Part shown: piece after piece, positions 1 through 64,000 of the stretch
Position numbering within the stretch: the first letter of the stretch is position 1
Layout: the number at the start of each line of letters is the position of its first letter
NCBI GenBank assembly: GCA_026709935.1
Contig: JAPOSC010000013.1
Span: 1-64,000 of the forward strand
Direction: 5' to 3'
DNA: 64,000 nt
Source of the DNA: Thiotrichales bacterium
Lineage (GTDB): Bacteria > Pseudomonadota > Gammaproteobacteria > HK1
Notes under the pieces: generated by a model
Told to the model about the DNA's origin: nothing
Seen by the model: the letters and a program-made list of their open reading frames with translations, nothing else
Database searches by the model: none
Translations under genes and position numbers: made by a program

Positions 1-541
1 CCCCCCTGTCGCCGCAGCCGGCGCTCCCGCGGGGGCGCGCGTGGCAATTGCTCGGAAATTAGGTTACACATGACGCCTCCTTATGGCGGGAGACGTTGAC
101 ACCCTGCGCTGGGAAGCGAGACAATCCGTCCCGTGTCCAGCACAGGGAGCCAGGTCGCCGCTTGACCTGTTGAGCAACGCTCCAGTGGGAACTGGGGCGT
201 TGCAATCCTATTTGCAACCGCGAGCCTATCCCTCGGTCCGGGCCGACGTCAATAGAAGAGACCTGTCTGTCAGCCCAACTGGCTGCTAGACGTGATAAAA
301 GTCGATTATCCCGCATAAATTTTACTTATCCCCCCTTTGCGCCTAGTCACGATTACAGCCACTTTGGTTCTAGCTCGTCTAGGGTCGGTGGATTTCAGCT
401 AGATCCAGCCTCGATTTCAAACTGGCCCACCATCCACCAACGTGAAAACATCCCGCGTGACACCATTGTCGAGTACTCTTACACGCTTTTTTCGACCGAC
501 CCCGATTCCATACTGACGCTGGGGCCGACGCGGAGGCGGGC
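1..541. other. Non-coding leader upstream of the AdoMet decarboxylase gene
   Basis: I see no convincing gene in this stretch; the short open frames lack a plausible ribosome site or protein character. From about 295 to 500 it is clearly more AT-rich than the genes, as expected for a promoter region. It contains one strong hairpin, listed separately. Confidence 0.5.
175..202. other. Strong 12-bp hairpin with GGGA loop
   Basis: Bases 175-186 pair with 191-202. All pairs are Watson-Crick except one U-G wobble, leaving a four-base loop (ggga). No T-run follows, so it is not a classical terminator. It could be the end of an upstream transcript or part of a structured 5' region. The function is unknown. 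Confidence 0.4.
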
Positions 542-1090
542 ATGAGCATCGAAGTCGTCAACACCGTTCAGGATCTCACCGGCACCGAGGGTTTCGTCGG
601 GCGGCACATTCTGCTCGACGTGCAGACCTCGACCCCGCGCGGCATCAGCGAGACCGCCGCCGTCTACCACATGCTCGAGGGGCTCTCGATGGCCATCGAC
701 ATGACCCTGGTCTACCCCCCGCTGGTGGCCCGTTTTCCGTTCGCCGGCAACGAGCTGAGCCGCTTCGTGGAATCGCTCAAGGCCGAGGGCATCCAGGCCA
801 ACGCGGTCGGGACGATGGAGCAGCTTCTGGCCAAGCGGCAGAACGAGGAGGCCGGCATCTCCGGCGTGACGGTATGGCTCGAATCGCACGCCGCCATCCA
901 CACCTGGACCGAGGAGAACTTCTTCTCCTTCGACGCCTACTCGTGCAAGGACTTCGATCCGGAGAAGGCGGTCGACTATGTCTTGCAATTCTTCGACGTG
1001 CAGTCGTACAACGGACTCGACATCGTGCGCACCATCGACGCACCGCAGCAGGTCAGGGTCCTCGACTCGCGCCGGAACGAGGTGGCCTGA
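542..1090 (+). CDS. speD: S-adenosylmethionine decarboxylase-like proenzyme
   Basis: 182 aa. It should make decarboxylated AdoMet, the aminopropyl donor for spermidine synthesis, after self-cleavage that creates a pyruvoyl group. The catalytic signature is intact at the family's spacing: Ser115 (predicted cleavage Glu114-Ser115), His120 in IHTW, and Cys135. These offsets of +5 and +20 match Ser63/His68/Cys83 of the small bacterial enzymes. Those enzymes are about 115-130 residues, whereas this one has roughly 50 extra residues (about 50-105) between the first strand and the cleavage site. No spermidine synthase gene is adjacent; pyrE follows 99 bp downstream on the same strand. The family call is firm. 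Whether it acts in polyamine synthesis or on a related substrate is inferred. Confidence 0.8.
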   Translation: MSIEVVNTVQDLTGTEGFVGRHILLDVQTSTPRGISETAAVYHMLEGLSMAIDMTLVYPPLVARFPFAGNELSRFVESLKAEGIQANAVGTMEQLLAKRQNEEAGISGVTVWLESHAAIHTWTEENFFSFDAYSCKDFDPEKAVDYVLQFFDVQSYNGLDIVRTIDAPQQVRVLDSRRNEVA

Positions 1091-1189
1091 GCAGCCCCCG
1101 AATCGCCCCTGAATCACCCCTGAACCGCTCCTTGTCTCGGGGGACTCTGCTGCTGCCCGCGCCCGAACCCGGAAGGAGGTAGAACGACA

Positions 1190-1780
1190 ATGAACGCCGC
1201 ACGGGAAGAGTTGCGGTCGCTGGTAGACGAGAAGTGTCTGACCGTCGGCCGTTCGTACACACTCAGCACCGGAAGCCGGTCCGCCTTCTACTTCGACTGC
1301 AAGAAGGCCATGCTGGACGGGAGGTGTCTCAGCCTCATCGCCGACGCATTTCTCGAAGAAGCCGGCCGGCTACCCCGTTTCCCGCAAGCCATCGGTGGGC
1401 TCACGATGGGTGCCGACTTCATCGTCGCTGCGGTCATCCAGCGGGCTTTCGAGACCGGGAAACCGCTGGTCTCCGGCTCCATCGTGCGCAAGGAACAGAA
1501 GGGGCACGGCGCCGGCAACACGATCGAGAACGCGCTTCCGCCGGGCACTCCCATCCTGGTCGTCGACGATGTCGTCACCACCGGCTCGTCGACCGTGGCC
1601 GCGTGCGATGCGTTCATCGTGGCCGGGTACGAGATCGTGGGCATCGCGGCCCTGGTGGACCGGGAGTCCGGAGGCTGCGAGACACTGGCGCGGAAGTACG
1701 GCTGTCCGGTCAGTGCGATCTTCAGGAAGCGCGACTTCCCCCGCATCGAGCCGGGCACGAGCGGCGATCCCGAAGTCTGA
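1190..1780 (+). CDS. pyrE: Orotate phosphoribosyltransferase
   Basis: 196 aa, the usual length. It joins orotate to PRPP to give orotidine 5'-phosphate in de novo pyrimidine synthesis, in the cytoplasm. The PRPP-binding signature ILVVDDVVTTGSST lies at about residues 123-136, and the flexible-loop segment with VRKEQKGHG precedes it. The start is fixed by a near-perfect Shine-Dalgarno (aaggaggt, 1173-1180) nine bases before the ATG. It lies convergent to the aminotransferase gene that ends at 1793. Confidence 0.93.
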   Translation: MNAAREELRSLVDEKCLTVGRSYTLSTGSRSAFYFDCKKAMLDGRCLSLIADAFLEEAGRLPRFPQAIGGLTMGADFIVAAVIQRAFETGKPLVSGSIVRKEQKGHGAGNTIENALPPGTPILVVDDVVTTGSSTVAACDAFIVAGYEIVGIAALVDRESGGCETLARKYGCPVSAIFRKRDFPRIEPGTSGDPEV

Positions 1781-1792
1781 GGAGCACGATCG

Positions 1793-2953
1793 CTACAGCA
1801 TCTCTCCCATCCGCTCCAGCGCCCGCCGGATGTTCTCGGTGCTGTTGGCGTAGGAGAACCGCAGGTAGCCTTCCCCGTACCCGCCGAAGCTGGTGCCGGA
1901 AATCACGGCGATGCCGGCCTCTTCGAGGAGGCGCCGCTGGAGCGTGTCGCTCGACGTTCCGGTTCCGGCGATGTTCGGGAACGCGTAGAACGCGCCGCCG
2001 GGGTGGCGGCAGGTGATGCCGGGCAGGGCGTTCAGCCCTTCGACGATCACCTGCCGGCGCTCGTCGAACGCCGCGACCATCTCCCCGATGCTTTCCTGCG
2101 GCCCTTCCAGGGCAGCGATGCCCGCGAACTGGGCGGAGGCGTTGACGCAGGAGTGACAGTTCACCGCGAGCCGGGTCGCGCCCTCGACGAGTGGTTCCGG
2201 CCACACCGCATAGCCGAGCCGCCATCCGGTCATCGCGTAGGTCTTGCTCCAGCCGTCGAGCAGGATCAGGCGGTCGGCGATCTCGGGGTAACCGAGCAGG
2301 CTCGTGTGGGTGCGGCCATCGTAGGTCATGCGAGCGTAGATCTCGTCGCTCAGAATCGCGACATGCGGATGTTCGACGAGCCCGGCCACGAGCCGGTCCA
2401 GCGCCTCGCGCGGGATCGCGCCGCCGGTCGGGTTGGCGGGGGAGTTGATGACGAGGAGGCGGGTGCGCGCGGTGACGAGCGAGAGCACTTCGTCCGGGTC
2501 GAAGGAGAAGTCCTTGTCTTCCAGTAGCGGGATCGGCACCGCATCGGCGCCGCTGAAGCGGATGGCGGACTCGTAGATGGGGAAGCCCGGGTTCGGGTAG
2601 AGGATCTCTGCCCCCGGCTCGCCGAACATCATCATCGCGAAGAACATCGTCACCTTGCCGCCGGGGACGACGACGATCCGGTCAGGGTGCACCTCGACCC
2701 CGCGGTGACGGGCGATGTCCGCCGCGACCGCTTCGCGGATCGCCGGGATCCCCGGAGACGGGGTGTAGCCGTGATGCCCGTCGCGCAGCGCCTTCGCGCC
2801 TGCCTCCACGATGTGCGGCGGGGTCCTGAAATTCGGCTGTCCGATCCCGAGGTTGATGATGTCGCGCCCGGCGCGCGCCAGCGCCTCGGCCCGGGCGAGG
2901 ACCTCGAACGCGGTCTCGGTGCCGAGCACCGACATCCTGTGTGCCTGTCGCAT
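1793..2953 (-). CDS. Class I/II PLP-dependent aminotransferase
   Basis: 386 aa, the normal length for fold-type I aspartate/aromatic aminotransferase relatives. It transfers amino groups between an amino acid and a 2-oxo acid using PLP. Visible motifs are the N-terminal INLGIGQPNF, the NSPANPTGG loop, the LSDEIYARM segment with the PLP-pyridine Asp and Tyr, and the PLP-lysine motif DGWSKTYAMTGWRLGY. I chose ATG 2953 because an aggagg sits six bases upstream; an overlapping TTG one codon earlier is possible. Substrate cannot be read from the sequence. Its 3' end is 12 bp from the end of pyrE. Confidence 0.9.
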   Translation of the reverse strand: MRQAHRMSVLGTETAFEVLARAEALARAGRDIINLGIGQPNFRTPPHIVEAGAKALRDGHHGYTPSPGIPAIREAVAADIARHRGVEVHPDRIVVVPGGKVTMFFAMMMFGEPGAEILYPNPGFPIYESAIRFSGADAVPIPLLEDKDFSFDPDEVLSLVTARTRLLVINSPANPTGGAIPREALDRLVAGLVEHPHVAILSDEIYARMTYDGRTHTSLLGYPEIADRLILLDGWSKTYAMTGWRLGYAVWPEPLVEGATRLAVNCHSCVNASAQFAGIAALEGPQESIGEMVAAFDERRQVIVEGLNALPGITCRHPGGAFYAFPNIAGTGTSSDTLQRRLLEEAGIAVISGTSFGGYGEGYLRFSYANSTENIRRALERMGEML

Positions 2954-3102
2954 CAACCTCCTCCTGAAAGTCGGTCCCGGGCGCGCCCGGGGCCGACGTC
3001 CCCCGCTTCGCGTTCAGGCTGCCGCGGTGCCGGGACGCCATTCCCTTGCCGCGTGAGGCGCCGCCCCGCACGGGGTCGGGAGGCGACTCGGAACGTGCTG
3101 CT

Positions 3103-3453
3103 TCACTGCGCGTCCAGACCCTCAATCGCGTCGCGGGCCCGCTCCCGGATCCGCTCGATGTCGGCCGCGGCGTTGGCGACATAGGCGCTCACGCATTCGA
3201 CGAGTCGTTCCATCGAGGCGTTGTAGGCGTCGACCTTCGCGTTGTATACGACGATGGCCTCCTCGGTTTCGAACTTCTCCGGGCGTTCGGGGACTTCGGG
3301 CCGCTCTCCGCACGCGGGCTCGGGGTATCCGTCCGCAAGATTGGAGTCGGCGGCCGCGGCCGACCCGACCGCGATGAACGTGATCAGGGCGATGAATGCG
3401 ATCAGGGTGGCGAGCCCCCGGCCGGTGCGTCGGGCGTGCGTATGCGTGTTCAC
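3103..3453 (-). CDS. Small exported protein of unknown function, coupled to metA
   Basis: 116 aa. The N-terminus is a typical signal peptide: a basic stretch (HARRTGRG), a hydrophobic core (LATLIAFIALITFIAVG), then AAAA for cleavage. The mature part is acidic, has two cysteines and a predicted helical C-terminal half. It begins with GTG inside the metA stop (GTGA overlap), so translation is probably coupled to metA, yet an exported protein has no obvious link to methionine synthesis. I do not recognise the family. Confidence 0.65.
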   Translation of the reverse strand: MNTHTHARRTGRGLATLIAFIALITFIAVGSAAAADSNLADGYPEPACGERPEVPERPEKFETEEAIVVYNAKVDAYNASMERLVECVSAYVANAAADIERIRERARDAIEGLDAQ

Positions 3454-4523
3454 GCGGTTTTCAGTCCCAGTGGGTCATTCGGGTCGAGATGCCTCATCAA
3501 CGGCTTGCGGCGATCGGCGTCGGTGAGCTGATACACGAGCCCCAGCCAGTTGTTGAACATCGCCTTGCCGGTGTCCGTCCAGGTGTTGTCGAGTCTGGGC
3601 TCGAGTTCGGCGTCCGGAAACGCCGGCGGTGGCGCGCCACGCGCCATCGCGTCCATCACTGCCTCGCGGTGATGGTCGAGCATCTCACGCGCGGAGCGGC
3701 CGAAGTACCCCACCGGATACCCCGGGTATGTGTCCCGCTCCCCGGCGACGAAGCGCGTCACCTCCCGCTTGTACTCCTTTGCGAGGCTCACCTTGTCGTA
3801 CTCCGGGTGGCCCTGAAAGAACACGAAACGGAAGCCGTCCGCACTCACCGCGAGATAGATCCCCGCCTCCTCGCTCTCGCTCAGCACCCGCACCCCGGCC
3901 GGCTCGACATCCCCGCGGGTCATTTCGTAGACATGCGAGTGCGGCCCGTCGAAGCGCGTGTTCAGGTTGGCGACCAGCGGATGGGAGGCGAGGTTGCGGT
4001 GCTCGTACACGCCCCAGCGCTTGTCCGGGAGGCAGCGTCGGCGGGCGATCCCGTGGAAGTGCTGCAGGTAGGCGTGGGTCGCGAGGCATGAACATACCAC
4101 CGAGCAGACGTGTTTCGCCGCCCACTCCATGACCTCCACGAGCGGCTCCCAGAACGGCTCGTCTTCCATCTTCGGCTCGGCGGGGTTGGCGCCGGAGATG
4201 ACGAGCGCGTCGAGGCCGGCGGCGCGCACGTCATCGAACGATTCATAGTAGCGGGTGATGTAGTCGCGCGCCTTCAGGCCGCGCGATTCCGCATCGACCG
4301 CGAACGGATGCACGTGGATCTGCGCAATGCGGTTGCAGGACCCGACGAGCCGCATGAACTGCCGCTCCGTTGCCTGGAGCGCCGCGTCCGGCATCATGTT
4401 GAGGAGCCCGACGTGCAATTCGCGGATGTCCTGGCCGCCGGCGCGCTCCAGCGTCAGAACCTCCTGCCCGTCGGCGCGTAGCCGCTCGAAGCTCGGCAGG
4501 TCGGAATGGGCGACGAGGGGCAC
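3450..4523 (-). CDS. metA: Homoserine O-acyltransferase (MetA family)
   Basis: 357 aa. It activates homoserine by O-acylation (succinyl- or acetyl-CoA) as the first committed step to methionine. The catalytic set is present at Cys146 (SVVCSCLATH), His239 and Glu241 (FFQGHPEYD), each offset by four from Cys142/His235/Glu237 of E. coli MetA. The N-terminal LLNMMPDAALQATERQF block is typical. It starts at GTG 4523, eight bases after the P-loop gene ends, and overlaps the small exported-protein gene by four bases, so a three-gene operon is likely. The acyl donor cannot be settled here. Confidence 0.9.
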   Translation of the reverse strand: MPLVAHSDLPSFERLRADGQEVLTLERAGGQDIRELHVGLLNMMPDAALQATERQFMRLVGSCNRIAQIHVHPFAVDAESRGLKARDYITRYYESFDDVRAAGLDALVISGANPAEPKMEDEPFWEPLVEVMEWAAKHVCSVVCSCLATHAYLQHFHGIARRRCLPDKRWGVYEHRNLASHPLVANLNTRFDGPHSHVYEMTRGDVEPAGVRVLSESEEAGIYLAVSADGFRFVFFQGHPEYDKVSLAKEYKREVTRFVAGERDTYPGYPVGYFGRSAREMLDHHREAVMDAMARGAPPPAFPDAELEPRLDNTWTDTGKAMFNNWLGLVYQLTDADRRKPLMRHLDPNDPLGLKTA

Positions 4524-4531
4524 GGGTGTTC

Positions 4532-5449
4532 TCAGGCGACTGCGCTGGACTCGCCGTCGATGGCGCGGGCGACGAGATCGAGGAAGTCCTGCTCGTCGCG
4601 CACCGTTCCGGCATCCGTGGCGGTGATCGCGTAGCCATGAGCGGCCGCGATGCCTTCGTACAGCGGCCGCCGGCGTTCGACGAGACGCGGGAACATCCAG
4701 CGCACGAACCGATCCGGATCGATGGCTTCAGAGGCGTGGAGGCCCTCCGCCTCCAGATAACGGGCGAGCGAGCGTCGAAAGAACGGCTCGCTGTAGTAGA
4801 GCGGCTTCGGGTGGGCCTTCTGGCGGTGGATGAGCTCCTGCTCCATGCTCTCGTCGGCGCGGACGTACACGATCATCGTGTGGGCGGCGAGCAGCTCGAT
4901 GGTCTCCGGATCGTCAAGCTCGCAGACGCTGCCGCCCGCATCGTTGACGAAGTGGTCGTATCCATAGATGTCGCGGGCCTTTGCGACGAACTCCACGACA
5001 TCGCGCATCGCGTTGACTTCCGCGTCGTGGTGCAGCCGCTGGCGGGCGAGGAATTCCTCGCAGGCGAGGCCGCCCTTCGACGGATCGCCAACCTTTCCGA
5101 GAAAGGTCGAAAGCGGCTCCAGATTATGGACGGTGATGTTGCTGGCGATGTAGATGGAGTCGCTGCACAGCAGCCCGCGCAGGAACGGCACCTGCATCGC
5201 CGCGCGCTTGACGTTGTCGACGATCGGTTCGGCGAGATACCTGGTGCCGATGCGGTAGTCGCCCGAGTAGTGGAACCAGTTCGACTTGGGGAGCTTGTTC
5301 GACAGCGTTGTCTTGCCGACCCCGGACATGCCGAGCAGGGTGATCGCCTTGTGTTCCCATTGCAGGAACTCGCCCCGAGACATCTTCAAGGTGTTTGCCT
5401 TCCCGTGGCGGTCGCGCATCCAACCTTCGGGTTGCGCAGGATACCGCAT
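4532..5449 (-). CDS. P-loop nucleotide kinase/ATPase next to metA
   Basis: 305 aa. The Walker A motif GMSGVGKTTL lies at about residues 39-48, after a short strand (HKAITLL). The rest is charged and soluble, with a conserved-looking GYDHFVNDAGGS block and MIVYVRADES. This resembles a small-molecule or adenylylsulfate-type kinase fold, but no specific substrate motif is recognisable. It lies 15 bp after pilT and 8 bp before metA on the same strand. Starts at 5449 or internally at 5383 (MSRGEF) are both possible; neither has a good Shine-Dalgarno. The link to metA suggests a role in methionine or sulfur metabolism, which is inference. Confidence 0.65.
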   Translation of the reverse strand: MRYPAQPEGWMRDRHGKANTLKMSRGEFLQWEHKAITLLGMSGVGKTTLSNKLPKSNWFHYSGDYRIGTRYLAEPIVDNVKRAAMQVPFLRGLLCSDSIYIASNITVHNLEPLSTFLGKVGDPSKGGLACEEFLARQRLHHDAEVNAMRDVVEFVAKARDIYGYDHFVNDAGGSVCELDDPETIELLAAHTMIVYVRADESMEQELIHRQKAHPKPLYYSEPFFRRSLARYLEAEGLHASEAIDPDRFVRWMFPRLVERRRPLYEGIAAAHGYAITATDAGTVRDEQDFLDLVARAIDGESSAVA

Positions 5450-5464
5450 CGGAATGACCGGGCG

Positions 5465-6508
5465 TCACAAATTCGTCACCGCGTCCCTGTTCACTGCGGC
5501 CTGAAGGGCCACATCGCGCGATATCACTCCCCTGCGCACGAACTCCGCGAGATCCTGATCGAGCGTGCGCATGCCGAACCGCTGCCCGGTCTGGATCGCC
5601 GAGTACATCTGTGCGATCCGGTTCTCCCGGATGAGATTCCGGATCGCCGGCGTCCCGATCATGATCTCGTGCGCGGCGACCCGCCCGCCGCCGTTCTTCT
5701 TGAGAAGGGTCTGGGAGATGACCGCCCGCAGCGACTCCGAGAGCATCGCCCGAACCATGTCCTTCTCGGCGGCCGGGAACACGTCGACGATGCGGTCGAC
5801 GGTCTTGGCGGCCGAGCTCGTGTGCAGGGTGCCGAACACGAGGTGACCCGTCTCCGCCGCGGTCAGGGCGAGGCGTATGGTTTCGAGATCGCGCATCTCG
5901 CCGACCAGGATGACGTCCGGGTCCTCGCGCAGTGCCGAGCGCAACGCCTCGCCGAAGCCGTGCGTGTGCCGATGCACCTCGCGTTGGGTGACGAGGCACT
6001 GCCGACTCTGGTGGACGAACTCGATCGGATCCTCGATGGTGAGGATGTGTCCGTGTTCGGCGCCGTTCTTGTGGTCGATCATCGCGGCCAGGGTGGTCGA
6101 CTTGCCGGATCCCGTCGGTCCGGTGACCAGCACCACCCCGCGCGGCGTGTCGGCGATGTCTCTGAAGACGGCTGGTGCGTGCAGCTCTTCGAGCGAGAAC
6201 ACCCTGGAAGGAATGGTCCGGAACACCGCCCCGGCGCCCCGGTGCTGGTTGAAGGCGTTGACGCGAAACCGGGCGAGCTCCGGGACTTCGATCGAAAAGT
6301 CCGTCTCCAGGCGATCCTCGTACTCCCGGCGCTGCGCGTCGTGCATGACGCTGGTGACGAGCCCGAGCACCGCCGCATGATCGAGCGCCGGTGTCTCGAT
6401 ACGCCGCAGGTCGCCGTCGATCCGCACCATCGGCGCAAGCCCAGCCGAGAGGTGCAGGTCGGATGCGCCCTGATTCACCGCGAATTCGAGCAGTTCGCCA
6501 ATGTCCAT
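5465..6508 (-). CDS. pilT: Type IV pilus retraction ATPase PilT
   Basis: 347 aa, the usual PilT length when started at ATG 6508 (MDIGELLEF). It powers pilus retraction and twitching motility at the inner membrane as a hexameric secretion ATPase. Walker A GPTGSGKST is at residues 130-138, followed by the Asp box (ILTIEDPIEFVH), Walker B with VILVGEMRDLET, the His box (GTLHTSSAAKT) and the PilT hallmark AIRNLIRE near the C-terminus. The frame stays open 144 codons further upstream, but that part is Arg/Pro-rich and unlike PilT. It is divergent from yggS, a common proteobacterial arrangement. Confidence 0.93.
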   Translation of the reverse strand: MDIGELLEFAVNQGASDLHLSAGLAPMVRIDGDLRRIETPALDHAAVLGLVTSVMHDAQRREYEDRLETDFSIEVPELARFRVNAFNQHRGAGAVFRTIPSRVFSLEELHAPAVFRDIADTPRGVVLVTGPTGSGKSTTLAAMIDHKNGAEHGHILTIEDPIEFVHQSRQCLVTQREVHRHTHGFGEALRSALREDPDVILVGEMRDLETIRLALTAAETGHLVFGTLHTSSAAKTVDRIVDVFPAAEKDMVRAMLSESLRAVISQTLLKKNGGGRVAAHEIMIGTPAIRNLIRENRIAQMYSAIQTGQRFGMRTLDQDLAEFVRRGVISRDVALQAAVNRDAVTNL

Positions 6509-6918
6509 GTGGTCTCGCTCCCGTATGACCTTCACCGTTGCCCGGAAGTGTGCCGTCCGCACCGGGACCGGGATATTCGCCGAAGGCTCGATGCATGTAG
6601 GAGAATAGGCCGTCCGGAGGGAGGTCACCGCCGACAGACGGACAGGAACGCAGGGAAGACACCGGCGGCGGCCCGAGCATCCCGCCCAACGGGACGCGCG
6701 GGAAGCCGGGGGCCACGGCCCGAGCCCTCCGCCGACCGGTGGGTAGGAACGCAGGGAAGACATCAGCGGCGATAGCCTGAGCGCTCCCGTCGACAGATGG
6801 GGGGAAGGGTCGAAGCCGAGACGGCCCGCCGATGCGCCCGGGAGCCGGCTCCCCCGTTCGCGCCGTGCGGAGTCCCCGAATCTTCTCGCATGGCCATACG
6901 CTGGGTGAGCACATCGCA
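6509..6918. repeat. pilT-yggS intergenic region with an 18-bp direct repeat
   Basis: A divergent intergenic stretch of about 410 bp with no gene seen. An 18-bp sequence, aggaacgcagggaagaca, occurs at 6644-6661 and again at 6745-6762. The flanking bases are also similar (gacgga/gtgggt before, cggcggc/agcggc after), so this is an imperfect repeat of about 45 bp with a 101-bp period. It may hold promoters for both genes, but I cannot assign boxes. Confidence 0.5.
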
Positions 6919-7599
6919 ATGCATGACGTCGGAAAGGCACTGACTGCGGTTCGCGCCCGAATCGGCGCGCTGGAGCGGCGTTACCACCGGCCGTCGGGCT
7001 CGGTGGCGTTGCTCGCGGTGAGCAAGACCAAGCCGGCGGAGGCGGTACGGGCGGCAGTCGCGGCCGGTCAGCGCGCCTTCGGCGAGAACCACCTTCAGGA
7101 CGCCATGACCAAGGTGGAGGCGCTCGCGGGGCAAGGGGTGTCGTGGCACTTCATCGGCGCCGTCCAGTCGAACAAGACCCGGCCGATCGCCACGCATTTC
7201 GACTGGGTCCACGGCATCGAGCGCGAGAAGATCGCGACTCGCCTTTCCGCCCAGCGGCCGGCTGGCCGGGAGCCGCTCGACGTGTGCATCGAAGTCAACG
7301 TGAGCGGCGAAGCGACCAAGTCGGGAGTCTCGCCCGACGCAGTGGAGCCGCTCGCCCGACTGATCCGCGCGCTGCCGGGGCTGCGGCTCCGCGGCCTGAT
7401 GGCCATCCCCCGCCCCGCGGCGGACCTTGAAACCCAGCGCATCCCCTTCCGCCTGCTCCGCGAGATCCTCGACGATCTCAACGCAAAGGGTCTTGAACTC
7501 GACACCCTCTCGATGGGAATGACCGGCGACCTGGAGGCGGCCATCGCGGAAGGTGCCACGATGGTGCGGGTCGGGACCGCGATCTTCGGGCCGAGGTGA
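6919..7599 (+). CDS. yggS: YggS/PLPBP family PLP homeostasis protein
   Basis: 226 aa. A single-domain PLP-binding TIM barrel that buffers free pyridoxal phosphate; it has no known catalytic reaction. The PLP lysine lies in LLAVSKTKPAE (Lys36), followed by FGENHLQDA, WHFIGAVQSNKTRPI, the strand CIEVNVSGEATKSG and the C-terminal phosphate-binding SMGMTGDLEAAI...GTAIFG. ATG 6919 gives the family's normal N-terminus; the open frame extends 29 codons upstream without homology. Divergent from pilT. Confidence 0.92.
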   Translation: MHDVGKALTAVRARIGALERRYHRPSGSVALLAVSKTKPAEAVRAAVAAGQRAFGENHLQDAMTKVEALAGQGVSWHFIGAVQSNKTRPIATHFDWVHGIEREKIATRLSAQRPAGREPLDVCIEVNVSGEATKSGVSPDAVEPLARLIRALPGLRLRGLMAIPRPAADLETQRIPFRLLREILDDLNAKGLELDTLSMGMTGDLEAAIAEGATMVRVGTAIFGPR

Positions 7600-7658
7600 G
7601 TCGAGGGTGAAGGAGAGGAAATATGGAACACACTCCATAAATCAAATAGAATTCCGGA

Positions 7659-8819
7659 ATGTTCTCCAGGCTCCTTCAGCCCACCCGCCGTCGGTCGTTC
7701 TTCCTGTTCGGGGCGCGCGGCACCGGAAAGACCACCTGGATGCGGGATGCGTTCCCCCCGGACGCATCGCTGTACCTGGATCTGCTCGACCCGGAAGTCG
7801 AGGATCGGTACCGGAGGACTCCGGGACGACTGGAGTCGCAGGTCAGAGCGCTGCCCGACTCGGTGGAGTGGGTTCTGATTGACGAGGTGCAGCGTGCTCC
7901 GCGTCTTCTGGATGTGGTCCATCGTTTGATCGAAAACACCGGGAAGCGCTTCGTACTCACGGGATCGAGTGCGAGGAAGCTCCGACGCGGGGCGTCGAAT
8001 CTTCTGGCGGGACGGGCGTTCGTGTACAGCCTGTACCCGCTCACAGCGCCGGAACTCGATGATGCGTTCGACCTCGACGGCGCCCTGCGCTGGGGAACGC
8101 TCCCCGGAATCTTCTCACTGGATCTCGAAGAGGATCGGCGGGCGTACCTTCGAGCGTATGCCCTGACTTACCTGAAGGAAGAGATCGTGGCCGAACAGAT
8201 CGTCAGACGCCTCGATCCGTTCAGACGGTTTCTCGAAGTCGCCGCGCAGTCGAACGGCGCGATTGTCAACTACGCCAACATCGCACGAGATGTGGGCGCG
8301 GACCCGAAGACCGTCCTCACCTATTTCAGCATCCTGGAAGACACCCTGGTGGGCTTCCTCCTGCCCGCGTTCCACCGCTCCATTCGGAAGCAGCAGCGGG
8401 TCAATCCGAAGTTCTACTACTTCGACCACGGCGTGAAACGCGCGCTGGACCGGACGCTCGACGTTCCTCTCAACGCCAGCACCTACGAATACGGCAAGGC
8501 GTTCGAGCACTTCATCGTGACTCAGATCGTGCACCTGTCGCGGTATCGGTCCCCCGACTGGAGGGTTTCGTACCTGCAGACCGGGGCGGGGGTCGAGATC
8601 GATCTCGTGATCGAACGCCCCGGCCTGCCGACTGCACTGGTCGAGATCAAGTCGTCCGATCGCGTCGACGAGAGAGACGTCCGTCACCTTGCCCGTTTCA
8701 TCGGAGACTTCCCGGACCCGTTCGCCCTGTGCATCAGCCGCGATCCGACGCGCATGGAGATCGGCGGCGTCCTCTGCGTGGACTGGCGTGCGGCGCTCGG
8801 GGAGTTGGGGCTGGGCTGA
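7659..8819 (+). CDS. AAA_14/DUF4143 ATPase, copy 1
   Basis: 386 aa. The family has an N-terminal AAA ATPase and a C-terminal DUF4143 part that looks like a restriction-nuclease fold; its cellular role is unknown. Walker A FGARGTGKTTW is at residues 17-27, Walker B WVLIDEVQRAP at about 70-80, and sensor 1 FVLTGSSARKL follows. The C-terminal half has YFDHGVKRAL, then an AGVEIDLVIE...ALVEIKSS block that fits a D...E-x-K nuclease-like core. An AT-rich leader (7620-7658) contains a 6-bp inverted repeat (tatgga/tccata). It is the most divergent of the four copies in this window and stands alone between yggS and a transporter. Confidence 0.88.
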   Translation: MFSRLLQPTRRRSFFLFGARGTGKTTWMRDAFPPDASLYLDLLDPEVEDRYRRTPGRLESQVRALPDSVEWVLIDEVQRAPRLLDVVHRLIENTGKRFVLTGSSARKLRRGASNLLAGRAFVYSLYPLTAPELDDAFDLDGALRWGTLPGIFSLDLEEDRRAYLRAYALTYLKEEIVAEQIVRRLDPFRRFLEVAAQSNGAIVNYANIARDVGADPKTVLTYFSILEDTLVGFLLPAFHRSIRKQQRVNPKFYYFDHGVKRALDRTLDVPLNASTYEYGKAFEHFIVTQIVHLSRYRSPDWRVSYLQTGAGVEIDLVIERPGLPTALVEIKSSDRVDERDVRHLARFIGDFPDPFALCISRDPTRMEIGGVLCVDWRAALGELGLG

Positions 8820-8833
8820 GGTTGGAACTCGAA

Positions 8834-9742
8834 TCAGCCCCCGCCCCGCGAGCGCATGCCCGTCAATGCCTGCGCGACCACCGCCGCGAGCACGATCCCG
8901 CCGCCCACCAGGGTGAGCGCGGCGGGCACCTCGCCGACGCCTATCCACACCCAGACGGGGGCGAGCACGACCTCCGCCAGCGAGATCAGGGCGACCTCGG
9001 CGGCGGGCAGGTAGCGCGCCCCCAGCGTGATGAGGATGAATCCGCCCGCGTACTGAAAGACGCCGAGAAACAGGCAGAGCGCCAGATCGTGGCGGGAGAG
9101 GACCAGGGTGTCCGACATCGCGAACCCGAGCACTGCCCCGACCACCCCGGCGAGACAGATGGCGGGGAGCATGTCGCGATGTCCGGCGCGGCGCAGCACC
9201 ACCAGCATGATCGCGAAGCTGATGGGCGTACCGAGGGCGACGAGGTTGCCGAGGAGACGTCCGCTCTGCACCCCGTGAAAGACCATGATGGCGATACCGA
9301 CGAGCGCGACGGTCATTGTGAGCCAGGTCGCCGGCCGCACCCGCTCGCGCAGCACGATCCAACCGAGAACCGCGGCCATGAACGGGGCGGCGCTGATGAG
9401 GAACAGCGCATTCGCGACCGTGGTGAGCAGCAGCGCGAACACGTAGCACGTCGACCCGAGACCGAGGCTCAGCGCCACGACGAGTCCGGGTCGCCCCACC
9501 GCGACGAACGCCCGCCCCACGCGAGCCCGGTACCGGAAGGTGAGCCAGAGGGCGATGACGATGCAGAACGTCAGCGAACGGTAGAACAGGATCTGCCAGC
9601 CGCTCGCGGATTCGATATGGCGCAGGGTAATCCCGGCGATGCTGAGCATCACCCCGGCGGCCAGTACGAGAATGACGCCGGTCGCATGGCGTCGTTTGCC
9701 CACGGGTGCGGCCAGGGCACGCGAATCCTTCTGCGGTGGCAC
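8834..9742 (-). CDS. EamA/DMT family inner-membrane transporter
   Basis: 302 aa. About ten hydrophobic segments in two similar halves, as in EamA (RhaT/YdcZ-like) drug/metabolite transporters. The first half begins GVILVLAAGVMLSIAGI; the second half starts near LGTPISFAIMLVVLRRAG, and the last segments include LISLAEVVLAPVWVW, typical of the second EamA repeat. Substrate unknown. GTG start at 9742. It is convergent with the DUF4143 gene and divergent from the glutaredoxin-like gene. Confidence 0.85.
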   Translation of the reverse strand: MPPQKDSRALAAPVGKRRHATGVILVLAAGVMLSIAGITLRHIESASGWQILFYRSLTFCIVIALWLTFRYRARVGRAFVAVGRPGLVVALSLGLGSTCYVFALLLTTVANALFLISAAPFMAAVLGWIVLRERVRPATWLTMTVALVGIAIMVFHGVQSGRLLGNLVALGTPISFAIMLVVLRRAGHRDMLPAICLAGVVGAVLGFAMSDTLVLSRHDLALCLFLGVFQYAGGFILITLGARYLPAAEVALISLAEVVLAPVWVWIGVGEVPAALTLVGGGIVLAAVVAQALTGMRSRGGG

Positions 9743-9895
9743 GCGGGTGGGCTCGGCGGCAGGTGGTCGGCGCAGGTGAGGGATCCAGATAACGAAGCCA
9801 TCGTATCACCGCGGCGGGAGTGAAGCCCGATTGACGTCTTTCCGCGCATGCGCATACCTTAGCGGGGCCGGAGACAACCCACGGGAGACGTACCG

Positions 9896-10525
9896 ATGAC
9901 GACACAGGCCGTACAGTTGACCCTGTACCGCTGGGCGGGGCAGTGGGGTCCGTGGAAAGTCAACATCCTTTGTGGTGAGTGCTCACTTACGACAGATGTC
10001 ATCAATGACACTCTCGAGAACGAGCTCGATGGCATTCCGGTCGAGGTCGACATCCGGGAGTGGCTCAGCGAGTGGTGGAAGCCGCTCCCGAAGGGCGGCT
10101 GGCATGCCCCGATCGTGATGGTCGAAGGCAAGGTCGTGAGCCAGGGCCACGCCCTGAACCGCGGCGTCCTCACCGAGGCGATCATCGCCGCACACGTGGG
10201 CCGCAGCGGGGTGTCCGGAAACCACCTCTACGGCAAGGTAACCTGCCCGCACTGCACGCGGGCGAAGGGGTACTTCGCCGATGCGGGCATCGATTACACG
10301 TATCACGACGTGGTCCGGGACCCGCGCGCGCTCTACGAGATGATCGGCCGGGTCAAGCCCATCGTCGGGCCGAAGACGCCGATCACCGTGCCCCAGATCT
10401 GGATCGACGGAAAGTACATGGGAGGCGCCGATGAACTCGGCCGGTTCCTGGGCCTGAACGTGGAGCCGAACCGCGAGCGAGGCCAGAACTCCATGACCGA
10501 CAAGCCCCACCTCGCCAGCTCCTGA
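9896..10525 (+). CDS. Tandem thioredoxin-fold protein: CGEC domain plus C-terminal glutaredoxin domain
   Basis: 209 aa with two thiol-redox modules. The N-terminal half has CGEC at 26-29 after a strand, then WHAPIVMVEGKVVSQG with a candidate cis-Pro72. The C-terminal half (about 108-186) is a clear glutaredoxin: YGKVTCPHC (Cys117/Cys120), VRDPRALYEMIG, the TVPQIWIDGKYMGGADEL cis-Pro and GG glutathione-binding block, then helix. No signal peptide, so it is probably cytoplasmic. The C-terminal domain call is firm; the N-terminal domain as a second thioredoxin fold is my reading. Preceded by gggagacgtaccg before ATG. Confidence 0.8.
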   Translation: MTTQAVQLTLYRWAGQWGPWKVNILCGECSLTTDVINDTLENELDGIPVEVDIREWLSEWWKPLPKGGWHAPIVMVEGKVVSQGHALNRGVLTEAIIAAHVGRSGVSGNHLYGKVTCPHCTRAKGYFADAGIDYTYHDVVRDPRALYEMIGRVKPIVGPKTPITVPQIWIDGKYMGGADELGRFLGLNVEPNRERGQNSMTDKPHLASS

Positions 10526-10601
10526 ACGGGCCGGTAAACGGGCGGGGTCCGCCGGGACCGAGCGCGAGCTGACTGCTCGCGTGCGAGTCTTCGATCTCCT
10601 C

Positions 10602-11072
10602 TCAGAAATTCACTTGCCAGATGCTGGATGCCTGCTTCGCCATCCACCCCTGACGCGAACCGATTTTGTCCACCGTCCAGGCATCGAATTCCTCCGCCAG
10701 CTTTCTGGTGATCGCGAACTCACTCTCCAGATAGGCGCGTCGCCTCTCGGTAAATCCGGTGTTTCCCAGGCGCCGGTTCGGGTTCGAATCCAACAGTGTC
10801 ATGTTGCCCAGTCGGTAGGTTGACGCTTCGCGCTGCTGTTCATCGAATTGTTGCCAGTCGTCGCCGGGACTCTCCGGCAGTACGTGTTCGATGCTGTAGC
10901 CCATGTAGTGCGCAGGTTCGGGCTCGTCCCCGAACAGGCCGACGATGTCCAGCCACAGGTCATCCCAGTGGTCGACATCCCACGAATAGTCACGCTGGAA
11001 CCGAGGCACGCGATAGCTGAGCCCGTTTCCCATCAACTGGCGAAACGTCTGGCTCGTGGTGTTGAAGTTCAT
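10602..11072 (-). pseudogene. Internally deleted GmrSD-type restriction gene (DUF262 start fused to DUF1524 end)
   Basis: The 156-codon frame is open, but its two ends belong to a much longer protein. Residues 1-59 are the DUF262 N-terminus (RQLMGNGLSYRVPRFQRDYSW, then AHYMGY). The DUF1524 HNH end follows directly at SIEHVLPES, then RLGNMTLLDSNPNRRLGN and the C-terminal helix. In full-length GmrS/GmrD fusions several hundred residues lie between, including the DGQQR nucleotide-binding motif, which is absent here. The fusion point is near 10896. Either an in-frame deletion remnant or a mini-protein; nuclease activity without the NTPase core is doubtful. ATG 11072 is the family start. Confidence 0.75.
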
Positions 11073-11160
11073 GTTCGACCCACCACCACCGTTGTGTCCC
11101 CCGAGGGACTGAGACCCGCGCAAGGGAGGTGTGGCTGGCCCGATCCAATCCGAGTCCGTC

Positions 11161-12270
11161 TCACCCGCTCGCGGCTTGGGTGCCTCCCATGCCGGCCGGT
11201 GCCACCTCGTGGATCCAGCCGAAGGGATCGGGTCGGATGCCGTACTGGATGCCCATCATCTCGTCGAAGAGCCGCTCCGCGAACGGTCCGGTGCCGCCGT
11301 TCGCGATGTGATGGGTGCGGCCCTTGTAGTCGAGCGACCCGACCGGGGAGATGACCGCGGCGGTGCCGGCGCCGAATACCTCTTCGAGGGTTCCGTCGGC
11401 ATGCGCGTCCAGCACCTCCTCGATGGTGATGGGGCGTTCCTCCACCGGCACCCCCCACTGCCCGAGCAGGCTGAGCACCGACTCCTTGGTGATGCCGGCG
11501 AGGATGGTCTCGCCGACCGGCGGGGTGACCACGGTGCCGGCGATCTTGAACAGGATATTCATCGAGCCGACTTCCTCGACGTACCGCCGCTCGGCCGCGT
11601 CGAGCCAGAGCACCTGCGTGAAGCCGCGCCCGAGAGCCTCCTTCTCCGCCTTGAGGCTTGCCGCGTAGTTCGCGGCCGTCTTGGCCGACCCGAGCCCGCC
11701 CGGCCCTGCCCGCGAGTACTTTTCGGACACCGTGATCTTCACCGGATTGAAGCCCTCGGGGTAGTACGCCCCGACCGGTCCGGTGATGATGAAGAACAGT
11801 GCCTCGTGGGTGGACTTGAGTCCGATGTAGGGCTCGGTCGCCACCATGGTGGGCCGGATGTAGAGCGACGTCCCGTGCGAGCGCGGGATCCATTCGTGGT
11901 CGAGTTCGAGAAGTTGCTCGATCGCTCCGGCAAAGATGTCGGGCTCGACCTCCGGAAGGTCGAGCCGCACGGCGGAGCGGTTGAAGCGCACACAATTTTC
12001 CGCCGCCCGGAACAGGTTCACGGTGCCCTTGCGGTTCCGGTACGCCTTCAGCCCTTCGAAGATCATCTGCCCGTAGTGGAGCACCAGGGCGGCGGGCGAC
12101 AGCTCCAGGTTGGCGAACGGCTGGATCGTCGGCTCACCCCAGCCACCGTCCGAGGTCCAGCGCATGGTGAACATGTGGTCGCTGTAGATCTTCCCGAAGC
12201 CGAGCGAGTCCTCGTCCGCAGGCTTCGGCCGCCGCTGCTCCGGCGGCACCGTCTTGATCCGGAAATCCAT
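11161..12270 (-). CDS. ilvE: Branched-chain amino acid aminotransferase
   Basis: 369 aa, the length of the larger (BCAT group II) form. It interconverts Leu/Ile/Val and their 2-oxo acids with glutamate, using PLP, in the cytoplasm. Motifs include FGKIYSDHMFTMRW at the start, HYGQMIFEGLKAYR, the PLP-lysine segment NYAASLKAEKEA, and the phosphate-binding GITKESVL and GTAAVISPVG blocks. ATG 12270 is supported by the family N-terminus. The gene stands alone, downstream of the LarA-like gene on the same strand with an AT-rich gap of about 118 bp. Confidence 0.93.
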   Translation of the reverse strand: MDFRIKTVPPEQRRPKPADEDSLGFGKIYSDHMFTMRWTSDGGWGEPTIQPFANLELSPAALVLHYGQMIFEGLKAYRNRKGTVNLFRAAENCVRFNRSAVRLDLPEVEPDIFAGAIEQLLELDHEWIPRSHGTSLYIRPTMVATEPYIGLKSTHEALFFIITGPVGAYYPEGFNPVKITVSEKYSRAGPGGLGSAKTAANYAASLKAEKEALGRGFTQVLWLDAAERRYVEEVGSMNILFKIAGTVVTPPVGETILAGITKESVLSLLGQWGVPVEERPITIEEVLDAHADGTLEEVFGAGTAAVISPVGSLDYKGRTHHIANGGTGPFAERLFDEMMGIQYGIRPDPFGWIHEVAPAGMGGTQAASG

Positions 12271-12388
12271 CGTGTTTCGCAGCCTCCCGCCCTGATGGTG
12301 TGCGGCAATTGACCGCCGGCCGCCGCCGGCGGATCGAAGGGCGCAATCTAGCCCGCATTTCTCACCAAGTCACGGCTGCGGCCGCGTT

Positions 12389-13693
12389 TCAGGGCGCGAC
12401 GAGCGTCAGTGCGTCGTCGAGTCGGATGGGGGCGGGTTCGGAGAGCACCTCGAGGCTCGGGTGGGCACGGGCCTCGTCGAGCAGCGCCTGCGACGCCCAC
12501 AGCTCGTCGAGCATGGACGTGTTGCGAATCCACGCGAGTCGCAGCGAGGCCGGATCCTCCTCGGCGCGGAAGTTCAGCAGCACCTGAAGCGCCTGCAGCT
12601 CGTTCTCCACCAGCATCGGGACCTTGCAGATGGACAGGCGCTTGGCGGTGAACGCGTTCATGTACGTCGAATTGAGATCCACATGCGGCAGGAGCGAACG
12701 CGGCATGATGTCGGCGTTGCCGAGCCCGACCGCGTTGCCGTGGGTCCCTTCGGTGAGGCCGCGCACATAGATGGCGCCGATCTGCGGCCGGGTCAGACCG
12801 TCCTTCTTGCCGATGACGTTGGTGTCCATGCCCGCCCCGCTCACGTTCTTGCCGATCTCGTCGACGATGAGCCCGTCGAGTTCATCGAAGGGCAAACGCG
12901 GGAAAAGCGCGTAGGCGTGCTCCAGCAATGCGCTCTCGGCGTCGAGCAGTGCGTCGCAGTCTCCGACCGGCAAGCCCCGGACGACGGCGGTCTCCTTGAA
13001 GGCGTTCTCCACCAGAGCGATGGCGCCGACGAGCCGCGGGCGGGCGGACTCCACGATGATGCGGGTCGCCTCCAGCACCAGCCGCCCCATGCCGAGGCGC
13101 AACGCCTGATGGTGGATCTTCGAAGCGCCGGCCTGCTTGCCCATGCCGATGACGAGCATCTTGCAGATGCCGCTCTCCACCCGCTCGGTGAACCCGGTGT
13201 GCGGCTTGACCCGGTTGACCACGAGGACCCCGTCCGCGTCATGGCAGAGCCGGTCCTGGTAGACCGGGAACCCGGAGCCGGTAGTCCCGATTTGCACCAC
13301 CTCCATACTCGACTCGATGCGACATCCGACGCTCTCCTCGGTGATGCCGTTGGTGTCGGCGAGCACCTGCCGCTGACCTTCGGCCGTCGCGCCGCCATGG
13401 CTGCCCATGGTGGGCGCCACGAAGGGGTCGGCGCCGGCTTCGCGAAGCGCGCTCACGCACTCCCGCACCACGAGCGCGAGATTGGCGATCCCCCGGCTCG
13501 ACCCGGTCACCGCGATACGCTGCCCGGCCTCGACGTTGGCGAGCACCGGTGTCATCTCCCGCCGCACCGCGGCGGCAAGGTCCGGCTCAACGGGGCGGGG
13601 GAACTGCTGGCGGAGCCTGAAGACGGAGGGGACATCGTCCTGTCCGACCCCGGCGTGGGCATCGTCGAGGAGGAAACGAGTGGCGTTTTGCAT
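12389..13693 (-). CDS. LarA-like (DUF2088) protein, lactate racemase superfamily
   Basis: 434 aa. The N-terminal half has the LarA-type fold signatures: VTGSSRGIANLALVVRECV, PFVAPTMGSHGGATAEGQ and VNRVKPHTGFTERVESGICKML, with His residues where LarA binds its nickel-pincer cofactor. Family members are 2-hydroxyacid racemases or epimerases, but most DUF2088 proteins have no known substrate. ATG 13693 is chosen because the upstream in-frame extension (to 13861) has no family similarity. No larB/larC/larE genes are nearby, so cofactor supply would come from elsewhere. Confidence 0.75.
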   Translation of the reverse strand: MQNATRFLLDDAHAGVGQDDVPSVFRLRQQFPRPVEPDLAAAVRREMTPVLANVEAGQRIAVTGSSRGIANLALVVRECVSALREAGADPFVAPTMGSHGGATAEGQRQVLADTNGITEESVGCRIESSMEVVQIGTTGSGFPVYQDRLCHDADGVLVVNRVKPHTGFTERVESGICKMLVIGMGKQAGASKIHHQALRLGMGRLVLEATRIIVESARPRLVGAIALVENAFKETAVVRGLPVGDCDALLDAESALLEHAYALFPRLPFDELDGLIVDEIGKNVSGAGMDTNVIGKKDGLTRPQIGAIYVRGLTEGTHGNAVGLGNADIMPRSLLPHVDLNSTYMNAFTAKRLSICKVPMLVENELQALQVLLNFRAEEDPASLRLAWIRNTSMLDELWASQALLDEARAHPSLEVLSEPAPIRLDDALTLVAP

Positions 13694-13900
13694 GACGTGG
13701 AGCGACCGTATGTGAATGTCGGTCTGCGTATTGTTCGCCACGGCGCCCGCGCGTTTCAATGAGGCTGCGGCATGGAGCCGCGGAAAACCGAATGTGCGAT
13801 TACCACCATCGCCGAGCGGATCGGGCTGTAATGACAACCGCGCCGCCATCATCCGTAGCATTATTGCTACAGAGTGATCAGAGTGCTATTTTCGCTTTCC

Positions 13901-14149
13901 ATGAGCAGGACGATTTCCCAGAGAGAGCTCCGCAACGATTCCGGCGCGATTCTGCGCGAGGTGCAGGCCGGTCAAACGATCATCGTCACCCGAAACGGGG
14001 TGCCGGTGGCCGACCTCCGCGCGGTTCCACAGCGGCGGTTCGTCCATCGGGCGGTGATTGCCGAGGCGGCGCGGCGCGCCCCTCGGGTCGATGCCGATCG
14101 CATGCGCGCCGATCTGGATGCTGTCGTGGATCAGTCCGTCGATGGGTGA
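13901..14149 (+). CDS. Phd/YefM family antitoxin
   Basis: 82 aa. MSRTISQRELRNDSGAILREVQAG...VTRNGVPVADLRAV is the standard Phd/YefM DNA-binding N-terminus; the basic/acidic C-terminus should wrap the toxin. It probably represses its own operon. Its stop overlaps the start of the downstream PIN toxin by eight bases (ATG 14142, TGA 14147-14149), typical of coupled antitoxin-toxin pairs. An upstream GTG at 13874 is possible but the family starts at 13901. Confidence 0.88.
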   Translation: MSRTISQRELRNDSGAILREVQAGQTIIVTRNGVPVADLRAVPQRRFVHRAVIAEAARRAPRVDADRMRADLDAVVDQSVDG

Positions 14150-14543
14150 GACGACCAGAGGGTTGCTCGATACATCGGTGGTGATCGACCATGACATCGT
14201 CGATCCGGCGGCGCTCCCGGACGAATCCGCAATTGCCGCCGTGACGCTTGCCGAGCTCGCGGCCGGTCCTCACGCCACCGTTGACGATGCGGAAAGGGCA
14301 CGGCGTCAGGATCGTCTCCAGTGGGCGGTCGCCACGTGGGAGCCCCTGCCCCTCGACGCGGAGGCCGCTCGCGCCTACGGCCGCGTATTCGCAGCCACGA
14401 GAGCGAAAGGGCGATCCAGCCGAATGCGCCTGGCTGATTTGCTCATTGCGGCGACTGCCGCCGCCCACGGTCTGCCGCTCTACACCAGAAACCCTGGGGA
14501 TCTCGTCGGTCTGGAGGAAATCGTCCACGTAGTCGGTGTGTGA
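14142..14543 (+). CDS. vapC: VapC-type PIN-domain RNase toxin
   Basis: 133 aa. PIN fold with the acidic metal-binding set Asp10 (GLLDTSVVID), Glu38 (VTLAELAAGP), Asp99 (RMRLADLLIAATA) and Asp120 near the TRNPGD motif. VapC toxins cleave tRNA or rRNA and are held inactive by their antitoxin. Start ATG 14142 overlaps the antitoxin stop. All active-site residues look intact, so this pair is probably functional, in contrast to the other toxin genes in this window. Confidence 0.88.
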   Translation: MGETTRGLLDTSVVIDHDIVDPAALPDESAIAAVTLAELAAGPHATVDDAERARRQDRLQWAVATWEPLPLDAEAARAYGRVFAATRAKGRSSRMRLADLLIAATAAAHGLPLYTRNPGDLVGLEEIVHVVGV

Positions 14544-14659
14544 TACCAAAATTCTGCGCGTTGAAGGCGGAGCTGGAAGAGGCGATGCGGGAAGCCGAAG
14601 CTGGCGGGTTCGAGGAGTTCGATGCCTTGGCTTACGAGCCGTCCGCCTCCGATAGATAA
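14540..14659 (+). CDS. 39-codon acidic mini-ORF overlapping the vapC stop
   Basis: Starts with GTG inside the vapC stop (GTGA overlap) and runs to TAA 14657-14659. It encodes an acidic helical peptide ending EEFDALAYEPSASDR. The tail resembles the C-termini of small ParD-like antitoxins (helix, then F-D), so it may be an antitoxin fragment or a small third gene in the operon. No independent Shine-Dalgarno. Confidence 0.3.
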   Translation: MIPKFCALKAELEEAMREAEAGGFEEFDALAYEPSASDR

Positions 14660-14680
14660 TCCTCAAGACATGACGATACG

Positions 14681-15679
14681 ATGAAATACCGACCCCTCGG
14701 CCGCACCGGTGTGCGGGTCTCGGAGCTCTGTTTCGGCACCATGCAGTTCGGCAGCGACGCTGACGAGGAGACGTCGGCCCGGATGTATGCGGCTGGTCGT
14801 GACGCGGGCATCAACTTCTTCGATACCGCCAACAACTACAGCGGCGGGGCGTCCGAGCGCATTCTTGGCCGCCTGATCAAGGGGCATCGGGACGAGCTGA
14901 TCATCGCCACCAAGTGCTACAGCCCCGAGGGCGACGACATCAACGCCCGGGGCGCGTCGCGCCGCCACGTGGTTCGCGGAGTGGAGGCGAGCCTGAAGCG
15001 GCTCGGCACCGATCGGGTGGACATTCTGTTCCTGCACCAGTTCGACCGGCTCACCCCGATCGAGGAGCAGATGCGCGGGTTGGAGGATCTCGTGCGGTCG
15101 GGGAAAGTGCTCTACCCCGCCGCCAGCAACTACTCTGCGTGGCAGACGATGGAGGCCATCGCCGCCCAGAGACGCCACGGTTGGGCGAGGCTCCAGGTTG
15201 TCGAGCCGATGTACAACCTCGTGAAGCGCCAGGCTGAAGTGGAGATCCTGCCGATGGCCGAGACCCACGGGATCTCGGTGATTCCCTACAGCCCCACCGG
15301 CGGGGGGTTACTCTCGGGGAAGTACGCCGGCGGCGGCGACAACAACCGGGGCCGGCTGCATACCAACACGATGTACACGGTCCGGTACGAAGAGCAATGG
15401 ATGCACGAAGTCGCGGCGCGGTTCACGGCTTTCTGCGCCGAACGCGGGCTGCATCCGGTGAGCACCGCCGTCGCCTGGGTCGGCGCGCATCCGGCGGTGA
15501 CCGCGCCGATCATCGGTGCCCGCAACGTCGAGCAGCTCCGCGCCTCGCTTGACTCGTTGTCGATCGACATGACCCCGGCGCTGAGAGCGGAGATCTCCGC
15601 GCTCTCGCGCACCCCGCCACCCGCGACTGACCGTTCGGAAGAGCTGAAACGCCAGTCGGGACCTTCCTCCGGACCGTAG
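14681..15679 (+). CDS. Aldo/keto reductase
   Basis: 332 aa NAD(P)H-dependent oxidoreductase with a TIM barrel. The catalytic tetrad is visible: Asp in FFDTANNYSGG, Tyr in the same loop, Lys in LIIATKCYSPEG and His in DILFLHQFDR. The C-terminal cofactor region has PIIGARNVEQL. It belongs to the YajO/Tas-like (AKR11-13) bacterial group. Substrate unknown. The start fits the family (MKYRPLGRTG). It is convergent with the M20 gene. Confidence 0.9.
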   Translation: MKYRPLGRTGVRVSELCFGTMQFGSDADEETSARMYAAGRDAGINFFDTANNYSGGASERILGRLIKGHRDELIIATKCYSPEGDDINARGASRRHVVRGVEASLKRLGTDRVDILFLHQFDRLTPIEEQMRGLEDLVRSGKVLYPAASNYSAWQTMEAIAAQRRHGWARLQVVEPMYNLVKRQAEVEILPMAETHGISVIPYSPTGGGLLSGKYAGGGDNNRGRLHTNTMYTVRYEEQWMHEVAARFTAFCAERGLHPVSTAVAWVGAHPAVTAPIIGARNVEQLRASLDSLSIDMTPALRAEISALSRTPPPATDRSEELKRQSGPSSGP

Positions 15680-15802
15680 AAGCGGAGGCCGGCCTCCGGG
15701 GATATGGACGCACCGCCCGCTTTAACGATTGCGGGCACCTCCGCCCCGGCCATCGGCGTCCGGAATCCGTCGCCGGGGTGGAATTGTGACCGCGCGAGGG
15801 GC

Positions 15803-17062
15803 TTACGCGGCCCGTGCCTCCCGGCCGGTCGTCTCCCGTTCGTCCGCATCGAAGCGATCGAGAAACCGGAGCAGGACCCGCGCGGCGACTTCCGCGTCCG
15901 CTGCGGTCATGGATTCCGCGGGGTGGTGGCTGATCCCTTCCTTGCAGCGCACGAAGAGCATCCCGATCTCGGTGAGATCGGCCATTGCCATGGCGTCGTG
16001 GCCCGCCCCGCTCGGGAGCCGGCGCACCTCGAATCCTTCCGCCGCGACCGCGGCGCCGAGCCGGCGCACGAGCCGCGGGCTGCACAGCCGGGCTCCGGAC
16101 TCGTGGGTCGGAACGCAGTCGAAGTGCACCCCGCGCCGCGCCGCGATCTCGGCGAGGGCCTCGTCGATGCGATCCTGAGCGGTCTGACGCAGATCGTCGC
16201 GCTCCCCCCGCAGATCGATGGTGAACTCGACGACGCCCGGGATGACGTTGACCGCCCCCGACACGGTCCTCAGCATCCCGACCGTTCCCACCGTGCCCGG
16301 AGTGTCCAGGCAGATCCGCTCGATCGCGACCACCGCCTCCGACGCGGCCGCCAGCGCGTCGCGGCGCAGATGCATGGGGACGGTCCCCGCGTGGCCGGCC
16401 CGCCCCATCACCTCGACCCGCAGCCGGACGGCGCCGGAGATCGAAGTCACCACCCCGACCGGCAGGTCCTCCGCTTCCAGCACCGGTCCCTGTTCGATAT
16501 GGACCTCGACGTACGCGGCGACCTCGTCGCGGTCGTAGGCGGCGTCGGCCGCCCGGTCCGGGTCGAGCCCGAACTCGCGCATCGCCTCTTGAAGACGCAC
16601 CCCGTCCTCGTCCACGGCCTGGAGCATTTCCGGGTCGAGCGTGCCGGCGACGGCCTGGCTTCCGAGCAGCGTCGCCTGGAACCTGACCCCCTCCTCGTCT
16701 CCGAACGCGATGACATCGACCGGATAGTCGAGCCGCTCGCCACGCTTGTGCAGCGACCGCAGACAAGCGATGGGCAGCAGCACCCCCAGCGCCCCGTCGA
16801 ACCTGCCGGCGTTGCGCACCGTGTCCTGGTGCGAGCCCAGGACGAGCCGGCGCGCCCCGGGCCGCCGCCCGGGGAAATGACCGACCACATTGCCCACCGC
16901 GTCGAGCCGCGCACTCATGCCCGCCTCGCGCATCCAGCCCATGATCATCTCTGCGGCGCGGGCGTGCTCGGGGGTCAGGTAGCGGCGCGTGAGCTCGGCG
17001 GAGTCCTCGCTGCACTCCGCCAGCGCGTCGAGCCACTCCATGATCACAGGTCCGAGGTGCAT
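15803..17062 (-). CDS. M20 family amidohydrolase (allantoate/N-carbamoyl amino acid hydrolase type)
   Basis: 419 aa dinuclear-metal hydrolase. Metal ligands are visible in LVLGSHQDTVRNAGRFDGALG (His and Asp), FGDEEGVRF (Glu) and the late HHPAES block; the dimerisation domain has GRAGHAGTVPM. These fit the hydantoinase/carbamoylase (AtzC/HyuC) branch, which hydrolyses N-carbamoyl or allantoate-like ureido groups. ATG 17062 gives the family start (MEWLDALAECS follows). It lies downstream of the DddP-like gene on the same strand, separated by a hairpin. Confidence 0.87.
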   Translation of the reverse strand: MHLGPVIMEWLDALAECSEDSAELTRRYLTPEHARAAEMIMGWMREAGMSARLDAVGNVVGHFPGRRPGARRLVLGSHQDTVRNAGRFDGALGVLLPIACLRSLHKRGERLDYPVDVIAFGDEEGVRFQATLLGSQAVAGTLDPEMLQAVDEDGVRLQEAMREFGLDPDRAADAAYDRDEVAAYVEVHIEQGPVLEAEDLPVGVVTSISGAVRLRVEVMGRAGHAGTVPMHLRRDALAAASEAVVAIERICLDTPGTVGTVGMLRTVSGAVNVIPGVVEFTIDLRGERDDLRQTAQDRIDEALAEIAARRGVHFDCVPTHESGARLCSPRLVRRLGAAVAAEGFEVRRLPSGAGHDAMAMADLTEIGMLFVRCKEGISHHPAESMTAADAEVAARVLLRFLDRFDADERETTGREARAA

Positions 17063-17201
17063 GCGTTCAATCGTCGCCGGCGAGGGAAATGCCGTCCGCG
17101 TCTTGGAAGGGTGGCGAAGGCCGCGGCAGTCGCAAGCTCGCTCCGTCCCTACGGGTGCGCCTGCGCGCCCTGTCTCGCGTTCGCCTTGCGAAATCCCACA
17201 A

Positions 17202-17218
17202 GGCTTGCGAAGCAAGCC
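17202..17218 (-). terminator. Perfect 7-bp hairpin between dddP-like gene and M20 gene
   Basis: Bases 17202-17208 pair exactly with 17212-17218 around a gaa loop. It lies about 50 bp beyond the stop of the DddP-like gene and before the M20 start on the same strand, so it may end that transcript. There is no T-run, so the terminator role is a guess. Confidence 0.3.
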
Positions 17219-17269
17219 GATGCCTGACCATCTCCGCGCCCTCGCTTCGCGAATCGGTGAATTTCCGGG

Positions 17270-18514
17270 CTAGAGCCAGCGCTCCTCCAGGGGATACGTG
17301 GAGAGCTGTTCGAATCCGTCTGCGGTGATCAGCACCTGCTCCTCCAGCTTGACCGCCTCCCGGCCCCCGACCGGCGCGGCCAGTGCCTCGACGCACATCA
17401 CCATGCCTTCCCTGAACACGCCGTCGTAGCCGTTCGCCTCCCAGTCCTGCGGGTAGCGGATGGCGGGATATTCGTCGCAGAGCCCCACCCCGTGCATCGC
17501 GACGCCGTACCGCTGGGCCGCGAACTCCTCGCCCAGGGGAAGCAGCGACTCGGTCAGTTCACGGAAGGACAGCCCCGGCTTCAGCAACGCCTTGTTGTGC
17601 TGGATGTGGGCGTAGGCGTCGGCGTAGATGCGCCGCTGCTCGTCCGTCGGCTTTGCGTCGCACACCCACGAGCGGGAGATGTCGCAGCAGTAACCGTAGG
17701 GGCCGACGAGGTCGGTGTCGAAGCTCACCATGTCGCCCCGCTCGATGACCCGCATCGAGCACTCCCGGAACCAGGGGTTGGTGCGCGGCCCGGACGAAAG
17801 CAGGCGGGTCTCGATCCACTCGCCGCCGCCGGCGATGTTGCCGTGGTGCAGCTCGGCCCACAGCGCGTTCTCGGTGATGCCGGGCCGCATCGCCTCGCGC
17901 ATCTGCCCCATCGCTTGTTCGCACACCGCGATGGAATGGCGCATGAGCGCAATCTCGCCCGCGGACTTGATCTCCCGGGCGTTTTCCATCACCTCGAATC
18001 CATCGAAGATCTCGTAACCGTGGCGCTGCAGCTCGATGACCCCCTGCGGCGCGATGCGGTCGATGGCGATGCGCCGGTTCCCGCCGCTGTGTTCGCGGAT
18101 CAGAGCGTCCATGGCTGCGGCCCATTGCCGAGCCTTGTCCGTGTGCCTCGAACCCGCCCCGAAGTACAGGAAGGCGATGGCGGGGCGGATCTCGTCGATG
18201 GTCGGGATGCCCGCGCCGAGCAGGTCCTTGCCGCCGTAATCGAACAGCACCACGGGGCCTTCGGCCGGCACGTAGACGTAGCGGACCTCGTTGTGGACGC
18301 ACCAGATCTGCATGTTGGTCGCGTCGATCGCGTAGCGCGTGTTGAGCGTGTCGTAGAGGATGATGCCCGCGAGATCGCGTTCGACGAGAGCCTGGCGGAC
18401 CCGCCCGAGCCGGTAACGACGCACCTCGTCGAGATCGCAGGGCGGGGTGGTGTGGTCCATCGCGCCATGCTGGCGGGCGCCGGCCTGGACCCTGGCGCTG
18501 GAGATGCGGTTCAT
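17270..18514 (-). CDS. dddP: DddP-type M24 family protein, candidate DMSP lyase
   Basis: 414 aa with a pita-bread (M24 peptidase) C-terminal domain. It matches what I know of DddP, which splits dimethylsulfoniopropionate into DMS and acrylate, in distinctive blocks: RYAIDATNMQIW, GGEWIETRLLSSGPRTNPWF, FDTDLVGPYGYCCDISRSW, YGVAMHGVGLCDE and KLEEQVLIT. The metal-ligand pattern Asp-x-Asp, Asp, His, Glu, Glu is complete, and the Tyr and Asp flanking the His (Y-x4-H-x5-D) that act in DddP catalysis are kept. ATG 18514 or 18460 could start it. A relative with peptidase activity cannot be excluded. Only the M20 hydrolase is near; no acrylate-use genes are adjacent. Confidence 0.75.
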   Translation of the reverse strand: MNRISSARVQAGARQHGAMDHTTPPCDLDEVRRYRLGRVRQALVERDLAGIILYDTLNTRYAIDATNMQIWCVHNEVRYVYVPAEGPVVLFDYGGKDLLGAGIPTIDEIRPAIAFLYFGAGSRHTDKARQWAAAMDALIREHSGGNRRIAIDRIAPQGVIELQRHGYEIFDGFEVMENAREIKSAGEIALMRHSIAVCEQAMGQMREAMRPGITENALWAELHHGNIAGGGEWIETRLLSSGPRTNPWFRECSMRVIERGDMVSFDTDLVGPYGYCCDISRSWVCDAKPTDEQRRIYADAYAHIQHNKALLKPGLSFRELTESLLPLGEEFAAQRYGVAMHGVGLCDEYPAIRYPQDWEANGYDGVFREGMVMCVEALAAPVGGREAVKLEEQVLITADGFEQLSTYPLEERWL

Positions 18515-18665
18515 GTGTCGAGTCCGAGAGGTGATCGAAGGTCGTCTCCGGTGCCGCGACACCGGCCCCCACGCGGCCTCCGGCGGGAGGCGTTGGCCGG
18601 TACGACGATAGCACAGGGCCCCGCCTCCGCATCCATGATCGGTTAGCACGTTGAATTGCATAGAA

Positions 18666-18914
18666 TCATATCCATGCGGCGCCACACTCGACCCGTTCGA
18701 TGAGCAATCGCCGGGACTGATTCGGGTCGGGAGCCTCGTGCCGCATCATTGATTCGAGACGCCGCGCAATCCCCTTCGATACCCTCGGCGGCAGTACGAC
18801 GATATCGAGTATCACGGGCGCGGCCGCGGCAAAGACCGCCGCCCAGCGCTGTTCGGGCATCTTGTAAGCCGTGCGTCGCAATCGTTCCTGCACCGCAAGG
18901 AGCAGCCGATCCAA
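18666..18914 (-). CDS. Hypothetical 82-aa protein, possible fragment
   Basis: Open frame with a TTG start and a helical, Arg/Leu-rich product. A mid-section is hydrophobic (WAAVFAAAAPVILDIVVLPP) and followed by a basic region. No family recognised and no clear ribosome site. It sits just outside the decayed toxin-antitoxin area and may be the tail of a lost gene. Confidence 0.3.
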   Translation of the reverse strand: MDRLLLAVQERLRRTAYKMPEQRWAAVFAAAAPVILDIVVLPPRVSKGIARRLESMMRHEAPDPNQSRRLLIERVECGAAWI

Positions 18915-19013
18915 TCTGATCAGAGGGCGTGGCCCGCTTCAAGTCCTTGTTCTCTCGCCGATTCCGACGCTATCCGAACACGGATGCGCGAGACGGCAGT
19001 CGGTTTCGGTCAT

Positions 19014-19142
19014 GGAGATTCTCTCGGCACGTGATCAGGGGCGCCGACCCTGATGCCGTTCGTTCTCGACACTTCGGCCACCGCATCCTGGTGTTTCGAG
19101 TATGAGGACACGCCGGTGGCGGATACGGCGATGGATCGGCTG
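19014..19142 (+). pseudogene. Truncated VapB tail and VapC N-terminus
   Basis: A short frame ending ...RDQGRRP (stop TGA 19051-19053) overlaps the ATG of a clear VapC N-terminus at 19053 by one base, the usual antitoxin-toxin junction. The VapC part reads MPFVLDTSATASWCFEYED...VADTAMDRL, with the first PIN Asp, then loses similarity at about 19142. There it joins the sequence carrying the 83-bp repeat. So a VapBC pair was cut on both sides by recombination, leaving only the junction. Confidence 0.6.
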
Positions 19143-19177
19143 CCGGGTGACACAGGTCGGACGATAGGGCTAGAGGG

Positions 19178-19260
19178 GCAGGTTGCGAGAACACGGGAGA
19201 CGGAGATGCGACGATTGGCACTGGAGCAAGGCGGCACAGGAAGCACGAACCCGATGAGCC
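19178..19260 (+). repeat. 83-bp direct repeat, copy 1
   Basis: About 75 of 83 bases match 20633-20715. The same reading frame is open in both and encodes QVARTRE-x-E-x-RRL-x-LEQGGTGS-x-NPMS. Of the base differences about three are silent. Copy 1 is fused in frame after the truncated VapC start. Confidence 0.75.
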
Positions 19261-19402
19261 TGTTCGCACCGTTACGATGCCGGCGAGATTGTCGGCGGCA
19301 GCCTTGCTCATTCGCAACTCCACCGTGACTTCGCTGTCGGTATCGGAACACGATGCCAAGTGTACAATTCAATGATTCGGCGATGAGTTCAGGACTGTCG
19401 CC

Positions 19403-19697
19403 ATGAGAGAGGATTTCAAGGCTGTTGATATTGATAGATCGGCTCAGGCAGCACAGAACACGCTGCATCTGCAATGCCGAAATGCTGGACGAGATCCGGG
19501 GATTGTCGGGGCACAGAGTCCTCGTGTACGGCGATATCGGTTACAACAAAGATGGGAAGCCAATCGCCATTCGGGTACGGCAATTCCAACGCCTGCGGAC
19601 CCGGGACGAGTTACCTCAGTCACACGACCTGCGAGGCGCATTCGCAAATTCGGCGGTGGCAGCAAGTGACCATGCGGATTATTTGCGGGAAAACTGA
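19403..19697 (+). pseudogene. Frameshifted small protein resembling a VapC-partner antitoxin
   Basis: The ATG frame at 19403 (MREDFKAVDIDRSAQ) loses sense after about 30 codons. A second frame, open to 19697, continues with well-formed protein sequence: EIRGLSGHRVLVYGDIGYNKDGKPIAIRV, then LRTRDELPQSHDLRG and a C-terminal YLREN. This beta-rich body with an LP...DLRG tail resembles small antitoxin-like proteins that accompany PIN toxins in other bacteria, from memory. One indel near 19480 would reconcile the frames. It lies between a broken VapC and an unusual PIN gene. Confidence 0.4.
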
Positions 19698-19757
19698 CGA
19701 CCAAGGATCGGTTCCGGCTGACACAGGTCGAACGATGAGAGGGAGAGAGGTAGGAAG

Positions 19758-20396
19758 ATGCGCAAGATCGCGGTGGACGCAAACCTGTTGGTCAGGAACG
19801 CAGCGCGCCGGCTAATCCTGGGGACCGCCGAGCTGACAGGGTGCGGAGTCATCGTACCCGAAACTGCGGATCTGATGAGCAGGCAGGTGTACCGCAAGGT
19901 GAGAGGCAGTGGCGCCAGAGCACAAGTCATGCACGAGATGATCAAGGAAGGGAAGGACATCCACAGCGAGGAAGGGGCTGAGAGACTGAAGAACAGGTTG
20001 GACCTGCAAGAAGCGGATTTCGCGCGATGGCTGGACACGGAACCGGAACGGAACGACGGGGTACTGGAGAGAGGCCCGAGAACGGAGCAAACGAAGAGGA
20101 CGGCCGCAGCCTTGCTGGCCGCTGGGGTAGTAGAGGACGCGGAGGATACGAGGTTCGGTACTGGTGAGGACCCGCAGGTGCTGGCGGAGGCGCTGGAAGC
20201 CGGCGCGCAATGGATCGCGAGCGACAACCTCAAGACGATCGTGGTGGGGGCGATGGAGAGGTGGTTCGACAAGGAGCAGGTGATGGGGCGGTATATGCAC
20301 GTTCCGCGACCGTTCATCTTGCAGGCGGACGAAGCGGTCGGACAGTTGTTGAAGGAACACGACCCGCAAAGAATGGCGGACCCGTGGCAGGCCTAG
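19758..20396 (+). CDS. PIN-like nuclease domain protein
   Basis: 212 aa, longer than VapC. Acidic residues fit a PIN active site: Asp7 (KIAVDANLLVR), Glu35 (VIVPETADLM), Asp138 (GTGEDPQVLAEAL) and Asp156 (QWIASDNL). The middle (about 50-115) is a charged helical insertion. The plus strand here is strongly purine-rich, unlike the genes further left, which hints at a different origin. A tgacacaggtcg-acgat motif before it (19719-19736) repeats one at 19148-19165 before the first 83-bp repeat. RNase or toxin function is inferred; the partner is unclear. Confidence 0.6.
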   Translation: MRKIAVDANLLVRNAARRLILGTAELTGCGVIVPETADLMSRQVYRKVRGSGARAQVMHEMIKEGKDIHSEEGAERLKNRLDLQEADFARWLDTEPERNDGVLERGPRTEQTKRTAAALLAAGVVEDAEDTRFGTGEDPQVLAEALEAGAQWIASDNLKTIVVGAMERWFDKEQVMGRYMHVPRPFILQADEAVGQLLKEHDPQRMADPWQA

Positions 20397-20539
20397 GTCT
20401 TGCGGGTAGCCGTATGTGCCGCACTGTGCGAGTCCGAAAGTCGGGATGTAGACGTGGAGAACAGGGTGTGGAATCTCGGACGATTCGGGAGCGGCGTGGT
20501 CAACGGGGGAGCGAGAGATACCGGAGGACTGGTACGAAG

Positions 20540-20866
20540 ATGGACACGAATGGCGAAGATGAGGCTCGACAGGGGACGGCGCGCGGAGGTGGTGAAGGAT
20601 CTCGCGAGGATGCGCGATGTCGTGAGCACGAAGCAGGTTGCGAGAACACGAGAGGCGGAGGCGCGACGGTTGTCACTGGAGCAGGGCGGCACAGGAAGCC
20701 CGAACCCGATGAGCCCGCAGGAGAGTGCGAGGTAGGGTGGTGGAAGGACGCACTGGACGAAGTGGGAGACAGGGAGGAACTCTGGATGATCGCGTGGGCG
20801 TGGGAGAAGGCGTACCCCGGCGAGAGCGGAGACGCGGCCGTGAGCGGGTGGACGTATTGGGATTAG
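20540..20866 (+). CDS. Hypothetical protein overlapping repeat copy 2
   Basis: 108 codons from ATG 20540. The C-terminal 45 residues look like real protein (WWKDALDEVGDREELWMIAWAWEKAYPG...WTYWD), while the first half is low-complexity Gly/Arg/Glu. A second, shorter frame (20550-20735) overlaps it and carries the repeat in the same frame as copy 1. Which frame is used, or whether this is a frameshifted fusion, cannot be decided. Confidence 0.3.
   Translation: MDTNGEDEARQGTARGGGEGSREDARCREHEAGCENTRGGGATVVTGAGRHRKPEPDEPAGECEVGWWKDALDEVGDREELWMIAWAWEKAYPGESGDAAVSGWTYWD
20633..20715 (+). repeat. 83-bp direct repeat, copy 2
   Basis: Second copy of the 19178-19260 sequence, 1455 bp away (a multiple of three). 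Here the frame continues MSPQESAR and stops. Both copies sit at the end of decayed toxin-antitoxin material. Confidence 0.75.
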
Positions 20867-20976
20867 GGACCACCAGCGGGCGGCATGTCCCCAGCAGGGT
20901 TTCACATCGAGGCCCGGACGGATCAAGGTCCGAGTTCGAGGTGCCTATGGAGCCAAGCGAGATGAAAGGTAATTAG

Positions 20977-22372
20977 GTCGAGGCCGCGATGGGCGCACGC
21001 ATCGTCATCATGAATCCACCGTTCACGAATCGAACGAAGATGGGCGAGAAATTCCCCGACGAGGTTCAGAATGCTTTGCGACAGCGGGTCGATGCACTGG
21101 AGTCGGGCCTGATCCGGAACGATCCGGAACGATCCGGAACTCGAGGGAGTTGCAAGCAAAACGGCGATCGCACCATTGTTTGAGATGTTGGCCGATCGCG
21201 TCGCAGATACTGCCAATGGTGTTGTAGCGATGATCAGGCCCACAATTGTATGTTCAGGCCCCTCCAATGAGCAGATACGCAGGGTCCTCGCCAAGCGGTT
21301 CCATATCCACACACTGCTGACATGTCACTGTCCGGGAAATGTGAATCTGAGCCAGAATACCGCGATCAATGAGAGCCTGATCGTCATGCAACGCCATGGT
21401 GGAGGTGAGACACCTGCGACGCGCATTGTCGCCTTGGACCGGTTTCCGGGCGATGAGGCAGCGATGAGTGAGCTGTATGAAGCCCTGCATCGGACCGAAT
21501 CGGGACGACTCCCGGAGGGGTGGGGAGAGGTCTCACGATGGCCGGCCAAATGGACTGAAGCGGGGGACTGGACAGCGGGGGTGTTTCGCGCACCTGCGCT
21601 CGCCGAAGCGGCCTATGAGATTGCACACTCTTCGACACTGATTCCGATGGAAGAGCAGGAGATGGTGCCGTCTGCCGTCTTGATGGGTGGACAAATTGCG
21701 CAGTACAAGCGCCATGTGCAACCTGATGCATTGGGAGCCTTTCCAGTTTTCTACTCCAAGAGTGCGGATGTTCAACGAAAGATACGCGGCGCCCCCGACG
21801 AGCATTGGGCGCCTAGGCGAGAAGTTCGGCGGGAGCAGTGGGTGGACCTGCCAGATGCAGACGATTCGTTACACCCCGATACCGCAAGAGTCATGCGGCA
21901 CGCCGCTCACCTGCTAGTCACAGCCGGGCAGGATACCGGCACCGGTCGTCTGACGTCAGTGGTGCGGGACGAACCATCGCTTGGTTTGGGATGGCTTCCG
22001 GTCCCAGGCATTATGTTGGAGCAGGCTCGGGCGGCTTCCGTTTTTCTCAACTCGACCGCAGGGCGACTGCAACTGATGCGTAATCCTGGAATGAAACTGG
22101 CATTTCCTCAATACAACCCCGCGGGCCTGAAAACCATTCGTCTGCCCGACCTGTCCGACAAGGGCACCGTCGAGCGTCTGACGCGATACTGGGAAACTAC
22201 AGCAGATGAGGAGGTCCCCCAATACCGTGATGGCGAGTGCGAGGTCCGGCGCATCTGGGACGATGCGGTCTCCGATACTCTAGGATGGGACAAGGAGTGG
22301 CTGGCTGAACTCCGGCAGTGGCTGCATCGCGAACCTCATGTCCGGGGGCTTGGGTATAACCAGTTCGGGTGA
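20977..22372 (+). pseudogene. N6-adenine DNA methyltransferase remnant, frameshifted by a 10-bp triplication
   Basis: The catalytic motif IV appears as ARIVIMNPPFTNRTKMG (about 21001-21045). The C-terminal two-thirds continues from 21140 to 22372: MLADRVADTANGVVAMIRPT, then an FH-I-H-T-LLTCH...LSQNTAINESLIV block typical of N-6 DNA methylases, and target-recognition-like sequence. Two defects are visible. The frame upstream of the NPPF motif is closed by TAG at 20974 and no AdoMet motif I is found. Three tandem copies of gatccggaac (21111-21140) shift the frame; with two copies the protein reads straight through. Probably the solo or fused methylase of a lost restriction system. Confidence 0.78.
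21111..21140 (+). repeat. Three tandem copies of a 10-bp unit inside the methyltransferase frame
   Basis: The unit gatccggaac is repeated exactly three times. The unit is not a multiple of three, so each gain or loss changes the frame. With two units, codons run from ...LIRNDPE into LEGVASKTAIAPLFEML without a stop; with three, translation stops at 21181-21183. Confidence 0.9.
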
Positions 22373-22495
22373 GCGTGCTCCTGGTGATGGAGTGGACTGA
22401 CTGACGGCTCTGCACGACGGAGACGCGGGATTTCGAGCGGTTTATAGCAGAAGAAGACGGCCTGGCAATGAACAAATTCACGAAGTGTGAAAACC

Positions 22496-23083
22496 ATGTC
22501 AACCCTCCAATTTCCCTATCGAAACCGATGGCCAACGCGCCAGTCAGCAACGGTGCCTACAATGCCGATGCGGTGGAGAATCATCGACACCAGTCCCTAC
22601 CCCGGAAGGTATATCACGGGAGAACTCAGTTTGAATCTCCCATTCGGCACCGTCGCAGACTGGCATCCAACCGTATGGAAAACAAGCTGTGAACATCCAT
22701 TAAGCACACGCTCGCGCGGTCGCGACGCATGCTGCACGCTTGGGAATGCACTGTGGGAAGTCGAAGGACTCGTGGATGCGCGAGATGCGCTTCAACAAAT
22801 CGGTCATCCCCAAGGGGATTCGCACACCGTGATATGGGCGGCAAAGCATGCGCGCGCAGTAGCCGAAATGGTTCTGACAGGTCTCTTTGCAGACAAAAAA
22901 ATATACAGCCCAGACCCCAGAACAGTGATCAGATGGTTGTCCAGAAAAAAAATGGAAGAATGCAGAACATACCTGCAATCGGTCCAACACAGACTCTCAC
23001 TCGAACAAGCAGATGAACTGCGGAGTTGGATGGAAAGGACCTATCAGGACCCACTTCTGCACGTGAACAACAGGACCTCGTGA
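22496..23083 (+). CDS. Unknown protein coupled to an AbiEii-like nucleotidyltransferase
   Basis: About 195 aa from ATG 22496; GTG 22487 or the internal ATG at 22565-22571 are alternatives, the last giving a cleaner start MRWRIIDTSPYPG. I recognise no family. Visible features are an N-terminal beta-like part (PGRYITGELSLNLPFGTVADWHP), a middle with TLGNALWEVEGLVDARDALQQIGHP and a helical, Arg/Lys-rich C-terminus. No clear winged-helix motif is seen, unlike AbiEi antitoxins. Its stop and the next start form TGATG, so the two are translated together. The codons are more AT-rich than the surrounding genes, suggesting transfer. By position it is the candidate antitoxin or regulator. Confidence 0.6.
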   Translation: MSTLQFPYRNRWPTRQSATVPTMPMRWRIIDTSPYPGRYITGELSLNLPFGTVADWHPTVWKTSCEHPLSTRSRGRDACCTLGNALWEVEGLVDARDALQQIGHPQGDSHTVIWAAKHARAVAEMVLTGLFADKKIYSPDPRTVIRWLSRKKMEECRTYLQSVQHRLSLEQADELRSWMERTYQDPLLHVNNRTS

Positions 23084-24054
23084 TGGAAATCATCCATGCT
23101 GACGAGGAAATGCAGACAATCGAAGCCCGACTGGGATGGATGCTGAACAACCTGTACAGAGAAAGCGACCGGAGGCAAAGCACATTTCAACGCCCCGTCC
23201 TGATCGGCGGCACAGCCCTCAGACGCGCCTATGGACTGACTCGACCGTCCACAGATCTTGATTTTGCCGTCGAAGACGCAAGCGAAATGGATTTGATCCG
23301 GCGAACAATCAAAAGAATCATGTCTGAACGGTGGCCGCAATCAAAAGAACATGTACGAACTGACGACGAGACGGGTTGGCACATCGGCGATCAAGTAAGC
23401 GGAATGCTGCTCCACTATGGAGGCATGATGATGCCAGCGACAACACTGGAGCTGGCACGGTTCCAGAATCAGATATGGACATTGCCCATGTCACGACTCG
23501 CCACCATGAAAGTCGACGTCGCCGATGGGAAAAGGCACAAGATCCGTGACCTGTACGACCTCGGATTCATCGCCGAACACTACCCGGGAGACTTGACCGA
23601 GCGCCAACTTCAAATCACAGACTCATTGGCACGACAACTGTACTCCACACAGAACCCCTGGCACCAAAATCATCTCCAGGACCCGCTCTTCGAACCCATT
23701 GAGCCGATTTCTCTGGCAGAGCAAATCCGCGAAGCGGTATCAGAAGCACACAGACACATCGATGGCGCAAGAAGGGGGCTATGGCTGAATCAATCGCAAG
23801 CGTTAGCAACCATGGAAGAGGTCTTGTTCGAATCCCCCGTGGGGGAATGGAGAACAACGCAACACGAATCCTGCGTTAAAGCACAATGGATCGCAAAGTC
23901 GGGAGAAATTCAATGGAGTGGCACGCTTGAAAACCACACGAGAGCCCAATCACTCGCTGATTTTCTCGGATTGGAAGACCCCAAGGAAGATGACAACAAG
24001 AAACACGACATGGCGCACTCCCGCAGGCGGGGCTCCAATGAGCACGAGCGCTGA
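23083..24054 (+). CDS. AbiEii/AbiGii-type nucleotidyltransferase toxin candidate
   Basis: 323 aa. The nucleotidyltransferase core is clear: VLIGGTALRRAYGLTRPSTDLDF at residues 39-61, with the GG and the metal-binding Asp58-x-Asp60. A later LATMKVDVADGKRHKIRDLYDLGFI fits the Lys and Asp of the AbiEii/MenT family, which add nucleotides to tRNA 3' ends. The C-terminal third is unusual, with WRTTQHESCVKAQWIAKSG and a Lys/Asp/Arg-rich tail. ATG 23083 is part of TGATG shared with the upstream gene. An abortive-infection toxin is the likely role; the target is not shown. Confidence 0.75.
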   Translation: MEIIHADEEMQTIEARLGWMLNNLYRESDRRQSTFQRPVLIGGTALRRAYGLTRPSTDLDFAVEDASEMDLIRRTIKRIMSERWPQSKEHVRTDDETGWHIGDQVSGMLLHYGGMMMPATTLELARFQNQIWTLPMSRLATMKVDVADGKRHKIRDLYDLGFIAEHYPGDLTERQLQITDSLARQLYSTQNPWHQNHLQDPLFEPIEPISLAEQIREAVSEAHRHIDGARRGLWLNQSQALATMEEVLFESPVGEWRTTQHESCVKAQWIAKSGEIQWSGTLENHTRAQSLADFLGLEDPKEDDNKKHDMAHSRRRGSNEHER

Positions 24055-24154
24055 TTGCACGACACGCTCCACTGAGTCGTTATCGACCTATCGGCAATTC
24101 CCCGCCAGTCGCACGGAGCGGCGGGGAGAATGCAGTGGGACACTGCACAAGGCA

Positions 24155-24670
24155 TTACGGAGTAGGAATGGGAGGGCACAAGGAACCGTATACCCGAACC
24201 TCCCCGTGGACATACGGCAGAATCGTGCCGGTGGCCCCTGGGTGCCTTGTGGTCAGTCGGACATTGTTGATCTCATTGTCGTCATTCGGATCGAGCGCGA
24301 TGCCCACATGGAAAATCTTAGGCTTAACTTGGCCAAGCAGACCGCTCGGGCGTTTCAGAACCCTCACGAAGAACGATTTCTCGGTATCCCCGGCTTCGAA
24401 GCGAAGCACACCCCGCTGTACGGCGTAATCGACATTCGGCACCGCTTCGCTGCCGTGGATGACGTAATTGCCCGAGCCACTGGCCCAGAGGACATTGGCC
24501 GCAGCGGGTCCTTGCTTCCTGACGATAAACTTGATCGCTGGATCGACATGAGTTGAAGAAAAAGCGAACTGCGCGAACTCGATAGTCGTCTCGTCATTGG
24601 CGACCAACAGAGCGGGCAGCAGTGTCAACATGCCTGTCAGAGTCAATGCCGTTGCTTTGAGCATCTTCAT
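24155..24670 (-). CDS. Exported protein with a Calx-beta-like domain
   Basis: 171 aa. Signal peptide MKMLKATALTLTGMLTLLPALLVA. The mature part matches a Calx-beta pattern: a strand pair, then NYVIHGSEAVPNVDYAVQRG, VLRFEAGDTEKSFFVRVL and a later DPNDDNEINNVRLTT. Such domains bind calcium or act as adhesive beta-sandwiches. The ATG has a GGAG at good spacing. It has no clear link to the defence genes on either side; function unknown. Confidence 0.65.
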   Translation of the reverse strand: MKMLKATALTLTGMLTLLPALLVANDETTIEFAQFAFSSTHVDPAIKFIVRKQGPAAANVLWASGSGNYVIHGSEAVPNVDYAVQRGVLRFEAGDTEKSFFVRVLKRPSGLLGQVKPKIFHVGIALDPNDDNEINNVRLTTRHPGATGTILPYVHGEVRVYGSLCPPIPTP

Positions 24671-24752
24671 GAATCACTCCTTGTGTGGCTGGTTGGGCGT
24701 TGAGTGCCGACATCGACCGTCCACACTCTGATCGGCAAGTCCGCAAGCCACT

Positions 24753-27700
24753 ATGGAAGTCTCCGCCAACTTCGCGTTCCTGAAGCAGGAGTTTCCGCAT
24801 GTGGCGGAGAGCGCGAGTTATGCGGAGCATCACGTCCATGGCGACCCGCGGGCGTCGTGCTTTCATGCCCGGCATGCGCTGGAGCGTCTGGTCAAGCGGA
24901 TCTACAAGATCGACCAGGCTCTGAGCCCGCTGAAGGTCACGCACCTGGATGCCTACCTCGGCGAGCCGGCCTTCCGGAATCTGGTACCCGAGGCGGTGTG
25001 GCAGAAGGCGGAGTTCATCCGGCAGGCGGGCAACGTGGCGGTGCACGGCAACCGGACGCCGGCGCCGGAACATGCGCTGAACGTCGTGCGGGAGCTGGCG
25101 CATGTCCTCTACTGGGCGGGCCGCACCTATTTGCGCAAAGGGGCGGAGAGTCTTCACGGGCAGACTTTCGACGAGTCCCTCGTTCCCACCACCGAACCGG
25201 GCACCGCGCCGTTCAGCGTCGAGGCGCTGGACACCCTCAAGCGCCAACTGGACGCGGCCGACGAGGCACGCAAGGAGCTTGAGGGCGAGCTGGAGGCGAT
25301 GCAGGAACGGCTCGACGCCATCAAGGCGGAGAACGCGACCGTTCCGGAGACCCGGGACTGGAACGAGAGCGCGACCCGCCGGCTGATCATCGACCTGGCC
25401 CTCCAGCGGGCCGGCTGGCTGCTCGAAGGGGCGCACGACCGCGAGTACCAGATCACGGGGATGCCGAACGCCTCGGGCATCGGTTATGCCGATTACGTCC
25501 TGTGGGGAGACGACGGCAAGCCGCTGGCGGTGGTGGAGGCGAAGAAGACCACCCGCCGTCCGGCCGCGGGCCGGCAGCAGGCCAAGCTCTACGCGGACGG
25601 TCTGGAGGCCATGCACGGCCAGCGCCCGATCATCTTCTACACCAACGGGTACGAGACCTGGCTCTGGGACGACCGGAGCTACACCCCGCGCGTCGTCGCC
25701 GGCTTCTACAAGAAGGACGAGCTGGCGTCCCTGAACCACCGTCGCACCCACCGCCAGCGGCTGGACGTGACGGAGGTCAGGGACGCCATCGCCGGGCGGT
25801 ACTACCAGAAGCGAGCCATCGCGAGCATCGGCGAGCGGTTCGCCGAGGCGCGGCGCAAGGCGTTGCTGGTGATGGCGACCGGCAGCGGCAAGACCCGGGT
25901 GGCGATTGCGCTGGTGGACCTGCTGCAACGCGCGGGCTGGGTGAAGCGGGCGCTGTTTCTGGCCGACCGGGTGTCGCTGGTGAACCAGGCGGTGGGGGCG
26001 TTCAAGGCCCACCTGCCGGAGTCGAGCCCGGTGAATCTGGTGACCGAGAAAGACCAGGCGGGCCGGGTCTACGTCTGCACCTATCCGACGATGATGGGGC
26101 TGATCGACGAGACCGCGGGCGCGGAGGCCCGCTTCGGGGTCGGGCACTTCGACCTCCTAATCATCGACGAGGCCCACCGTTCGGTATATCAGAAGTACGG
26201 AGCCATCTTCCGGTACTTCGACGCGCTCCTGGTGGGTCTGACCGCCACGCCCCGGGATCAGGTGGACCGCAACACCTACGCGCTCTTCGACCTGGAGCCG
26301 GGCGTGCCCACCGATGCGTACGAGCTCGAGACGGCGGTGGCGGACGGCTTTCTCGTGCCGCCGAAGGTGCAGCAGGTGGATCTGCGGTTTCCGCGCGAGG
26401 GCATCGACTACCACGCGCTCAGCGAGGAAGAGCAGGCACAGTGGGAGAGCCTCGACTGGGGCGATGAGGGGGACGACGGCGGGCGACTGGAGCGGGTCGA
26501 TGCCGCCGCCATCAACCGCTGGCTCTTCAACGCCGACACCGCCGACAAGGTGCTGCAGCATCTCATGGAGCATGGCCACACCGTCGACGGTGGCGACCGG
26601 CTCGCCAAGACCATCATCTTCGCGCGCAATCACGCCCATGCGATGTTCATCGAAGCGCGGTTCAACCACCACTACCCGAGCCACGCCGGCCACTTCGCCC
26701 GCGTCATCGACAATTACGCCACGTATCCGCAGAGCCTGATCGACGACTTTGCGCAGAAGGACAAGGCGCCGCACATCGCGATTTCCGTGGACATGCTCGA
26801 CACCGGCGTCGACGTGCCCGAGGTCGCCAACCTCGTCTTCTTCAAGCCGGTCTACTCGCGCATCAAGTTCTGGCAGATGATCGGGCGCGGCACGCGCCTG
26901 TGCCCCGACCTGTTCGGCCCCGGGGAGGACAAGCAGGACTTCCGCGTGTTCGATTTCTGCTCCAACTTCGACTTCTTCGGCGAGCAGCCGGAGGGGATCG
27001 AGAGCACTGGCGGGGTGCCGCTCCGCACCCGGCTCTTCCGGTCGCGGGTGCAGTTGCTGGCCAGGATTCAGGCGGCGACCGCCAAGGTTCAGGCGGCGTC
27101 GGCCTTGGACGCGGAGGCGGCGCTGGCCCTGGACCCGGAGGCGGCGTCGGCCCTGGACGCGGAGGCGGGGCTGGCCTTGGACGCGGAGGCGGCGCCGGCC
27201 GAGGCGCTGGCGGCGACGCTGAAAGCGACGCTCCAGGGGGAAGTGGCGGCGATGAACCGCGAGAACTTCATCGTGCGGATGCGGCTCGAAGCGGTCGAGC
27301 GTTTCCGGCGGCCGGCGTCCTGGCCGCGGCTCACCGCGGCCGACATCGAGACCCTGCAGGACGAGGTGGCCGGACTGCCCAGCGAGGTCGAGCCCGACGA
27401 CATCGAGTCGCGCCTGTTCGACCTCACGGCGCTGAAGATGCAACTGGCCCTCGCCGAGGGCGACACCGGCGCGTTCGAGCGGCACCGCCGACGGGTGGTG
27501 GAGATCGCGGCGCTGCTCGAAGAGAAGCGCACGATTCCCGCGGTGGCGGCTCAGCTTGCGTACCTGGCTTCAGTGCAGGAGCGCGCCTTCTGGGAAGGCA
27601 TCACTCTGGACGGGATCGAAACGTTGCGCCGGCGCCTGCGGGGCCTCGCGCCCTTCCTGGACCGGAAGGCGCGCCCCATCGTCTACACCGACTTCCGGGA

Positions 27701-28244
27701 CGAGATCACGGCCGTGCGCGAGGACGCGGCCGGCTACCTGCCGAAGATGACCGGGGTCGAGTACGAGAAGAAGGTGCGCGAGTACCTGCGGAACCATCTC
27801 GACCACCTCGTGATCCATCGCCTGCGGACCAACCAGCCGCTCACCGCGACGGACCTGCAAGGGCTCGAACAGACCCTGGTCGAAATCGGCGAGGACGCCG
27901 GCCGAACGCTGCTGAACGGCCTCCTGGCCCGGAGCGCCACCCCCTCCCTGGCGCATTTCGTGCGCAGCATGGTGGGGATGGACCGCGCCGCCGCCCAGGC
28001 GGCCTTCTCCGAGTTCCTCTCCAACCGGAGCCTGACCACACCGCAGATCCGCTTCATCGAGATGGTGATCGAGCAGCTCACGACGCGAGGCGTCGTGGAG
28101 CCCTCCGCCCTCTACGAGGCGCCGTTCAGCAACGTGCACGCCGGCGGCCCCGATGCGCTGTTCGCCGGAAAGAGCAACGTGATCGACGCAATCTTCGAAA
28201 AGCTGAAAGCCCTGGCCCCCGAACCCCTGGCCGACACCGGCTGA
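24753..28244 (+). CDS. hsdR: Type I restriction-like R subunit (HsdR/EcoEI type) helicase-nuclease, orphan
   Basis: 1163 aa. Domains in order: DUF4145 (about 20-125, FHARHALERLVKRIY...GNVAVHGNR), a coiled segment (150-200), an HsdR nuclease core with D-x13-E-x-K in YADYVLWGDDGKPLAVVEAKK (about 245-265), Walker A VMATGSGKTR (about 371-380), DEAH (about 470-473), motif III GLTATPRD, motif VI MIGRGTRLCPDLF (about 707-719) and an EcoEI-R-type C-terminus. It would translocate and cut unmodified DNA with HsdM/HsdS partners, but no hsdM or hsdS lies within the window. A 24-bp tandem repeat adds four eight-residue units at about 782-813. Downstream on the same strand is the AAA-PIN pair. Confidence 0.88.
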   Translation: MEVSANFAFLKQEFPHVAESASYAEHHVHGDPRASCFHARHALERLVKRIYKIDQALSPLKVTHLDAYLGEPAFRNLVPEAVWQKAEFIRQAGNVAVHGNRTPAPEHALNVVRELAHVLYWAGRTYLRKGAESLHGQTFDESLVPTTEPGTAPFSVEALDTLKRQLDAADEARKELEGELEAMQERLDAIKAENATVPETRDWNESATRRLIIDLALQRAGWLLEGAHDREYQITGMPNASGIGYADYVLWGDDGKPLAVVEAKKTTRRPAAGRQQAKLYADGLEAMHGQRPIIFYTNGYETWLWDDRSYTPRVVAGFYKKDELASLNHRRTHRQRLDVTEVRDAIAGRYYQKRAIASIGERFAEARRKALLVMATGSGKTRVAIALVDLLQRAGWVKRALFLADRVSLVNQAVGAFKAHLPESSPVNLVTEKDQAGRVYVCTYPTMMGLIDETAGAEARFGVGHFDLLIIDEAHRSVYQKYGAIFRYFDALLVGLTATPRDQVDRNTYALFDLEPGVPTDAYELETAVADGFLVPPKVQQVDLRFPREGIDYHALSEEEQAQWESLDWGDEGDDGGRLERVDAAAINRWLFNADTADKVLQHLMEHGHTVDGGDRLAKTIIFARNHAHAMFIEARFNHHYPSHAGHFARVIDNYATYPQSLIDDFAQKDKAPHIAISVDMLDTGVDVPEVANLVFFKPVYSRIKFWQMIGRGTRLCPDLFGPGEDKQDFRVFDFCSNFDFFGEQPEGIESTGGVPLRTRLFRSRVQLLARIQAATAKVQAASALDAEAALALDPEAASALDAEAGLALDAEAAPAEALAATLKATLQGEVAAMNRENFIVRMRLEAVERFRRPASWPRLTAADIETLQDEVAGLPSEVEPDDIESRLFDLTALKMQLALAEGDTGAFERHRRRVVEIAALLEEKRTIPAVAAQLAYLASVQERAFWEGITLDGIETLRRRLRGLAPFLDRKARPIVYTDFRDEITAVREDAAGYLPKMTGVEYEKKVREYLRNHLDHLVIHRLRTNQPLTATDLQGLEQTLVEIGEDAGRTLLNGLLARSATPSLAHFVRSMVGMDRAAAQAAFSEFLSNRSLTTPQIRFIEMVIEQLTTRGVVEPSALYEAPFSNVHAGGPDALFAGKSNVIDAIFEKLKALAPEPLADTG
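27096..27191 (+). repeat. In-frame 24-bp tandem repeat in hsdR
   Basis: Four near-identical 24-bp units encode the eight-residue units ASALDAEA, ALALDPEA, ASALDAEA and GLALDAEA. The stretch sits between the helicase and the C-terminal domain and may act as a flexible or helical linker of variable length. Confidence 0.8.
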
Positions 28245-28537
28245 GAAGGTTGGACTCCGGGGTTGCCGAGAGTCTATTGCTGGCGGGGCCGAAGTGACGA
28301 ACCATCGCCTGCGGGTGCGCACGGCATTGGCCGCGTGACTCAGGCAGAGCAGTTTCCGGAAATCTCGGGACCGTTCGGAAACGGACGTACGCGCACTGTT
28401 GGCGGCGAGGTGGTTTGCCCTGTGGCCGTGTCAGTGCGAACCGGGTGGATGGCGGCTCGGACCGTCGTCACCCGGGCACTGCCACTGCGCTGATACAATC
28501 GGTCCGGCGCATGCCCCTTGCCATAAGCCTACCAGCG

Positions 28538-29899
28538 ATGGACGAGATCACACTTCGAAACTTCCGTTGCTTTCGTGACGAGCAGACTGCGCGTCTCGCT
28601 CCACTTACCCTCCTTGTTGGCGAGAACAGTACGGGCAAGACGTCCTTCATGGCAATGGTGCGCGCCCTCTGGGAATTGGCCTTTCACGATCAGATTCCAG
28701 ACTTCAAGGATCCCCCGTACGACCTTGGCAGCTTTGACGAGATTGCCCACCACCGGGGTGCGCGAGGCAGTCGAGCGGAGGAGATATTCGCGGCGTTCAA
28801 GACCCTGCGATGTGCCCCCCCGCGCAAGCGAACAGAGCCGGAACCATCACAGACGGTGGAATACCGTGCCACGTTCCGAAAGCGCGGTACTGCCCCGTTT
28901 CCCGTTGATCTGCGCCTCTCCGGAGGGCAGTCGTGGGTGCAATACCAGTTTCGGGATCGGCTATGGACAAGATTCGGGACCGAGCGAGGATCATGGAAGG
29001 TCCCCGACCATGACCCTTCGCGTGGCCAGCGCGTGGATCGGACGCGGGAATTGGTTCCGTTCTCTTCAGCGCTTCGGATGCTCCAGGCCGTCGAGTCGGA
29101 CGAAGACAACCAACTGGAGACAATCGAGGGAAAGCGACGTCCCGGACGCGACGACTACCTGAAGGTATGGCGGCTCTCGCAACTCATGCGGACTCCTGAC
29201 TCGAACCGGCTATGGCCGTATGCAAGTGCCCCGGTACGCTCCGTGCCGCGGCGGACTTATGACCCCAGGCCCTTCGAGGACGATCCCGAAGGCGAGTACG
29301 TCCCGATGTATCTCGCCAATATCTTCTTTCACGATCCCGATGAATGGAACGTACTGAAGGTCCGGCTCGAGGCGTTCGGCAGAGAATCGGGGTTGTTCGA
29401 CGAGATTGCGATTCGTTCCTTCGGCAAGAAGGACAGCGAACCGTTCCAGGTACAGGTGAGGAAGTATGCCCGAACCCTCAAGGGGCCCATGCGCAATCTG
29501 ATCGACGTCGGTTATGGAGTGAGTCAGACAATTCCGGTACTTACCGAGCTTCTTCGTGAGGACTGCTCCCCCATCTTGCTGCTGCAGCAACCCGAGGTGC
29601 ATCTCCATCCAAGTGCCCAGGCGGCGCTCGGCTCCCTGTTCTGCAACCTTGCAGGTCCGAAGCGCCAGCTTGTTGTCGAGACGCACAGCGATCACCTTCT
29701 CGATCGCGTACGGATGGAGATCCGGGACGGCGCCGGGACACTCGGTCCGGACGATGTCTCCGTTCTCTTCTTCGAACGGTGTGAACTCGACGTGCAGATC
29801 CACTCCCTTCGCATAGACAAGGACGGGAACGTGCTTGGCGCCCCCGATACTTACCGAAGTTTCTTTCTTGAAGAGACCACGCGATCTCTCGGGCTCTGA
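28538..29899 (+). CDS. AAA family ATPase (AAA_21/DUF3696 type), paired with a PIN nuclease
   Basis: 453 aa. Starts MDEITLRNFRCF, the standard strand before Walker A LLVGENSTGKTSF (residues 24-36). After a long central insertion it has a LLLQQPEVHLHPSAQAA Walker B region (usual acidic pair is Gln-x-Glu here) and the LVVETHSDHLLDRVRMEI H-loop. It ends with VSVLFFERCELD...IHSLRIDKDGN, matching DUF3696-type ATPases related to OLD and Rad50/SMC heads. No nuclease domain of its own. The PIN gene starts three bases after its stop. Such ATPases often sense phage or DNA ends and control a partner nuclease; that role is inferred. Confidence 0.82.
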   Translation: MDEITLRNFRCFRDEQTARLAPLTLLVGENSTGKTSFMAMVRALWELAFHDQIPDFKDPPYDLGSFDEIAHHRGARGSRAEEIFAAFKTLRCAPPRKRTEPEPSQTVEYRATFRKRGTAPFPVDLRLSGGQSWVQYQFRDRLWTRFGTERGSWKVPDHDPSRGQRVDRTRELVPFSSALRMLQAVESDEDNQLETIEGKRRPGRDDYLKVWRLSQLMRTPDSNRLWPYASAPVRSVPRRTYDPRPFEDDPEGEYVPMYLANIFFHDPDEWNVLKVRLEAFGRESGLFDEIAIRSFGKKDSEPFQVQVRKYARTLKGPMRNLIDVGYGVSQTIPVLTELLREDCSPILLLQQPEVHLHPSAQAALGSLFCNLAGPKRQLVVETHSDHLLDRVRMEIRDGAGTLGPDDVSVLFFERCELDVQIHSLRIDKDGNVLGAPDTYRSFFLEETTRSLGL

Positions 29900-29902
29900 G
29901 CA

Positions 29903-30367
29903 ATGTGCGCAATCCTCGATGCGAACGTGGCTCATGAGGTGTTCACCACGAATCAGACGGAGGCAGGTCGGGCATTCCTCTGCTGGCTGACCAGGCGCCA
30001 GGGACGGCTGGTTGTGGGCGGGAAACTGCGCCTTGAACTCGCGAGACACCGGGCGGCCGAAAGATGGATCGTCGAGGGTATCCGTGCGGGACGAGTACGC
30101 GTCGCAAAGAATGACGACGTTGACAGGCTGGCGGAAGAGCTTGCCGGTTCCTGCCGCTCGGACGACCCCCACATCATCGCACTCGCGCGGATCAGCGGGG
30201 CGCGCCTGCTCTACTCGAACGATCGAGCACTGCACCAGGACTTCGGTAACAGGGATCTGTTGACACATCCACGAGGCAAGGTTTTCTCGACATCGGAAAC
30301 GCCTCGTCTGACCGAAGTTCACCAAAAACTCCTTAATCGGGCAGATCTGTGCCGTCGCGCGGATTGA
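29903..30367 (+). CDS. PIN-like nuclease, partner of the AAA ATPase
   Basis: 154 aa. PIN acidic residues are Asp6 (AILDANVAHEVF), Glu45 (LRLELARHR), Asp87/Asp88 (RSDDPHIIALARISG) and Asp107 (LLYSNDRALHQDF). It differs from VapC in its SDDPH and SNDRALHQDF motifs, which resemble stand-alone PIN-like proteins. No antitoxin gene is nearby; its tight spacing to the AAA ATPase suggests that the ATPase controls it. A nuclease effector of a defence module is the best guess. Confidence 0.75.
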   Translation: MCAILDANVAHEVFTTNQTEAGRAFLCWLTRRQGRLVVGGKLRLELARHRAAERWIVEGIRAGRVRVAKNDDVDRLAEELAGSCRSDDPHIIALARISGARLLYSNDRALHQDFGNRDLLTHPRGKVFSTSETPRLTEVHQKLLNRADLCRRAD

Positions 30368-30373
30368 CAGTAC

Positions 30374-30439
30374 CTATACGGCAACCGCAACCACCATGAA
30401 GGTACATCCGGCCATGAGCAGCGCGAACAGCGGCTTCAT
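30374..30439 (-). CDS. Possible 21-aa hydrophobic peptide after the methyltransferase gene
   Basis: ATG 30439 to TAG 30374-30376 encodes MKPLFALLMAGCTFMVVAVAV, one membrane-spanning stretch with a weak lipobox-like LMAGC. It begins 18 bases after the methyltransferase stop on the same strand. Only a weak Shine-Dalgarno. Could be a small membrane peptide or chance. Confidence 0.3.
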   Translation of the reverse strand: MKPLFALLMAGCTFMVVAVAV

Positions 30440-30457
30440 GCCGGCCCCGCTCGGTGC

Positions 30458-31243
30458 TCAGGCCGGTTTGCGCGCGCGCAGATGACCCGGGCGCAGCTCG
30501 CCGCCGTCGACGACGACCTTCTTCTTCGCCGTGCTTTCCAGCCGCTGCGCCGCCGCCTCCGGCCCCAGGTGCGCGACGAGGCGCGGGTGGTTGTCGCCGG
30601 TCAGGGTCGCGAGCTCGTCTGTGACGGCCTTGGCGTACCAGGCGTTCCGGTCGCGCCACTCGACGCCGGTGAACCCGCACGTCTCGACCAGCGTGGCCGA
30701 GGTCTCGATGCTCTCGAGCCGGAAGGTAAGGCCGACCACGTCGAGCCACGCGCGCATCGCCGGTGTCGGCTCGAGCCCGTTGCCGAACCAGTCGCTCACC
30801 GCCATCCACCCGCCCGGCGCGAGCACGCGATGGATGTCCTCGTACAGGGCGCGCTTGTCCGGGATGTGGATCATGGAATCCTTGCTGAACACCACGTCGA
30901 ACGTGTCGTCCTCGAACGGAAAGGGGCCGGGTGATACCTTCTGGATCGATACGCGGTCGGCCAGCCCCGCCGCCTCCACTCGAGCCGCGGCCTTCGCGAC
31001 GAGCGGCGCCTCCACGTCGATGCCGGTGACATGTGCAGCACGGAACCGTTCGACGAGCAGGATATCGACTGCCCCGAGGCCGCACCCGATATCGAGAACC
31101 CGCGCGCCTCCGATCGGCACCCCGGCGATGATTCGGGCGACCTCCGCCTCGCCGCCCGGGGAGAGGTAACCCTCGCCCCACATCCACTCCAGTCCGGCGA
31201 CGAAGGTCTCGCCGTACTCGTCATGGTGGTCGGGCGCGCTCAT
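30458..31243 (-). CDS. SAM-dependent methyltransferase, phosphoethanolamine N-methyltransferase-like
   Basis: 261 aa class I methyltransferase. AdoMet motif I is VLDIGCGLGAVDILL, preceded by GEGYLSPGG, and FSKDSMIHIPDKRALYEDIHRVLAPGGWMAVSDW follows. This combination is typical of phosphoethanolamine N-methyltransferase-type enzymes, which methylate small amines. It starts inside the stop of the 2-hydroxyacid dehydrogenase gene (ATGA overlap), so it is the last or next-to-last gene of the RraA operon. The true substrate is not clear from context. Confidence 0.75.
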   Translation of the reverse strand: MSAPDHHDEYGETFVAGLEWMWGEGYLSPGGEAEVARIIAGVPIGGARVLDIGCGLGAVDILLVERFRAAHVTGIDVEAPLVAKAAARVEAAGLADRVSIQKVSPGPFPFEDDTFDVVFSKDSMIHIPDKRALYEDIHRVLAPGGWMAVSDWFGNGLEPTPAMRAWLDVVGLTFRLESIETSATLVETCGFTGVEWRDRNAWYAKAVTDELATLTGDNHPRLVAHLGPEAAAQRLESTAKKKVVVDGGELRPGHLRARKPA

Positions 31244-32238
31244 CCGGGCGGGGGCATCAGGTGCCGGTTCACCACGACATCGGGGTCGAGCCGTCCTTCG
31301 AAGCAGTCGAGGACGTTGCGCACCGAATACTCTGCCATCCGCATCGATGACTCGATGGTCACCCCGGCGCAGTGCGGGCTCACGATGACGTTGTCGAAGC
31401 CGAGGAGCGGATGGTCGGGGCGCGGCGGAGTCGGCTCGGACTCGAACACGTCGAGGCCGGCGCCGCCGATCCGGCCCGCCTCCAGGGCGGCGAGGAGCGC
31501 ATCCTCGGCCACCACTCCGCCGCGCGCGGTATTGACCACGAACGCAGTCGGCTTCATCAGCGCAAGCTCCCTGGCGCCGATGATTCCCCGGGTCTCGTGG
31601 TTGAGCGGGGTGTGCACGGTGACCGCGTCCATCTCCGGCAGCACCGCGTGCAGGTCGTCGGCCACGGTGCAGCCCGCCGCCTCCATCACCGTGCGGTCGA
31701 CGTAGGGATCGATCGCGTAGACGTTCATGCCGAACCCGAGCGCCCGCGGGACCACCCGGCTCCCGGTGCGGCCGAAGCCGACCACGAGCAGGTTGCGCCC
31801 GGCGAGGTCGAGCGGCTTCATCGAGACCCGGGCCGCCTCGAACCGGCCGGTGCGGACCGCAGCATCGTTCTCGCGGGCGTTCTTCGCGAGTGAAAGCAGC
31901 AGGAACATCGCATGCTCGGCGACGGAGACGGCGTTGGCGAGCGGAGTGATGGTCACCGGAATCGAACGCTCCGCCGCGGCGGCGATGTCCACCGCGTCAT
32001 AGCCGACGCCATGGCGCGAGATGATCGCGAGCCGCGGACCCGCGTCGATCACCGAGCGGTCGATGACCGCGGTGCGCACCACGATGGCGTCCGCATCCGC
32101 GATGCGCCGCCGGATTTCGTCCGGGTCGCGGCCCTCGTAGACGTCGATGTCGATGTCGTCGCGCTCCGCCGCCAGCGCGTGACCACGGTCATGGACGCGC
32201 TGGATGAACAGGATCCTGCGCTTCGCCGGGGTAGCCAT
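31240..32238 (-). CDS. D-isomer-specific 2-hydroxyacid dehydrogenase
   Basis: 332 aa NAD(P)-dependent oxidoreductase of the SerA/phosphoglycerate dehydrogenase superfamily. The Rossmann motif is LLVVGFGRTGSRV. The catalytic Arg lies in VVNTARGGVVAEDAL, Glu in GLDVFESEPT and His in VSPHCAGVT. The first half has AIISRHGVGYDAVD. It has no ACT domain, so it is unlikely to be the biosynthetic SerA. It follows the RraA gene without a gap and overlaps the methyltransferase, so all three are probably co-transcribed and act on one 2-oxo/2-hydroxy acid route. Confidence 0.88.
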   Translation of the reverse strand: MATPAKRRILFIQRVHDRGHALAAERDDIDIDVYEGRDPDEIRRRIADADAIVVRTAVIDRSVIDAGPRLAIISRHGVGYDAVDIAAAAERSIPVTITPLANAVSVAEHAMFLLLSLAKNARENDAAVRTGRFEAARVSMKPLDLAGRNLLVVGFGRTGSRVVPRALGFGMNVYAIDPYVDRTVMEAAGCTVADDLHAVLPEMDAVTVHTPLNHETRGIIGARELALMKPTAFVVNTARGGVVAEDALLAALEAGRIGGAGLDVFESEPTPPRPDHPLLGFDNVIVSPHCAGVTIESSMRMAEYSVRNVLDCFEGRLDPDVVVNRHLMPPPG

Positions 32239-32940
32239 TCAGTGAATCTCCGCCGAGTCCGCCATCGCGCGTTTCAGGGTGTCGATGTCGAATCCCTCGG
32301 AGCGTGCCGCGGCAAGGATGACGGCCTCGCGGCGGGTCAGAAGCTCGACGGTGGTCGGGAGTTTCGCGACCGCCTCGCGCGGGACGACCACCGCGCCGTG
32401 GCGGTCCGCGTGCACGATGTCACCGTCATTGACGGTCATGCCGGCCACGTTGATCTGCCCGCCGAAGTCCACGATGTGGCCGTGGGCGTGGCTCGGACCG
32501 ACCTTGCCCGCCAGTAACTGGAAGCCGGGGGCGCAGTCGTCGAGGTCGCGCATGGAGCCGTTGGTCACGCAGCCGAGGGCGCCGAGACCCTTGTGGATCG
32601 CGGTGTTGACCTCGCCCCAGAACGCGCCGAATCCGGGGTTGGGGTCGAGGTCCTGGATCACCACCACCGTCGGGCCGGGCGGCGCCGCGATGTGCTCGTA
32701 GTACGCGTCGCGCTTGGCCTTGACCGCGTCGGGCGGCAACGGTGACGTCTCGAAGGCGCGAAACGTCGCAGTCCGCGCGTAGCCGACCATCGGCTTCAGG
32801 CCGGGGGCGAGGCAGTGCAGGGGTTCGACGGTGAAGCCGGTGGCCCGCCGGTGCGGCACCACTACCTCGAGCGCATTGCAGATCGTCGGCGTATCCCATG
32901 CGCGCAGCGCTTCGAGCGCCGCGGGGTCGATCGTGGTCAT
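32239..32940 (-). CDS. RraA family protein (4-hydroxy-4-methyl-2-oxoglutarate aldolase type)
   Basis: 233 aa from ATG 32940. The family motifs are WDTPTICNALE near the N-terminus, GEVNTAIHKGLGALGCVTNGSMRD (with the G-x20-R-D metal/substrate motif) and DIVHADRHGAVVVPRE (D-G-A-V). Such proteins cleave 4-hydroxy-2-oxo acids to pyruvate or decarboxylate oxaloacetate; a few instead inhibit RNase E. The adjacent dehydrogenase favours the aldolase/decarboxylase role. Its stop touches the next start. Confidence 0.85.
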   Translation of the reverse strand: MTTIDPAALEALRAWDTPTICNALEVVVPHRRATGFTVEPLHCLAPGLKPMVGYARTATFRAFETSPLPPDAVKAKRDAYYEHIAAPPGPTVVVIQDLDPNPGFGAFWGEVNTAIHKGLGALGCVTNGSMRDLDDCAPGFQLLAGKVGPSHAHGHIVDFGGQINVAGMTVNDGDIVHADRHGAVVVPREAVAKLPTTVELLTRREAVILAAARSEGFDIDTLKRAMADSAEIH

Positions 32941-33005
32941 CGTCGTCCTCTTGAAGTGCGGGGCGGAAGGTTCGGCTGCGTTTCTACGCGCAATGGCAGG
33001 TCGGC

Positions 33006-33071
33006 TCAACTGCGGCGCTCACGGATGCCGGACCGCCGCGGGCGGTCGGCCGCATCGAAGGCTTCCATCAT
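33006..33071 (-). CDS. Possible 21-codon leader ORF before rraA
   Basis: A very good ribosome site (gggagg) lies five bases before ATG ATG at 33071. The frame reads MMEAFDAADRPRRSGIRERRS and stops at 33006-33008, 65 bases upstream of the RraA gene. Arg makes up a third of it. It may be a leader peptide or a decayed gene start. The rest of the 32941-33304 divergent intergenic region shows no gene. Confidence 0.3.
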   Translation of the reverse strand: MMEAFDAADRPRRSGIRERRS

Positions 33072-33304
33072 GTTCCTCCCTCTGTATGGCTTGCCCTCTC
33101 ACCAGGCTTCACCAGACTTCGGCTGTTGTGACAACCATTCCCGCTGCCACTCCATGGCACCATCCCGCAACACGATTCCGGCGAAGTTTCGACCTCCGGA
33201 GGGTCCGGTCAAGGTGGTTTCGAGCGTACGCCCCGACCAGACGGAAATTGTGGCTGATATATTGTCTGCCCGTGCCGCCCGGACGAGACGACGGAGCCCG
33301 CCCC

Positions 33305-34108
33305 ATGCCCCAGGAAGGAATCCAGCTCGCCTCCACCGTGACCAAGCTCGGCCTGGAGTGCGCGGGCGCAGTGGTGGTGGGAGGCTCCCACGGCGGGGCC
33401 TACCCGGGGTATCTCGCGGCGCGGGCCTGCGCGTGCGCGGTCATCCTCAATGACGCCGGCATCGGCAAGGATGACGCGGGCATCGGCAGCCTCGCCTACT
33501 GCGACGCGCTCGGGATGGCGGCGGCCACCGTCTCCCACACATCGGCGCGCATCGGAGACGCGGAGGACACCCTCTCGTCCGGCCTTCTCTCGCGCGCCAA
33601 CGAGGCCGCCCGCGGCCTGGGCTGCGAGCCGGGGATGCCCTGCCTCGACGCGGCGCGCGCGCTTCGCCACGCCTCCCCGCCCCGGGTCGCGCCCGAGTAC
33701 GCGGAAGCCCGCCATGAGATGGGAGCGAATCCAGCGGGGTTGCGCCTGGTGTGCGTCGACTCCGTTTCGCTGGTCGTCGCGGGTGAAGACGACGGGCAGA
33801 TCGTGCTCTCGGGATCCCACGGCGGGCTTGTCGCCGGTCCGTCGAACTTCGTTATCCGGGCCGAGGCCGCGGCTGCCTTCTTCAACGACGCCGGCATCGG
33901 CAAGGACGGCGCCGGAATCTCCCGCCTCCCCGTGCTGGACGAGCGGGGCATCGTCGGCGTGACCGTGGCCGCGACGAGCGCCCGGATCGGCGACGGCCGC
34001 TCGACGTACGAAGACGGCATCGTGAGCCGGATCAACGAAACGGCCCGCGCCGCGGGCATCAAGGTCGGCATGCCGGCGCGCGAGGCGGTGGGTCGGATCG
34101 GTAAGTAA
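33305..34108 (+). CDS. Unknown protein made of two tandem homologous halves
   Basis: 267 aa. Each half carries the same series: GSHGG, then NDAGIGKDDAGIGSL or NDAGIGKDGAGISRL, a V-T-V/A-TVSHTSARIGD or VAATSARIGD block, and a G-x-GMP end. The halves are offset by about 135 residues, so the gene arose by internal duplication and the protein is probably a pseudo-dimer. Start ATG 33305 (MPQEGIQLAS) is chosen because the duplicated domain begins soon after. I do not recognise a characterised family. It is divergent from the RraA operon. Confidence 0.65.
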   Translation: MPQEGIQLASTVTKLGLECAGAVVVGGSHGGAYPGYLAARACACAVILNDAGIGKDDAGIGSLAYCDALGMAAATVSHTSARIGDAEDTLSSGLLSRANEAARGLGCEPGMPCLDAARALRHASPPRVAPEYAEARHEMGANPAGLRLVCVDSVSLVVAGEDDGQIVLSGSHGGLVAGPSNFVIRAEAAAAFFNDAGIGKDGAGISRLPVLDERGIVGVTVAATSARIGDGRSTYEDGIVSRINETARAAGIKVGMPAREAVGRIGK

Positions 34109-34431
34109 CTACTCACTTTTGGCCGATATTCACCACATTCCGTACACGCCCGGGCGAATCGACCGCCGTTCCCCGGTTTTCGTAGCGGGGATGCAGCAAG
34201 CCCGGAATCGATGTGTCCGGGGCCGCGGCCTGCGCGATCAGGGGAAATCCATGCGGCCATGAACGAACACCAATGCAGGATTGTGGGAACCTGCCCGTGG
34301 AATCGGCCGAGCCGCCGCCGGTAACGCGGGTTCTGCCGCAGTGACAGTCCCTCCCGTCCGCCGGGCCTGGCGGCCGAGGAGCGGGTAAGCGGTTACTATC
34401 GGATACCGGTTCGCCTCTGGAGACCCCTTGC
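34109..34431. other. Intergenic region before the E1 alpha gene
   Basis: 323 bp with no gene seen. Just after the 34108 stop there is a short AT-rich part (34115-34145); promoter boxes cannot be assigned with confidence. Confidence 0.4.
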
Positions 34432-35490
34432 GTGCGCCGCCCCAACATCGACACTGAACGCCTGACCCGTCATTTCCGAGACATGTGCCGTGTGCGCGCC
34501 TTCGAGGAGGCCGCGCTGAAAGCGCTGGCGGAAGGGCTCGTGCCCGGGCCGCTGCATCCGTCGATCGGACAGGAAGCATGCGCCTCGGGGGTGTGCGCGA
34601 ACCTGGAGTGCGACGACCTGCTGCTCTCCACCCATCGCGGCCACGGCCACACGCTCGCCAAGGGCGCGGACCCGGAGGCGATGATGCGTGAGCTGCTCGG
34701 CCGCGCCGGCGGGTGCTGCGGCGGCAAGGGCGGCTCGATGCACATCGCCGACTTCGGGGTCGGGATGCTCGGCGCGAACGGCGTGGTCGGCGCCAACATC
34801 GAGATCGCGGCCGGCGCCGCCCACGCAGTGAAGCTGCTCGGGGATGGGCGCATCGTCACCTGCATCTTCGGCGACGGTGCGGTCAACCGCGGCCCCTTCC
34901 TCGAGGGCCTGAACTGGGCCCGCATCTTCGACCTGCCGGTGCTCTTCGTCTGCGAGGACAACACCTTCGCCGCGACCACCCGCACCGCCGCCGTCACCGC
35001 CGGCCCCGGCCCTGCGGCGCGGGCCGAGAGCCTGGGCATCTCCCCGGTCGGGGTCGATGGCAACGACGTGCTGGCGGTCGACGAGGCGGTCCGCGACCTC
35101 GTGCAGGCTATCCGGGCCGGTGGTGGTCCCCGCTTCCTGCATGTGAAGACGTACCGCCTCACGGGGCACACCGCGACCGATGCCGCCCCCTACCGGACGA
35201 CGGAAGAAGTGGATGCACAGTGGGCGCTGGATCCCATCGCCCGCTGCGGGGCCGAACTGGAGGCGGCCGGCATCACCGCGGAGACGCTGGACGCGATCCG
35301 CACCGCCGCCGCGAATGAGATGGACGCGGCCCTCGAAGCGGCGAAGGCCGCGCCGTGGCCGGACCTCTCGCTCGCGTTCACCGATGTTCAGGACATCGGT
35401 GCCCCGGTCCCGGCGGGACCGGGACCGCTCGCCGGCATCGAACATGTGCGCGCATCGACGCCGCCAATCGCGCCGGGAGGCACCGCATGA
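34432..35490 (+). CDS. Thiamine-dependent 2-oxo acid dehydrogenase E1 alpha subunit
   Basis: 352 aa. The ThDP motif is GDGAVNRGPFLEGLNWARIFDLPVLFVCEDN (Gly-Asp-Gly to Asn-Asn-like). Also present are HPSIGQEACASGV, THRGHGHTLAKG, GGKGGSMHIAD and the phosphorylation-loop-like YRLTGHTATDAAPYR. These fit the PdhA/AcoA family that decarboxylates pyruvate, acetoin or a branched 2-oxo acid. GTG start at 34432. It overlaps the E1 beta start (ATGA), so the two are coupled. No E2 or E3 gene follows. Confidence 0.9.
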   Translation: MRRPNIDTERLTRHFRDMCRVRAFEEAALKALAEGLVPGPLHPSIGQEACASGVCANLECDDLLLSTHRGHGHTLAKGADPEAMMRELLGRAGGCCGGKGGSMHIADFGVGMLGANGVVGANIEIAAGAAHAVKLLGDGRIVTCIFGDGAVNRGPFLEGLNWARIFDLPVLFVCEDNTFAATTRTAAVTAGPGPAARAESLGISPVGVDGNDVLAVDEAVRDLVQAIRAGGGPRFLHVKTYRLTGHTATDAAPYRTTEEVDAQWALDPIARCGAELEAAGITAETLDAIRTAAANEMDAALEAAKAAPWPDLSLAFTDVQDIGAPVPAGPGPLAGIEHVRASTPPIAPGGTA

Positions 35491-36461
35491 CCACCATGAC
35501 CTATCTCGAAGCGGGCAAGGCGGCGCTGGCCGAGGAGATGCGCGGCAACCCGCGGGTGTGGGCGCTCGGCGAGGACCTCGGGCGCGGCGGCGTGTTCGGA
35601 CAGTACCGGGGACTGGCGGAGGAGTTCGGGGCGGAGCGGATCGTCGATGCCCCGATCTCCGAGGCCGCGATCATGGGTTGTGCGGTGGGCGCCGCGCTCG
35701 CTGGCACCCGTCCGGTGGTGGAGATGCGCTTCTCGGACTTCGCGCTCTGCGCTGTTGACGAGCTCGTGAATCAGGCCGCGAAGGCCCGCTACATGTTCGG
35801 CGGGCAATCGAAGGTGCCGCTCGTCGCCCGCGAGCCGGTCGGCATGTGGCGCTCGTCCGCCGCGCAGCACTCCCAGTCGCTGGAGTCGTGGTACACCCAC
35901 ATTCCCGGGCTCGTCGTGGTCATGCCGTCGACCCCGGCCGACAACAAGGGGCTGCTCAAGTCCGCCATCCGCTGCGACGACCCCGTCGTGTACATGGAGC
36001 ACAAGGATCTCTGGGGGCTGGAGGGCGAGGTCCCCGGCGGCGACGAGCACCTGGTGCCGCTCGGGGCGGCGCGCGTCGCCCTCGAAGGCAGCGACGTCAC
36101 CATCGTGACGTGGTCGAAGACGGTGCACGCGGCGCTGGACGCGGCCCGCTCGCTCGCCCAGTCCGGCATTGCAGCCGAAGTGATCGATCTGCGCACGCTG
36201 TGGCCGTGGGACACGGAGACGGTCTACGCCTCGGTGTGGAAGACCGGCCGGCTCGTCGTCGCCCACGAGGCGGTGACGGTCTCCGGCTTCGGGGCAGAGA
36301 TCGCGGCGAGCGTCGGGGAGGAATGCTTCGGCGGCCTGCGCGCCCCGATCCGGCGGCTCGGTTCGCCCCGCGCGCAGATCGCCTATGCGCCGCCGCTCGA
36401 GGATGTGCTCCGGGTGGACGCCGCGGCGATCGCCGACGCGGCCGCTGCGCTGATTCGATAG
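35487..36461 (+). CDS. Thiamine-dependent 2-oxo acid dehydrogenase E1 beta subunit
   Basis: 324 aa from ATG 35487. It supplies the second half of the alpha2beta2 E1 active site. Motifs: VWALGEDLGRGGVFGQYRGL, RIVDAPISEAAIMGCAVGAAL, EMRFSDFALCAVDELVNQAAK and the C-terminal VIDLRTLWPWD and VAHEAVTVSGFGAEIAA. Partner of the upstream alpha gene, with which it shares an ATGA overlap. With no E2/E3 nearby, it either borrows them or acts as a stand-alone decarboxylating or carboligating E1. Confidence 0.9.
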   Translation: MTTMTYLEAGKAALAEEMRGNPRVWALGEDLGRGGVFGQYRGLAEEFGAERIVDAPISEAAIMGCAVGAALAGTRPVVEMRFSDFALCAVDELVNQAAKARYMFGGQSKVPLVAREPVGMWRSSAAQHSQSLESWYTHIPGLVVVMPSTPADNKGLLKSAIRCDDPVVYMEHKDLWGLEGEVPGGDEHLVPLGAARVALEGSDVTIVTWSKTVHAALDAARSLAQSGIAAEVIDLRTLWPWDTETVYASVWKTGRLVVAHEAVTVSGFGAEIAASVGEECFGGLRAPIRRLGSPRAQIAYAPPLEDVLRVDAAAIADAAAALIR

Positions 36462-36643
36462 CAGGGCTCGACCCGGATCGGTGCGACCTGGCTCCGGCTC
36501 GACCGATGCCGGTTGAGGCTGCGCTCGGCCGGCCAGTCGCCGAGCGCCCGGCATCGAGCACGCCGACCAACGGGGCGGCTCGTCGATAATGCACGGTCGC
36601 ACGCTCCGCGCTTCGCGAGTCGATGGAACATTCGGGCTGGGCG

Positions 36644-37801
36644 CTACATCCGATCACCGGAGGCGGCGAACGACTCGTGCATGGTGACGAATTCCGACAG
36701 GTCGTCGACCGGCGACTCGATGCCGATCCCGGGCGCATCGACCATGTGGAGGTTGCCTTCGAAGATCCCGGTCGCGGGGTCGATGACGCGGGTGCGGAGC
36801 GGGTTCGGGTTCGCGTCCACCTCCAGCCGGCCGTCCCCGCCCGCCGCCGCGAGCACGTGCGCGGAGTGCATGAGCCCCACCCCACCCGCCAGCCAGTGCG
36901 GGCAGTAGGTGCAGTCATGTTCGAGCGCGCTCCGCGCGATGGCGAGGCAGCCGTCCACGCCGCCCCACTTGCCGATATCCGGCTGCACGTACTCCAGGTA
37001 CGAGAACGCGGTGCGGAACGCGCCCATGTCGCGCAGGTTCTCCCCGCCCGCGAGCGGGATCATGGTCGAGCCGCGGAGCACGCCCCAGTCTCCGGGCGAC
37101 GCCTCCGCCAGCATCGGTTCCTCCCACCAGTCGACCTCCGCCTCCTCCAGCATCGGGATGCGGGCGATGGCCTCGGCCAGCGACCAGCGCTGGTTCGCGT
37201 CGACGAACAGTTGCTCGTCCTCCTTCAGCATGATCCGCAGCCCGTGGAGGTTGCGGCGGTCCACCTCGTCGCCGAACCCGATCTTGGCCTTGAACGCCCG
37301 GTGTCCGGCCTCCCGGGCCCGTACCGCCATCTCCACGGAGTCGGTGGGGTTGAGCCCGCTCGCGTAGACCGGCACCGTCTCGGCGGCGTTCTCGTTCAGC
37401 GCGCGCCTGAGCGGCAGGCCCCGGCGCCGCGCCGCGAGGTCCCACAGCGCCTGGTTGGTCGCCGCGAGGATGGACGCGATCGGCCCCGGCTCCGCCGACT
37501 GCACCGCAAGCACGCGCAGCCGATCCGCGAGCTGGATGCAGAACGCGCCCGGGGTCTCGACCTTCGCGCCCAGCAGCGGCTCCGGCAGCACCTGGCCGGC
37601 GAGGTTCGCGCGGTACGCGCAGGTGATGCTCGGGAAGTTGCCCCACAGCTCGCCCCAGCCGGCGTGGCCGTCGGTGTCCTCGATACACAGGAGAGCGGAG
37701 ACCCGGGACGACATCGAGCCGAACGAGGTCGCCACCGGCGTCGTGATCTTCGCCTCCAGCGCGTACACGTCGAGGCGGGCGATCCGGAAGGCATCGGTCA
37801 T
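36644..37801 (-). CDS. Enolase-superfamily enzyme (mandelate racemase/muconate cycloisomerase type), copy 1
   Basis: 385 aa. It abstracts a proton alpha to a carboxylate with Mg2+. The Lys-x-Lys base motif is FKAKIGFGDEV, and metal ligands follow in LFVDANQRW (Asp), WWEEPM (Glu) and PLAGGENLRD (Glu), then QPDIGKWGGVDGCLAIA. This suggests a dehydratase or epimerase of a sugar acid or dipeptide. Substrate undetermined. It is convergent with the E1 beta gene and divergent from the ThDP enzyme gene. Confidence 0.85.
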   Translation of the reverse strand: MTDAFRIARLDVYALEAKITTPVATSFGSMSSRVSALLCIEDTDGHAGWGELWGNFPSITCAYRANLAGQVLPEPLLGAKVETPGAFCIQLADRLRVLAVQSAEPGPIASILAATNQALWDLAARRRGLPLRRALNENAAETVPVYASGLNPTDSVEMAVRAREAGHRAFKAKIGFGDEVDRRNLHGLRIMLKEDEQLFVDANQRWSLAEAIARIPMLEEAEVDWWEEPMLAEASPGDWGVLRGSTMIPLAGGENLRDMGAFRTAFSYLEYVQPDIGKWGGVDGCLAIARSALEHDCTYCPHWLAGGVGLMHSAHVLAAAGGDGRLEVDANPNPLRTRVIDPATGIFEGNLHMVDAPGIGIESPVDDLSEFVTMHESFAASGDRM

Positions 37802-38035
37802 GGAACGGTCAACCTGCGTCGCATCTTCCCGGTGCCCTCGGGCTCAGTCCATCCGCTCGTCGTCCGCAATCGGAGGCACACCCGGCGCATCTCGAAGAAG
37901 TCCCGTCCATTGTGCGTCATGTGGCATAACATCGCATGACGCGAAATGACCATTCGAGGCGGACCATTCGAGGCGGACCGACACGTCGGCAAGTTCACCC
38001 GGCAAATTCACCCAGAAAGTTCCAGGAAGCCTGAA

Positions 38036-39769
38036 ATGAGCGAGACGATGGAGATGACCGGCGGCGAGGCGCTGGCCCGGATGCTGGCCGCGCACGAGAT
38101 CGGCCCCATGTTCGGCATGGGCGGGTTCCAGCTCCTGCCGTTCTACGACGCCGCGCGCCGGCTCGGCATCGACCACAACCTGGTGAACGACGAGCGCTGC
38201 GGGGTGTTCGCGGCCGATGCGTACGCCAAGGTGAGCGGTCGGGTGGGGGTGTGCGACGCGACGCTGGGGCCCGGCGCCACCAACCTGCTCACCGGCATGG
38301 TGGAGGCGCTCAACGCGGGCACCCCGCTCGTGATCGTCGCCGGCGACAGTCACCGCGACCACTCCTGGAAGAACATGACGCAGGAGTCGCGGCAGATGGA
38401 GATCCTGCGGCCCGCCGCCAAGGAGCTGATCCGGGTCGAGTCCATCCAGCGCATCCCGGAGCTTGTGCGCCGCGCCTTCGCGGTCGCGACGCGGGGGCGT
38501 CCCGGCCCGGTGGTGCTCGACGTCCCCGAGGACATCGCCCACGCCCGGCATGCGTTCGACCCCGCGGACCTCACCGCGGATCCGGACTGTCGGGCGGCGC
38601 CGTCGTTGCGCGCGCGGCCGAGCGCGGAATCGCTCCAGGCCGCGGCCGCCCTGCTGCGGGACGCGAAACGCCCGCTGGTGCTTGCGGGCGGCGGGGTCCA
38701 CCTGAGCGGTGCGGCGGACACCCTGACCGCGTTCGCGGAAGCGCAGTCGCTCCCGGTGGCGCACACCATGACCGGCAAGGGCGCCATTGCGTGCACCCAT
38801 CCGCTCTCGGCGGGGCTCTTCGGACGCTACGACCGCATCGCGAACGATCTGATCGCGCGCGCCGACTGCCTGCTCGTGGCCGGCTGCAAGCTCGGCGAGA
38901 TCGCCACCCGCCGCTTCACCCTCATCCCCGACGGCGTGCCGCTGATCCATCTCGACATCGTCGCCGAGGAGTTCGGCCGCACCACGCGGCCGAGGGTTCC
39001 GCTGTGGGGCGACTGTCGCGAGGGCCTGTGCGATCTTGCCGATGCTCTGGCCGGCGATGTGGAGCGCCTGCGGGCGGAGCGCGCGGACTACGCGACGGAG
39101 GTGACCGAGCGCATGGCCAGATGGCGGGCCGAGGTCGACCACCGCCTCACCTCGGACGAATCGCCCATCAACATGGCGCGCATGATCCACGAGCTGAACC
39201 GGATCCTCGACCGGGACGCGCTGCTGGTCGCCGACGGCGGCTTCGCCGCGCACTGGTGCGGGCTGCTCTACGACACCAAAGTGTCGGGGCGGGGGTTCGT
39301 GCCGGATCGCGGCTTCGCCTCCATCGGCTACGGACTGCCCGGCGCCATGGGCGCCCGGCTCGCCGCGCCGGGGCGCCAGGTGGTCGGCATCACCGGCGAC
39401 GGTGGTTTCAACATGGTCATCGGCGAGCTCGAAACCGCCCGGCGCATGGGGCTCGGGCTCACCCTGCTCGTCGTCAACAACGCCGCCTCCGGCTACGTGA
39501 AGGCGCTGCAGCACCTGATGTACGGCCAGGGCGGCTACCAGTCGAGCGACCTGGTGGAGATGAACTACGCGGACATCGCCGTCGCGATGGGCTGCCAGGG
39601 CGTCCGCGTGGAGGATCCGGCCCGACTCGCGGAGGCCATCGAGACGGGCCTCGGCACGGACGGCGTGCCGACGGTCGTCGACGTCGTCGTCACCCGGGAG
39701 CCGGGTCGGATGCTGCCCGGGGTCGACAGCCGTACGGTCACCGTGAAGGAGGGGGATCGGGTGGCGTGA
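38036..39769 (+). CDS. Acetolactate synthase-like thiamine diphosphate enzyme
   Basis: 577 aa with the three-domain ThDP-enzyme layout. The catalytic Glu lies in NDERCGVFAADAYAKVSG, the middle domain has the PLVLAGGGVHLSGA pattern, and the C-terminal ThDP motif is GDGGFNMVIGELETARRMGLGLTLLVVNN. These fit the IlvB/benzoylformate decarboxylase/oxalyl-CoA decarboxylase group; no small regulatory subunit is beside it, so a catabolic lyase or synthase is likelier than branched-chain synthesis. ATG 38036 follows an aggaag and gives the family start; the open frame extends upstream to 37946. Confidence 0.87.
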   Translation: MSETMEMTGGEALARMLAAHEIGPMFGMGGFQLLPFYDAARRLGIDHNLVNDERCGVFAADAYAKVSGRVGVCDATLGPGATNLLTGMVEALNAGTPLVIVAGDSHRDHSWKNMTQESRQMEILRPAAKELIRVESIQRIPELVRRAFAVATRGRPGPVVLDVPEDIAHARHAFDPADLTADPDCRAAPSLRARPSAESLQAAAALLRDAKRPLVLAGGGVHLSGAADTLTAFAEAQSLPVAHTMTGKGAIACTHPLSAGLFGRYDRIANDLIARADCLLVAGCKLGEIATRRFTLIPDGVPLIHLDIVAEEFGRTTRPRVPLWGDCREGLCDLADALAGDVERLRAERADYATEVTERMARWRAEVDHRLTSDESPINMARMIHELNRILDRDALLVADGGFAAHWCGLLYDTKVSGRGFVPDRGFASIGYGLPGAMGARLAAPGRQVVGITGDGGFNMVIGELETARRMGLGLTLLVVNNAASGYVKALQHLMYGQGGYQSSDLVEMNYADIAVAMGCQGVRVEDPARLAEAIETGLGTDGVPTVVDVVVTREPGRMLPGVDSRTVTVKEGDRVA

Positions 39770-39992
39770 TGCCGAGGCCGCAATTCCCGTCAGAGCGGAA
39801 CATGCGCTCGGAATCGCCCCGAATGGATGGTGCGGAGGCTGAAATCATGCCGGAATCGGGTAGGGTCCCGGTCTGACATTCCGCCGGGTGTCCCCGGTGT
39901 GTGTGCGCGGCCGTTCCGAGGAGCGCAGAAGTCGAACCGAGGCACCCGGAATCGCGCCGGGTGGTGGTTTCCCGGAGCGCCGGAGATCGCTG

Positions 39993-41288
39993 ATGTCGGG
40001 GGCTGACACGGAGGCCATCACCATGCCGAGCGCCGCGGGCGGGGCACCTCACGTCGTCATCATCGGCGCCGGGGTGATCGGGGCGTGCATCGCGACGTAC
40101 CTCCAGCAGCAGGGCGCGCGGATCACGCTGATCGACCGGCAAACGCCGGGGGACGACGGCGCGGCGTCGTTCGGCAACGCCGGATCGCTCTCCTCCGCAT
40201 CCGTGGTCCCGACCCCGGCGCCGGGGATGCTGCGCAAGGTCCCGGGCTGGCTGCTGAAGGAGCACGGGCCGCTGACCATCCGCTGGTCCTACCTGCCGAA
40301 GCTCCTGCCGTGGCTTGCCGGCTTCATCCGGGCGGGGGGCGATGCCGGGCATCAGCGCCGCGCCGCCGCCGCCCTCGCCGCCCTCCACGCGCCCACGTTC
40401 GAATTCCACTCCCGGTTGGCGCGGGACGCAGGCGTGCCGGAGCTGTTGGCGCCGAGCGCATACCTGCACGTCTACGGCTCCGAAGAAAGCTACACGAGCG
40501 CCGCGCGCGAATGGACGATACGCCGCGAGCACGGCGCGAACTTCGAGGTGCTCGACCGCGACGCGCTGCACGAGGCGGAGCCCGACCTCGCGCCGCACTA
40601 CGTCAAAGGCGTGCGCATCAAGGATCAGGGCCGCACCCTGAACCCCGGCCGGCTCGTTCGCGCCTATGTCGAGCGCGTCGTCGCCAACGGCGGCGTACTG
40701 CTCCGGGCAGAGGCGACGGATATCGAGGCGAGCGCGGGCCGGGTGAGTGCGGTGCGCACCGGCGACGGGACGGTCGAAGGCGACGCATTCGTGCTCTCGG
40801 CCGGGGCGTTCTCCCGCCGACTCACCGATCGACTCGGGCTCGGGCTGCCGCTCGACACCGAACGCGGCTATCACGTGACCTGCCCCGAGCCCGGCATCAC
40901 CGTGGCGCATACGGTGATGGAGGCGGACTGCAAGTTCGTCGCGAACCCGATGGCGATGGGGGTGCGCTTCGCGGGCATGGTGGAGATGGCGGGGGTCGAT
41001 GCGCCCGCGAACCCGCGTCGCGCGGAAGTCATCCGGCGGCTTGCCAGGCGCATGTACCCGGAGCTCCGGCTGGAGGGCGCGACGCAGTGGATGGGCCACC
41101 GTCCGAGCATGCCGGACGGACTCCCGGTGATCGGTCCCTCCCCGCGCCACGAGAACCTGTGGCTCGCGTTCGGCCACGGCCACACCGGCATGGTGGCCGG
41201 CCCGATGACCGGCCGGATCGTCGCCGGCATGATCACCGGCCCGATGCCGAACATCGACGTGAGGCCGTTCCGGGCGGATCGGTTCTGA
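39993..41288 (+). CDS. FAD-dependent amino acid oxidoreductase (DadA-like)
   Basis: 431 aa. The dinucleotide-binding motif HVVIIGAGVIGACIATYLQQQG starts about residue 20, followed by an Asp/Arg pair. FGNAGSLSSASVVPTPAPGM is the typical DadA block, and MGHRPSMPDGLPVIGPSP with GHGHTGMVAGPMTGRIVA closes the FAD domain. It likely oxidises a D-amino acid or an imino acid at the membrane face. ATG 39993 chosen; ATG 40023 is also possible. Downstream of the ThDP enzyme on the same strand after a 223-bp gap. Confidence 0.87.
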   Translation: MSGADTEAITMPSAAGGAPHVVIIGAGVIGACIATYLQQQGARITLIDRQTPGDDGAASFGNAGSLSSASVVPTPAPGMLRKVPGWLLKEHGPLTIRWSYLPKLLPWLAGFIRAGGDAGHQRRAAAALAALHAPTFEFHSRLARDAGVPELLAPSAYLHVYGSEESYTSAAREWTIRREHGANFEVLDRDALHEAEPDLAPHYVKGVRIKDQGRTLNPGRLVRAYVERVVANGGVLLRAEATDIEASAGRVSAVRTGDGTVEGDAFVLSAGAFSRRLTDRLGLGLPLDTERGYHVTCPEPGITVAHTVMEADCKFVANPMAMGVRFAGMVEMAGVDAPANPRRAEVIRRLARRMYPELRLEGATQWMGHRPSMPDGLPVIGPSPRHENLWLAFGHGHTGMVAGPMTGRIVAGMITGPMPNIDVRPFRADRF

Positions 41289-41350
41289 GCGCAGGGAGCG
41301 GCCGGTCGGGGGCCGGGCGGGGCTGGTCGGGGCCGACGCGGCGGCGGAGG

Positions 41351-41368
41351 TGATCTCGAGCGAGATCA
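41351..41368. promoter_or_regulatory. Perfect 8+8 palindrome between dadA-like gene and rnd
   Basis: Bases 41351-41358 (tgatctcg) are the exact reverse complement of 41361-41368, separated by ag. It lies in the gap between two convergent genes. It could be a bidirectional terminator stem or a protein-binding site; no T-run is seen. Confidence 0.35.
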
Positions 41369-41478
41369 TCTCGGCGGTTGGAGTAGGGCGGAGCCATATC
41401 CGAACATCAATGCCGATCCACTACGGCAAGTGGATCGGAAATCGAGTCTGCCCGGCCTTGGTCGGCGAGCGCCCGGGG

Positions 41479-42600
41479 TCAGGGGCGAAGACAGTCGAGA
41501 AGCGCCGGGGTCACCACGGTGCTCCGCCAGCCCTGAAACTCCGCCGGAACCGCCTCGTCCTTCAAGGTGGCAGTGAGCAGGGATTGCAGGGCGCGCCGGG
41601 GCGCGAGGAGTTCGGGCGCCAGGGCGCATCGTTGCGCCGCCTGTCGGGTCGTGTCCCGCATCCGCGCGAGCGTTTCGGTGTGAGGACGGAGGTCGACGAG
41701 GTGGTCGGCGTCGGTCGGCCCGTCCGCAAGGGCGTCGCGGATGCATTCGACCACGACGGATCCGTATCGGCGCCGGATCGGGTCGGGCATTGTGCGGTCG
41801 GAGTTCAGGCGACCTCCGGTACGCGTGGCTGCATCGGCAAGCGCGAGCAGCGCCTCATCGGAGAGCAGATGACGGCGCGGTTTGTCGCGCGTCATCGCTT
41901 CCCTCTCTCGCCAGGCGCACAACCGGCGCAGCACCGCGTGGCCGGCCGGCGAGAGGGCGCCGCGCCCGCGAATTCGCAGACAGGCCGCCTCGGGCCGGCT
42001 TCCGTCCGCGCCCGCCCGCCGCTGGTGTGCGAATTCTTCCTCCACCCATGCACTCCGTTTCAGCCTCTCCAGCGTGCTTGACAGGTGCCGGTACAAGGGC
42101 AGGAGATACAGCACATCCAGCGTGGCGTAGTGCAACTGGGAGGGGCTGAGAGGGCGCCGGAGCCAGTCGGATCGCGTCTCTCCCTTGTCCAGGTTGATGT
42201 CGAGCAGCGTCGCCACCAGCGCCCGGTAGCCAAGGGCGAACCCGAGCCCGGCGAAGGCGGCGGCGAGCTGGGTGTCGAAGACCCGGCGGGGCCCGGTCCC
42301 CGTCATGACTTCCAGCACCTCCAGATCCTCGCCGCAGGCGTGCATGACCACCACGACGTCGGGGTCGGCCAGAACCTCCGCGAGGGGACCGTGGTCGGAG
42401 ATCGCCGTTGTATCGACGAGGAGTGCGCCCTCGGCGTCCGATACCTGAAGGAGGGCCGGGCGCGGATAGTAGGTGCGTTCGCGGATGAATTCGGTGTCGA
42501 GTCCGATCACCCCGGCCGCAGCCCAGCGGCGACAGGCTTTCGCGAAGTGCGCGTCGCTCGTGATCGGGCGAGGCGCGAGCGTGGTGGCGGGTTCGGGCAT
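41479..42600 (-). CDS. rnd: Ribonuclease D
   Basis: 373 aa, normal length. A 3'-5' exoribonuclease for tRNA and stable RNA maturation. The DEDDy active site is Asp35 and Glu37 (GLDTEF), Asp92 (HACGEDLEVL), Tyr158 and Asp162 (LHYATLDVLYL). Two HRDC-type helical domains follow (from about 215). It is well formed, transcribed toward the FAD oxidoreductase gene. Confidence 0.93.
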   Translation of the reverse strand: MPEPATTLAPRPITSDAHFAKACRRWAAAGVIGLDTEFIRERTYYPRPALLQVSDAEGALLVDTTAISDHGPLAEVLADPDVVVVMHACGEDLEVLEVMTGTGPRRVFDTQLAAAFAGLGFALGYRALVATLLDINLDKGETRSDWLRRPLSPSQLHYATLDVLYLLPLYRHLSSTLERLKRSAWVEEEFAHQRRAGADGSRPEAACLRIRGRGALSPAGHAVLRRLCAWREREAMTRDKPRRHLLSDEALLALADAATRTGGRLNSDRTMPDPIRRRYGSVVVECIRDALADGPTDADHLVDLRPHTETLARMRDTTRQAAQRCALAPELLAPRRALQSLLTATLKDEAVPAEFQGWRSTVVTPALLDCLRP

Positions 42601-42792
42601 GGCGGTTCCGTGGTCTCTGGCGCAGGCGCGAATTCTACGGTCGGAGTCGCCGCCGCGATTCCCCCCAAAGCCGGAACATCCTCTGGAAGTCGTCTCGAAT
42701 AGACGCTGCAGTGGCCGGAATCTTGCCGGAATCGCGTCGCAGATCGAGCTCTCGGGCCGGCAGTGGGAGTTGCCAGGGTTCCCGATGCCGCC

Positions 42793-42821
42793 TTGACATC
42801 ATACCGAAAACCCTATTTATT
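42793..42821 (+). promoter_or_regulatory. Sigma-70-like promoter for DUF4143 copy 2
   Basis: A perfect -35 TTGACA (42793-42798), 17-bp spacer and a -10-like tttatt (42816-42821). The surrounding 42790-42860 is distinctly AT-rich. The start codon at 42850 lies about 22 bases after the predicted transcript start. Confidence 0.55.
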
Positions 42822-42849
42822 GTTGGATATCCTATTCTTTTAATCCGAT

Positions 42850-44028
42850 ATGCAACAAAAAATCACACGTTCGCAGTTGCTGGCAGCGGTGTCCGACGCT
42901 TTGAGGGAAACGCCGGCCGTCGCATTGCTGGGGGCACGGCAGGTCGGCAAGACCACTTTGGCGCAACAGGTTGCGGCCGACTGGTCGGGGCCATCCAGAG
43001 TGCTCGATCTGGAGGTCCCGGCGGTTCGGGAGGCGCTGGCTCGGACGCCGGCGACGCTTCTGGGACGCAGCGACGGGCTGGTGGTCATCGACGAGGTGCA
43101 GCGCATGCCAGCGCTCTTCGAGGTGCTGCGCCCAATCTGTGACGATCCGAACCGACGGGCTGCATTTCTCCTGCTGGGCAGCGCCTCCCTGGATCTGATC
43201 CGGGGTGTTTCCGAAACCCTGGCCGGCCGGATTCTCTTCGTCGACGTGTCCGGCTTCTCCCTCTTCGAGGTCGGGGCGGCGCATCAGCAACGGCTGTGGA
43301 TGCGCGGCGGGTTCCCGCGCGCATGGCTTGCCTCGTCGCCCGCGTCCTGGACGCGGTGGATGCAGTCTTTCACGCAGACGTTTCTGGAGCGGGACATCCC
43401 CGGCCTGGGGTCGCGCGTCTCGCCGGCCGCGATGGGGCGCTTCTGGCGAATGCTTGCGCACTACCACGGTCAGGTCTGGAACGCGGCCGAACTCGCGCGA
43501 TCGATGGATGTGAGCGCGACGGCGGTGAACCGCTACCGCGACCTGCTGGCCGGGACCTTCATGATCCGGATGCTGCCGCCCTGGTTCGAGAACCTCGGCA
43601 AGCGGCTGGTGAAGTCGCCGAAGCTGTATCTGCGCGATCCCGGCATCCTGCACTTCCTGCTCGGCCTGGAGGAAGTCGAGGAGCTGCAGGTGCATCCTCG
43701 CTACGGCGCGAGCTGGGAAGGATTCGCCCTGGAGCAGACCCTCGTGGTGCACGGTGCCCGGGAAGCGTACTTCTACGCCACGCAGCGAGGCGCGGAGCTG
43801 GACCTGTTGCTCCTGCGCCGGGGGCGGCGCTGGGGCTTCGAGTTCAAGTGCACGGATGCCCCGCGCACGACCAAGGCCATGCACATCGCCATCGCCGATC
43901 TCGGACTCGAGCACCTGTGGGTCGTCTACCCGGGCAGCATTCGCTATTCCCTCACAGACACAATCACCGCCTTGCCGCTGGCCGAGGTGGCCGAGGTCGC
44001 GTTTCGGCCGGGGTGCCTTCTCCCGTAA
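42850..44028 (+). CDS. AAA_14/DUF4143 ATPase, copy 2
   Basis: 392 aa. Walker A LLGARQVGKTTL (residues 26-37), Walker B LVVIDEVQRMP, sensor FLLLGSASLDLI, then MRGGFPRAWLAS, TFLERDIPGLG and the winged-helix-like ARSMDVSATAVNRY. The DUF4143 end has NLGKRLVKSPKLYLRDPGILHFLLGL and a RGAELDLLLLRRGRRWGFEFKCT nuclease-like core. It is closest by eye to copy 4 at 57263. Function unknown. It stands alone behind a sigma-70-like promoter. Confidence 0.88.
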   Translation: MQQKITRSQLLAAVSDALRETPAVALLGARQVGKTTLAQQVAADWSGPSRVLDLEVPAVREALARTPATLLGRSDGLVVIDEVQRMPALFEVLRPICDDPNRRAAFLLLGSASLDLIRGVSETLAGRILFVDVSGFSLFEVGAAHQQRLWMRGGFPRAWLASSPASWTRWMQSFTQTFLERDIPGLGSRVSPAAMGRFWRMLAHYHGQVWNAAELARSMDVSATAVNRYRDLLAGTFMIRMLPPWFENLGKRLVKSPKLYLRDPGILHFLLGLEEVEELQVHPRYGASWEGFALEQTLVVHGAREAYFYATQRGAELDLLLLRRGRRWGFEFKCTDAPRTTKAMHIAIADLGLEHLWVVYPGSIRYSLTDTITALPLAEVAEVAFRPGCLLP

Positions 44029-44387
44029 TGTAGGCATCGCGCCTACGTAGTTGAAGTGCACCCATATCTCTTCGGCGATCGCTTTACACGATGGCCGCAA
44101 GGGTGCGTTCCCGAAAGTAGAGCGCATCGCGACCTTGTCGGCGATTTCACGGTCGAGTGCCTTCTCTAATATGGCTAAGATCGAGAGCAAGGGGTGCTTG
44201 CGCCGCAAGCAGTCACGCGGCCCGATCCACTACTTTATCGCCCACGATGCACCGGGCGACTTCCCGGATACCGTCAAGGAATCCCAACCTAAACTGTCTA
44301 GGGTTCCCGGACACAGAGAGGGATTAAGGAAAGGCACCCGCACATATAGGCAAGGGCGGAGCGCAGGAGTGATCCATGCGACTCCTG
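44029..44387. other. Intergenic region between DUF4143 copy 2 and the transposase
   Basis: 359 bp without a recognised gene. The minus strand is open across part of it (for example ...ALDREIADKVAM...) but no family is seen. It may contain the right end of the insertion element; I could not find matching terminal inverted repeats on the two sides. Confidence 0.4.
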
Positions 44388-45341
44388 CTAGTTTCCGGCA
44401 ATCCGTCGCGCCCTCGCCATCCTCGGTCGATACACGGTTCCGATTTTGGGGCCAGGCTTCTTCGGGGGAGGCTTCGCGGCTTCGATGATGTCTACAAGCT
44501 CCCCCATCGCCATCGGCTCAGTAGCGAGTCCTGCGGCCATTGCGGGGGTGACTTTGTTCCGTCCCTTGGAGAGCGTCATGTGAGAGCGGACCCAGTTGAA
44601 GACAGTCATGTAGAAATGCACCATCGCGACATGCGCTTCGATCTTCTTGCTGAACGCATTGGTGAATCGCGTATAGCGTCGCATGCACATCCGCATCGTG
44701 AGATTGCTCCGTTTGACATAGGATGTCCCGAGGCGCTCCATGTCCGGGTTGCCACTGATGCGTTTCTTGACGAAACCCTTGATTCGATCTGATCCGTGCT
44801 TCTTGTCTGGATCGGCTTGTTGGCTACGGGGAAGCCGAGTCCCGTACCCCTTCACGAGCTGGCCGTAGTTGACATGCGCCCCGAAGGCAGTCCTGACGGC
44901 AGGGACGTAGGCTTGCAATCCATTGGTGTAAAGCTCCGGGTCGTCCTCTAGCCTGCTGGCGAGATCGGCCATGAAGATCGTTGCAGGCTCTACGCCCCGC
45001 TTATCGCTCACCAAGTAGGCCAGTATGAGCTTGGAATCGGAGTCGATTGCGGTCCACGTCCAAACGTGTCCTGCTTCCTCCGGCGCTGCAATGGCAGTCG
45101 GGACGTTCTTCTCCTTCGCGTAGATGAAGCTCCAGATATAATCGCACTCGATGAACCTCTTCCCCTGAATCCCTCGGACGTGGGTATCGTGGTAGGTCGC
45201 GCACGCTCGCCCCGCGTCGTACATCAGCCGGGCGACCGAGTTGTACGAGCACTTCACGACCTGTGCCGTGGCGCGCATGGACATCCCCTCCGAAAGACGG
45301 AGCAGGATGGCTTCCTTCGTCGATTTCGGGAGCTTGTTCAT
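44388..45341 (-). mobile_element. IS1-family-like transposase with altered catalytic residues
   Basis: 317 aa, full length and uninterrupted. An N-terminal helix-turn-helix (GMSMRATAQVVKCSYNSVARLM) and IS1-type core blocks are clear: DYIWSFIYAKEKN, GHVWTWTAID, KLILAYLVSDKRG, AHVNYGQLVKGYG and SNLTMRMCMRRYTRFTNAFSKK. From memory, the family's DDE residues are Asp in D-E-I-W-S-F, Asp in S/T-D-G-Y and Glu in Y-V-E-R-x-N-L. Here Asp67 is kept (but followed by Tyr), the second is Asn140 (LYTNGLQAY) and the third Lys210 (SYVKRSN). The protein should therefore not transpose. Element ends not identified. Confidence 0.75.
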
Positions 45342-46288
45342 GGAGTCGACTCCTCCTCAGCTTCGCCGGTCGCGATCTGGCAGACCCTAACCGCATTCGC
45401 GATGACGTCTGCCGGGCGCTTCTCACCGTTCGGGCCGATGGGCACGATTGATCTCCTCAGTCATGTAGACGGTACCGCTGCGGCCCATCATGGCCCGGCT
45501 CTGTTGCGGGTAAGCACTCTAACTCACTTATTCTAAAAGGGATTCTGGAGAAGCGTTCGGGAAGGTCTGAACAAGTCAATTCTGCCACGATTGGCGAACG
45601 GGTCAGGTGATGGTGAGCGAGTGATGGCCGGCCTGAAACAACGCCCCGGCGATCACGGCATCGGTGGTGCCCCGGCGACGGCGGGCGACTCGACGCCGCG
45701 GTCGAAATGACCGAACACGCTACATATAGCATATAGTGTTCGACCTGGGCTGGATTGCCGTCAAGCGTCTCGCCGGACACGGTGCGCAACCTGTGGCCCG
45801 GGATATCGGCGCCGCGCTCACGACACCGGACCCGACGGCGACGCAGAAATCCATTCTCTGGAGCGTCTTCGAAGGCGCCGTCCCCCGAGAGCTCGGAGCG
45901 CTCGCGGAAAACGCCGGCGTCTCGATCTACGACATCGCGCGCGATGCATCTCTGTCACGCGCAACATGCGACGGCCGTTGACTGGATCAACCAGTGGGCC
46001 GCGCCTCCTCGCCCGCAAACGGAGGCTTTCCTGCGCGAGGGGGCCGGTCGAAATCTCGCGATTGAGCAGTATCGTTCATCCTGAGAGAGTGCCTCTCGGA
46101 TCACGGGCATCCCGCCTGCGATCCGGGGAAGGCCGCGCCGATGCGTCAAGCAGGACGACCAGGCCCGGTTACGGATATGCGCCAGTGCAATCTCGGCTGC
46201 GCGGTCTCGATGCCGCACCGTTCGACGCTGTACCATTCGACACCACGCCTCACCAGACCACACCAGACCACACCTCGGGAGAGTCACC
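45342..46288. other. Long intergenic region before the TRAP operon
   Basis: About 950 bp. It includes a GTG-started frame at 45736-45981 (81 codons, ...TQKSILWSVFEGAVPRELGALAENAGVSIYDIARD), preceded by AT-rich tatagcatatag, that could be a small or remnant gene; I do not recognise it. The rest shows no gene. The part nearest dctP (46200-46288) presumably carries its promoter; caccagacca is repeated there (46250-46259, 46261-46270). Confidence 0.4.
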
Positions 46289-47272
46289 ATGCGCAGAACC
46301 ATGCGAGTCGTTTCCATGCTGCTGGCCGGCGCCCTGGCGTTTGTCGGCGTCAAGGCGGGTGCCCAGCAGGAGATCATCTTCGGGATCTCGGCCAAGCCCG
46401 GGTCGTTGCAGCAGCTTACCGCGGCGGAATTCACGCGCCGGGCCAACGAGCGTCTGGCCGGCAGGGCGGAGGTCAAGCTGTTCGATTCCGCCCAGATCGG
46501 CAAGGACAAGGAGCTGATGCAGAAGCTCAAGCTGGGGACGGTGCACATCGCCCTTCCGAGTTCGATCATGTCCTCGGTGGCGGACGAGTTCGGGCTGTTC
46601 GACATGCCCTTCCTGGTCCAGGACCGCGCGCATCTCGGCCGCATCGAGGAGGCGCTGTTCTGGTCGGACATCGCGCCTGCGGCCGAGGCCAAGGGATACG
46701 AGGTGCTGGCGGTGTGGGAGAACGGCGTTCGGCACATCACCAACAACGCTCGCCCGATCATGACCCCCGCGGACCTGGACGGCGTGAAGCTGCGCACGCC
46801 CAAGTCGAAGTGGCGTGTCATCATGTTCAAGTCATGGGGCGCCAACCCGACGCCGATGGCGTTCTCCGAGGTCTTCGTGGCGCTCCAGACCGGCGTGATC
46901 GACGGCCAGGAGAACCCCTACACCAACATCTGGTCCGCGAAGTTCGCGGAGGTCCAGAAGTACCTGTCGGTCACCGGCCACGTGTACAGCCCGGCCTATC
47001 CGACCGCCGGCAAGGCCGCCTTCGAGAAGCTGCCGGCTGACGTCCGGGAAGTGCTCCGGAGCACCGCCCGCGAGATGGCCGAGTGGGCGCGGGTCGAGGG
47101 CGCGGCGGCGGACGACGACCTGAAGAGCAAGCTCGCCGGCGCCGGGATGGAGGTCAACGTTGCGGATCGGGCGGCGTTCGTCGAAGCCTCCAGGCCCATC
47201 TACGAGCAGTTCGCGAGCGAGGTGCCGGCCGGCAAGGCGCTCATCGACCGGGCGCTTTCCCTCTCGAACTGA
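46289..47272 (+). CDS. dctP: TRAP transporter solute-binding protein DctP
   Basis: 327 aa periplasmic binding protein. Signal peptide MRRTMRVVSMLLAGALAFVGVKAGA. Family blocks are LTAAEFTRRANERL, LKLGTVHIALPSSIMSS, PMAFSEVFVALQTGVIDGQENPYTNI (the ligand-contact region) and the C-terminal helix. It captures a carboxylate (organic or sugar acid) and passes it to the DctQ/DctM membrane pair that follow. The neighbouring PdxA-like dehydrogenase hints at a hydroxy- or sugar-acid substrate. Confidence 0.92.
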   Translation: MRRTMRVVSMLLAGALAFVGVKAGAQQEIIFGISAKPGSLQQLTAAEFTRRANERLAGRAEVKLFDSAQIGKDKELMQKLKLGTVHIALPSSIMSSVADEFGLFDMPFLVQDRAHLGRIEEALFWSDIAPAAEAKGYEVLAVWENGVRHITNNARPIMTPADLDGVKLRTPKSKWRVIMFKSWGANPTPMAFSEVFVALQTGVIDGQENPYTNIWSAKFAEVQKYLSVTGHVYSPAYPTAGKAAFEKLPADVREVLRSTAREMAEWARVEGAAADDDLKSKLAGAGMEVNVADRAAFVEASRPIYEQFASEVPAGKALIDRALSLSN

Positions 47273-47303
47273 GTTCGAACGGTATCGGGGAGGTTCCCCG
47301 AAC

Positions 47304-47858
47304 ATGACTAGGGCGGCGCGCTGGGTCGATGTCGCGCTTCAGGTCGTGACCATCGCCTTGCTGATCGCGCTGGCGGTGGTGGTGGTGCTCGCGGTGGCGT
47401 TCCGCTTCGCCGGTGCGTCGCTGGTGTGGTACGACGAAGTTGCCTCCGTCATGCTGGCCTGGATCACCTACTACGGCGCCGCGCTCGCCGCGCTCCGGCG
47501 TCGTCATCTGGGGTTCGCCGGGTTTCAGATGAATCTCCGGCCGCGGGCGCGCCTGCTCACGTTCTGGTTCGGCGAGGCGGTGACCTATGCAGTCTTCGTG
47601 ACCATGGCCTGGGCGAGCTGGTACGTGCTGCGGGTGATGGCGGGCGAGACCCTGGTCTCGCTCGACTGGGTGTCGCTCCAGTTCACCCAGTCGGTCGTCC
47701 CCATCGGCTGCACGCTCTTCGTCCTTGCGCAGATTCTGAGCACGCCCGAAGCCCTGCGGCGCCTTGCCGTGGGCCGCAGCGGAGAGGACGAGGAAATCGC
47801 GGAGGAAATCTCCAGAGCCCGGACCGCCCTCGGCGCCGGCAAGGGTGACTCGGCGTGA
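47304..47858 (+). CDS. dctQ: TRAP transporter small membrane subunit DctQ
   Basis: 184 aa from ATG 47304, 31 bases after dctP. Four hydrophobic helices, the first VALQVVTIALLIALAVVVVLAVAFRF, plus the EVASVMLAWITYYGAALAALRRRHLGF signature between helices 2 and 3. Its stop overlaps the dctM GTG start (GTGA). Confidence 0.9.
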   Translation: MTRAARWVDVALQVVTIALLIALAVVVVLAVAFRFAGASLVWYDEVASVMLAWITYYGAALAALRRRHLGFAGFQMNLRPRARLLTFWFGEAVTYAVFVTMAWASWYVLRVMAGETLVSLDWVSLQFTQSVVPIGCTLFVLAQILSTPEALRRLAVGRSGEDEEIAEEISRARTALGAGKGDSA

Positions 47859-49138
47859 TTGCCGCGGTGGTCATCGCGCTGCTGTTCGGGCTGATTCTGA
47901 TCAATGTGCCCATCGGGATCGCGATCTGCGCCGCGGCCCTGGTGGGCATGGTCTGGCAGAACGGCGTATTCGGGCTCTACAACGCAGCGCTGACGCTGTT
48001 CGATGGCGCGACCAGCTTCCCCCTGATCGCCATCCCGCTGTTCATCCTGGCCGGCGCGCTGATGAACACCGGGGGGATCTCCCGCCGGCTCATCGACTTC
48101 ACCTCCGCCCTCATCGGCTTCATCCGCGGGGGCCTCGCCATGGTGAACGTGGCGGTGTCGATGTTCTTTGCCGAGATCTCCGGCTCCGCGGTGGCGGATG
48201 TCGCGGCCATCGGGTCGGTGCTGATTCCGGCGATGAAGCGCAAGCGCTACCGGGCGACGCTTGCGGCGGCGGTCACCTCCTCCTCCGCCTCGCTCGCCAT
48301 CATCATCCCGCCGTCGATCCCGATGATCCTCTACGGCGCGTTGGCCGACACCTCGATCGTGCAGCTCTTCGTCGCCGGCATCGTGCCGGGGTTGCTCGGC
48401 GGTTTTGCCATGCTCTGCCTGTGCTGGTGGTTCGCGGTGAAGTTCGACCTGCCGCGCGAGGAGGCGTTCTCGCTGCCCCGGTTGTGGACGGCGTTCAAGG
48501 CGGCCGGACCCGCGCTCCTCCTGCCTCTCATCATCCTCGGTGGAATCTTCGGCGGCCTCGTCACCGCGACCGAGGGCGCAGGGCTGGCAGTCGTGGCGGC
48601 ACTGGTGATCGGGGTCTTCGTGTACCGGGAGCTGAGCCTGGCGGAGTTCTACCACGCGCTCCTCGAAGGCATCACGCAGACCGCGGTGGTCATGTTGCTG
48701 GTGGCGGCCTCGGCGGTGCTCGGCCTGCATCTGACGGAGCTGGAGGTCCCGCAGAAGCTCGCCCGCGCCATCACCGAACTGACCCAGAACCGCTACGCGG
48801 TGCTGATGATCCTCAACGTGCTGTTGCTGATCATGGGCATGCTGCTCCATGGCGCCGCGGCCATCATCCTGGTGGTGCCCATCGTGCTGCCGCTCGTCCA
48901 CCTGATCGGGATCGATCCGGTGCATTTCGGGATCATTCTCACTCTGAATCTCGCCATCGGGCAGCAGACGCCACCGGTGGCCAGCGTGCTCGTGACCGCC
49001 TGCTCCATCGCCCGTACCGAGATCTGGGCCACGACCCGGACCAACCTGCCATTCATCGCGGTGCTGTTCGCGCTGCTGATGGTGGTGACCTACGTTCCGT
49101 TCGTGCCGATGGGCCTGGTAGAACTGTTTTATCGGTGA
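47855..49138 (+). CDS. dctM: TRAP transporter large permease DctM
   Basis: 427 aa, typical length, about 12 membrane helices. The family motifs FPLIAIPLFILAGALMNTGG, AEISGSAVADVAAIG and SSSASLAIIIPPSIPMILYG are present, with a second inverted half containing AAIILVVPIVLPL and LNLAIGQQTPPVASVL. It performs sodium-coupled uptake with DctP and DctQ. The start is the GTG inside the dctQ stop. Confidence 0.92.
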   Translation: MIAAVVIALLFGLILINVPIGIAICAAALVGMVWQNGVFGLYNAALTLFDGATSFPLIAIPLFILAGALMNTGGISRRLIDFTSALIGFIRGGLAMVNVAVSMFFAEISGSAVADVAAIGSVLIPAMKRKRYRATLAAAVTSSSASLAIIIPPSIPMILYGALADTSIVQLFVAGIVPGLLGGFAMLCLCWWFAVKFDLPREEAFSLPRLWTAFKAAGPALLLPLIILGGIFGGLVTATEGAGLAVVAALVIGVFVYRELSLAEFYHALLEGITQTAVVMLLVAASAVLGLHLTELEVPQKLARAITELTQNRYAVLMILNVLLLIMGMLLHGAAAIILVVPIVLPLVHLIGIDPVHFGIILTLNLAIGQQTPPVASVLVTACSIARTEIWATTRTNLPFIAVLFALLMVVTYVPFVPMGLVELFYR

Positions 49139-49140
49139 CT

Positions 49141-49283
49141 AACCCCGCGACGCCGTCCCGCGGGGAGCCCGCGACGCTGCCCTGCGGGGAACCCCGCAAG
49201 CGAGGTTGGACTGCGGGGGAATCCGCGACGCCGAATCTGCGGGGAGCTCGCGATGTGGGATCGTGGCGAACCCCGCGACAAGG
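49141..49283. repeat. Imperfect tandem repeats of about 24 bp after dctM
   Basis: Five to six degenerate units (starting near 49141, 49166, 49190, 49219, 49245, 49269), each built on aaccccgcgacgc...tgcgggg. The first unit can fold as a 7-bp stem (49143-49149 with 49159-49165). They fill the gap between the TRAP operon and the PdxA-like gene and could fold into RNA hairpins. Confidence 0.7.
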
Positions 49284-49374
49284 CCGATCATGACCGGAGG
49301 ACTGACAAGTGATGCGCATGCACGCACAGGAAGTACGACCGGCGGGAGCCCGGATGGCCCGGACGGAGGGCGGG

Positions 49375-50379
49375 ATGCCCGTGAAGCCGACGATTGCCCT
49401 GGTGCAGGGTGACGCCGCAGGCGTCGGTCCCGAGCTGATGACCCGCCTGCTTTCGCTCGACGACGTGCGCGAGCGGGCGAACCTCCTCATCATCTCGGAC
49501 GCGCGGGTGTTCCGGGCCGGGTGCGAGGTCACCGGGCTCGAGGTGCCGGTGCGCGAGATTGCCGCGATCGAGGACGCGGACTATGTGGACGGAGTGCCGA
49601 ACCTGCTCGATCTGCCCGCCGTCGACCCGGCCGAGACGCCGCGCGGCGAGGTCTCGGTCACGGCCGGGGCCGCGGTGCTGACGTGGTTCGGGCGGGCGCT
49701 GGACCTCGCGACGGCCGGCCGGGTGGACGGCATCTGCTTCATGCCGTTCAACAAGCAGGCCATGCTCAGGGCCGGGCTCGACGCGGAGGACGAGCTGCAG
49801 TGGGCCAGAGCGCGCCTCGGGTACGACGGCCGCGCCAGCGAGTTCAATGTGGTCGACGGCATGTGGAACGCGCGGGTCACCTCGCACGTGCCGCTGCGCG
49901 AGGTGGCGGATCGGCTGACGGAGGATGGCATCGCCGAGGCCATCGATCTCGCGGATCGCGCCCTGCGGAGCGCCGGTATCGCACGGCCGCGGATCGGGGT
50001 GGCGGCTCTCAATCCCCACGCCGGAGAGGGCGGCACGATGGGCACCGAGGAGATCGACGTGATCGGGCCGGCGGTGCGGCGGGCGCAGTCCCGACAGATT
50101 GCGGCCGAAGGGCCGTTCCCTTCCGATACCCTCTACCTCCGGCTGCGCGACCGGCACTTCGACTGCGCGGTGAGCATGTACCACGACCAGGGTCAGATCG
50201 CCATCAAGCTGCTCGGCTTCGACCGGGGCGTGACAGTGCTCGGTGGATTGCCGGTGCCCATCGCCACCCCGGCCCACGGCACCGCGTATGACATCGCGGG
50301 CACCAACACCGCCAACCTGGACCCGGCCCACAACGCCTTCATGACGGTATGTGCGATGGTGGCGCGGCGCGGCGGCTGA
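49375..50379 (+). CDS. PdxA family 4-hydroxythreonine-4-phosphate dehydrogenase-like protein
   Basis: 334 aa. Motifs: ALVQGDAAGVGPELM (a variant of the family's GDPAGIGPE), MPFNKQAML, ALNPHAGEGGTMGTEE, and the metal-binding SMYHDQGQIAIKLLGF and TPAHGTAYDIAG. ATG 49375 with an upstream ggagg gives the family N-terminus; GTG 49309 also has a ggagg. The TRAP neighbour favours a catabolic PdxA2-type enzyme that oxidises a phosphorylated hydroxy acid rather than the vitamin B6 enzyme. Confidence 0.85.
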   Translation: MPVKPTIALVQGDAAGVGPELMTRLLSLDDVRERANLLIISDARVFRAGCEVTGLEVPVREIAAIEDADYVDGVPNLLDLPAVDPAETPRGEVSVTAGAAVLTWFGRALDLATAGRVDGICFMPFNKQAMLRAGLDAEDELQWARARLGYDGRASEFNVVDGMWNARVTSHVPLREVADRLTEDGIAEAIDLADRALRSAGIARPRIGVAALNPHAGEGGTMGTEEIDVIGPAVRRAQSRQIAAEGPFPSDTLYLRLRDRHFDCAVSMYHDQGQIAIKLLGFDRGVTVLGGLPVPIATPAHGTAYDIAGTNTANLDPAHNAFMTVCAMVARRGG

Positions 50380-50414
50380 CGGGAGTGGTTCCCTGCCGGT
50401 GGTTGTTTTGGTTG

Positions 50415-50459
50415 AAAGCCAGGCTAATTCAAAATAGGATTTTGAATTAGCCTGGCTTT
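50415..50459. promoter_or_regulatory. Perfect 21-bp inverted repeat before DUF4143 copy 3
   Basis: Bases 50415-50435 are the exact reverse complement of 50439-50459, with a 3-base spacer (agg). It is AT-rich inside a GC-rich genome and ends 18 bases before the ATG at 50478. It could be an operator for a dimeric regulator, an RNA hairpin over the ribosome site, or a miniature element end. Confidence 0.85.
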
Positions 50460-50477
50460 GGTGTCATTCTTCGTGCA

Positions 50478-51656
50478 ATGATCGTTCGTGACTTGGCGCC
50501 CCGACTGTTGAGAGCGGCGAAGCAATCGCCCGCCGTCACACTGACCGGGCCTCGACAAAGCGGCAAGACCACATTGTGTCGGGCGATGTTTCCCCGACAC
50601 TCGTACGTGACGCTGGAAGCTCCGGACGAGCGGGAATTTGCGACGAGCGATCCGAGGGGGTTTCTGGCTCGGCTTCCGACCGGGGCCATTCTGGACGAAG
50701 TGCAACGCACGCCGGATCTCCTCTCGTACTTGCAGGGCATCATTGATGACGATCCGACTCCCGGCCGCTGGATTCTCAGTGGCTCGCAGAACCTGTCACT
50801 GCTGGAATCGGTCAGTCAGTCGCTGGCCGGACGCACGGAGGTCCACCATCTGTTGCCGCTGACCTACGGAGAGACTGTGCGTTTCAGCCGGCCTCCCGCG
50901 AGTCTCGACGAGACCCTGCAAACCGGTGGCTATCCCCGCATCTTCGACCGAGAGCTTGATCCGGCGGCCTGGCTCCGCTCCTATGTCGCCACCTATCTGG
51001 AACGTGATGTCCGGTCGATTCTCAATGTCGGCGACCTTTCGACATTCCAGCGATTCGTCGAGCTGTGCGCCGGACGCACTGCACAGTTGCTCAACTACTC
51101 GTCTCTGGCCGGGGACTGCGGCGTATCCCAGCCGACCGTCAAGGCCTGGCTCAGCGTACTGGAGGCCAGCTTCATCGTGTTTCAACTTCCGGCGTATCAC
51201 GCGAATCTGCGCAAACGGCTGGTCAAGATGCCGAAGCTCTACTTCCACGACACCGGCCTGGCCTGCTGGCTGCTGGGCATCCTTCAGCCGGAGCAGCTTC
51301 GCTCGCACCCGTTGCGAGGGCAGATCTTCGAAACGTGGGTTGTCGCGGAGACGCTGAAGCACCGGACCAATCAGGGCAGGACCGGTGGCTTGTGGTTCTA
51401 CCGGGACAAGAACGGAGCCGAGGTGGACCTCGTCATCGACGGGATATCCGGTCTCACGCTTGTCGAGGCCAAGTCTTCCAGCACGGCGTCATCGAGCCTG
51501 TTCGCTGGCGTCCGGCGAGTGCGGCGGCATCTCGATCGACTGTCCCGGCCCACTGATCTCGCGGTTGCTTATGGAGGCGACGAGTACCAACAGCGCACAG
51601 AGGGGCGGTTGATTCCCTGGCGGATGCTGCGCGCCCTGGTGTCGGACGTGCGGTAA
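50478..51656 (+). CDS. AAA_14/DUF4143 ATPase, copy 3
   Basis: 392 aa. Walker A TLTGPRQSGKTTL (residues 21-33), Walker B GAILDEVQRTPDL, sensor WILSGSQNLSLLESVSQSLAGR, then TGGYPRIFDREL, ATYLERDVRSILNVGDL and SLAGDCGVSQPTVKAWL. The DUF4143 end reads NLRKRLVKMPKLYFHDTGLACWLLGI and NGAEVDLVIDG...LVEAKSS. It is the subfamily most often seen in genomes. It stands alone after a perfect 21-bp inverted repeat, and is followed by an MFS gene. Function unknown. Confidence 0.88.
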   Translation: MIVRDLAPRLLRAAKQSPAVTLTGPRQSGKTTLCRAMFPRHSYVTLEAPDEREFATSDPRGFLARLPTGAILDEVQRTPDLLSYLQGIIDDDPTPGRWILSGSQNLSLLESVSQSLAGRTEVHHLLPLTYGETVRFSRPPASLDETLQTGGYPRIFDRELDPAAWLRSYVATYLERDVRSILNVGDLSTFQRFVELCAGRTAQLLNYSSLAGDCGVSQPTVKAWLSVLEASFIVFQLPAYHANLRKRLVKMPKLYFHDTGLACWLLGILQPEQLRSHPLRGQIFETWVVAETLKHRTNQGRTGGLWFYRDKNGAEVDLVIDGISGLTLVEAKSSSTASSSLFAGVRRVRRHLDRLSRPTDLAVAYGGDEYQQRTEGRLIPWRMLRALVSDVR

Positions 51657-51766
51657 GCGGTGTATCGCCCGGGGACTGCGCCGACTTTGCAATGGAACTT
51701 CCCCGGAGACTCATTGACCGGTCACGGATGCGGCGAGCGGCGGCGGTACGGCGGCGGTCATAGCTG

Positions 51767-53002
51767 ATGGGCGCTCGCAGTCTCCTGCTCGGCAATCCCC
51801 GCTTTCTGGTCGTCTGGGTGGTGGGTGGCCTCACGGGCATCGTGCGGTGGCTACAGCTTCTGGTGCTGGGGCTCTATGCCTTCCAGATCACCGGCTCGCC
51901 GTTTCTCGTTTCGCTGGTGCCGATGCTGTGGATGTTGCCGCTGGCGCTGTGCGGCCCGTTCGTGGGGGTGGTCGCGGATCGGGTGAGCCGCAAGGCGCTC
52001 CTCGTCGGTTCGCTCGTGCTGGTGCTTGCCGTGTCCATCTTGCTGGCGCTTGCGGCGAGCGCCACTGCCCTCGGTTTTGGCTGGGTCGCGGCCGCGTCGG
52101 TGCTCGGCGGCATCTTCTGGGCGACCGACATGCCGGTGCGCCGGCGCCTGCTCGGGGATCTTGCCGACGGCGACCTCGCGGCGGCGATGAGCCTCGATTC
52201 GGCCACCTCCAACGCCACCCGGATGGCCGGCCCGGTACTGGGTGGCGTGGTGTTGCAGGTCTTCGGTCTGTCGGGCGTGTTCCTGCTGAGCGCCGGCGTG
52301 TTCGCGGCCTGCCTCGTCGCCATCGCGCTCACCCCGGTGCCCGGTGCCGCGAGGCCGGCCCGTTCCGCGCACTTCGTCCGGGAGCTGGTCTCCGGCATTC
52401 GTTTCGTCGCCGGCGATGCCCGGCTGCGCTGGGTGTTCAGCATCACCATCGTGTTCAATGTGTTCGGTTTCCCCTTCACTTCGATGATTCCGGTGATCGG
52501 TGCCGGGCAGCTCGGGCTCGACCCGGCGATGGTGGGGCTTCTGGGCAGCACCGAGGGCATCGGAGCTTTCATCGGGGCCATCGCCATCGCGATTGCGGTC
52601 AGACCCCGCATCTTTGCGCCGCTCTACGTGTGGGGGACGACTGCATACCTTGTGCTCGTCGGGTGCCTCGGGGTCGTCTCGCTCCTCGTGGCCGGCCCGG
52701 TGCTGTCGTTTCTCGCCGCGGCCGGGATGCTGCTCGCGATCGGGCTCGCGGGGGCCTGCTTCTCCGCCATGCAGAGCACGCTGTCTTACCTGAATGCGCG
52801 GCCGGAGTACCGCAGCCGGGTGCTCGGCGTGCTGACACTCTGCATCGGGACCGGCCCCATCGGGTTCCTGCATGTCGGCTGGCTGGCCGAGACCTTCGGG
52901 GCACCGGTGGCGCTGATCGTCACCGCGTCCGAGGGATTGCTCGCCTTGCTGGTGCTATGGACGGTCGGGGCGAAGTACGATGCGCCCGGCTCAGGGCGGT
53001 AG
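51767..53002 (+). CDS. MFS transporter (MFS_3/enterobactin exporter-like)
   Basis: 411 aa, about 12 hydrophobic helices. The signature between helices 2 and 3 is GPFVGVVADRVSRKALL, and the second helix pair has WATDMPVRRRLLGDLADG with AAMSLDSATSNATRMAGPVLGG, typical of EntS-like exporters. Substrate unknown. The next gene on the same strand (SDR) is 185 bp away. Confidence 0.87.
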   Translation: MGARSLLLGNPRFLVVWVVGGLTGIVRWLQLLVLGLYAFQITGSPFLVSLVPMLWMLPLALCGPFVGVVADRVSRKALLVGSLVLVLAVSILLALAASATALGFGWVAAASVLGGIFWATDMPVRRRLLGDLADGDLAAAMSLDSATSNATRMAGPVLGGVVLQVFGLSGVFLLSAGVFAACLVAIALTPVPGAARPARSAHFVRELVSGIRFVAGDARLRWVFSITIVFNVFGFPFTSMIPVIGAGQLGLDPAMVGLLGSTEGIGAFIGAIAIAIAVRPRIFAPLYVWGTTAYLVLVGCLGVVSLLVAGPVLSFLAAAGMLLAIGLAGACFSAMQSTLSYLNARPEYRSRVLGVLTLCIGTGPIGFLHVGWLAETFGAPVALIVTASEGLLALLVLWTVGAKYDAPGSGR

Positions 53003-53187
53003 CGCCCGCGACAACCAGCGGCAGGAATTCCCGCCAGGGTGGAGCCCACGCTTGAAATGTCTCCGCTCGGACGCTTCGGAGGTCGAACTCTCGTCGGCAC
53101 CGCACCACAGGCCGGCCTCTCGGAGCGCTGGCGGGAATCGCCGAAAACAGCAGCAACCAACCGCAACCAACAGGGAGAAGGCGCATC

Positions 53188-53964
53188 ATGGACAACTCGG
53201 GCAAGTCGGTCGTCATCACCGGTGCGGCGCAGGGCATCGGACTCGCGTGCGCGGAGCGTTTCGCCGCCGACGGGGCGAAGGTGGTGCTCGCCGACATCCA
53301 GGCCGACAAGGGCGAGGCGGCGGCGCAGGCGCTGCGTGATGCAGGGGGCGAAGCCATGTTCGTCACCTGCGACGTGGGCGATCGCGGGCAGGTCGAGGCG
53401 CTCGTCGAGCGGACGGTGGAGGCGTACGGCGGTCTCGACGTGATGATCAGCAACGCCGCGTTACTGCACCCGGCGGACATTCTGGAGCTCGAGGAGGCGG
53501 ATTTCGACCGGGTGGTGCGGGTGAACCTCAAGGGGTTCTTTCTCACCGGCCAGGCCGCGGCGAAGCGGATGGTCGCTCAGGGCCGCGGCGGGGCGATCAT
53601 CAACATGTCGTCCATCCAGGCGTACATCACCAACGCCAACCTGCTCGCCTACGCGGTGTGCAAGGGCGGGGTGAAGCAGCTCACGGTGGCCATGGCGCTC
53701 GGGCTGGCGCCGCACGGCATCCGCGTCAACGCCATCGGTCCCGGCAGCATTTCCACCGACATGGTCATGCAGCTCATCTCCAGTGAGGAAGCTCGCCGGA
53801 CGGTGATGTCACGCACGCCGGCGGGACGGCTGGGGACCCCGGCGGAGATCGCGGCGGTAGCCGCATTCCTTGCGAGCGACGAAGCCTCGTACATCACCGG
53901 CGAAACGGTGGTCGCGGACGGCGGTCGGCTCGGGCTGAACTACGTGGTGCCGGTTGCGGAGTGA
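53188..53964 (+). CDS. SDR family short-chain dehydrogenase/reductase
   Basis: 258 aa classical SDR. The cofactor motif is VVITGAAQGIGLA; an acidic residue (ADIQAD) ends strand 2, suggesting NAD preference. The active site shows NNA-like ISNAA, Ser in INMSSIQA and Tyr-x3-Lys as YAVCKGG. A FabG-like or sugar/polyol dehydrogenase. The ATG follows aggga-ga. Substrate unknown. Confidence 0.9.
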   Translation: MDNSGKSVVITGAAQGIGLACAERFAADGAKVVLADIQADKGEAAAQALRDAGGEAMFVTCDVGDRGQVEALVERTVEAYGGLDVMISNAALLHPADILELEEADFDRVVRVNLKGFFLTGQAAAKRMVAQGRGGAIINMSSIQAYITNANLLAYAVCKGGVKQLTVAMALGLAPHGIRVNAIGPGSISTDMVMQLISSEEARRTVMSRTPAGRLGTPAEIAAVAAFLASDEASYITGETVVADGGRLGLNYVVPVAE

Positions 53965-54015
53965 CCGTCGGTGTGCATCTTGACAGCACACAATTCGAGA
54001 CACCACGATGCTCTC

Positions 54016-54300
54016 ATGCGCACGACGGTGACACTCGATCCCGAAATCGAACACCTGCTCCGAGAGGCCATGCGTCAGCGGGGCCAGAGCTTCAAGGAGG
54101 TGTTGAATCGGGCGGTCGTACAGGGTCTGGCCGACCTGCGATCCGATGCGCGAGAGGTGTTGTTCGTCCCTGTCACTTGCCCGATGGGCTTGCGGGCCGG
54201 CTACGACCGCGCACGTCTCGGCGCATTGGCCGATGACATGGAAGTGGACGCCTTTCTCGATCTGTCGCGTGGATTGAGCAAGCGGATCGCATCCGAATGA
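54016..54300 (+). CDS. vapB: VapB-type ribbon-helix-helix antitoxin
   Basis: 94 aa from ATG 54016. MRTTVTLDPEIEHLLREAMRQRG is the ribbon and first helix of an RHH DNA-binding domain, and SFKEVLNRAVVQGL completes it; the tail has GYDRARLGALADDMEVDAFLDL for toxin binding. Its stop overlaps the toxin start (ATGA). The antitoxin frame is intact, but the toxin is not. Confidence 0.8.
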   Translation: MRTTVTLDPEIEHLLREAMRQRGQSFKEVLNRAVVQGLADLRSDAREVLFVPVTCPMGLRAGYDRARLGALADDMEVDAFLDLSRGLSKRIASE

Positions 54301-54730
54301 TCGTGCCCGCCACGAACCTGCTCCTGTATACAGTCGATTCGACGAGCCCCTTTCACGATATTGCCAGGGAATGGTGGACGGGATGTCTCAACGGCGCAGC
54401 CCCGGTGGGGCGTGTCACCCCGTGGTGTTCGCCTTCGCTCGAATCAGTACCAGCCGCCGCGCCTTCGCGCATCCGCTGTCCCTGGCCCAGGTCGCCGGAA
54501 TCATTCAGTCCTGGAGTGATCGCCAGGTGACGCGGGTGCTGTATCCGGGCCCGCGGCATATTCACAATGTGCTGGAACTGCTGGTCGCAGCCGGGTCGCA
54601 TGGCGGCCACCTCGTCACCGACGCGCAGATTGCCGAACTCGCGATCGCGCAGCGGGCCGAAGTACATACCGCGGATCGTGATTTTCAGCGATTCCCCGGC
54701 CTGAATTGTCGATTTCCGCTGGATATCTGA
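54297..54730 (+). pseudogene. Frameshifted VapC toxin lacking its first catalytic Asp
   Basis: Starts MIVPATNLLLYTVDSTSPFH...REWWTGCLNGAAPVG, then shifts frame near 54412-54420. In the next frame it continues FARISTSRRAFAHPLSLAQ...VLYPGPRHIHNVLELLVAAG and HLVTDAQIAELAIAQRAEVHTADRDF to 54730. The first residue pattern should be D-V-N (PIN Asp5) but is A-T-N here. So both the frame and the first active-site Asp are lost. The intact antitoxin upstream suggests recent or tolerated decay. Confidence 0.8.
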
Positions 54731-54832
54731 TGGTGACCATATTGCGCCGACAGGGCCCGCTGATTGCCTGATCACAGGCTCCGGGGTCCTCTCGGCTCGC
54801 GCGCGGTTTCCCCGGACTGAACCCTCCTGTCC

Positions 54833-57058
54833 ATGCCTATCCTGCTCGGAATCGATACCGGCGGTACGTATACGGACGCGGTGCTGTATGACGAAGCGTC
54901 CGGGCGGGTCGTCGCCGCGTCGAAGGCGTTGACGACCCGCCACGACCTCGCGGTGGGCATTCGAGGTGCGGCGGCATCGGTGCTGGAGGGTTCGGGTGTC
55001 GATCCCGCGACGATCGCGCTCGTCTCGCTCTCCACCACGCTGGCCACCAACGCGCTCGTCGAGGGCCAGGGCGGGCGCGTGGGTCTGGTGCTGATCGGCT
55101 TCGACGAAGCCGCCGCATCGAGGGGCGGCATTGCCGAGGCGCTGCGGGGCGACCCCTGCATCCGGATCGGCGGTGGCCACGATGCGGCAGGCCATCCGTG
55201 CGAGGCACTTGATCTCGCCGCCCTCGATCGAGCGCTTCCCGGGGTTGCAGACTCCGCCGACGCATTCGCGGTGGCCGGGATGTTCGCGGTGCGCAACCCG
55301 GAGCACGAGATCGTGGTGCGCGACCGCTTGCGCGAGCGCACCGGCCGGCCGGTGACGTGCGGCCACGAGCTTTCGAGCCGGCTCGACGGGCCGCGCCGCG
55401 CGATGACCTGTGTGCTGAACGCCCGGCTCGTGCCCATCATTCAGCGCCTGCTGGAAGCGGCGGATCGTTCGTTCCGCGCTCTGGGGGTCTCGGCGCCGAC
55501 GATGGTGGTCCGCGGCGACGGGGCGCTGGTCGGGGCGGAGGTCGCGCGCCTGAAACCGGTGGAGACGATCCTCTCCGGCCCCGCCGCGAGCCTGGTGGGC
55601 GCGTCCCACCTGACCGGAGAGCGCGACGCGCTCGTCTCCGATATCGGAGGCACGACGACGGACTACGCGCTGCTCGCCGGCGGTCGTCCTCGAATCGACG
55701 CCGACGGCGCGACCGTGGGTGGATTCCGCACCATGGTGGAGGCGGTGGCGATGCGCACCGTCGGGCTCGGAGGCGACAGCGAAGTGCGATGGGAGGCGGG
55801 CGGCGGCGGTGCCGGTGGCGCTGGTGGCGCCGGGAGCGACCAGCGACTGCTGATCGGGCCGCGCCGGCTGGTGCCGCTTTCGCTGCTCGCGACCGAGTAT
55901 CCGGATCTGGTGACGAACACCCTGGAACGGCAATGCGCCGGACCACGGCGCGGCGGCGACATCGGCCGGTTCGCGCTGCGCGTCGATGCGGCTGGCCCAA
56001 TCCCCAGCTTGGTCACTGGCTCGGTCACCGACCCAATCCCCGACCCCGCCGCCGGTCCAATCACTGATCCAGTCACCGACCCAGTCACCGACCCAGTCAC
56101 CGACTTGGTCGCCGGCTCGGGCTCAGCCAGGAACGTCTCGACTCCGACTTCGGCCGTCACCGGCCCAATTCCTGGCCCGGCCGCCGGCCGGGTTGCCGGC
56201 GCATCCAGCCGTCGCGAGGCGATGCTTCTCGATCGTCTGGAGACCGCCCCGGTCCCGCTCGACCGGCTGCTGGAATCGCAGGCCGAGAGTGGTGCGCTCG
56301 AATCGCTGATCGGGCGCGGGCTGGTCATCCTCTCCGGCGTGACGCCGTCCGACGCCGCGCACGTTCTGGGGATCCAGGACACCTGGGATGCGGACGCAGC
56401 GCGGTCCGGCGTGTCGCTGTTCGCCGAACAGCTCGACAGCCGAGGCGTCGCCATCGCCCCCGACGCACGGGTCATGAGCCGGGCCATCGTCGATGCGCTC
56501 GTCGAGCGTTCCGCCGAGACCCTGCTCGACGCTGCCTGTGAGCACGACGGACACGGCCATGCCGACCTCGGCCGGTATCTGCTGCGGGCCGCCTCGAAAT
56601 CGCCCGAGCGGGCACTCGTCGGCTTCTCGGTGCGACTCGACCGGCCCGTCATCGGGCTCGGCGCTCCGGCTCCCGCCTACTACCCGGCGGTGGCCGCGCG
56701 GCTCGGCACCCGTGCTGTGGTGCCGGAGCACGCCGGAGTCGCGAATGCGGTGGGTGCGGTCGTGGGGCGTGTCCGTATCCGGGCCACGGGAACAATCACC
56801 ATGCCGGACGAAGGGTGGTTTCGCGTGTTCGCGGGTGCGGGTCCGCGGGACTTCTCCGACCCGGAGAGCGCCACCGCGTACGCGCGGAGCGTTCTGGAAG
56901 CCGAGGCCCGCGAGGGCGCGGCCGATGCCGGCGCCGGAGAGGTGGACATGTCGATCGAGCGGCGCGATACCGTTGCGGTCGTGGGGGGCCGGGAGATGCT
57001 GGTGGAGAGCACGGTGACCGCAGTCGCATCGGGCCGGCCGCGCTTCGCCGCTGATTGA
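54833..57058 (+). CDS. Hydantoinase/oxoprolinase family protein (HyuA-like)
   Basis: 741 aa. The N-terminal sugar-kinase-like fold has LLGIDTGGTYTDAVLYD, LVSLSTTLATNALVEGQGG and DIGGTTTDYALL for nucleotide binding. Family members hydrolyse hydantoins, 5-oxoproline or N-methylhydantoin with ATP; others are acetone carboxylase subunits. The C-terminal half keeps VGFSVRLDRPVIGLGAPA but is interrupted by an Asp-Pro-Val-Thr-rich repeat (about 400-470). No HyuB partner gene follows. Whether it is active alone is unclear. Confidence 0.8.
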   Translation: MPILLGIDTGGTYTDAVLYDEASGRVVAASKALTTRHDLAVGIRGAAASVLEGSGVDPATIALVSLSTTLATNALVEGQGGRVGLVLIGFDEAAASRGGIAEALRGDPCIRIGGGHDAAGHPCEALDLAALDRALPGVADSADAFAVAGMFAVRNPEHEIVVRDRLRERTGRPVTCGHELSSRLDGPRRAMTCVLNARLVPIIQRLLEAADRSFRALGVSAPTMVVRGDGALVGAEVARLKPVETILSGPAASLVGASHLTGERDALVSDIGGTTTDYALLAGGRPRIDADGATVGGFRTMVEAVAMRTVGLGGDSEVRWEAGGGGAGGAGGAGSDQRLLIGPRRLVPLSLLATEYPDLVTNTLERQCAGPRRGGDIGRFALRVDAAGPIPSLVTGSVTDPIPDPAAGPITDPVTDPVTDPVTDLVAGSGSARNVSTPTSAVTGPIPGPAAGRVAGASSRREAMLLDRLETAPVPLDRLLESQAESGALESLIGRGLVILSGVTPSDAAHVLGIQDTWDADAARSGVSLFAEQLDSRGVAIAPDARVMSRAIVDALVERSAETLLDAACEHDGHGHADLGRYLLRAASKSPERALVGFSVRLDRPVIGLGAPAPAYYPAVAARLGTRAVVPEHAGVANAVGAVVGRVRIRATGTITMPDEGWFRVFAGAGPRDFSDPESATAYARSVLEAEAREGAADAGAGEVDMSIERRDTVAVVGGREMLVESTVTAVASGRPRFAAD
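56066..56113 (+). repeat. In-frame 12-bp tandem repeat in the HyuA-like gene
   Basis: Units gatccagtcacc, gacccagtcacc, gacccagtcacc and gacttggtcgcc encode repeated DPVT. Related but more degenerate copies lie just upstream (from about 56010). The repeat lengthens a loop that other family members lack. Confidence 0.8.
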
Positions 57059-57262
57059 GCCGTGGGCGATGCGCAGAGCCATTTCACGCTGACCGAGCCC
57101 CGGCCCGCAGTCGGTCGAAAGGCCCGAACCGGCGTGGGGTCCCATGCATGCCATGCACGGTTCCCGTCGATCCTCTCCGGTCCGACACCATCATGTGAGA
57201 TGGTCCTGGATCCATGTGAAAAATACCTTGCTTTTTGAACGTCTATCGTTAAATTAGCAATA

Positions 57263-58429
57263 ATGATAAGTCGACGATCCAAACGATACGTTCTCGAATG
57301 CCTCCAGGAGGCTCCCGCCGTGGTGCTTCTCGGCCCGCGTCAGATCGGCAAGACCACGCTTGCTCGCGGGATCGCGGCGGAGGTGCCGGAAAGCCTGTAC
57401 CTCGACCTGGAAAGTCCGCAGGATGCCGCCCGTCTTGCCGATCCGGACCGGTATCTCGATCTCCATGCCGAGCGGCTGGTGATCCTGGACGAGATTCAGC
57501 GCATGCCCGATCTGTTCCAGTTGCTCCGCGGCCGGATCGACGAGCGCCGTCGCCGCGGCCGCCGTTTCGGGCAGTTTCTCCTCCTGGGGTCGGCTTCGGA
57601 TGCCCTGTTGCCGCAGTCGTCGGAGTCGCTGGCCGGGCGCGTCGTCTACGAGGAGCTACCCGGTCTGAACGCTCTGGAAGTCGGAGCCGATCATGAGAAG
57701 CTGTGGATTCGCGGCGGCTTCCCCGATGCCTTCACCGCCCGGAGCGACGCGGCCAGCGCGCGCTGGCGCCTGAACTTCATCCGCACGTACCTGGAGCGCG
57801 ACATCCCGCAGTTGGGGGCGCGCGTGTCGGCCGAGACGCTCCGGCGATTCTGGACGATGCTGGCCCACCGCCAGGGCGGTCTGCTCAACGCTTCCGAGCT
57901 TGCCCGCAGTCTCGACGTCTCGGTGCCGGCGGTGACGCGCTATGTGGATCTTCTCGCGGATCTGATGCTGGTACGTCGGCTGCCTCCGTACTTCGCCAAC
58001 GTCGGGAAGCGGCTGGTGAAGAGCCCCAAAGTGTATATCCGCGACAGCGGAATTTTGCATTCGCTGCTGGGGCTCGGAGCTCTGGACGACGTGCTCTCGC
58101 ACCCGGTGGCGGGCGCGAGCTGGGAAGGCTTCGTGATCGAGAACCTGATCGCCGCCGCACCCTTCGGGACCGATGCATGGTTCTACCGCACCCGTGCGGG
58201 GGCGGAGATCGATCTGCTGCTGCATCTGCCGGATCGCCGGCTGTGGGCGATCGAAGTGAAGCGGAGCGCGAGACCCAGGGCGGCAAGGGGCTTCGAGCTG
58301 GCCGCCTCCGATCTGGAAGCGGCCGAGCGGTTCGTTGTCCACCCGGGCCGCGAGCCGTTCCCGCTCTCCGGGACCACGACCGCGATTCCACTGCCGGACC
58401 TGATGGCGCGTCTCGAGGCGCTTGCGTGA
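57263..58429 (+). CDS. AAA_14/DUF4143 ATPase, copy 4
   Basis: 388 aa. Walker A LLGPRQIGKTTL (residues 22-33), Walker B LVILDEIQRMPDL, sensor FLLLGSASDALLPQSSESLAGR, then IRGGFPDAFTARSD, TYLERDIPQLGARVS and SLDVSVPAVTRYVDL. The C-terminal part has NVGKRLVKSPKVYIRDSGILHSLLGL and AGAEIDLLLHLPDRRLWAIEVKRS. It shares most motifs with copy 2, so these two are close paralogues. An AT-rich leader (57215-57262) precedes it. Function unknown. Confidence 0.88.
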   Translation: MISRRSKRYVLECLQEAPAVVLLGPRQIGKTTLARGIAAEVPESLYLDLESPQDAARLADPDRYLDLHAERLVILDEIQRMPDLFQLLRGRIDERRRRGRRFGQFLLLGSASDALLPQSSESLAGRVVYEELPGLNALEVGADHEKLWIRGGFPDAFTARSDAASARWRLNFIRTYLERDIPQLGARVSAETLRRFWTMLAHRQGGLLNASELARSLDVSVPAVTRYVDLLADLMLVRRLPPYFANVGKRLVKSPKVYIRDSGILHSLLGLGALDDVLSHPVAGASWEGFVIENLIAAAPFGTDAWFYRTRAGAEIDLLLHLPDRRLWAIEVKRSARPRAARGFELAASDLEAAERFVVHPGREPFPLSGTTTAIPLPDLMARLEALA

Positions 58430-58501
58430 ATTCCGAATGGCCGCCGCGCCACGCCCGGGGACAAGTGGTGATTACCCTCCCGCCATCGAGGATGCGACGA
58501 C

Positions 58502-59740
58502 ATGAAGCTTCAGGACATCACGACCTGGGTGACCGTTCCGCCGACCGGCATCGGTGGCGCGTTCTGGATCATCGTGAAGGTGACGACCGACGACGGCATC
58601 GAGGGCGTCGGCGAGTGCTACGGCATCCCCTTCTCCGGCGATATCGCGTGCCGGATGGTGGAGGACACCTTCGAGCGCTACGTCGCCGGGGAAGACCCGC
58701 ACGACGTCGAGACCCTGTTCCGGCGCGTGTACTCCGCGGGCTTCACGCAACGGCCCGACGTTTCGATGATGGGAGTGTTCAGCGGGATCGAGATCGCGGT
58801 CTGGGACATTCTCGGCAAGGCGTCCGGGCAGCCGGTCCACCGGCTCGTCGGCGGCAGGTTCCACGACCGCATCCGCACCTATACCTACATCTATCCCCGC
58901 TCGGTGTCTGCGGACGGACCCCCCGGCGAGGACTCCGGCGATGTCTACCACGACGGCGACGCGGCGGCCGAGCGTGCGCTCGAGTACGTGGAGATGGGCT
59001 TCACCGCGCTGAAGCAGGATCCCGCCGGTCCGTACAGCTTCCAGGGTGGGAGGGAGCTCTCGCTGCATGAGCTGGCCCGCAGCGAGTACTGCGTCCGGCG
59101 CATTCGGGAGGCGGTGGGAGACCGGGCCGACATCCTGTTCGGTACCCACGGGCAGATGACCACCGCGTCGGCTATCCGTCTCGCCCGACGCCTAGAACCC
59201 TACGACCCGCTGTGGTTCGAGGAGCCGTGCCCGCCGGATCAGATGGACGCGATCGGTGAGGTGGCGCGGGCCACCTCGATCCCGGTCGCGACCGGCGAAC
59301 GCCTGACCACGAAGGTGGAGTTCCACCAGGCGCTGCGGGCCGGGGTGTCGATCCTGCAACCCGACGTCGGACGCAGCGGCGGCATCTGGGAGACGCGGAA
59401 GATCGCAGCCATCGCGGAACTCTACAACGCGCAGATCGCGCCCCACATCTACTGCGGGCCGATCGCGCACGCGGCGGCCGCGCACGTCTCTTTCGCCAGC
59501 CCGAACTTCCTCATTCTGGAGACCATCCGGTCCGAATTTCACGACGCGATCCTGAGCAAGTCGCTGCGCTGGGAGGAGGGCTACCTCATTGCGCCCGACG
59601 AGCCGGGCCTCGGCATCGAGCTTGACGAGCGGGTGGTGTGCGACCACCCGTACACGACGGGAGGGCCCCTGCACCTGGAGATGTGCCGGACGCCGCTCGG
59701 CTCGAACAACACCAGGATCATCACCGAGCTCGGCGGCTGA
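58502..59740 (+). CDS. Enolase-superfamily enzyme (galactonate dehydratase-like), copy 2
   Basis: 412 aa. N-terminal capping domain with EGVGECYGIPFSGD, then the barrel with FTALKQDPAGPYS (base region), ILFGTHGQMTTASAIRLAR (metal Asp replaced by Thr-His here), LWFEEPCPPD (Glu) and VATGERLTTK (Glu), then QPDVGRSGGIWETRKIA and APHIYCGPIAHAA. This fits the GalD/mandelate-racemase-type sugar acid dehydratases. The GTHGQ block may indicate a specialised subgroup. Starts 73 bp after DUF4143 copy 4 and is followed by a class III aminotransferase. Confidence 0.85.
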   Translation: MKLQDITTWVTVPPTGIGGAFWIIVKVTTDDGIEGVGECYGIPFSGDIACRMVEDTFERYVAGEDPHDVETLFRRVYSAGFTQRPDVSMMGVFSGIEIAVWDILGKASGQPVHRLVGGRFHDRIRTYTYIYPRSVSADGPPGEDSGDVYHDGDAAAERALEYVEMGFTALKQDPAGPYSFQGGRELSLHELARSEYCVRRIREAVGDRADILFGTHGQMTTASAIRLARRLEPYDPLWFEEPCPPDQMDAIGEVARATSIPVATGERLTTKVEFHQALRAGVSILQPDVGRSGGIWETRKIAAIAELYNAQIAPHIYCGPIAHAAAAHVSFASPNFLILETIRSEFHDAILSKSLRWEEGYLIAPDEPGLGIELDERVVCDHPYTTGGPLHLEMCRTPLGSNNTRIITELGG

Positions 59741-60075
59741 TCCCGCCGGAGGGTACGTCTGCGCTCGCAATCGGGTGAGAAATGCGCATCAAGGCGTATG
59801 TGAAGGAGACGCGCATTCGGCCGCGTTTCTCACCGGCCCTCGAATCGGAGCCATCCTGGCTTGAGCGGTCCTCCGGTCCTTGCCAAGAGCCCTCGTTTCC
59901 GGTCCGGGAATCGGGCGCATCCTGCTTTCGTTCGCGCCGCGGGATGCTTGCGGTTCCGGACGCGCCACGGATCGGACCTGCGCACGGCCTGCCGCGCCGC
60001 GTTGCGCTTGCCACCGGGGTGGACGATAGTCGCGCTCCGTGTGTTTCAGCGTACCTTGCGCAGAGGATGTTCTCC
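59741..60075. other. Intergenic region before the class III aminotransferase
   Basis: 335 bp with no gene seen. The aminotransferase frame is open back to 59782 but the product there is unlike the family. Two loosely similar stretches (gaatcggagccatcctg near 59842 and gaatcgggcgcatcctg near 59909) suggest a degenerate repeat. Confidence 0.4.
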
Positions 60076-61413
60076 ATGGCCATGACCTATCCCGACCAGG
60101 AGTCCCGATCCGCCGCTCTCTACCGTCGCGCAAGCGAGGTGCTGGCGGGTGGAAGCACGCGACACACCACGTTCTACTCGCCCTATCCGGTCTACGCGGT
60201 ATCGGGCCGCGGCAGCCGGGTCGTCGACGCGGACGGGGTGGAACGGGTCGACTGCCTCAACAACTACATGACCCTCATCCATGGGCACGCGCACCCTGAG
60301 GTGGTGGAGGCGATTGTCGATCAGGTCCGGCGCGGGAGCTGCTTCGCGATGCCCACCGAGCGAGAGATCGAACTCGCGGAGCTCATCTCCGAGCGCGTGG
60401 AGTCGGTGGAGACGATGCGGTTCTGCAACTCGGGCAGCGAATCGGTGCTGATCGCGATCAAGGCCGCGCGCGCCCATACCGGGCGGTCGATGGTCGCGAA
60501 GTGCGAAGGTGCCTATCACGGCTGCTACGACCCGGTCGAGGTCAGCCTGAGCGCGTCGCCCGAGAGCTGGGGTGACCCCGACGAGCCTGCGAAGGTGCCG
60601 TACACCGTTGGCCTGCCCGAAAGGGTGATGGAGGATGTGGTGGTGCTGCCCTTCAACGAGATCGAGGCGAGCCGCAGGCTCCTGGAGCGGCACGCCGGCC
60701 GTCTTGCCGCCATCGTCGTCGATCCGGTGCCCACCCGGGTCGGCTGCGTGCCGATGCGAAAGGAATACGCCGAGATGCTGCGCGAGGTCGCGACCCGGCA
60801 CGGCATCGTGCTCATCTTCGACGAGGTCGCGTCGTTCCGGGTGCGCTATCGCGGCGCACAGACCATGGTCGGGGTGACCCCGGATCTCACGACCTTCGGA
60901 AAGGTGATCGGCGGCGGCCTGCCGGTCGGCGCGGTCGGCGGTCGCCGCGACATCATGTCGGTCTTCGATGCGTCGAAGGGAAAGCCCAAGGCGGCGCACG
61001 GCGGGACGTTCAACGCCAACCCGGCCACGATGGCGGCGGGCGCGGCCGCGATGCGGCTCCTCACCGGGGATGCGGTCGACGCCATCAACGCGCGCGGAGA
61101 CCGGGCCCGGGAACGCATCGACGCGGCATTCGAGGCTGCCGGCGTCGCCGGTCAGGCGATCGGCGTGGGCTCACTGGTGATGGTCCACTTCAATCGCCGA
61201 ACGCTCCGGAACTATCGCGACGTGTGCCCGGACGCGAACGAATCCCGGCGCATCGCCACCCTGCACCGGGCGCTTCTGAACCGCGGATTCATCCTCGGTG
61301 CGGGCGGTCTTGCGGCTATCTCCACCGCGAACACCGACCAGGAGATCGACGACCTCGCCGATGCCATCGAGGACAGTCTGCGCGAGATGCGGCTCAACGA
61401 TCCGGGGGGCTGA
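60076..61413 (+). CDS. Class III aminotransferase (glutamate-1-semialdehyde aminomutase-like)
   Basis: 445 aa fold-type I PLP enzyme. Typical blocks are LNNYMTLIHGHAHPEVVEAI, RFCNSGSESVLIAIKAARAHTGR, HGIVLIFDEVASFRV (PLP Asp) and the lysine motif LTTFGKVIGGGLPVGAVGGR, then HGGTFNANPATMAAG. These resemble HemL-type enzymes and omega-transaminases; lacking heme genes nearby, a catabolic transaminase is likelier. ATG 60076 has agagg nine bases upstream; 60067 and 60082 are also possible. Confidence 0.87.
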   Translation: MAMTYPDQESRSAALYRRASEVLAGGSTRHTTFYSPYPVYAVSGRGSRVVDADGVERVDCLNNYMTLIHGHAHPEVVEAIVDQVRRGSCFAMPTEREIELAELISERVESVETMRFCNSGSESVLIAIKAARAHTGRSMVAKCEGAYHGCYDPVEVSLSASPESWGDPDEPAKVPYTVGLPERVMEDVVVLPFNEIEASRRLLERHAGRLAAIVVDPVPTRVGCVPMRKEYAEMLREVATRHGIVLIFDEVASFRVRYRGAQTMVGVTPDLTTFGKVIGGGLPVGAVGGRRDIMSVFDASKGKPKAAHGGTFNANPATMAAGAAAMRLLTGDAVDAINARGDRARERIDAAFEAAGVAGQAIGVGSLVMVHFNRRTLRNYRDVCPDANESRRIATLHRALLNRGFILGAGGLAAISTANTDQEIDDLADAIEDSLREMRLNDPGG

Positions 61414-61600
61414 GTCGGGTCGCCCCCATGCGAGGCATGGATTCGCGCCGCGTGTCGCCATACAGTTGCGTGGCGGGGCGCAGGTCCAAGTCTTCGAGCT
61501 TCAGGGTCTTCTCGAGCTTGTTCGGGCTCGTTTCCGGATTCGGGCATGATGACCCCCGCCCGCGCGCCATCCGGGGTGCGGACAATCACAGGAGCAGGTC

Positions 61601-61945
61601 ATGAGCACACAGATCAACTGGTACTACTTCCGCAAGGGGTGAACAAGCTGCAAGAAGGCATCCGACTTCATGGATGCCCATCGTCTCGTGCCAGACGATG
61701 TCATGCTTGCCTCGAAGAAGCTCGGGCGTGACGCCGCCGCCGCGCTCGCGCGGGATTGCGACACCCTGATCGTCGCCAAGGGGAAGAATGTCACGACCTT
61801 CGCGGTCTCCGGACACCCCGGCGAAGATGCGGTGGACGCAATGTTGGGTCCGACCGGCAACCTGCGCGCACCGACGGTGCGATCGGGCCGGACGTTGCTG
61901 GTGGGCTTCAACGAGGAGCAGTACGCGGCCGTCCTCGCCGGCTGA
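61601..61945 (+). CDS. Selenoprotein: ArsC/thioredoxin-fold protein with U-T-S-C motif (UGA read as Sec)
   Basis: 114 aa if the TGA at 61640-61642 (codon 14) is read as selenocysteine. The start reads MSTQINWYYFRKG-U-TSCKKAS, with U14-x-x-C17 where ArsC/Spx-like proteins carry Cys. The rest continues in the same frame as a full thioredoxin-like domain (KKLGRDAAAAL, DTLIVAKGKNVTTFAV, RSGRTLLVGFNEEQY) and ends at TGA 61943-61945. An aggag lies seven bases before ATG 61601. A 7-bp hairpin (listed separately) starts 14 bases after the UGA. It would otherwise be annotated from the internal ATG at 61670, losing the redox centre. NCBI has an 'ArsC family (seleno)protein' name, consistent with this reading. 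Redox role inferred. Confidence 0.85.
61657..61678 (+). promoter_or_regulatory. Bacterial SECIS-like hairpin after the UGA codon
   Basis: Bases 61657-61663 (ggcatcc) pair perfectly with 61672-61678 around an 8-base loop that begins with G. The loop begins 21 bases after the UGA. These features match the known bacterial SECIS pattern (apical loop 16-37 bases after UGA, G in the first two loop positions), which recruits SelB. Confidence 0.75.
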
Positions 61946-61969
61946 CAGCCATGCATGGCCCTGACGCCA

Positions 61970-62058
61970 AGGAGTCCCGCCGCAAGGCGGGGCGGGGATC
62001 GAGAAGTCCCGTCGCAAGATAGGGCAAAGGCCGGGAAGCCCCGCCACAAGGCGGGGCG
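61970..62058. repeat. Three degenerate hairpin repeats between convergent genes
   Basis: A unit like ggagtcccgccgcaaggcgggg occurs near 61971-61992, again degenerate near 62012-62034, and near 62035-62057. The first (61976-61981 with 61986-61991) and third (62038-62045 with 62050-62057, 8 bp) form perfect stems with 4-base loops. They may serve as a bidirectional terminator between the selenoprotein and the permease genes. Confidence 0.6.
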
Positions 62059-62114
62059 GAGCCTTGGTTGGCAGCGGCGAGTTCGTGAGTGCCGGCTCGG
62101 TCAAGCCGCTCGTT

Positions 62115-63185
62115 TTACCCCGGATCGGGCGCGGGCGGCGCGGCGCTCGGCCATGCCTTCAGGACCGCCTGCACCAGGGTCGCGAGCGGTATCGCGAAGA
62201 AGATCCCCCAGAACCCCCACAGCCCGCCGAAGACAAGCACTGCGGTGATGATCGCGATCGGGTGCAGGTTGACCACCTCGGAGAACAGCAGCGGCACCAG
62301 CACGTTGCCGTCGAGCGCCTGGATGATCGCGTAAGCGATCATGATGTACGCGAAGTCGCTCGTGAATCCCCACTGGAAGTACGCGATGATCGCGACCGGG
62401 AACGTGACCGCGACCGCCCCGACATAGGGAATGACGACCGACAACCCGACCAGAGCGCCGAGCAGCATCGAGAATTGCAGTCCCATCAGCGCGAACGTCA
62501 AGTAGGTCACTATCCACACGATCACGATCTCGATGACCTTTCCGCGGACGTAATTTCCGATTTGCGTGTTGACGTCCGCCCAGACCTGCCCCGCCAAGCG
62601 CCGGTCCTCCGGCAGGAAGTGCTTGACCCAGGCGACGATGGCCAGCTTGTCCTTGAGAAAGAAGAACACCATCAGAGGCATGAGGATCAGGTAGACGAGC
62701 AGGGTGAGGATCCCGACCACCGAGGCCAGCGATGCCTGCACGGCATTCTGGCCGATGATCACCGCCTCGGCGCGGATCTGGCTGATGAGATCGAGAACCT
62801 GCTGCTCGCTGAACAGATCCGGGTACGTCAGCGGCAGCGCAAGCAGCAGTTCTTGTCCGCGGCCGAGCATCGTCGGAAGCTGCTGCAGGAGCTGCGTCGC
62901 CTGGCTCGACAGCAGCGGCAGCAGTCCGAACATGACAAAGAAGAGGGTGGTCATGAACGCGATGAAGACCACGAGCACCGCCGCGAGGCGCGGCGCGCGG
63001 TAGCGTTCCAGCACCCCGATCAGCCCTTCTAGCAGGTACGCAATGACGACGCTCGCAATCACCGGAGCAAGCAATCCCCCCCCGAGCCAGATGATTGCGA
63101 AGCCACCGATGAGCACGGCGGCGAGTCCGAGCACCTGAGGGTCGGAGAAGTGACGTTCGAACCAGGCGCGGATCGCGTTGGTCAT
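62115..63185 (-). CDS. AI-2E family (PerM-like) membrane transporter
   Basis: 356 aa. About eight membrane helices with a soluble segment between (about 90-160), then LILMPLMVFFFLKDK and the C-terminal IPYVGAVAVTFPVAIIAYFQWG, QALDGNVLVPLLFSEVVNLHPIAIITAVLVFGGLWG block, which is the family hallmark. Relatives export small molecules or act as sodium/proton antiporters; substrate not predictable. Start ATG 63185. It follows cpoB on the same strand after about 100 bp. Confidence 0.9.
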   Translation of the reverse strand: MTNAIRAWFERHFSDPQVLGLAAVLIGGFAIIWLGGGLLAPVIASVVIAYLLEGLIGVLERYRAPRLAAVLVVFIAFMTTLFFVMFGLLPLLSSQATQLLQQLPTMLGRGQELLLALPLTYPDLFSEQQVLDLISQIRAEAVIIGQNAVQASLASVVGILTLLVYLILMPLMVFFFLKDKLAIVAWVKHFLPEDRRLAGQVWADVNTQIGNYVRGKVIEIVIVWIVTYLTFALMGLQFSMLLGALVGLSVVIPYVGAVAVTFPVAIIAYFQWGFTSDFAYIMIAYAIIQALDGNVLVPLLFSEVVNLHPIAIITAVLVFGGLWGFWGIFFAIPLATLVQAVLKAWPSAAPPAPDPG

Positions 63186-63285
63186 TGATCGATCAAGCTT
63201 GCGCGCCGCCCTGACGTTCCTGGGATCTCGCCTGGTGTCTTTGGTGTCATCCGGAACCCGCTCCGGCCCCTTCCGGAGGCGCCGG

Positions 63286-64000
63286 CTACTGCCGGATGCT
63301 CGTGAGCCGCTTCCGTGCGAGGCCGGCGGCGGCCGACTGCGGATGGCGTTCGATCAGCTCGGTCAGCACCCGTTCGGCTTCCTTCAGGTTGCCGAGTTCG
63401 TCGTGGGCGTACCCGATCTTCAGCAGGGCGTGGGTGAGCTTCTGACTGGCGGGATGCGCCGAGACGAGCCGCTCGAACTCCTGCACCGCCTCCTTGAATC
63501 GGCGCGTGATGTAGAACGTCTCTCCGAGCCAGTATTGCGCATTGTCGGCGTAGCTCCCGGCCGGGAATTCCGCGATGAACCGCTGAAACGCGACCGCCGC
63601 TTCGTCGTAGCTCCCGGACTTCAGAAGATTGAAGGCGCTCTGGTATGCCTGCTGCTCCGCGAACGGATCGACGCCGGTGGCGTCGGACGCCCGGGCAATT
63701 GGAGGCGTCGCTGGTGGGGGCTGGCTCGGAGCTGCGGCCGGAGGAGCGGGCGTGGTTGGTGTCGCGGGCGGTGTGCTCGGCGGGGACGACGGGGCGTCGG
63801 CGGTCTGTGCCGGCGCGGCCGATTCGATGCGCTGGAGGCGCTGATCGGCGTCGAGATAGAGCTGGCGCTGACGCTCCTCCATCTGCTCGATGCGGTGTGA
63901 AAGCGCTTCCTGCTGCCCGCGCAGCTCTCGGACCTCGGCCGCCAGCGAGTCCATTTCGTCCACCAGCTTGAACAGGGCTCCGGAGTCGAACAGCCGCTCG
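63286..64000 (-). CDS. cpoB: Cell division coordinator CpoB/YbgF, 5' end beyond window
   Basis: Partial: the frame is open through 64000 (ERLFDSGALFKLVDEMD reads in frame), so the signal peptide and start are outside. A coiled-coil trimerisation helix (LAAEVRELRGQQEALSHRIEQMEERQRQLYLD) is followed by a Pro/Ala-rich linker, then TPR repeats with AYQSAFNLLKSGSYDEAAVAFQRF and QYWLGETFYITRRF. CpoB links peptidoglycan synthesis with outer-membrane constriction in the Tol-Pal system, in the periplasm. pal would lie upstream, off the window. Confidence 0.9.
   Translation of the reverse strand, partial: ERLFDSGALFKLVDEMDSLAAEVRELRGQQEALSHRIEQMEERQRQLYLDADQRLQRIESAAPAQTADAPSSPPSTPPATPTTPAPPAAAPSQPPPATPPIARASDATGVDPFAEQQAYQSAFNLLKSGSYDEAAVAFQRFIAEFPAGSYADNAQYWLGETFYITRRFKEAVQEFERLVSAHPASQKLTHALLKIGYAHDELGNLKEAERVLTELIERHPQSAAAGLARKRLTSIRQ

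Follow-up and report, generated by a model that had tools for sequence, protein, structure and literature searches.

Introduction

The DMSP lyase DddP, which has been solved from Ruegeria lacuscaerulensis (RlDddP, PDB entry 4rzy) and Roseobacter denitrificans (RdDddP, 4b28), displays the pita-bread fold of the M24 family. The sections of the literature that deal with its active site describe six metal ligands (D295, D297, D307, H371, E406 and E421; PMC4108388), binding of the DMSP sulfur by one tryptophan and one tyrosine, abstraction of a proton by an aspartate, and the presence of an aspartate and a phenylalanine where M24 peptidases have a pair of substrate-binding histidines (PMC5395565). 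We take the residues of the latter account to be W95, Y366, D377 and the phenylalanine of an NPWF motif, an assignment that is our own.

The same fold is found in prolidases and aminopeptidase P, and in M24 members that are not peptidases, such as creatinase (a metal-free enzyme) and the ectoine hydrolase DoeA, both of which act on small substrates of the osmolyte type. Described here is an M24 gene in a window of 64,000 nucleotides (the whole stretch of DNA that was analysed, from a contig of a Thiotrichales bacterium), which an earlier note had proposed as a candidate DddP.

The gene and its predicted product

The gene (17270-18514, minus strand) comprises 414 codons and runs from an ATG at position 18514 down to 17270. 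Its reading as an M24-fold protein was borne out by several lines of evidence: the 414-residue product (P0001) matches Peptidase_M24 and no other Pfam family (106.6 bits, residues 190-398), and its best PDB sequence matches are 4rzy (with its mutants) and 4b28, at E-values of about 1e-105 to 1e-107, followed by prolidases at about 1e-13. A structure predicted from an alignment of 59 proteins (alignment A1, that is, the window's protein and those of 58 of 80 related loci; pLDDT 88.4, pTM 0.89) superimposes on 4rzy and 4b28 with TM-scores of 0.90-0.91 at 41-44% identity, whereas peptidases, creatinases and DoeA reach 0.62-0.76 among the 50 matches listed. The prolidases and aminopeptidase P share the fold at about 20% identity, and DoeA and creatinase at 17-19%, the latter two having been compared at the level of fold and overall identity rather than by a residue-level alignment of their active sites.

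Active-site residues and their distribution

The earlier note had drawn attention to three sequence blocks, all of which are present on the minus strand: TNMQIW (residues 66-71, positions 18302-18319), in which W71 corresponds to RlDddP W95; GGEWIETRLLSSGPRTNPW (residues 230-248, positions 17771-17827); and Y336-x4-H341-x5-D347 (positions 17474-17509), which corresponds to RlDddP Y366, H371 and D377. Across the query and 58 relatives, most of the positions in these blocks show either no variation or conservation of at least 90%, which is more than chance would give. The query retains equivalents of all six DddP metal ligands (D266, D268, D278, H341, E376 and E391) as well as those of W95, Y366 and D377 (W71, Y336 and D347), and shares with DddP the GGEWIETRLL-SGPRTNPWF block. 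The two substrate-binding histidines of M24 peptidases are absent, and the matching blocks carry D347 and F249, the latter being the probable counterpart of the DddP phenylalanine. Every residue named in print as required for DMSP cleavage therefore occurs in the query, a point that counts against assigning it a betaine-type substrate.

The same residues are found well outside DddP. Nine positions (W95, the six ligands, Y366 and D377) are identical throughout the query's own group (17 rows), its sister group (59 rows), a Rhizobium/Burkholderiaceae-type group (6 rows), a group from a single family, designated f52 (9 rows) and DddP itself (21 rows), and are kept even in two proteins at 32-33% identity. 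Five paralogues from the window's genus, at about 40-44% identity, keep most of these positions (W95 in 2 of 5, D297 in 4 of 5, D377 in 3 of 5). W95, D297, Y366 and D377 are missing from three unrelated M24 proteins of that genus; for Asp297, Tyr366 and Asp377 the comparison with other M24 proteins thus covers these three rather than the solved prolidases. W95, D297, Y366, D377 and the NPW block are equally well kept in related clades not called DddP, and GGEWIETRLLSSGPRTNPW is conserved well beyond it. Neighbouring clades with the same ligands, tryptophan, tyrosine and aspartate include plant- and insect-associated bacteria, the proteins of the latter being annotated as peptidases. Among them are 'Xaa-Pro peptidase family' proteins from plasmids of Rhizobium, Paraburkholderia, Caballeronia and Pseudomonas, which have about 45-51% identity and the same catalytic set, are not labelled as DddP, and have genes for Rieske oxygenases or betaine transport as neighbours. 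Because these residues are kept in clades other than DddP, they are not diagnostic of it: the set is characteristic of a broad M24 subfamily, and the blocks, although present as the earlier note had described, are not DddP-specific.

Relationship to DddP

The query scores 447.6 bits against the NCBIfam equivalog model for DddP (NF043017), below its cut-off of 600. All 59 clade members that were scanned (the window's protein and those of 58 of 80 loci) match the model and none exceeds the cut-off; the best of them (E 1.8e-137) is weaker than the weakest match above it (E 7.5e-191). Of the 398 genomes surveyed in the phylum of the window, 17 contain a match above the cut-off (635-903 bits), and a profile search of the window's own genome returned none. 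To these sequences were added 4rzy and three plasmid genes labelled dddP (L085, L148 and L149), included by structure or label rather than by rescoring against NF043017.

In a first tree of 128 rows, from which nine partial or duplicate rows had been removed beforehand, the 21 DddP rows (above cut-off, labelled or solved) form a single clade with an SH-aLRT support of 100, and the query falls inside a different clade of 79 rows with a support of 99. A second, maximum-likelihood tree, built from a hand-picked subset of 61 rows that leaves out long branches, again unites the DddP rows (19 rows, 100/100), with the f52 group as their sister (98/94), and joins the query's orthologs and their sister group in a separate clade (100/98). 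A tree constrained to join the DddP rows to the 11-row query ortholog group is worse by 44 log-likelihood units, and the AU test rejects it (p 0.000683); this grouping was chosen with the tree already known. Both trees cover bacterial sequences other than any known as SAR116, and fungal DddP lies outside their sampling. The earlier note had named a phylogeny with characterised DddP and M24 peptidases as a check of the DddP identification, and a position outside the DddP clade as grounds for refuting it; the trees place the query outside that clade. Its identity to DddP-clade proteins reaches 53% (L135, above the cut-off) and 51% (L085, from Oceanisphaera).

The separation is accompanied by fixed sequence differences. 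The N-terminal arm of over-cut-off DddP sequences (N(D/N)xxRxEIGPTxLA in the five rows printed) is missing from the query clade, which instead carries the signature RQHGAM (residues 14-19, positions 18458-18475, minus strand). Of the 76 clade rows compared, which leave out L019, L086 and L090, 74 keep R14 of that signature and all keep Q15, A18 and M19. Two switches lie beside active-site residues: RlDddP P100, near the tryptophan, is replaced by E76 (18287-18289, minus strand), with glutamate in 76/76 clade rows and proline in 18/21 DddP rows; and Q279 is replaced by R250 (17765-17767, minus strand), adjoining F249, with arginine in 76/76 clade rows and glutamine in 21/21 DddP rows. N96, also near W71, becomes C72 in 73/76 clade rows. 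The plasmid-encoded 'Xaa-Pro peptidase family' proteins form a further separate clade, with glutamine (one histidine) at the position of R250 and proline, phenylalanine or alanine at that of E76.

DddP is thus the closest characterised homologue of the query in sequence and fold, and its full residue set is present; against an identification as DddP stand the model cut-off, the position in the trees and the missing arm. The protein belongs to a clade that is related to DddP yet distinct from it, and the DddP label does not stand.

Gene neighbourhoods of the relatives

A scan of genome collections yielded 87 relatives, of which the best 80 (52-90% identity) were retained. Gamma-, Alpha- and Deltaproteobacteria and SAR324 MAGs appear in their record titles, several of which mention sea samples; within the window's genus an ortholog occurs in 2 of 5 genomes, its own included. 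Viral contigs contained no stretch matching the query's patterns, and phage records gave only remote M24 matches (6 records, 25-30% identity in the five listed).

Genes that often adjoin the M24 gene in the sister group encode DAO plus GcvT proteins (resembling dimethylglycine dehydrogenase or TMAO demethylase), MttB-family methyltransferases, GbcA-like Rieske oxygenases or M19 dipeptidases. In four loci (L022, L023, L036 and L052) a DMGDH-like match on the same strand ends 24-40 bp from the M24 frame, and in 18 the M19 dipeptidase is the next gene; in Vibrio natriegens and Pseudomonas aeruginosa, a predicted dipeptidase gene forms part of glycine-betaine clusters, the source not saying whether it is of the M19 family (PMC12093977). 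Twelve MAG loci nearer to the query share a conserved run, with an FkbM methyltransferase (12 loci), AAA (9), VWA (10) and MaoC (10) genes ahead of the M24 gene and PhyH (11) behind it, and with matches to homocysteine S-methyltransferase (10) and choline sulfatase (3) nearby. At three Rhodospirillales MAG loci (L007, L008 and L011) the opposite strand carries a Rieske gene at a distance of about 1.2 kb, and the plasmid relatives from Parasedimentitalea, Pseudomonas, Rhizobium, Paraburkholderia and Caballeronia have in their vicinity genes for sarcosine oxidase, MttB, BCCT or glycine-betaine transporters, Rieske oxygenases or 4-hydroxyproline epimerase.

At least one of four core markers (MttB, DMGDH-like, Rieske and sarcosine oxidase, each at 100 bits or more) is present in 20/62 sister-group loci, 4/17 ortholog loci and 8/11 other non-DddP loci (six plasmids and two of five further genomes), compared with 1/18 DddP-clade loci and 1/20 control stretches, the one positive control (L207) having an MttB match. 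Addition of M19, homocysteine methyltransferase and choline sulfatase raises these counts to 33/62, 14/17 and 8/11, against 1/18 and 1/20; the ortholog figure of 14/17 rests mainly on one conserved operon. For the core markers, Fisher tests give p 0.017-0.031 for the sister group, p <=0.0003 for the other non-DddP loci and p 0.16-0.18 (not significant) for the orthologs. The markers were picked after the neighbourhoods had been seen, several of them from loci that were then counted, and the loci are related, so that the counts are indications and the Fisher values descriptive. The controls were taken from genomes that gave DddP-clade and other matches rather than from MAGs, the neighbour clusters are each named by one representative protein, and the 62 sister loci include three partial M24 genes (L054, L079 and L083) and many loci that end close to the gene.

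Within the DddP clade the exceptions are L149, with a Rieske gene, and L194, with a BCCT match. Two loci of the f52 group, the sister of DddP, both contain MttB and DMGDH-like matches, and a betaine-pathway origin of DddP is therefore worth testing.

Several further features of these loci were recorded. The DddP-labelled gene of a Loktanella salsilacus plasmid (L149) has genes for a Rieske oxygenase and an NADH:flavin oxidoreductase in its vicinity. That of a Paracoccus yeei plasmid (L148) adjoins a mandelate-racemase/muconate-lactonizing-enzyme gene and has hydantoinase genes close by; the three P. yeei records are from human samples, an odd location for a DMSP lyase. In 19 loci (L037:9292-11031 and 18 others) the second or third gene after the M24 gene encodes a conserved protein of about 579 residues, whose representative matches nothing in Pfam or NCBIfam at 0.001; a DUF3726 protein follows it in 13 loci. 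Two of the Rhodospirillales loci carry a second M24 copy upstream of the first (L008:2370-3578 and L011:1129-2337), preceded by an ATPase gene of an oligopeptide-type ABC transporter.

Surroundings of the query and the rest of its genome

Downstream of the query, on the same strand, lies a gene for an amidohydrolase of the M20 hydantoinase/carbamoylase family (15803-17215, minus strand, as the longest open frame; an in-frame ATG at 17062 is the likelier start), which exceeds the cut-offs of TIGR01879 (378.9 bits against 204) and of NF006775, 'allantoate amidohydrolase' (556.8 against 479). L005 and L090 are the only relatives in which it accompanies the M24 gene, at 79-80% identity; these represent one lineage, since their M24 proteins are identical, and L005 additionally keeps the window's aldo-keto reductase. 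A further relative, L006, lacks the M20 gene and has an FAD amine-oxidase-like gene (DAO) just upstream of its M24 gene. Searches for a promoter or terminator consensus in 16900-18900 and for an inverted repeat in 16950-17350 were negative. None of the core markers occurs in 11000-24500 of the window, which counts against a betaine-type role; because the gene adjoins a member of the N-carbamoyl-amino-acid-hydrolase family rather than a betaine gene, its function is read here from its relatives. Elsewhere in the window (12389-13861, minus strand) is a gene for a nickel-pincer-cofactor-dependent isomerase, group 22 (NF052515, 446 bits, cut-off 400).

The genome as a whole encodes five full-length MttB-family matches and one fragment. 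Its acrylyl-CoA-reductase-family gene exceeds the cut-off of TIGR02823 (432 bits) and falls below that of the AcuI equivalog (346 against 440), and two cupins, both on minus strands, exceed the Pfam DMSP_lyase cut-off (L178:6537-7262, contig C51, and L179:5500-6120, contig C26). The PDB sequence matches of both cupins are all DMSP lyases, and both keep a YP-H-x-H...E-x-Y motif; no NCBIfam model names either. A search for the DMSP demethylase DmdA gave 13 matches, none above the cut-off, the best (155 of the 410 bits needed) in an 825-residue frame. A second M24 protein of the same genome (L177:6927-8225, contig C18) has 41% identity to the query and 291.5 bits to the DddP model, and its gene adjoins a GcvT-SHMT fusion.

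Given the reductase-family gene and the two cupins, DMSP use by the organism is plausible, and in our judgement the cupins are better DMSP-lyase candidates than the M24 protein. A marine or host-linked niche, which the earlier note had proposed for the case that the enzyme is active on DMSP, may be correct in view of the sea samples named for several relatives, although that line of reasoning itself loses its footing.

Possible functions

The account that we prefer, and to which we would give an even chance of being right, is that the query represents a separate, DddP-related clade of dinuclear-metal M24 enzymes that acts on a small methylated-ammonium (betaine-type) zwitterion, and is not a dedicated DMSP lyase; the nature of the substrate is suggested by the neighbourhoods of its relatives. 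In such an enzyme the metal pair would hold the carboxylate of the substrate, W71 and Y336 would hold its onium group, and D347 would act as general base in an elimination or a hydrolysis, while the fixed residues R250 and E76, which to judge from their position in the sequence may line the pocket, would select a substrate other than DMSP. A literature search returned no work linking M24 proteins to MttB and betaine, or to proline betaine and Rieske oxygenases, and nothing on DddP homologs with SAR324 and glycine betaine; for 'DddP-like' the sole match was on dddP primers.

The strongest competing explanation is that the query is a working DMSP lyase, or a DddP in a broad sense, in which a metal-bound DMSP carboxylate, W71 and Y336 around the sulfonium and D347 as base would yield DMS and acrylate. 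We regard this as possible but unlikely; it retains that standing because DddP is the closest characterised homologue and the metal and catalytic set is complete. In its favour are (i) the presence of all six ligands and of the W95, Y366 and D377 equivalents; (ii) the structural match to RlDddP and RdDddP, the nearest structures; (iii) the 51-53% identity to a labelled and an over-cut-off DddP; (iv) the acrylyl-CoA-reductase-family gene; and (v) a trench survey that reports dddP in MAGs of Gammaproteobacteria and SAR324, having kept homologues at E <= 1e-50 that were then filtered by a tree (PMC7494906). Against it stand the missed cut-off, the position outside the DddP clade, the lack of the N-terminal arm with fixed differences beside active-site residues, the occurrence of the same catalytic residues in Rhizobium, Paraburkholderia and Caballeronia proteins encoded beside Rieske or betaine genes, and the failure of the genome's reductase to reach the AcuI threshold.

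It is more doubtful that the query hydrolyses a C-N bond of a dipeptide, a creatine-like or a ureido compound, in partnership with the downstream protein of the N-carbamoyl-amino-acid-hydrolase family. Membership of the M24 family, the same-strand M20 neighbour kept in L005 and L090, the M19 dipeptidase that adjoins the M24 gene in sister-group loci, and the existence of creatinase and DoeA as more distant fold relatives are in keeping with such an activity. The peptidase histidines are, however, replaced as in DddP (by F249 and D347), the structures of peptidases, creatinase and DoeA fit the model less closely, and RlDddP, which has the same residue set, is described in PMC5395565 as having no measurable activity on Val-Pro. 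An enzyme of the creatinase type in particular is argued against by the metal ligands of the query.

Implications

A label of DMS producer is not yet justified by this gene, and would be premature because the protein lies on a separate branch and many of its relatives are encoded beside genes for the breakdown of betaine-type methylated amines. A broader proposal, which extends the preferred account of a betaine-type substrate and which we consider improbable but worth stating, is that DddP arose within a wide M24 subfamily whose original role was the catabolism of quaternary-ammonium betaines, that the query clade is one present-day branch of that subfamily (for example, an eliminase or hydrolase of a nitrogen analogue of DMSP), and that marine dddP surveys with loose thresholds include such enzymes among the DMSP lyases. 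Should a large clade that has the full set of DddP motifs act otherwise, counts based on motifs or E-values would overstate the potential for DMS production, and the query clade would offer a testable origin for DddP, in methylated-amine catabolism rather than in peptide hydrolysis.

Follow-up and report, generated by a model that had tools for sequence, protein, structure and literature searches.

In PARIS, AriA senses phage Ocr and activates the TOPRIM nuclease AriB, which in turn cuts tRNA (PMC12839542). In WonAB, an OLD-ABC ATPase acts with a PD-(D/E)xK partner to stop translation and abort infection (PMC12137116). Dyads of an OLD-ABC ATPase and a PIN endoRNase found near BREX have been reported as a class and are predicted to serve as a back-up or abortive effector (PMC12839542). 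The nearest catalogued plan to the locus described here is HEC-03, one of the Hma-embedded candidates (HEC) of PADLOC (PMC12988326), in which a DUF3696-type ATPase gene (HEC-03B) is followed by a PIN-like gene (HEC-03A). The same order of genes is found in a stretch of bacterial DNA of 64,000 nucleotides, referred to below as the window, whose positions are used throughout unless another locus is named. The two genes and their predicted functional residues are as follows.

28538..29899, + strand: OLD-type ABC ATPase of 453 aa, the presumed sensor/regulator (from AAA_15, AAA_21 and the fold model)
28619..28642, + strand: Walker A motif GENSTGKT of the ATPase, residues 28-35 (G28, N30, S31, G33 and K34 invariant in 12 relatives)
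29507..29527, + strand: VGYGVSQ of the ATPase, residues 324-330, inferred ABC-signature region (from conservation)
29585..29611, + strand: Walker B region QQPEVHLHP of the ATPase, residues 350-358 (from conservation)
29678..29692, + strand: ETHSD of the ATPase, residues 381-385, H-loop-like motif (E381, T382, H383 and S384 invariant)
29903..30367, + strand: predicted PIN-domain nuclease of 154 aa, the presumed effector (from the fold model and VIA-align)
29918..29920, + strand: predicted catalytic Asp6 of the PIN protein (invariant in 12 relatives)
30035..30037, + strand: predicted catalytic Glu45 of the PIN protein (invariant in 12 relatives)
30164..30166, + strand: predicted catalytic Asp88 of the PIN protein, in an SDD/SND motif (invariant in 12 relatives)
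30221..30223, + strand: predicted catalytic Asp107 of the PIN protein (invariant in 12 relatives)

The ATPase frame is open from the ATG at 28538 to the stop at 29899. A longer open reading frame begins at 28415, but the family alignment favours the ATG at 28538 because the relatives start at the same methionine. Pfam AAA_15 (71.5 bits, 1.3e-19) and AAA_21 (62.6 bits, 8e-17) both matched the protein, whereas DUF3696 reached 19.2 bits, just under its cut-off of 22; the "DUF3696-type" label of the original prediction is therefore marginal. Its description of the protein as an AAA ATPase has to be replaced. The structure model (pLDDT 80.7) gave its best Foldseek matches to Rad50/SMC heads and to PtuA of Septu/retron, and we therefore assigned the protein to the ABC-type ATPases of the OLD kind rather than to AAA+. 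No TOPRIM match was obtained from Pfam in the 453-aa protein. The motifs on which the original prediction was built, GENSTGKT, QPEVHLHP (within QQPEVHLHP) and ETHSDHLL, are all present in the ATPase. In the Walker B region Q350, Q351, P352, E353, H355, L356, H357 and P358 are invariant in 12 relatives, as are V324, G325, Y326, G327, V328 and Q330 of VGYGVSQ, the putative ABC-signature region.

Three bases (gca) separate the ATPase stop from the start of the PIN gene, which lies on the same strand (+) and is open from the ATG at 29903 to the stop at 30367; both frames are intact, and the coordinates and the gap had been given correctly by the original prediction. Alone, the PIN protein scored 18.2 bits against a Pfam PIN cut-off of 23.6, and its relatives reach an E-value of 2e-5. 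Its structure was modelled as a confident PIN fold (pLDDT 93, to one decimal 93.1), and VIA-align related the model to VapC of a VapBC toxin system (5x3t, Z 10.3) and to VapC20 (5wzf, Z 9.7), a toxin that cuts the sarcin-ricin loop. By its predicted structure the 154-aa partner clearly belongs to the PIN fold, and the four acidic residues noticed at the outset in a "PIN-like" protein correspond to D6, E45, D88 and D107, all invariant in 12 relatives. Three further residues of this protein are conserved: Cys2 (29906-29908) is the same in all 12 relatives, and His140 (30320-30322) and Cys150 (30350-30352) are the same in the closer 11. These perhaps form a metal site or a structural link.

We looked for the PIN family by scanning bacterial and archaeal genomes and by searching ~1,000 whole genomes drawn from three groups, namely the phylum of the window itself, the phylum of the Caldilineaceae hits and the phylum of the Desulfobacterales hits, a sample of a few hundred genomes per phylum. 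The family was present at 15 distinct loci, the window included, in its own phylum, in Chloroflexota and in the phylum of a Desulfobacterales genome, and was not found in the phage collection, the plasmid collection or viral contigs. The same ATPase was encoded directly upstream on the same strand at 14 of the 15 loci, with a spacing of -1 to +15 bases; this count includes two loci (L003 and L020) at which the ATPase is cut off by the end of the contig or stored stretch. One locus departs from this pattern: L005 (6246-6548, in a Desulfobacterales genome) encodes an N-terminally truncated PIN protein, lacks the ATPase and is apparently a decayed copy. A search that began instead from the ATPase, in 299 genomes of the window's own phylum, detected the clade twice (673 and 561 bits), each time together with the PIN gene, and the remaining ATPases scored 118 bits or less. 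Pairwise distances of the ATPase and PIN proteins agreed closely over 12 loci (Mantel r = 0.924, p = 1e-4), and the partners have therefore not been swapped. The pairing is far beyond chance. The original prediction treated the two genes as a unit and held that homologues which never co-occur elsewhere would speak against it; they pair repeatedly, with the ATPase upstream in distant genomes. Five other loci (L007, L008 and L063-L065) gave weak PIN matches of 21-26 bits, which we regarded as ordinary PIN proteins and left out.

The surroundings of one member of the family bear most directly on its function. The pair of genome G214 is flanked by an antibiotic-monooxygenase (ABM) gene on one side and by pstS on the other. 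The G214 flanks occur without the pair in related genomes (94-97% identical in L087, 90-97% in L089), and the stretch unique to G214 extends from the start of the ABM gene to a point 2-12 bases past the PIN stop. The pair in G214 is a precise two-gene insertion. We compared this slot between pstS and the ABM-family gene within the one genus (L027 and L106-L115). Sister species carry one module at a time there, each defence or toxin-like and each of one or two genes: Septu (PtuA 456 bits, PtuB 201 bits), AbiL (248 and 48 bits, with an RloB domain), a retron reverse transcriptase (RT-Toprim type I-C, 450 bits), a DUF262 gene resembling NsnA (219 bits), a HipA_2 gene or a gene with a RelA_SpoT domain. 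At L106 (4050-6004) the slot holds an OLD-type ATPase of yet another, third kind and, after it, a 171-aa protein that is PIN-like by motif only and has no PADLOC or Pfam match. Since the pair alternates with established defence systems in a single slot, the simplest reading is that it is a defence module, and this positional evidence is the best that we have for a defence role. The pstS-ABM slot is a compact exchange site for defence genes and could be mined for further modules.

The flanking genes elsewhere vary from locus to locus, and no third gene is conserved with the pair. Defence-type neighbours occur beside three members only: the HsdR gene in the window, a type ISP restriction-modification enzyme adjoining the pair at L002 and a TIR-domain gene adjoining it at L022. 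Because the neighbours differ among loci, the HsdR gene of the window is local context and not part of the system; its position directly before the pair, which the original prediction pointed out, is real in the window but is not conserved. Third-position G+C is 0.91 in HsdR versus 0.68 and 0.66 in the pair, and this unlikeness suggests, by inference, that the pair arrived separately. Relatives of the window's own locus have the downstream methyltransferase alone in common with it, their other neighbours being different. A search for repeats framing the window pair returned short imperfect ones, none of which bound the pair.

Several other genes of interest were observed in the window. HsdR itself (24753-28244, +) is of type I (PADLOC REase_I, 590 bits), and no modification or specificity subunit for it was recognised among the island proteins scanned. 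Upstream of it lies an AbiEi (2e-14) and AbiEii (1e-18) pair (22487-24054, +). A GmrSD remnant (10602-11123, -) consists of the N- and C-terminal parts fused in 173 aa, with the internal region lost. One further PIN-type protein is encoded at 14058-14543 (+; Pfam PIN 3e-9), and another, at 19758-20396 (+), is PIN-like by eye only. Of the window proteins examined, none was recognised as the product of a BREX gene.

The pair occupies a single conserved chromosomal site, with housekeeping genes on either side, in three related Chloroflexota genomes (L023-L025), a placement that looks vertical rather than mobile. Such a conserved site, together with the VapC-type PIN fold with its catalytic acids and the lack of a separate antitoxin gene, is consistent with a toxin-antitoxin-like stress or maintenance module, in which the ATPase would neutralise a VapC-type toxin and the pair would serve its own keeping or general stress rather than defence against phage. 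We consider this explanation unlikely. A VapB-type gene for a small DNA-binding antitoxin is absent both beside the window pair and as a conserved neighbour in the relatives, in agreement with the original prediction that the nuclease has no antitoxin; a 453-aa ABC ATPase would be unusual in that role, the case has been made that WonA, the nearest studied analogue, is no antitoxin (PMC12137116), and known defence systems occupy the slot in the genus of G214. The Chloroflexota position, and the resemblance of the ATPase model to Rad50/SMC heads, could also be accommodated if a Rad50-like ABC ATPase and a PIN nuclease acted on damaged DNA or RNA as a repair or RNA-processing pair of normal physiology. 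This appears quite improbable for genes that are rare and patchy (G000 and G214 in 299-398 genomes of the window's own phylum, and 7 among 400 genomes of the L002 phylum) and whose presence at an exchange slot differs between close relatives. The 173-aa GmrSD remnant and the HsdR without a recognisable modification subunit might suggest that the window pair is likewise defunct, surrounded as it is by remnants of restriction and toxin genes. We regard this as very improbable, given that both frames are full length and that all the ATPase motifs and all four PIN acids agree with those of relatives in other phyla.

The catalogued arrangement closest to the pair provided further information on what the nuclease may do. 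Among PADLOC models the ATPase matched NsnB best (144 bits), then PDC-M55A (102 bits), HEC-03B (85 bits) and AriA (77 bits), and the PIN protein matched no PADLOC model even at an E-value of 10, with four family members tried. A true HEC-03 (L040) scored 818 bits with HEC-03B, compared with 85 bits for the window ATPase, and 252 bits with HEC-03A, a model that the window PIN did not match. HEC-03 membership was thus ruled out on both components. A comparison of profiles of the two PIN groups, that of the window and that of the HEC-03-like loci, gave a weak match (E 0.1) in which the catalytic positions co-align. The ATPases of the window family (support 100/99), the HEC-03-like loci (98/94 and 100/99) and NsnB (100/99 and 100/100) form three separate clades, and a common origin of the association with PIN in the window and HEC-03-like ATPases was neither established nor rejected (p-AU 0.103). 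At 10 of 13 HEC-03-like loci (L032, L034, L035, L036, L037, L039, L042, L046, L047 and L051) an RNA ligase (PF09414; for example, 7e-35 in L042 and 9e-34 in L034) is the third gene, directly after the PIN-like gene, and it is absent from all loci of the window family. An operon of ATPase, PIN and RNA ligase suggests RNA cutting with built-in repair.

Taking these observations together, we think it probable that the window pair is a self-contained, horizontally moving anti-phage module in which the ATPase would keep the PIN protein inactive and the PIN protein would cut RNA and abort infection. The ATPase would be both sensor and keeper, forming an ATP-dependent dimer or larger assembly that would bind the PIN protein and hold it inactive. 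In response to a phage-made trigger, the PIN protein would be released or activated and would then cut cellular RNA, most likely tRNA or rRNA, leading to a stop in translation and to aborted infection. The binding of ATPase and PIN, the trigger, the RNA substrate and the abortive outcome are all proposed by analogy with PARIS and WonAB. PIN domains can also cut DNA; we favour RNA as the substrate because of the VapC-like fold and the RNA ligase in HEC-03-like loci, and RNA cleavage is probably the mode of action. A broader proposal, which we hold more tentatively, is that the pair represents an unnamed, self-sufficient anti-phage system of two genes, with a PIN RNase that would be fired by an OLD-type ABC sensor, within a wider ATPase/PIN group of which one branch may use its RNA ligase for repair or reset.

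This analysis provides the sequence, boundaries and predicted catalytic residues of a compact ABC-sensor/PIN-effector pair that was missed by the PADLOC models searched, and the pair is therefore directly clonable and testable. It would add an evidence-backed PIN case to the effectors of OLD-type ATPases (TOPRIM, HNH and PD-(D/E)xK), and the RNA ligase of the HEC-03-like arrangement offers a way to test RNA damage and repair in systems of this type.

The relationship of the pair to named systems is one of plan rather than of membership. The PADLOC model closest to the ATPase is NsnB of Menshen (NsnABC), at the 144 bits given above, but real NsnB loci have a DUF262 gene (NsnA) upstream, an NsnC gene for a protein of ~310 aa downstream and no PIN gene; the window has neither of these neighbours, its upstream gene being HsdR and its downstream PIN protein lacking an NsnC match, and the pair is for this reason not Menshen. 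PARIS (AriA and AriB) likewise combines an OLD-type ABC sensor, the AriA model of which scores 77 bits on the window ATPase, with a separate nuclease, but AriB is a TOPRIM enzyme whereas the window partner is by fold a PIN protein. WonAB is similarly a two-gene operon of an OLD-ABC ATPase and a small separate nuclease, which differs in that WonB has the PD-(D/E)xK fold (PMC12137116). Septu (PtuAB) shares an ABC ATPase with a separate nuclease, and also the slot in the G214 genus, but PtuB is an HNH nuclease and the window effector is by fold a PIN protein. VapBC has an effector of the same VapC/PIN fold, whereas here the partner is an ABC ATPase and there is no VapB-type antitoxin; in Gabija/OLD a TOPRIM domain is fused to the ATPase, and the window ATPase has no Pfam match to one.

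The original prediction could not match an ATPase with a PIN effector to any named system. That part no longer stands, given the published OLD-ABC/PIN pairs (PMC12839542) and HEC-03 in PADLOC. The BREX-linked dyads, compared here at the level of plan and not of sequence, resemble the pair in joining an OLD-ABC ATPase to a separate PIN nuclease, and because this pairing has been reported as a class, the plan is already known even though PADLOC misses the family. No paper naming the window family was found in the literature searched. The window pair has the features of the broad class, with both Walker motifs (A and B) and an H-loop motif in the ATPase and a dedicated nuclease gene coupled to it, as well as those of the PIN superfamily, with the predicted fold and the conserved acidic residues. 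The best reading of these comparisons is that the pair represents a separate ATPase clade and a new variant within the class of OLD-ABC sensors with nuclease effectors.

Follow-up and report, generated by a model that had tools for sequence, protein, structure and literature searches.

A probable selenoprotein gene of the ArsC-related family NF041106 in a Thiotrichales bacterium

The gene at positions 61601–61945 of the window (the whole stretch of 64,000 nucleotides that was analyzed) very probably encodes a bacterial selenoprotein, in which UGA 61640 is read as selenocysteine (Sec). By computation, we found an intact reading frame, a conserved UGA codon, a downstream hairpin, the Sec machinery in the same genome, and a thioredoxin-type fold. 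SelB and Sec-tRNA(Sec) would decode UGA 61640 as Sec, helped by the hairpin, which starts 14 nt downstream. The first-pass annotation had proposed a hidden selenoprotein with a U-x-x-C site, and each of its suggested tests that was run came out in favor of this proposal.

Reading frame, UGA codon, and relatives

From ATG 61601, 13 codons lead to the in-frame TGA 61640–61642, which is followed by 100 open codons and a TGA stop (61943–61945). The read-through product contains 114 amino acids and begins with MSTQINWYYFRKG-U-TSC-KKASDFMDAH..., the UGA lying within a U-T-S-C motif. The main features are as follows:

61590–61594, + strand: Shine-Dalgarno sequence AGGAG, 6-nt spacer to the ATG, read from the sequence
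61601–61945, + strand: selenoprotein coding sequence (114 aa plus stop), NF041106 ArsC_rel_Se_1, 107.9 bits against a cut-off of 85, start Met shared by homologues
61640–61642, + strand: UGA codon for Sec14, TGA in 15/15 distinct homologues
61649–61651, + strand: Cys17, resolving residue of the UxxC motif, invariant in 16/16
61657–61678, + strand: bSECIS hairpin, 7-bp stem, loop 61664–61671, UGA-to-loop distance 21 nt, from folding, family conservation, and recoding (limits in PMC13188914)
61835–61876, + strand: codons of the near-invariant DAMLGPTGNLRAPT block, with the cis-Pro-type P91 after Ala90 (Arg in ArsC and Spx), from alignments

The features that the first-pass annotation had described, a 13-codon start with its own Shine-Dalgarno joined through TGA 61640 to the downstream frame, are thus at the positions claimed for them, and the homologues start at the same Met. 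Its expectation that the product would align with ArsC family (seleno)proteins was borne out by a match to the NCBIfam profile NF041106 ("ArsC family (seleno)protein") over its entire length (107.9 bits, profile positions 1–107 of 107; curated cut-off 85 bits). The match to Pfam ArsC (PF03960) is marginal, at 23.7 bits for a gathering score of 24.

To collect relatives, we scanned one genome per species with query peptides devoid of the UGA codon, which gave 17 loci. Two distant Cys-type Bacillaceae proteins and one truncated contig end were left out, L067 and L018 were counted once because their identical selA coordinates indicate that they are apparently the same MAG, and L068, from the same genus as the window, was added. 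The resulting 15 distinct full-length homologues, from Proteobacteria, Myxococcota, Acidobacteria, and other MAGs, are 51–85% identical to the window protein and, together with it, make up 16 members, all of which score in NF041106. Every one of the 15 has a TGA at the Sec14 codon, shares the N-terminus, with a conserved dozen residues ahead of the UGA, and carries a hairpin in the same position. An in-frame UGA at a conserved redox position, with coding sequence and conserved flanks on both sides, was thus found in 15 distinct homologues; as the TGA falls at exactly this codon and the protein is conserved on either side of it, the observation goes beyond chance.

These data bear on two other readings of the locus. 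A mechanical ORF is indeed present at ATG 61670 and lacks the UxxC motif, as the first-pass annotation had said of the start that a gene caller would choose. That this ORF represents an ordinary 91-aa protein, preceded by an accidental UxxC, is nevertheless highly improbable: 15 homologues conserve the first 23 residues, which include beta-strand 1 and UxxC, and the truncated form reaches only 67.8 bits against NF041106, below the cut-off of 85, and would be left without strand 1 or the fold's active site. The start at 61670 is refuted by the conserved residues encoded upstream of the UGA. A pseudogene or sequencing error turning a Cys (TGC/TGT) or Trp (TGG) codon into TGA needs a single base change, but it is the least credible reading and is refuted by the conserved sequence and the conserved TGA, as the 15 distinct homologues, which come from several phyla and assemblies, share this TGA, no family homologue has Cys or Trp at this codon, and the remaining frame is intact.

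The distribution of the selenoprotein family was examined in overlapping samples of 369 class, 55 relative, and 398 phylum genomes. Only three sampled genomes, that of the window and two others from its genus, contain a protein passing the NF041106 cut-off, each with one internal TGA, and the sub-threshold matches are Cys-containing ArsC/YffB/Spx-like proteins with a Cys aligned at the Sec position. We saw no Cys form within the family in the sampled genomes or among the homologues. The family therefore is sparse and appears to be Sec-only in these samples. The gene is patchy even inside one genus, since two other genomes of the window's genus (G370 and G372) have selA and no family member. 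No relatives were found among viral contigs and plasmids.

The downstream hairpin and the genomic Sec machinery

The hairpin at 61657–61678 (GGCAUCC-GACUUCAU-GGAUGCC) has seven perfect pairs and an 8-nt loop with G in first position, and its RNA fold is more stable than those of dinucleotide shuffles (z = −3.18). Published limits for bSECIS elements are a loop of 3–9 nt, a stem of 4–16 bp, a G in the first two loop positions, 16–37 nt from UGA to loop, and a minimum free energy of at most −7.5 kcal/mol (PMC13188914). With an 8-nt loop, 7 bp, a leading G, 21 nt, and −12.6 kcal/mol, the window hairpin falls within all of these, in agreement with the earlier description of a perfect 7-bp hairpin with a G-started loop at the right distance.

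An ungapped alignment of the 16 sequences also gave a consensus seven-pair stem, in which 84% of stem cells are paired versus 29–34% for slid versions. Covariation is modest, with one pair taking G–C, C–G, and A–U forms and four pairs invariant. Both-sided changes occur at only one stem pair, no more than shuffles give; the covariation score exceeds that of 497 of 500 shuffles. Because the stem is coding, we used as a control synonymous recoding of each sequence with local codon usage. The window hairpin is matched by 2.2% of recodings (p = 0.022), and each of the 16 natural hairpins exceeds the mean stability of its own recoded versions. The combined p of about 1e-7 is too optimistic, as the p values of individual members lie between 0.007 and 0.35 and the members are related to one another. 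L027 and L030 each have one broken stem pair and a weak local hairpin (−7.3 kcal/mol). The apical loop region (61664–61671 in the window) reads GAC, GAU, or GCA in the window's genus and AGU or GGU in most other members, so that the loop of this genus starts with GA or GC and departs from the common G[G/U] pattern. An Rfam scan of the window gave nothing above gathering thresholds, which says little given the diversity of bacterial SECIS elements.

Other repeated or paired elements occur in the window. Directly 3′ of the SECIS stem and within the coding sequence, a second perfect hairpin of 8 bp (61679–61700) is identical in L018 and shows one G–U type change in L068, both from the window's genus, and is not evident in the other homologues. 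Just after the gene (61976–62059), CCCGCC[G/A]CAAGGCGGGGCGG occurs as an exact pair 64 bp apart, each copy a GC-rich hairpin, with a decayed copy in between; absent from the other fetched loci, these could be a REP-like element or a terminator. Further upstream, a 12-bp tandem repeat, GTCACCGACCCA (56024–56104, 6.8 copies), encodes a D-P-V-T-type repeat within a hydantoinase/oxoprolinase-like ORF (54833–57058).

A selenoprotein in this genome had been predicted to imply selA, selB, selC, and selD elsewhere, the absence of selB or selC counting against it, and all four genes were found. A selC–selB–selA cluster on contig 68 comprises a tRNA-Sec (73.6 bits; tRNA-SeC with anticodon TCA according to ARAGORN), selB (351.6/404.6 bits), and selA (577.4 bits), and selD is on contig 51 (304.7 bits). 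Among homologue-bearing genomes, selA was found in 13 of the 14 tested; the remaining one, being a MAG, may be incomplete. A second gene with an in-frame UGA, PrdB/GrdB-like and with a U-P-V-C motif, is located on contig 13 of the window's own genome (G000; about 72146–72148, minus strand; 1063–2061 in L086); it matches PF07355 and TIGR04483 (149 bits, below its cut-off), and a stable fold (−19 kcal/mol) lies just downstream of the UGA. The genome thus appears to use its Sec system for at least two genes. Formate dehydrogenase was rejected as a further selenoprotein of this genome, as its matches contain no TGA. Within the window, a protein of 209 aa (9896–10525, + strand), whose C-terminal part is a glutaredoxin domain (PF00462) and which contains a CPHC motif, weakly matches UXX-star selenoprotein families and has no UGA.

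Fold, key residues, and putative function

In structure, the product belongs to the ArsC/Spx/YffB superfamily: it has one thioredoxin-fold domain, with UxxC at the N-terminus of helix 1. In the AlphaFold model built from the family alignment (mean pLDDT 92.8), U14 immediately precedes helix 15–26. Among solved structures, its fold is closest to those of Spx complexes, YffB, and ArsC-related proteins (TM-scores near 0.55), and profile searches agree with the fold search on Spx/YffB-type relatives. Residues 55–68 are modeled as a beta-hairpin, in place of which ArsC and Spx have a helical region. ArsC/YffB/Spx-type proteins have a Cys at the Sec position, so that the superfamily Cys aligns with residue 14, in support of the earlier placement of the UGA at the catalytic Cys of a C-x-x-C.

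Downstream, Arg89 is invariant and is followed, just before the conserved proline, by an Ala90 present in 16/16 members. The position before this proline is Arg94 in ArsC (PMC3169414) and Arg92 in Spx (PMC2801614). The ArsC triad Arg60/Arg94/Arg107 is reported to be essential for arsenate reduction (PMC3169414); of this triad, the Arg94 equivalent was compared. As all 16 members have Ala for this Arg, "arsenate reductase" is probably a misnomer. The thioredoxin/ArsC-like domain of the first-pass annotation thus holds as regards the superfamily fold, whereas true arsenate reductase activity is unlikely.

A role as a glutaredoxin-like selenol oxidoreductase seems likely, in which the protein would cycle between a selenol/thiol form and a Sec14–Cys17 selenenylsulfide, in the manner of glutaredoxins and thioredoxins. 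A more specific proposal, which we hold only tentatively, is that within the ArsC/Spx fold this family forms an obligate-Sec branch, with no Cys form, the superfamily arginine lost, and a distinct beta-hairpin; it might then be a Sec-only redox enzyme or sensor with a substrate unshared with ArsC, Spx, and YffB. Comparing the ORF families near homologues revealed no conserved gene neighborhood pointing to a specific function: neighbors are shared only by very close relatives, and the two wider groups are generic (PQQ dehydrogenase and short-chain dehydrogenase) and at varying distances.

The protein is probably neither an Spx-type transcription factor nor an arsenate reductase. With the same reading of the gene, an Spx/MgsR-like redox-sensing regulator with Sec as the first residue of the CxxC switch would be an improbable alternative, as although the best solved-structure matches, by sequence and fold, include Spx bound to the RNA polymerase alpha-CTD, the score against TIGR01617 is 24.5 bits for a cut-off of 75.05, Ala replaces Spx Arg92, and Gram-negatives are reported to lack the alphaCTD Tyr that Spx contacts (PMC2801614). 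A true selenium-dependent arsenate reductase, which implies the same reading of the gene, is slightly less plausible still. Its superfamily fold, its name, and a Pfam ArsC score of nearly the gathering value speak for it, but Ala occupies the ArsC Arg94/Spx Arg92 position in all members, the protein matches Spx and YffB better than ArsC, no neighbor families are common to the loci, and none of the window neighbors tested is an ars gene.

Comparison with known systems

The family is already catalogued, and the window gene is a further member. A 2008 GOS survey lists "Arsenate reductase 2, UxxC" (PMC2398784), likely the same family as NF041106; a 2022 review lists "Arsenate reductase-like protein, UxxC" (PMC9312934), and a 2026 review places the same entry under accession NF041106 (PMC13188914). 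The gene opens no new class, and its family is not an undiscovered one. What this analysis adds is that the family is apparently Sec-only in the sampled genomes and that Ala replaces the pre-proline Arg in 16/16. It also confirms, from raw sequence, a selenoprotein gene whose product standard gene calling would shorten; the Sec system of the genome looks complete. As a small and apparently Sec-only family of putative function, found in uncultured bacteria of several phyla, it offers a sensible case for studying what selenium contributes to the ArsC/Spx fold.

With NF041106 ArsC_rel_Se_1, the window protein shares a whole-length match above the curated cut-off, the UxxC position, and Sec encoded by UGA; nothing essential differs, and its genus contributes a departing SECIS loop. 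Spx/MgsR (TIGR01617; PDB 1z3e, 6gho) has the same superfamily and fold and a CxxC aligned with UxxC, whereas the window protein is far below the cut-off and has Sec for Cys, Ala for Arg92, and the beta-hairpin 55–68. YffB (PDB 1rw1, 2kok), a small putative glutathione-dependent thiol reductase, has the same fold, but the fetched YffB-type relatives mostly have a single Cys in N-C-D-T where the window protein has UxxC, and the window protein has Ala for the Arg before Pro. ArsC (E. coli; PF03960) belongs to the same superfamily and its catalytic Cys aligns with Sec, while the window protein lacks an Arg94 equivalent and scores just under the Pfam gathering threshold.
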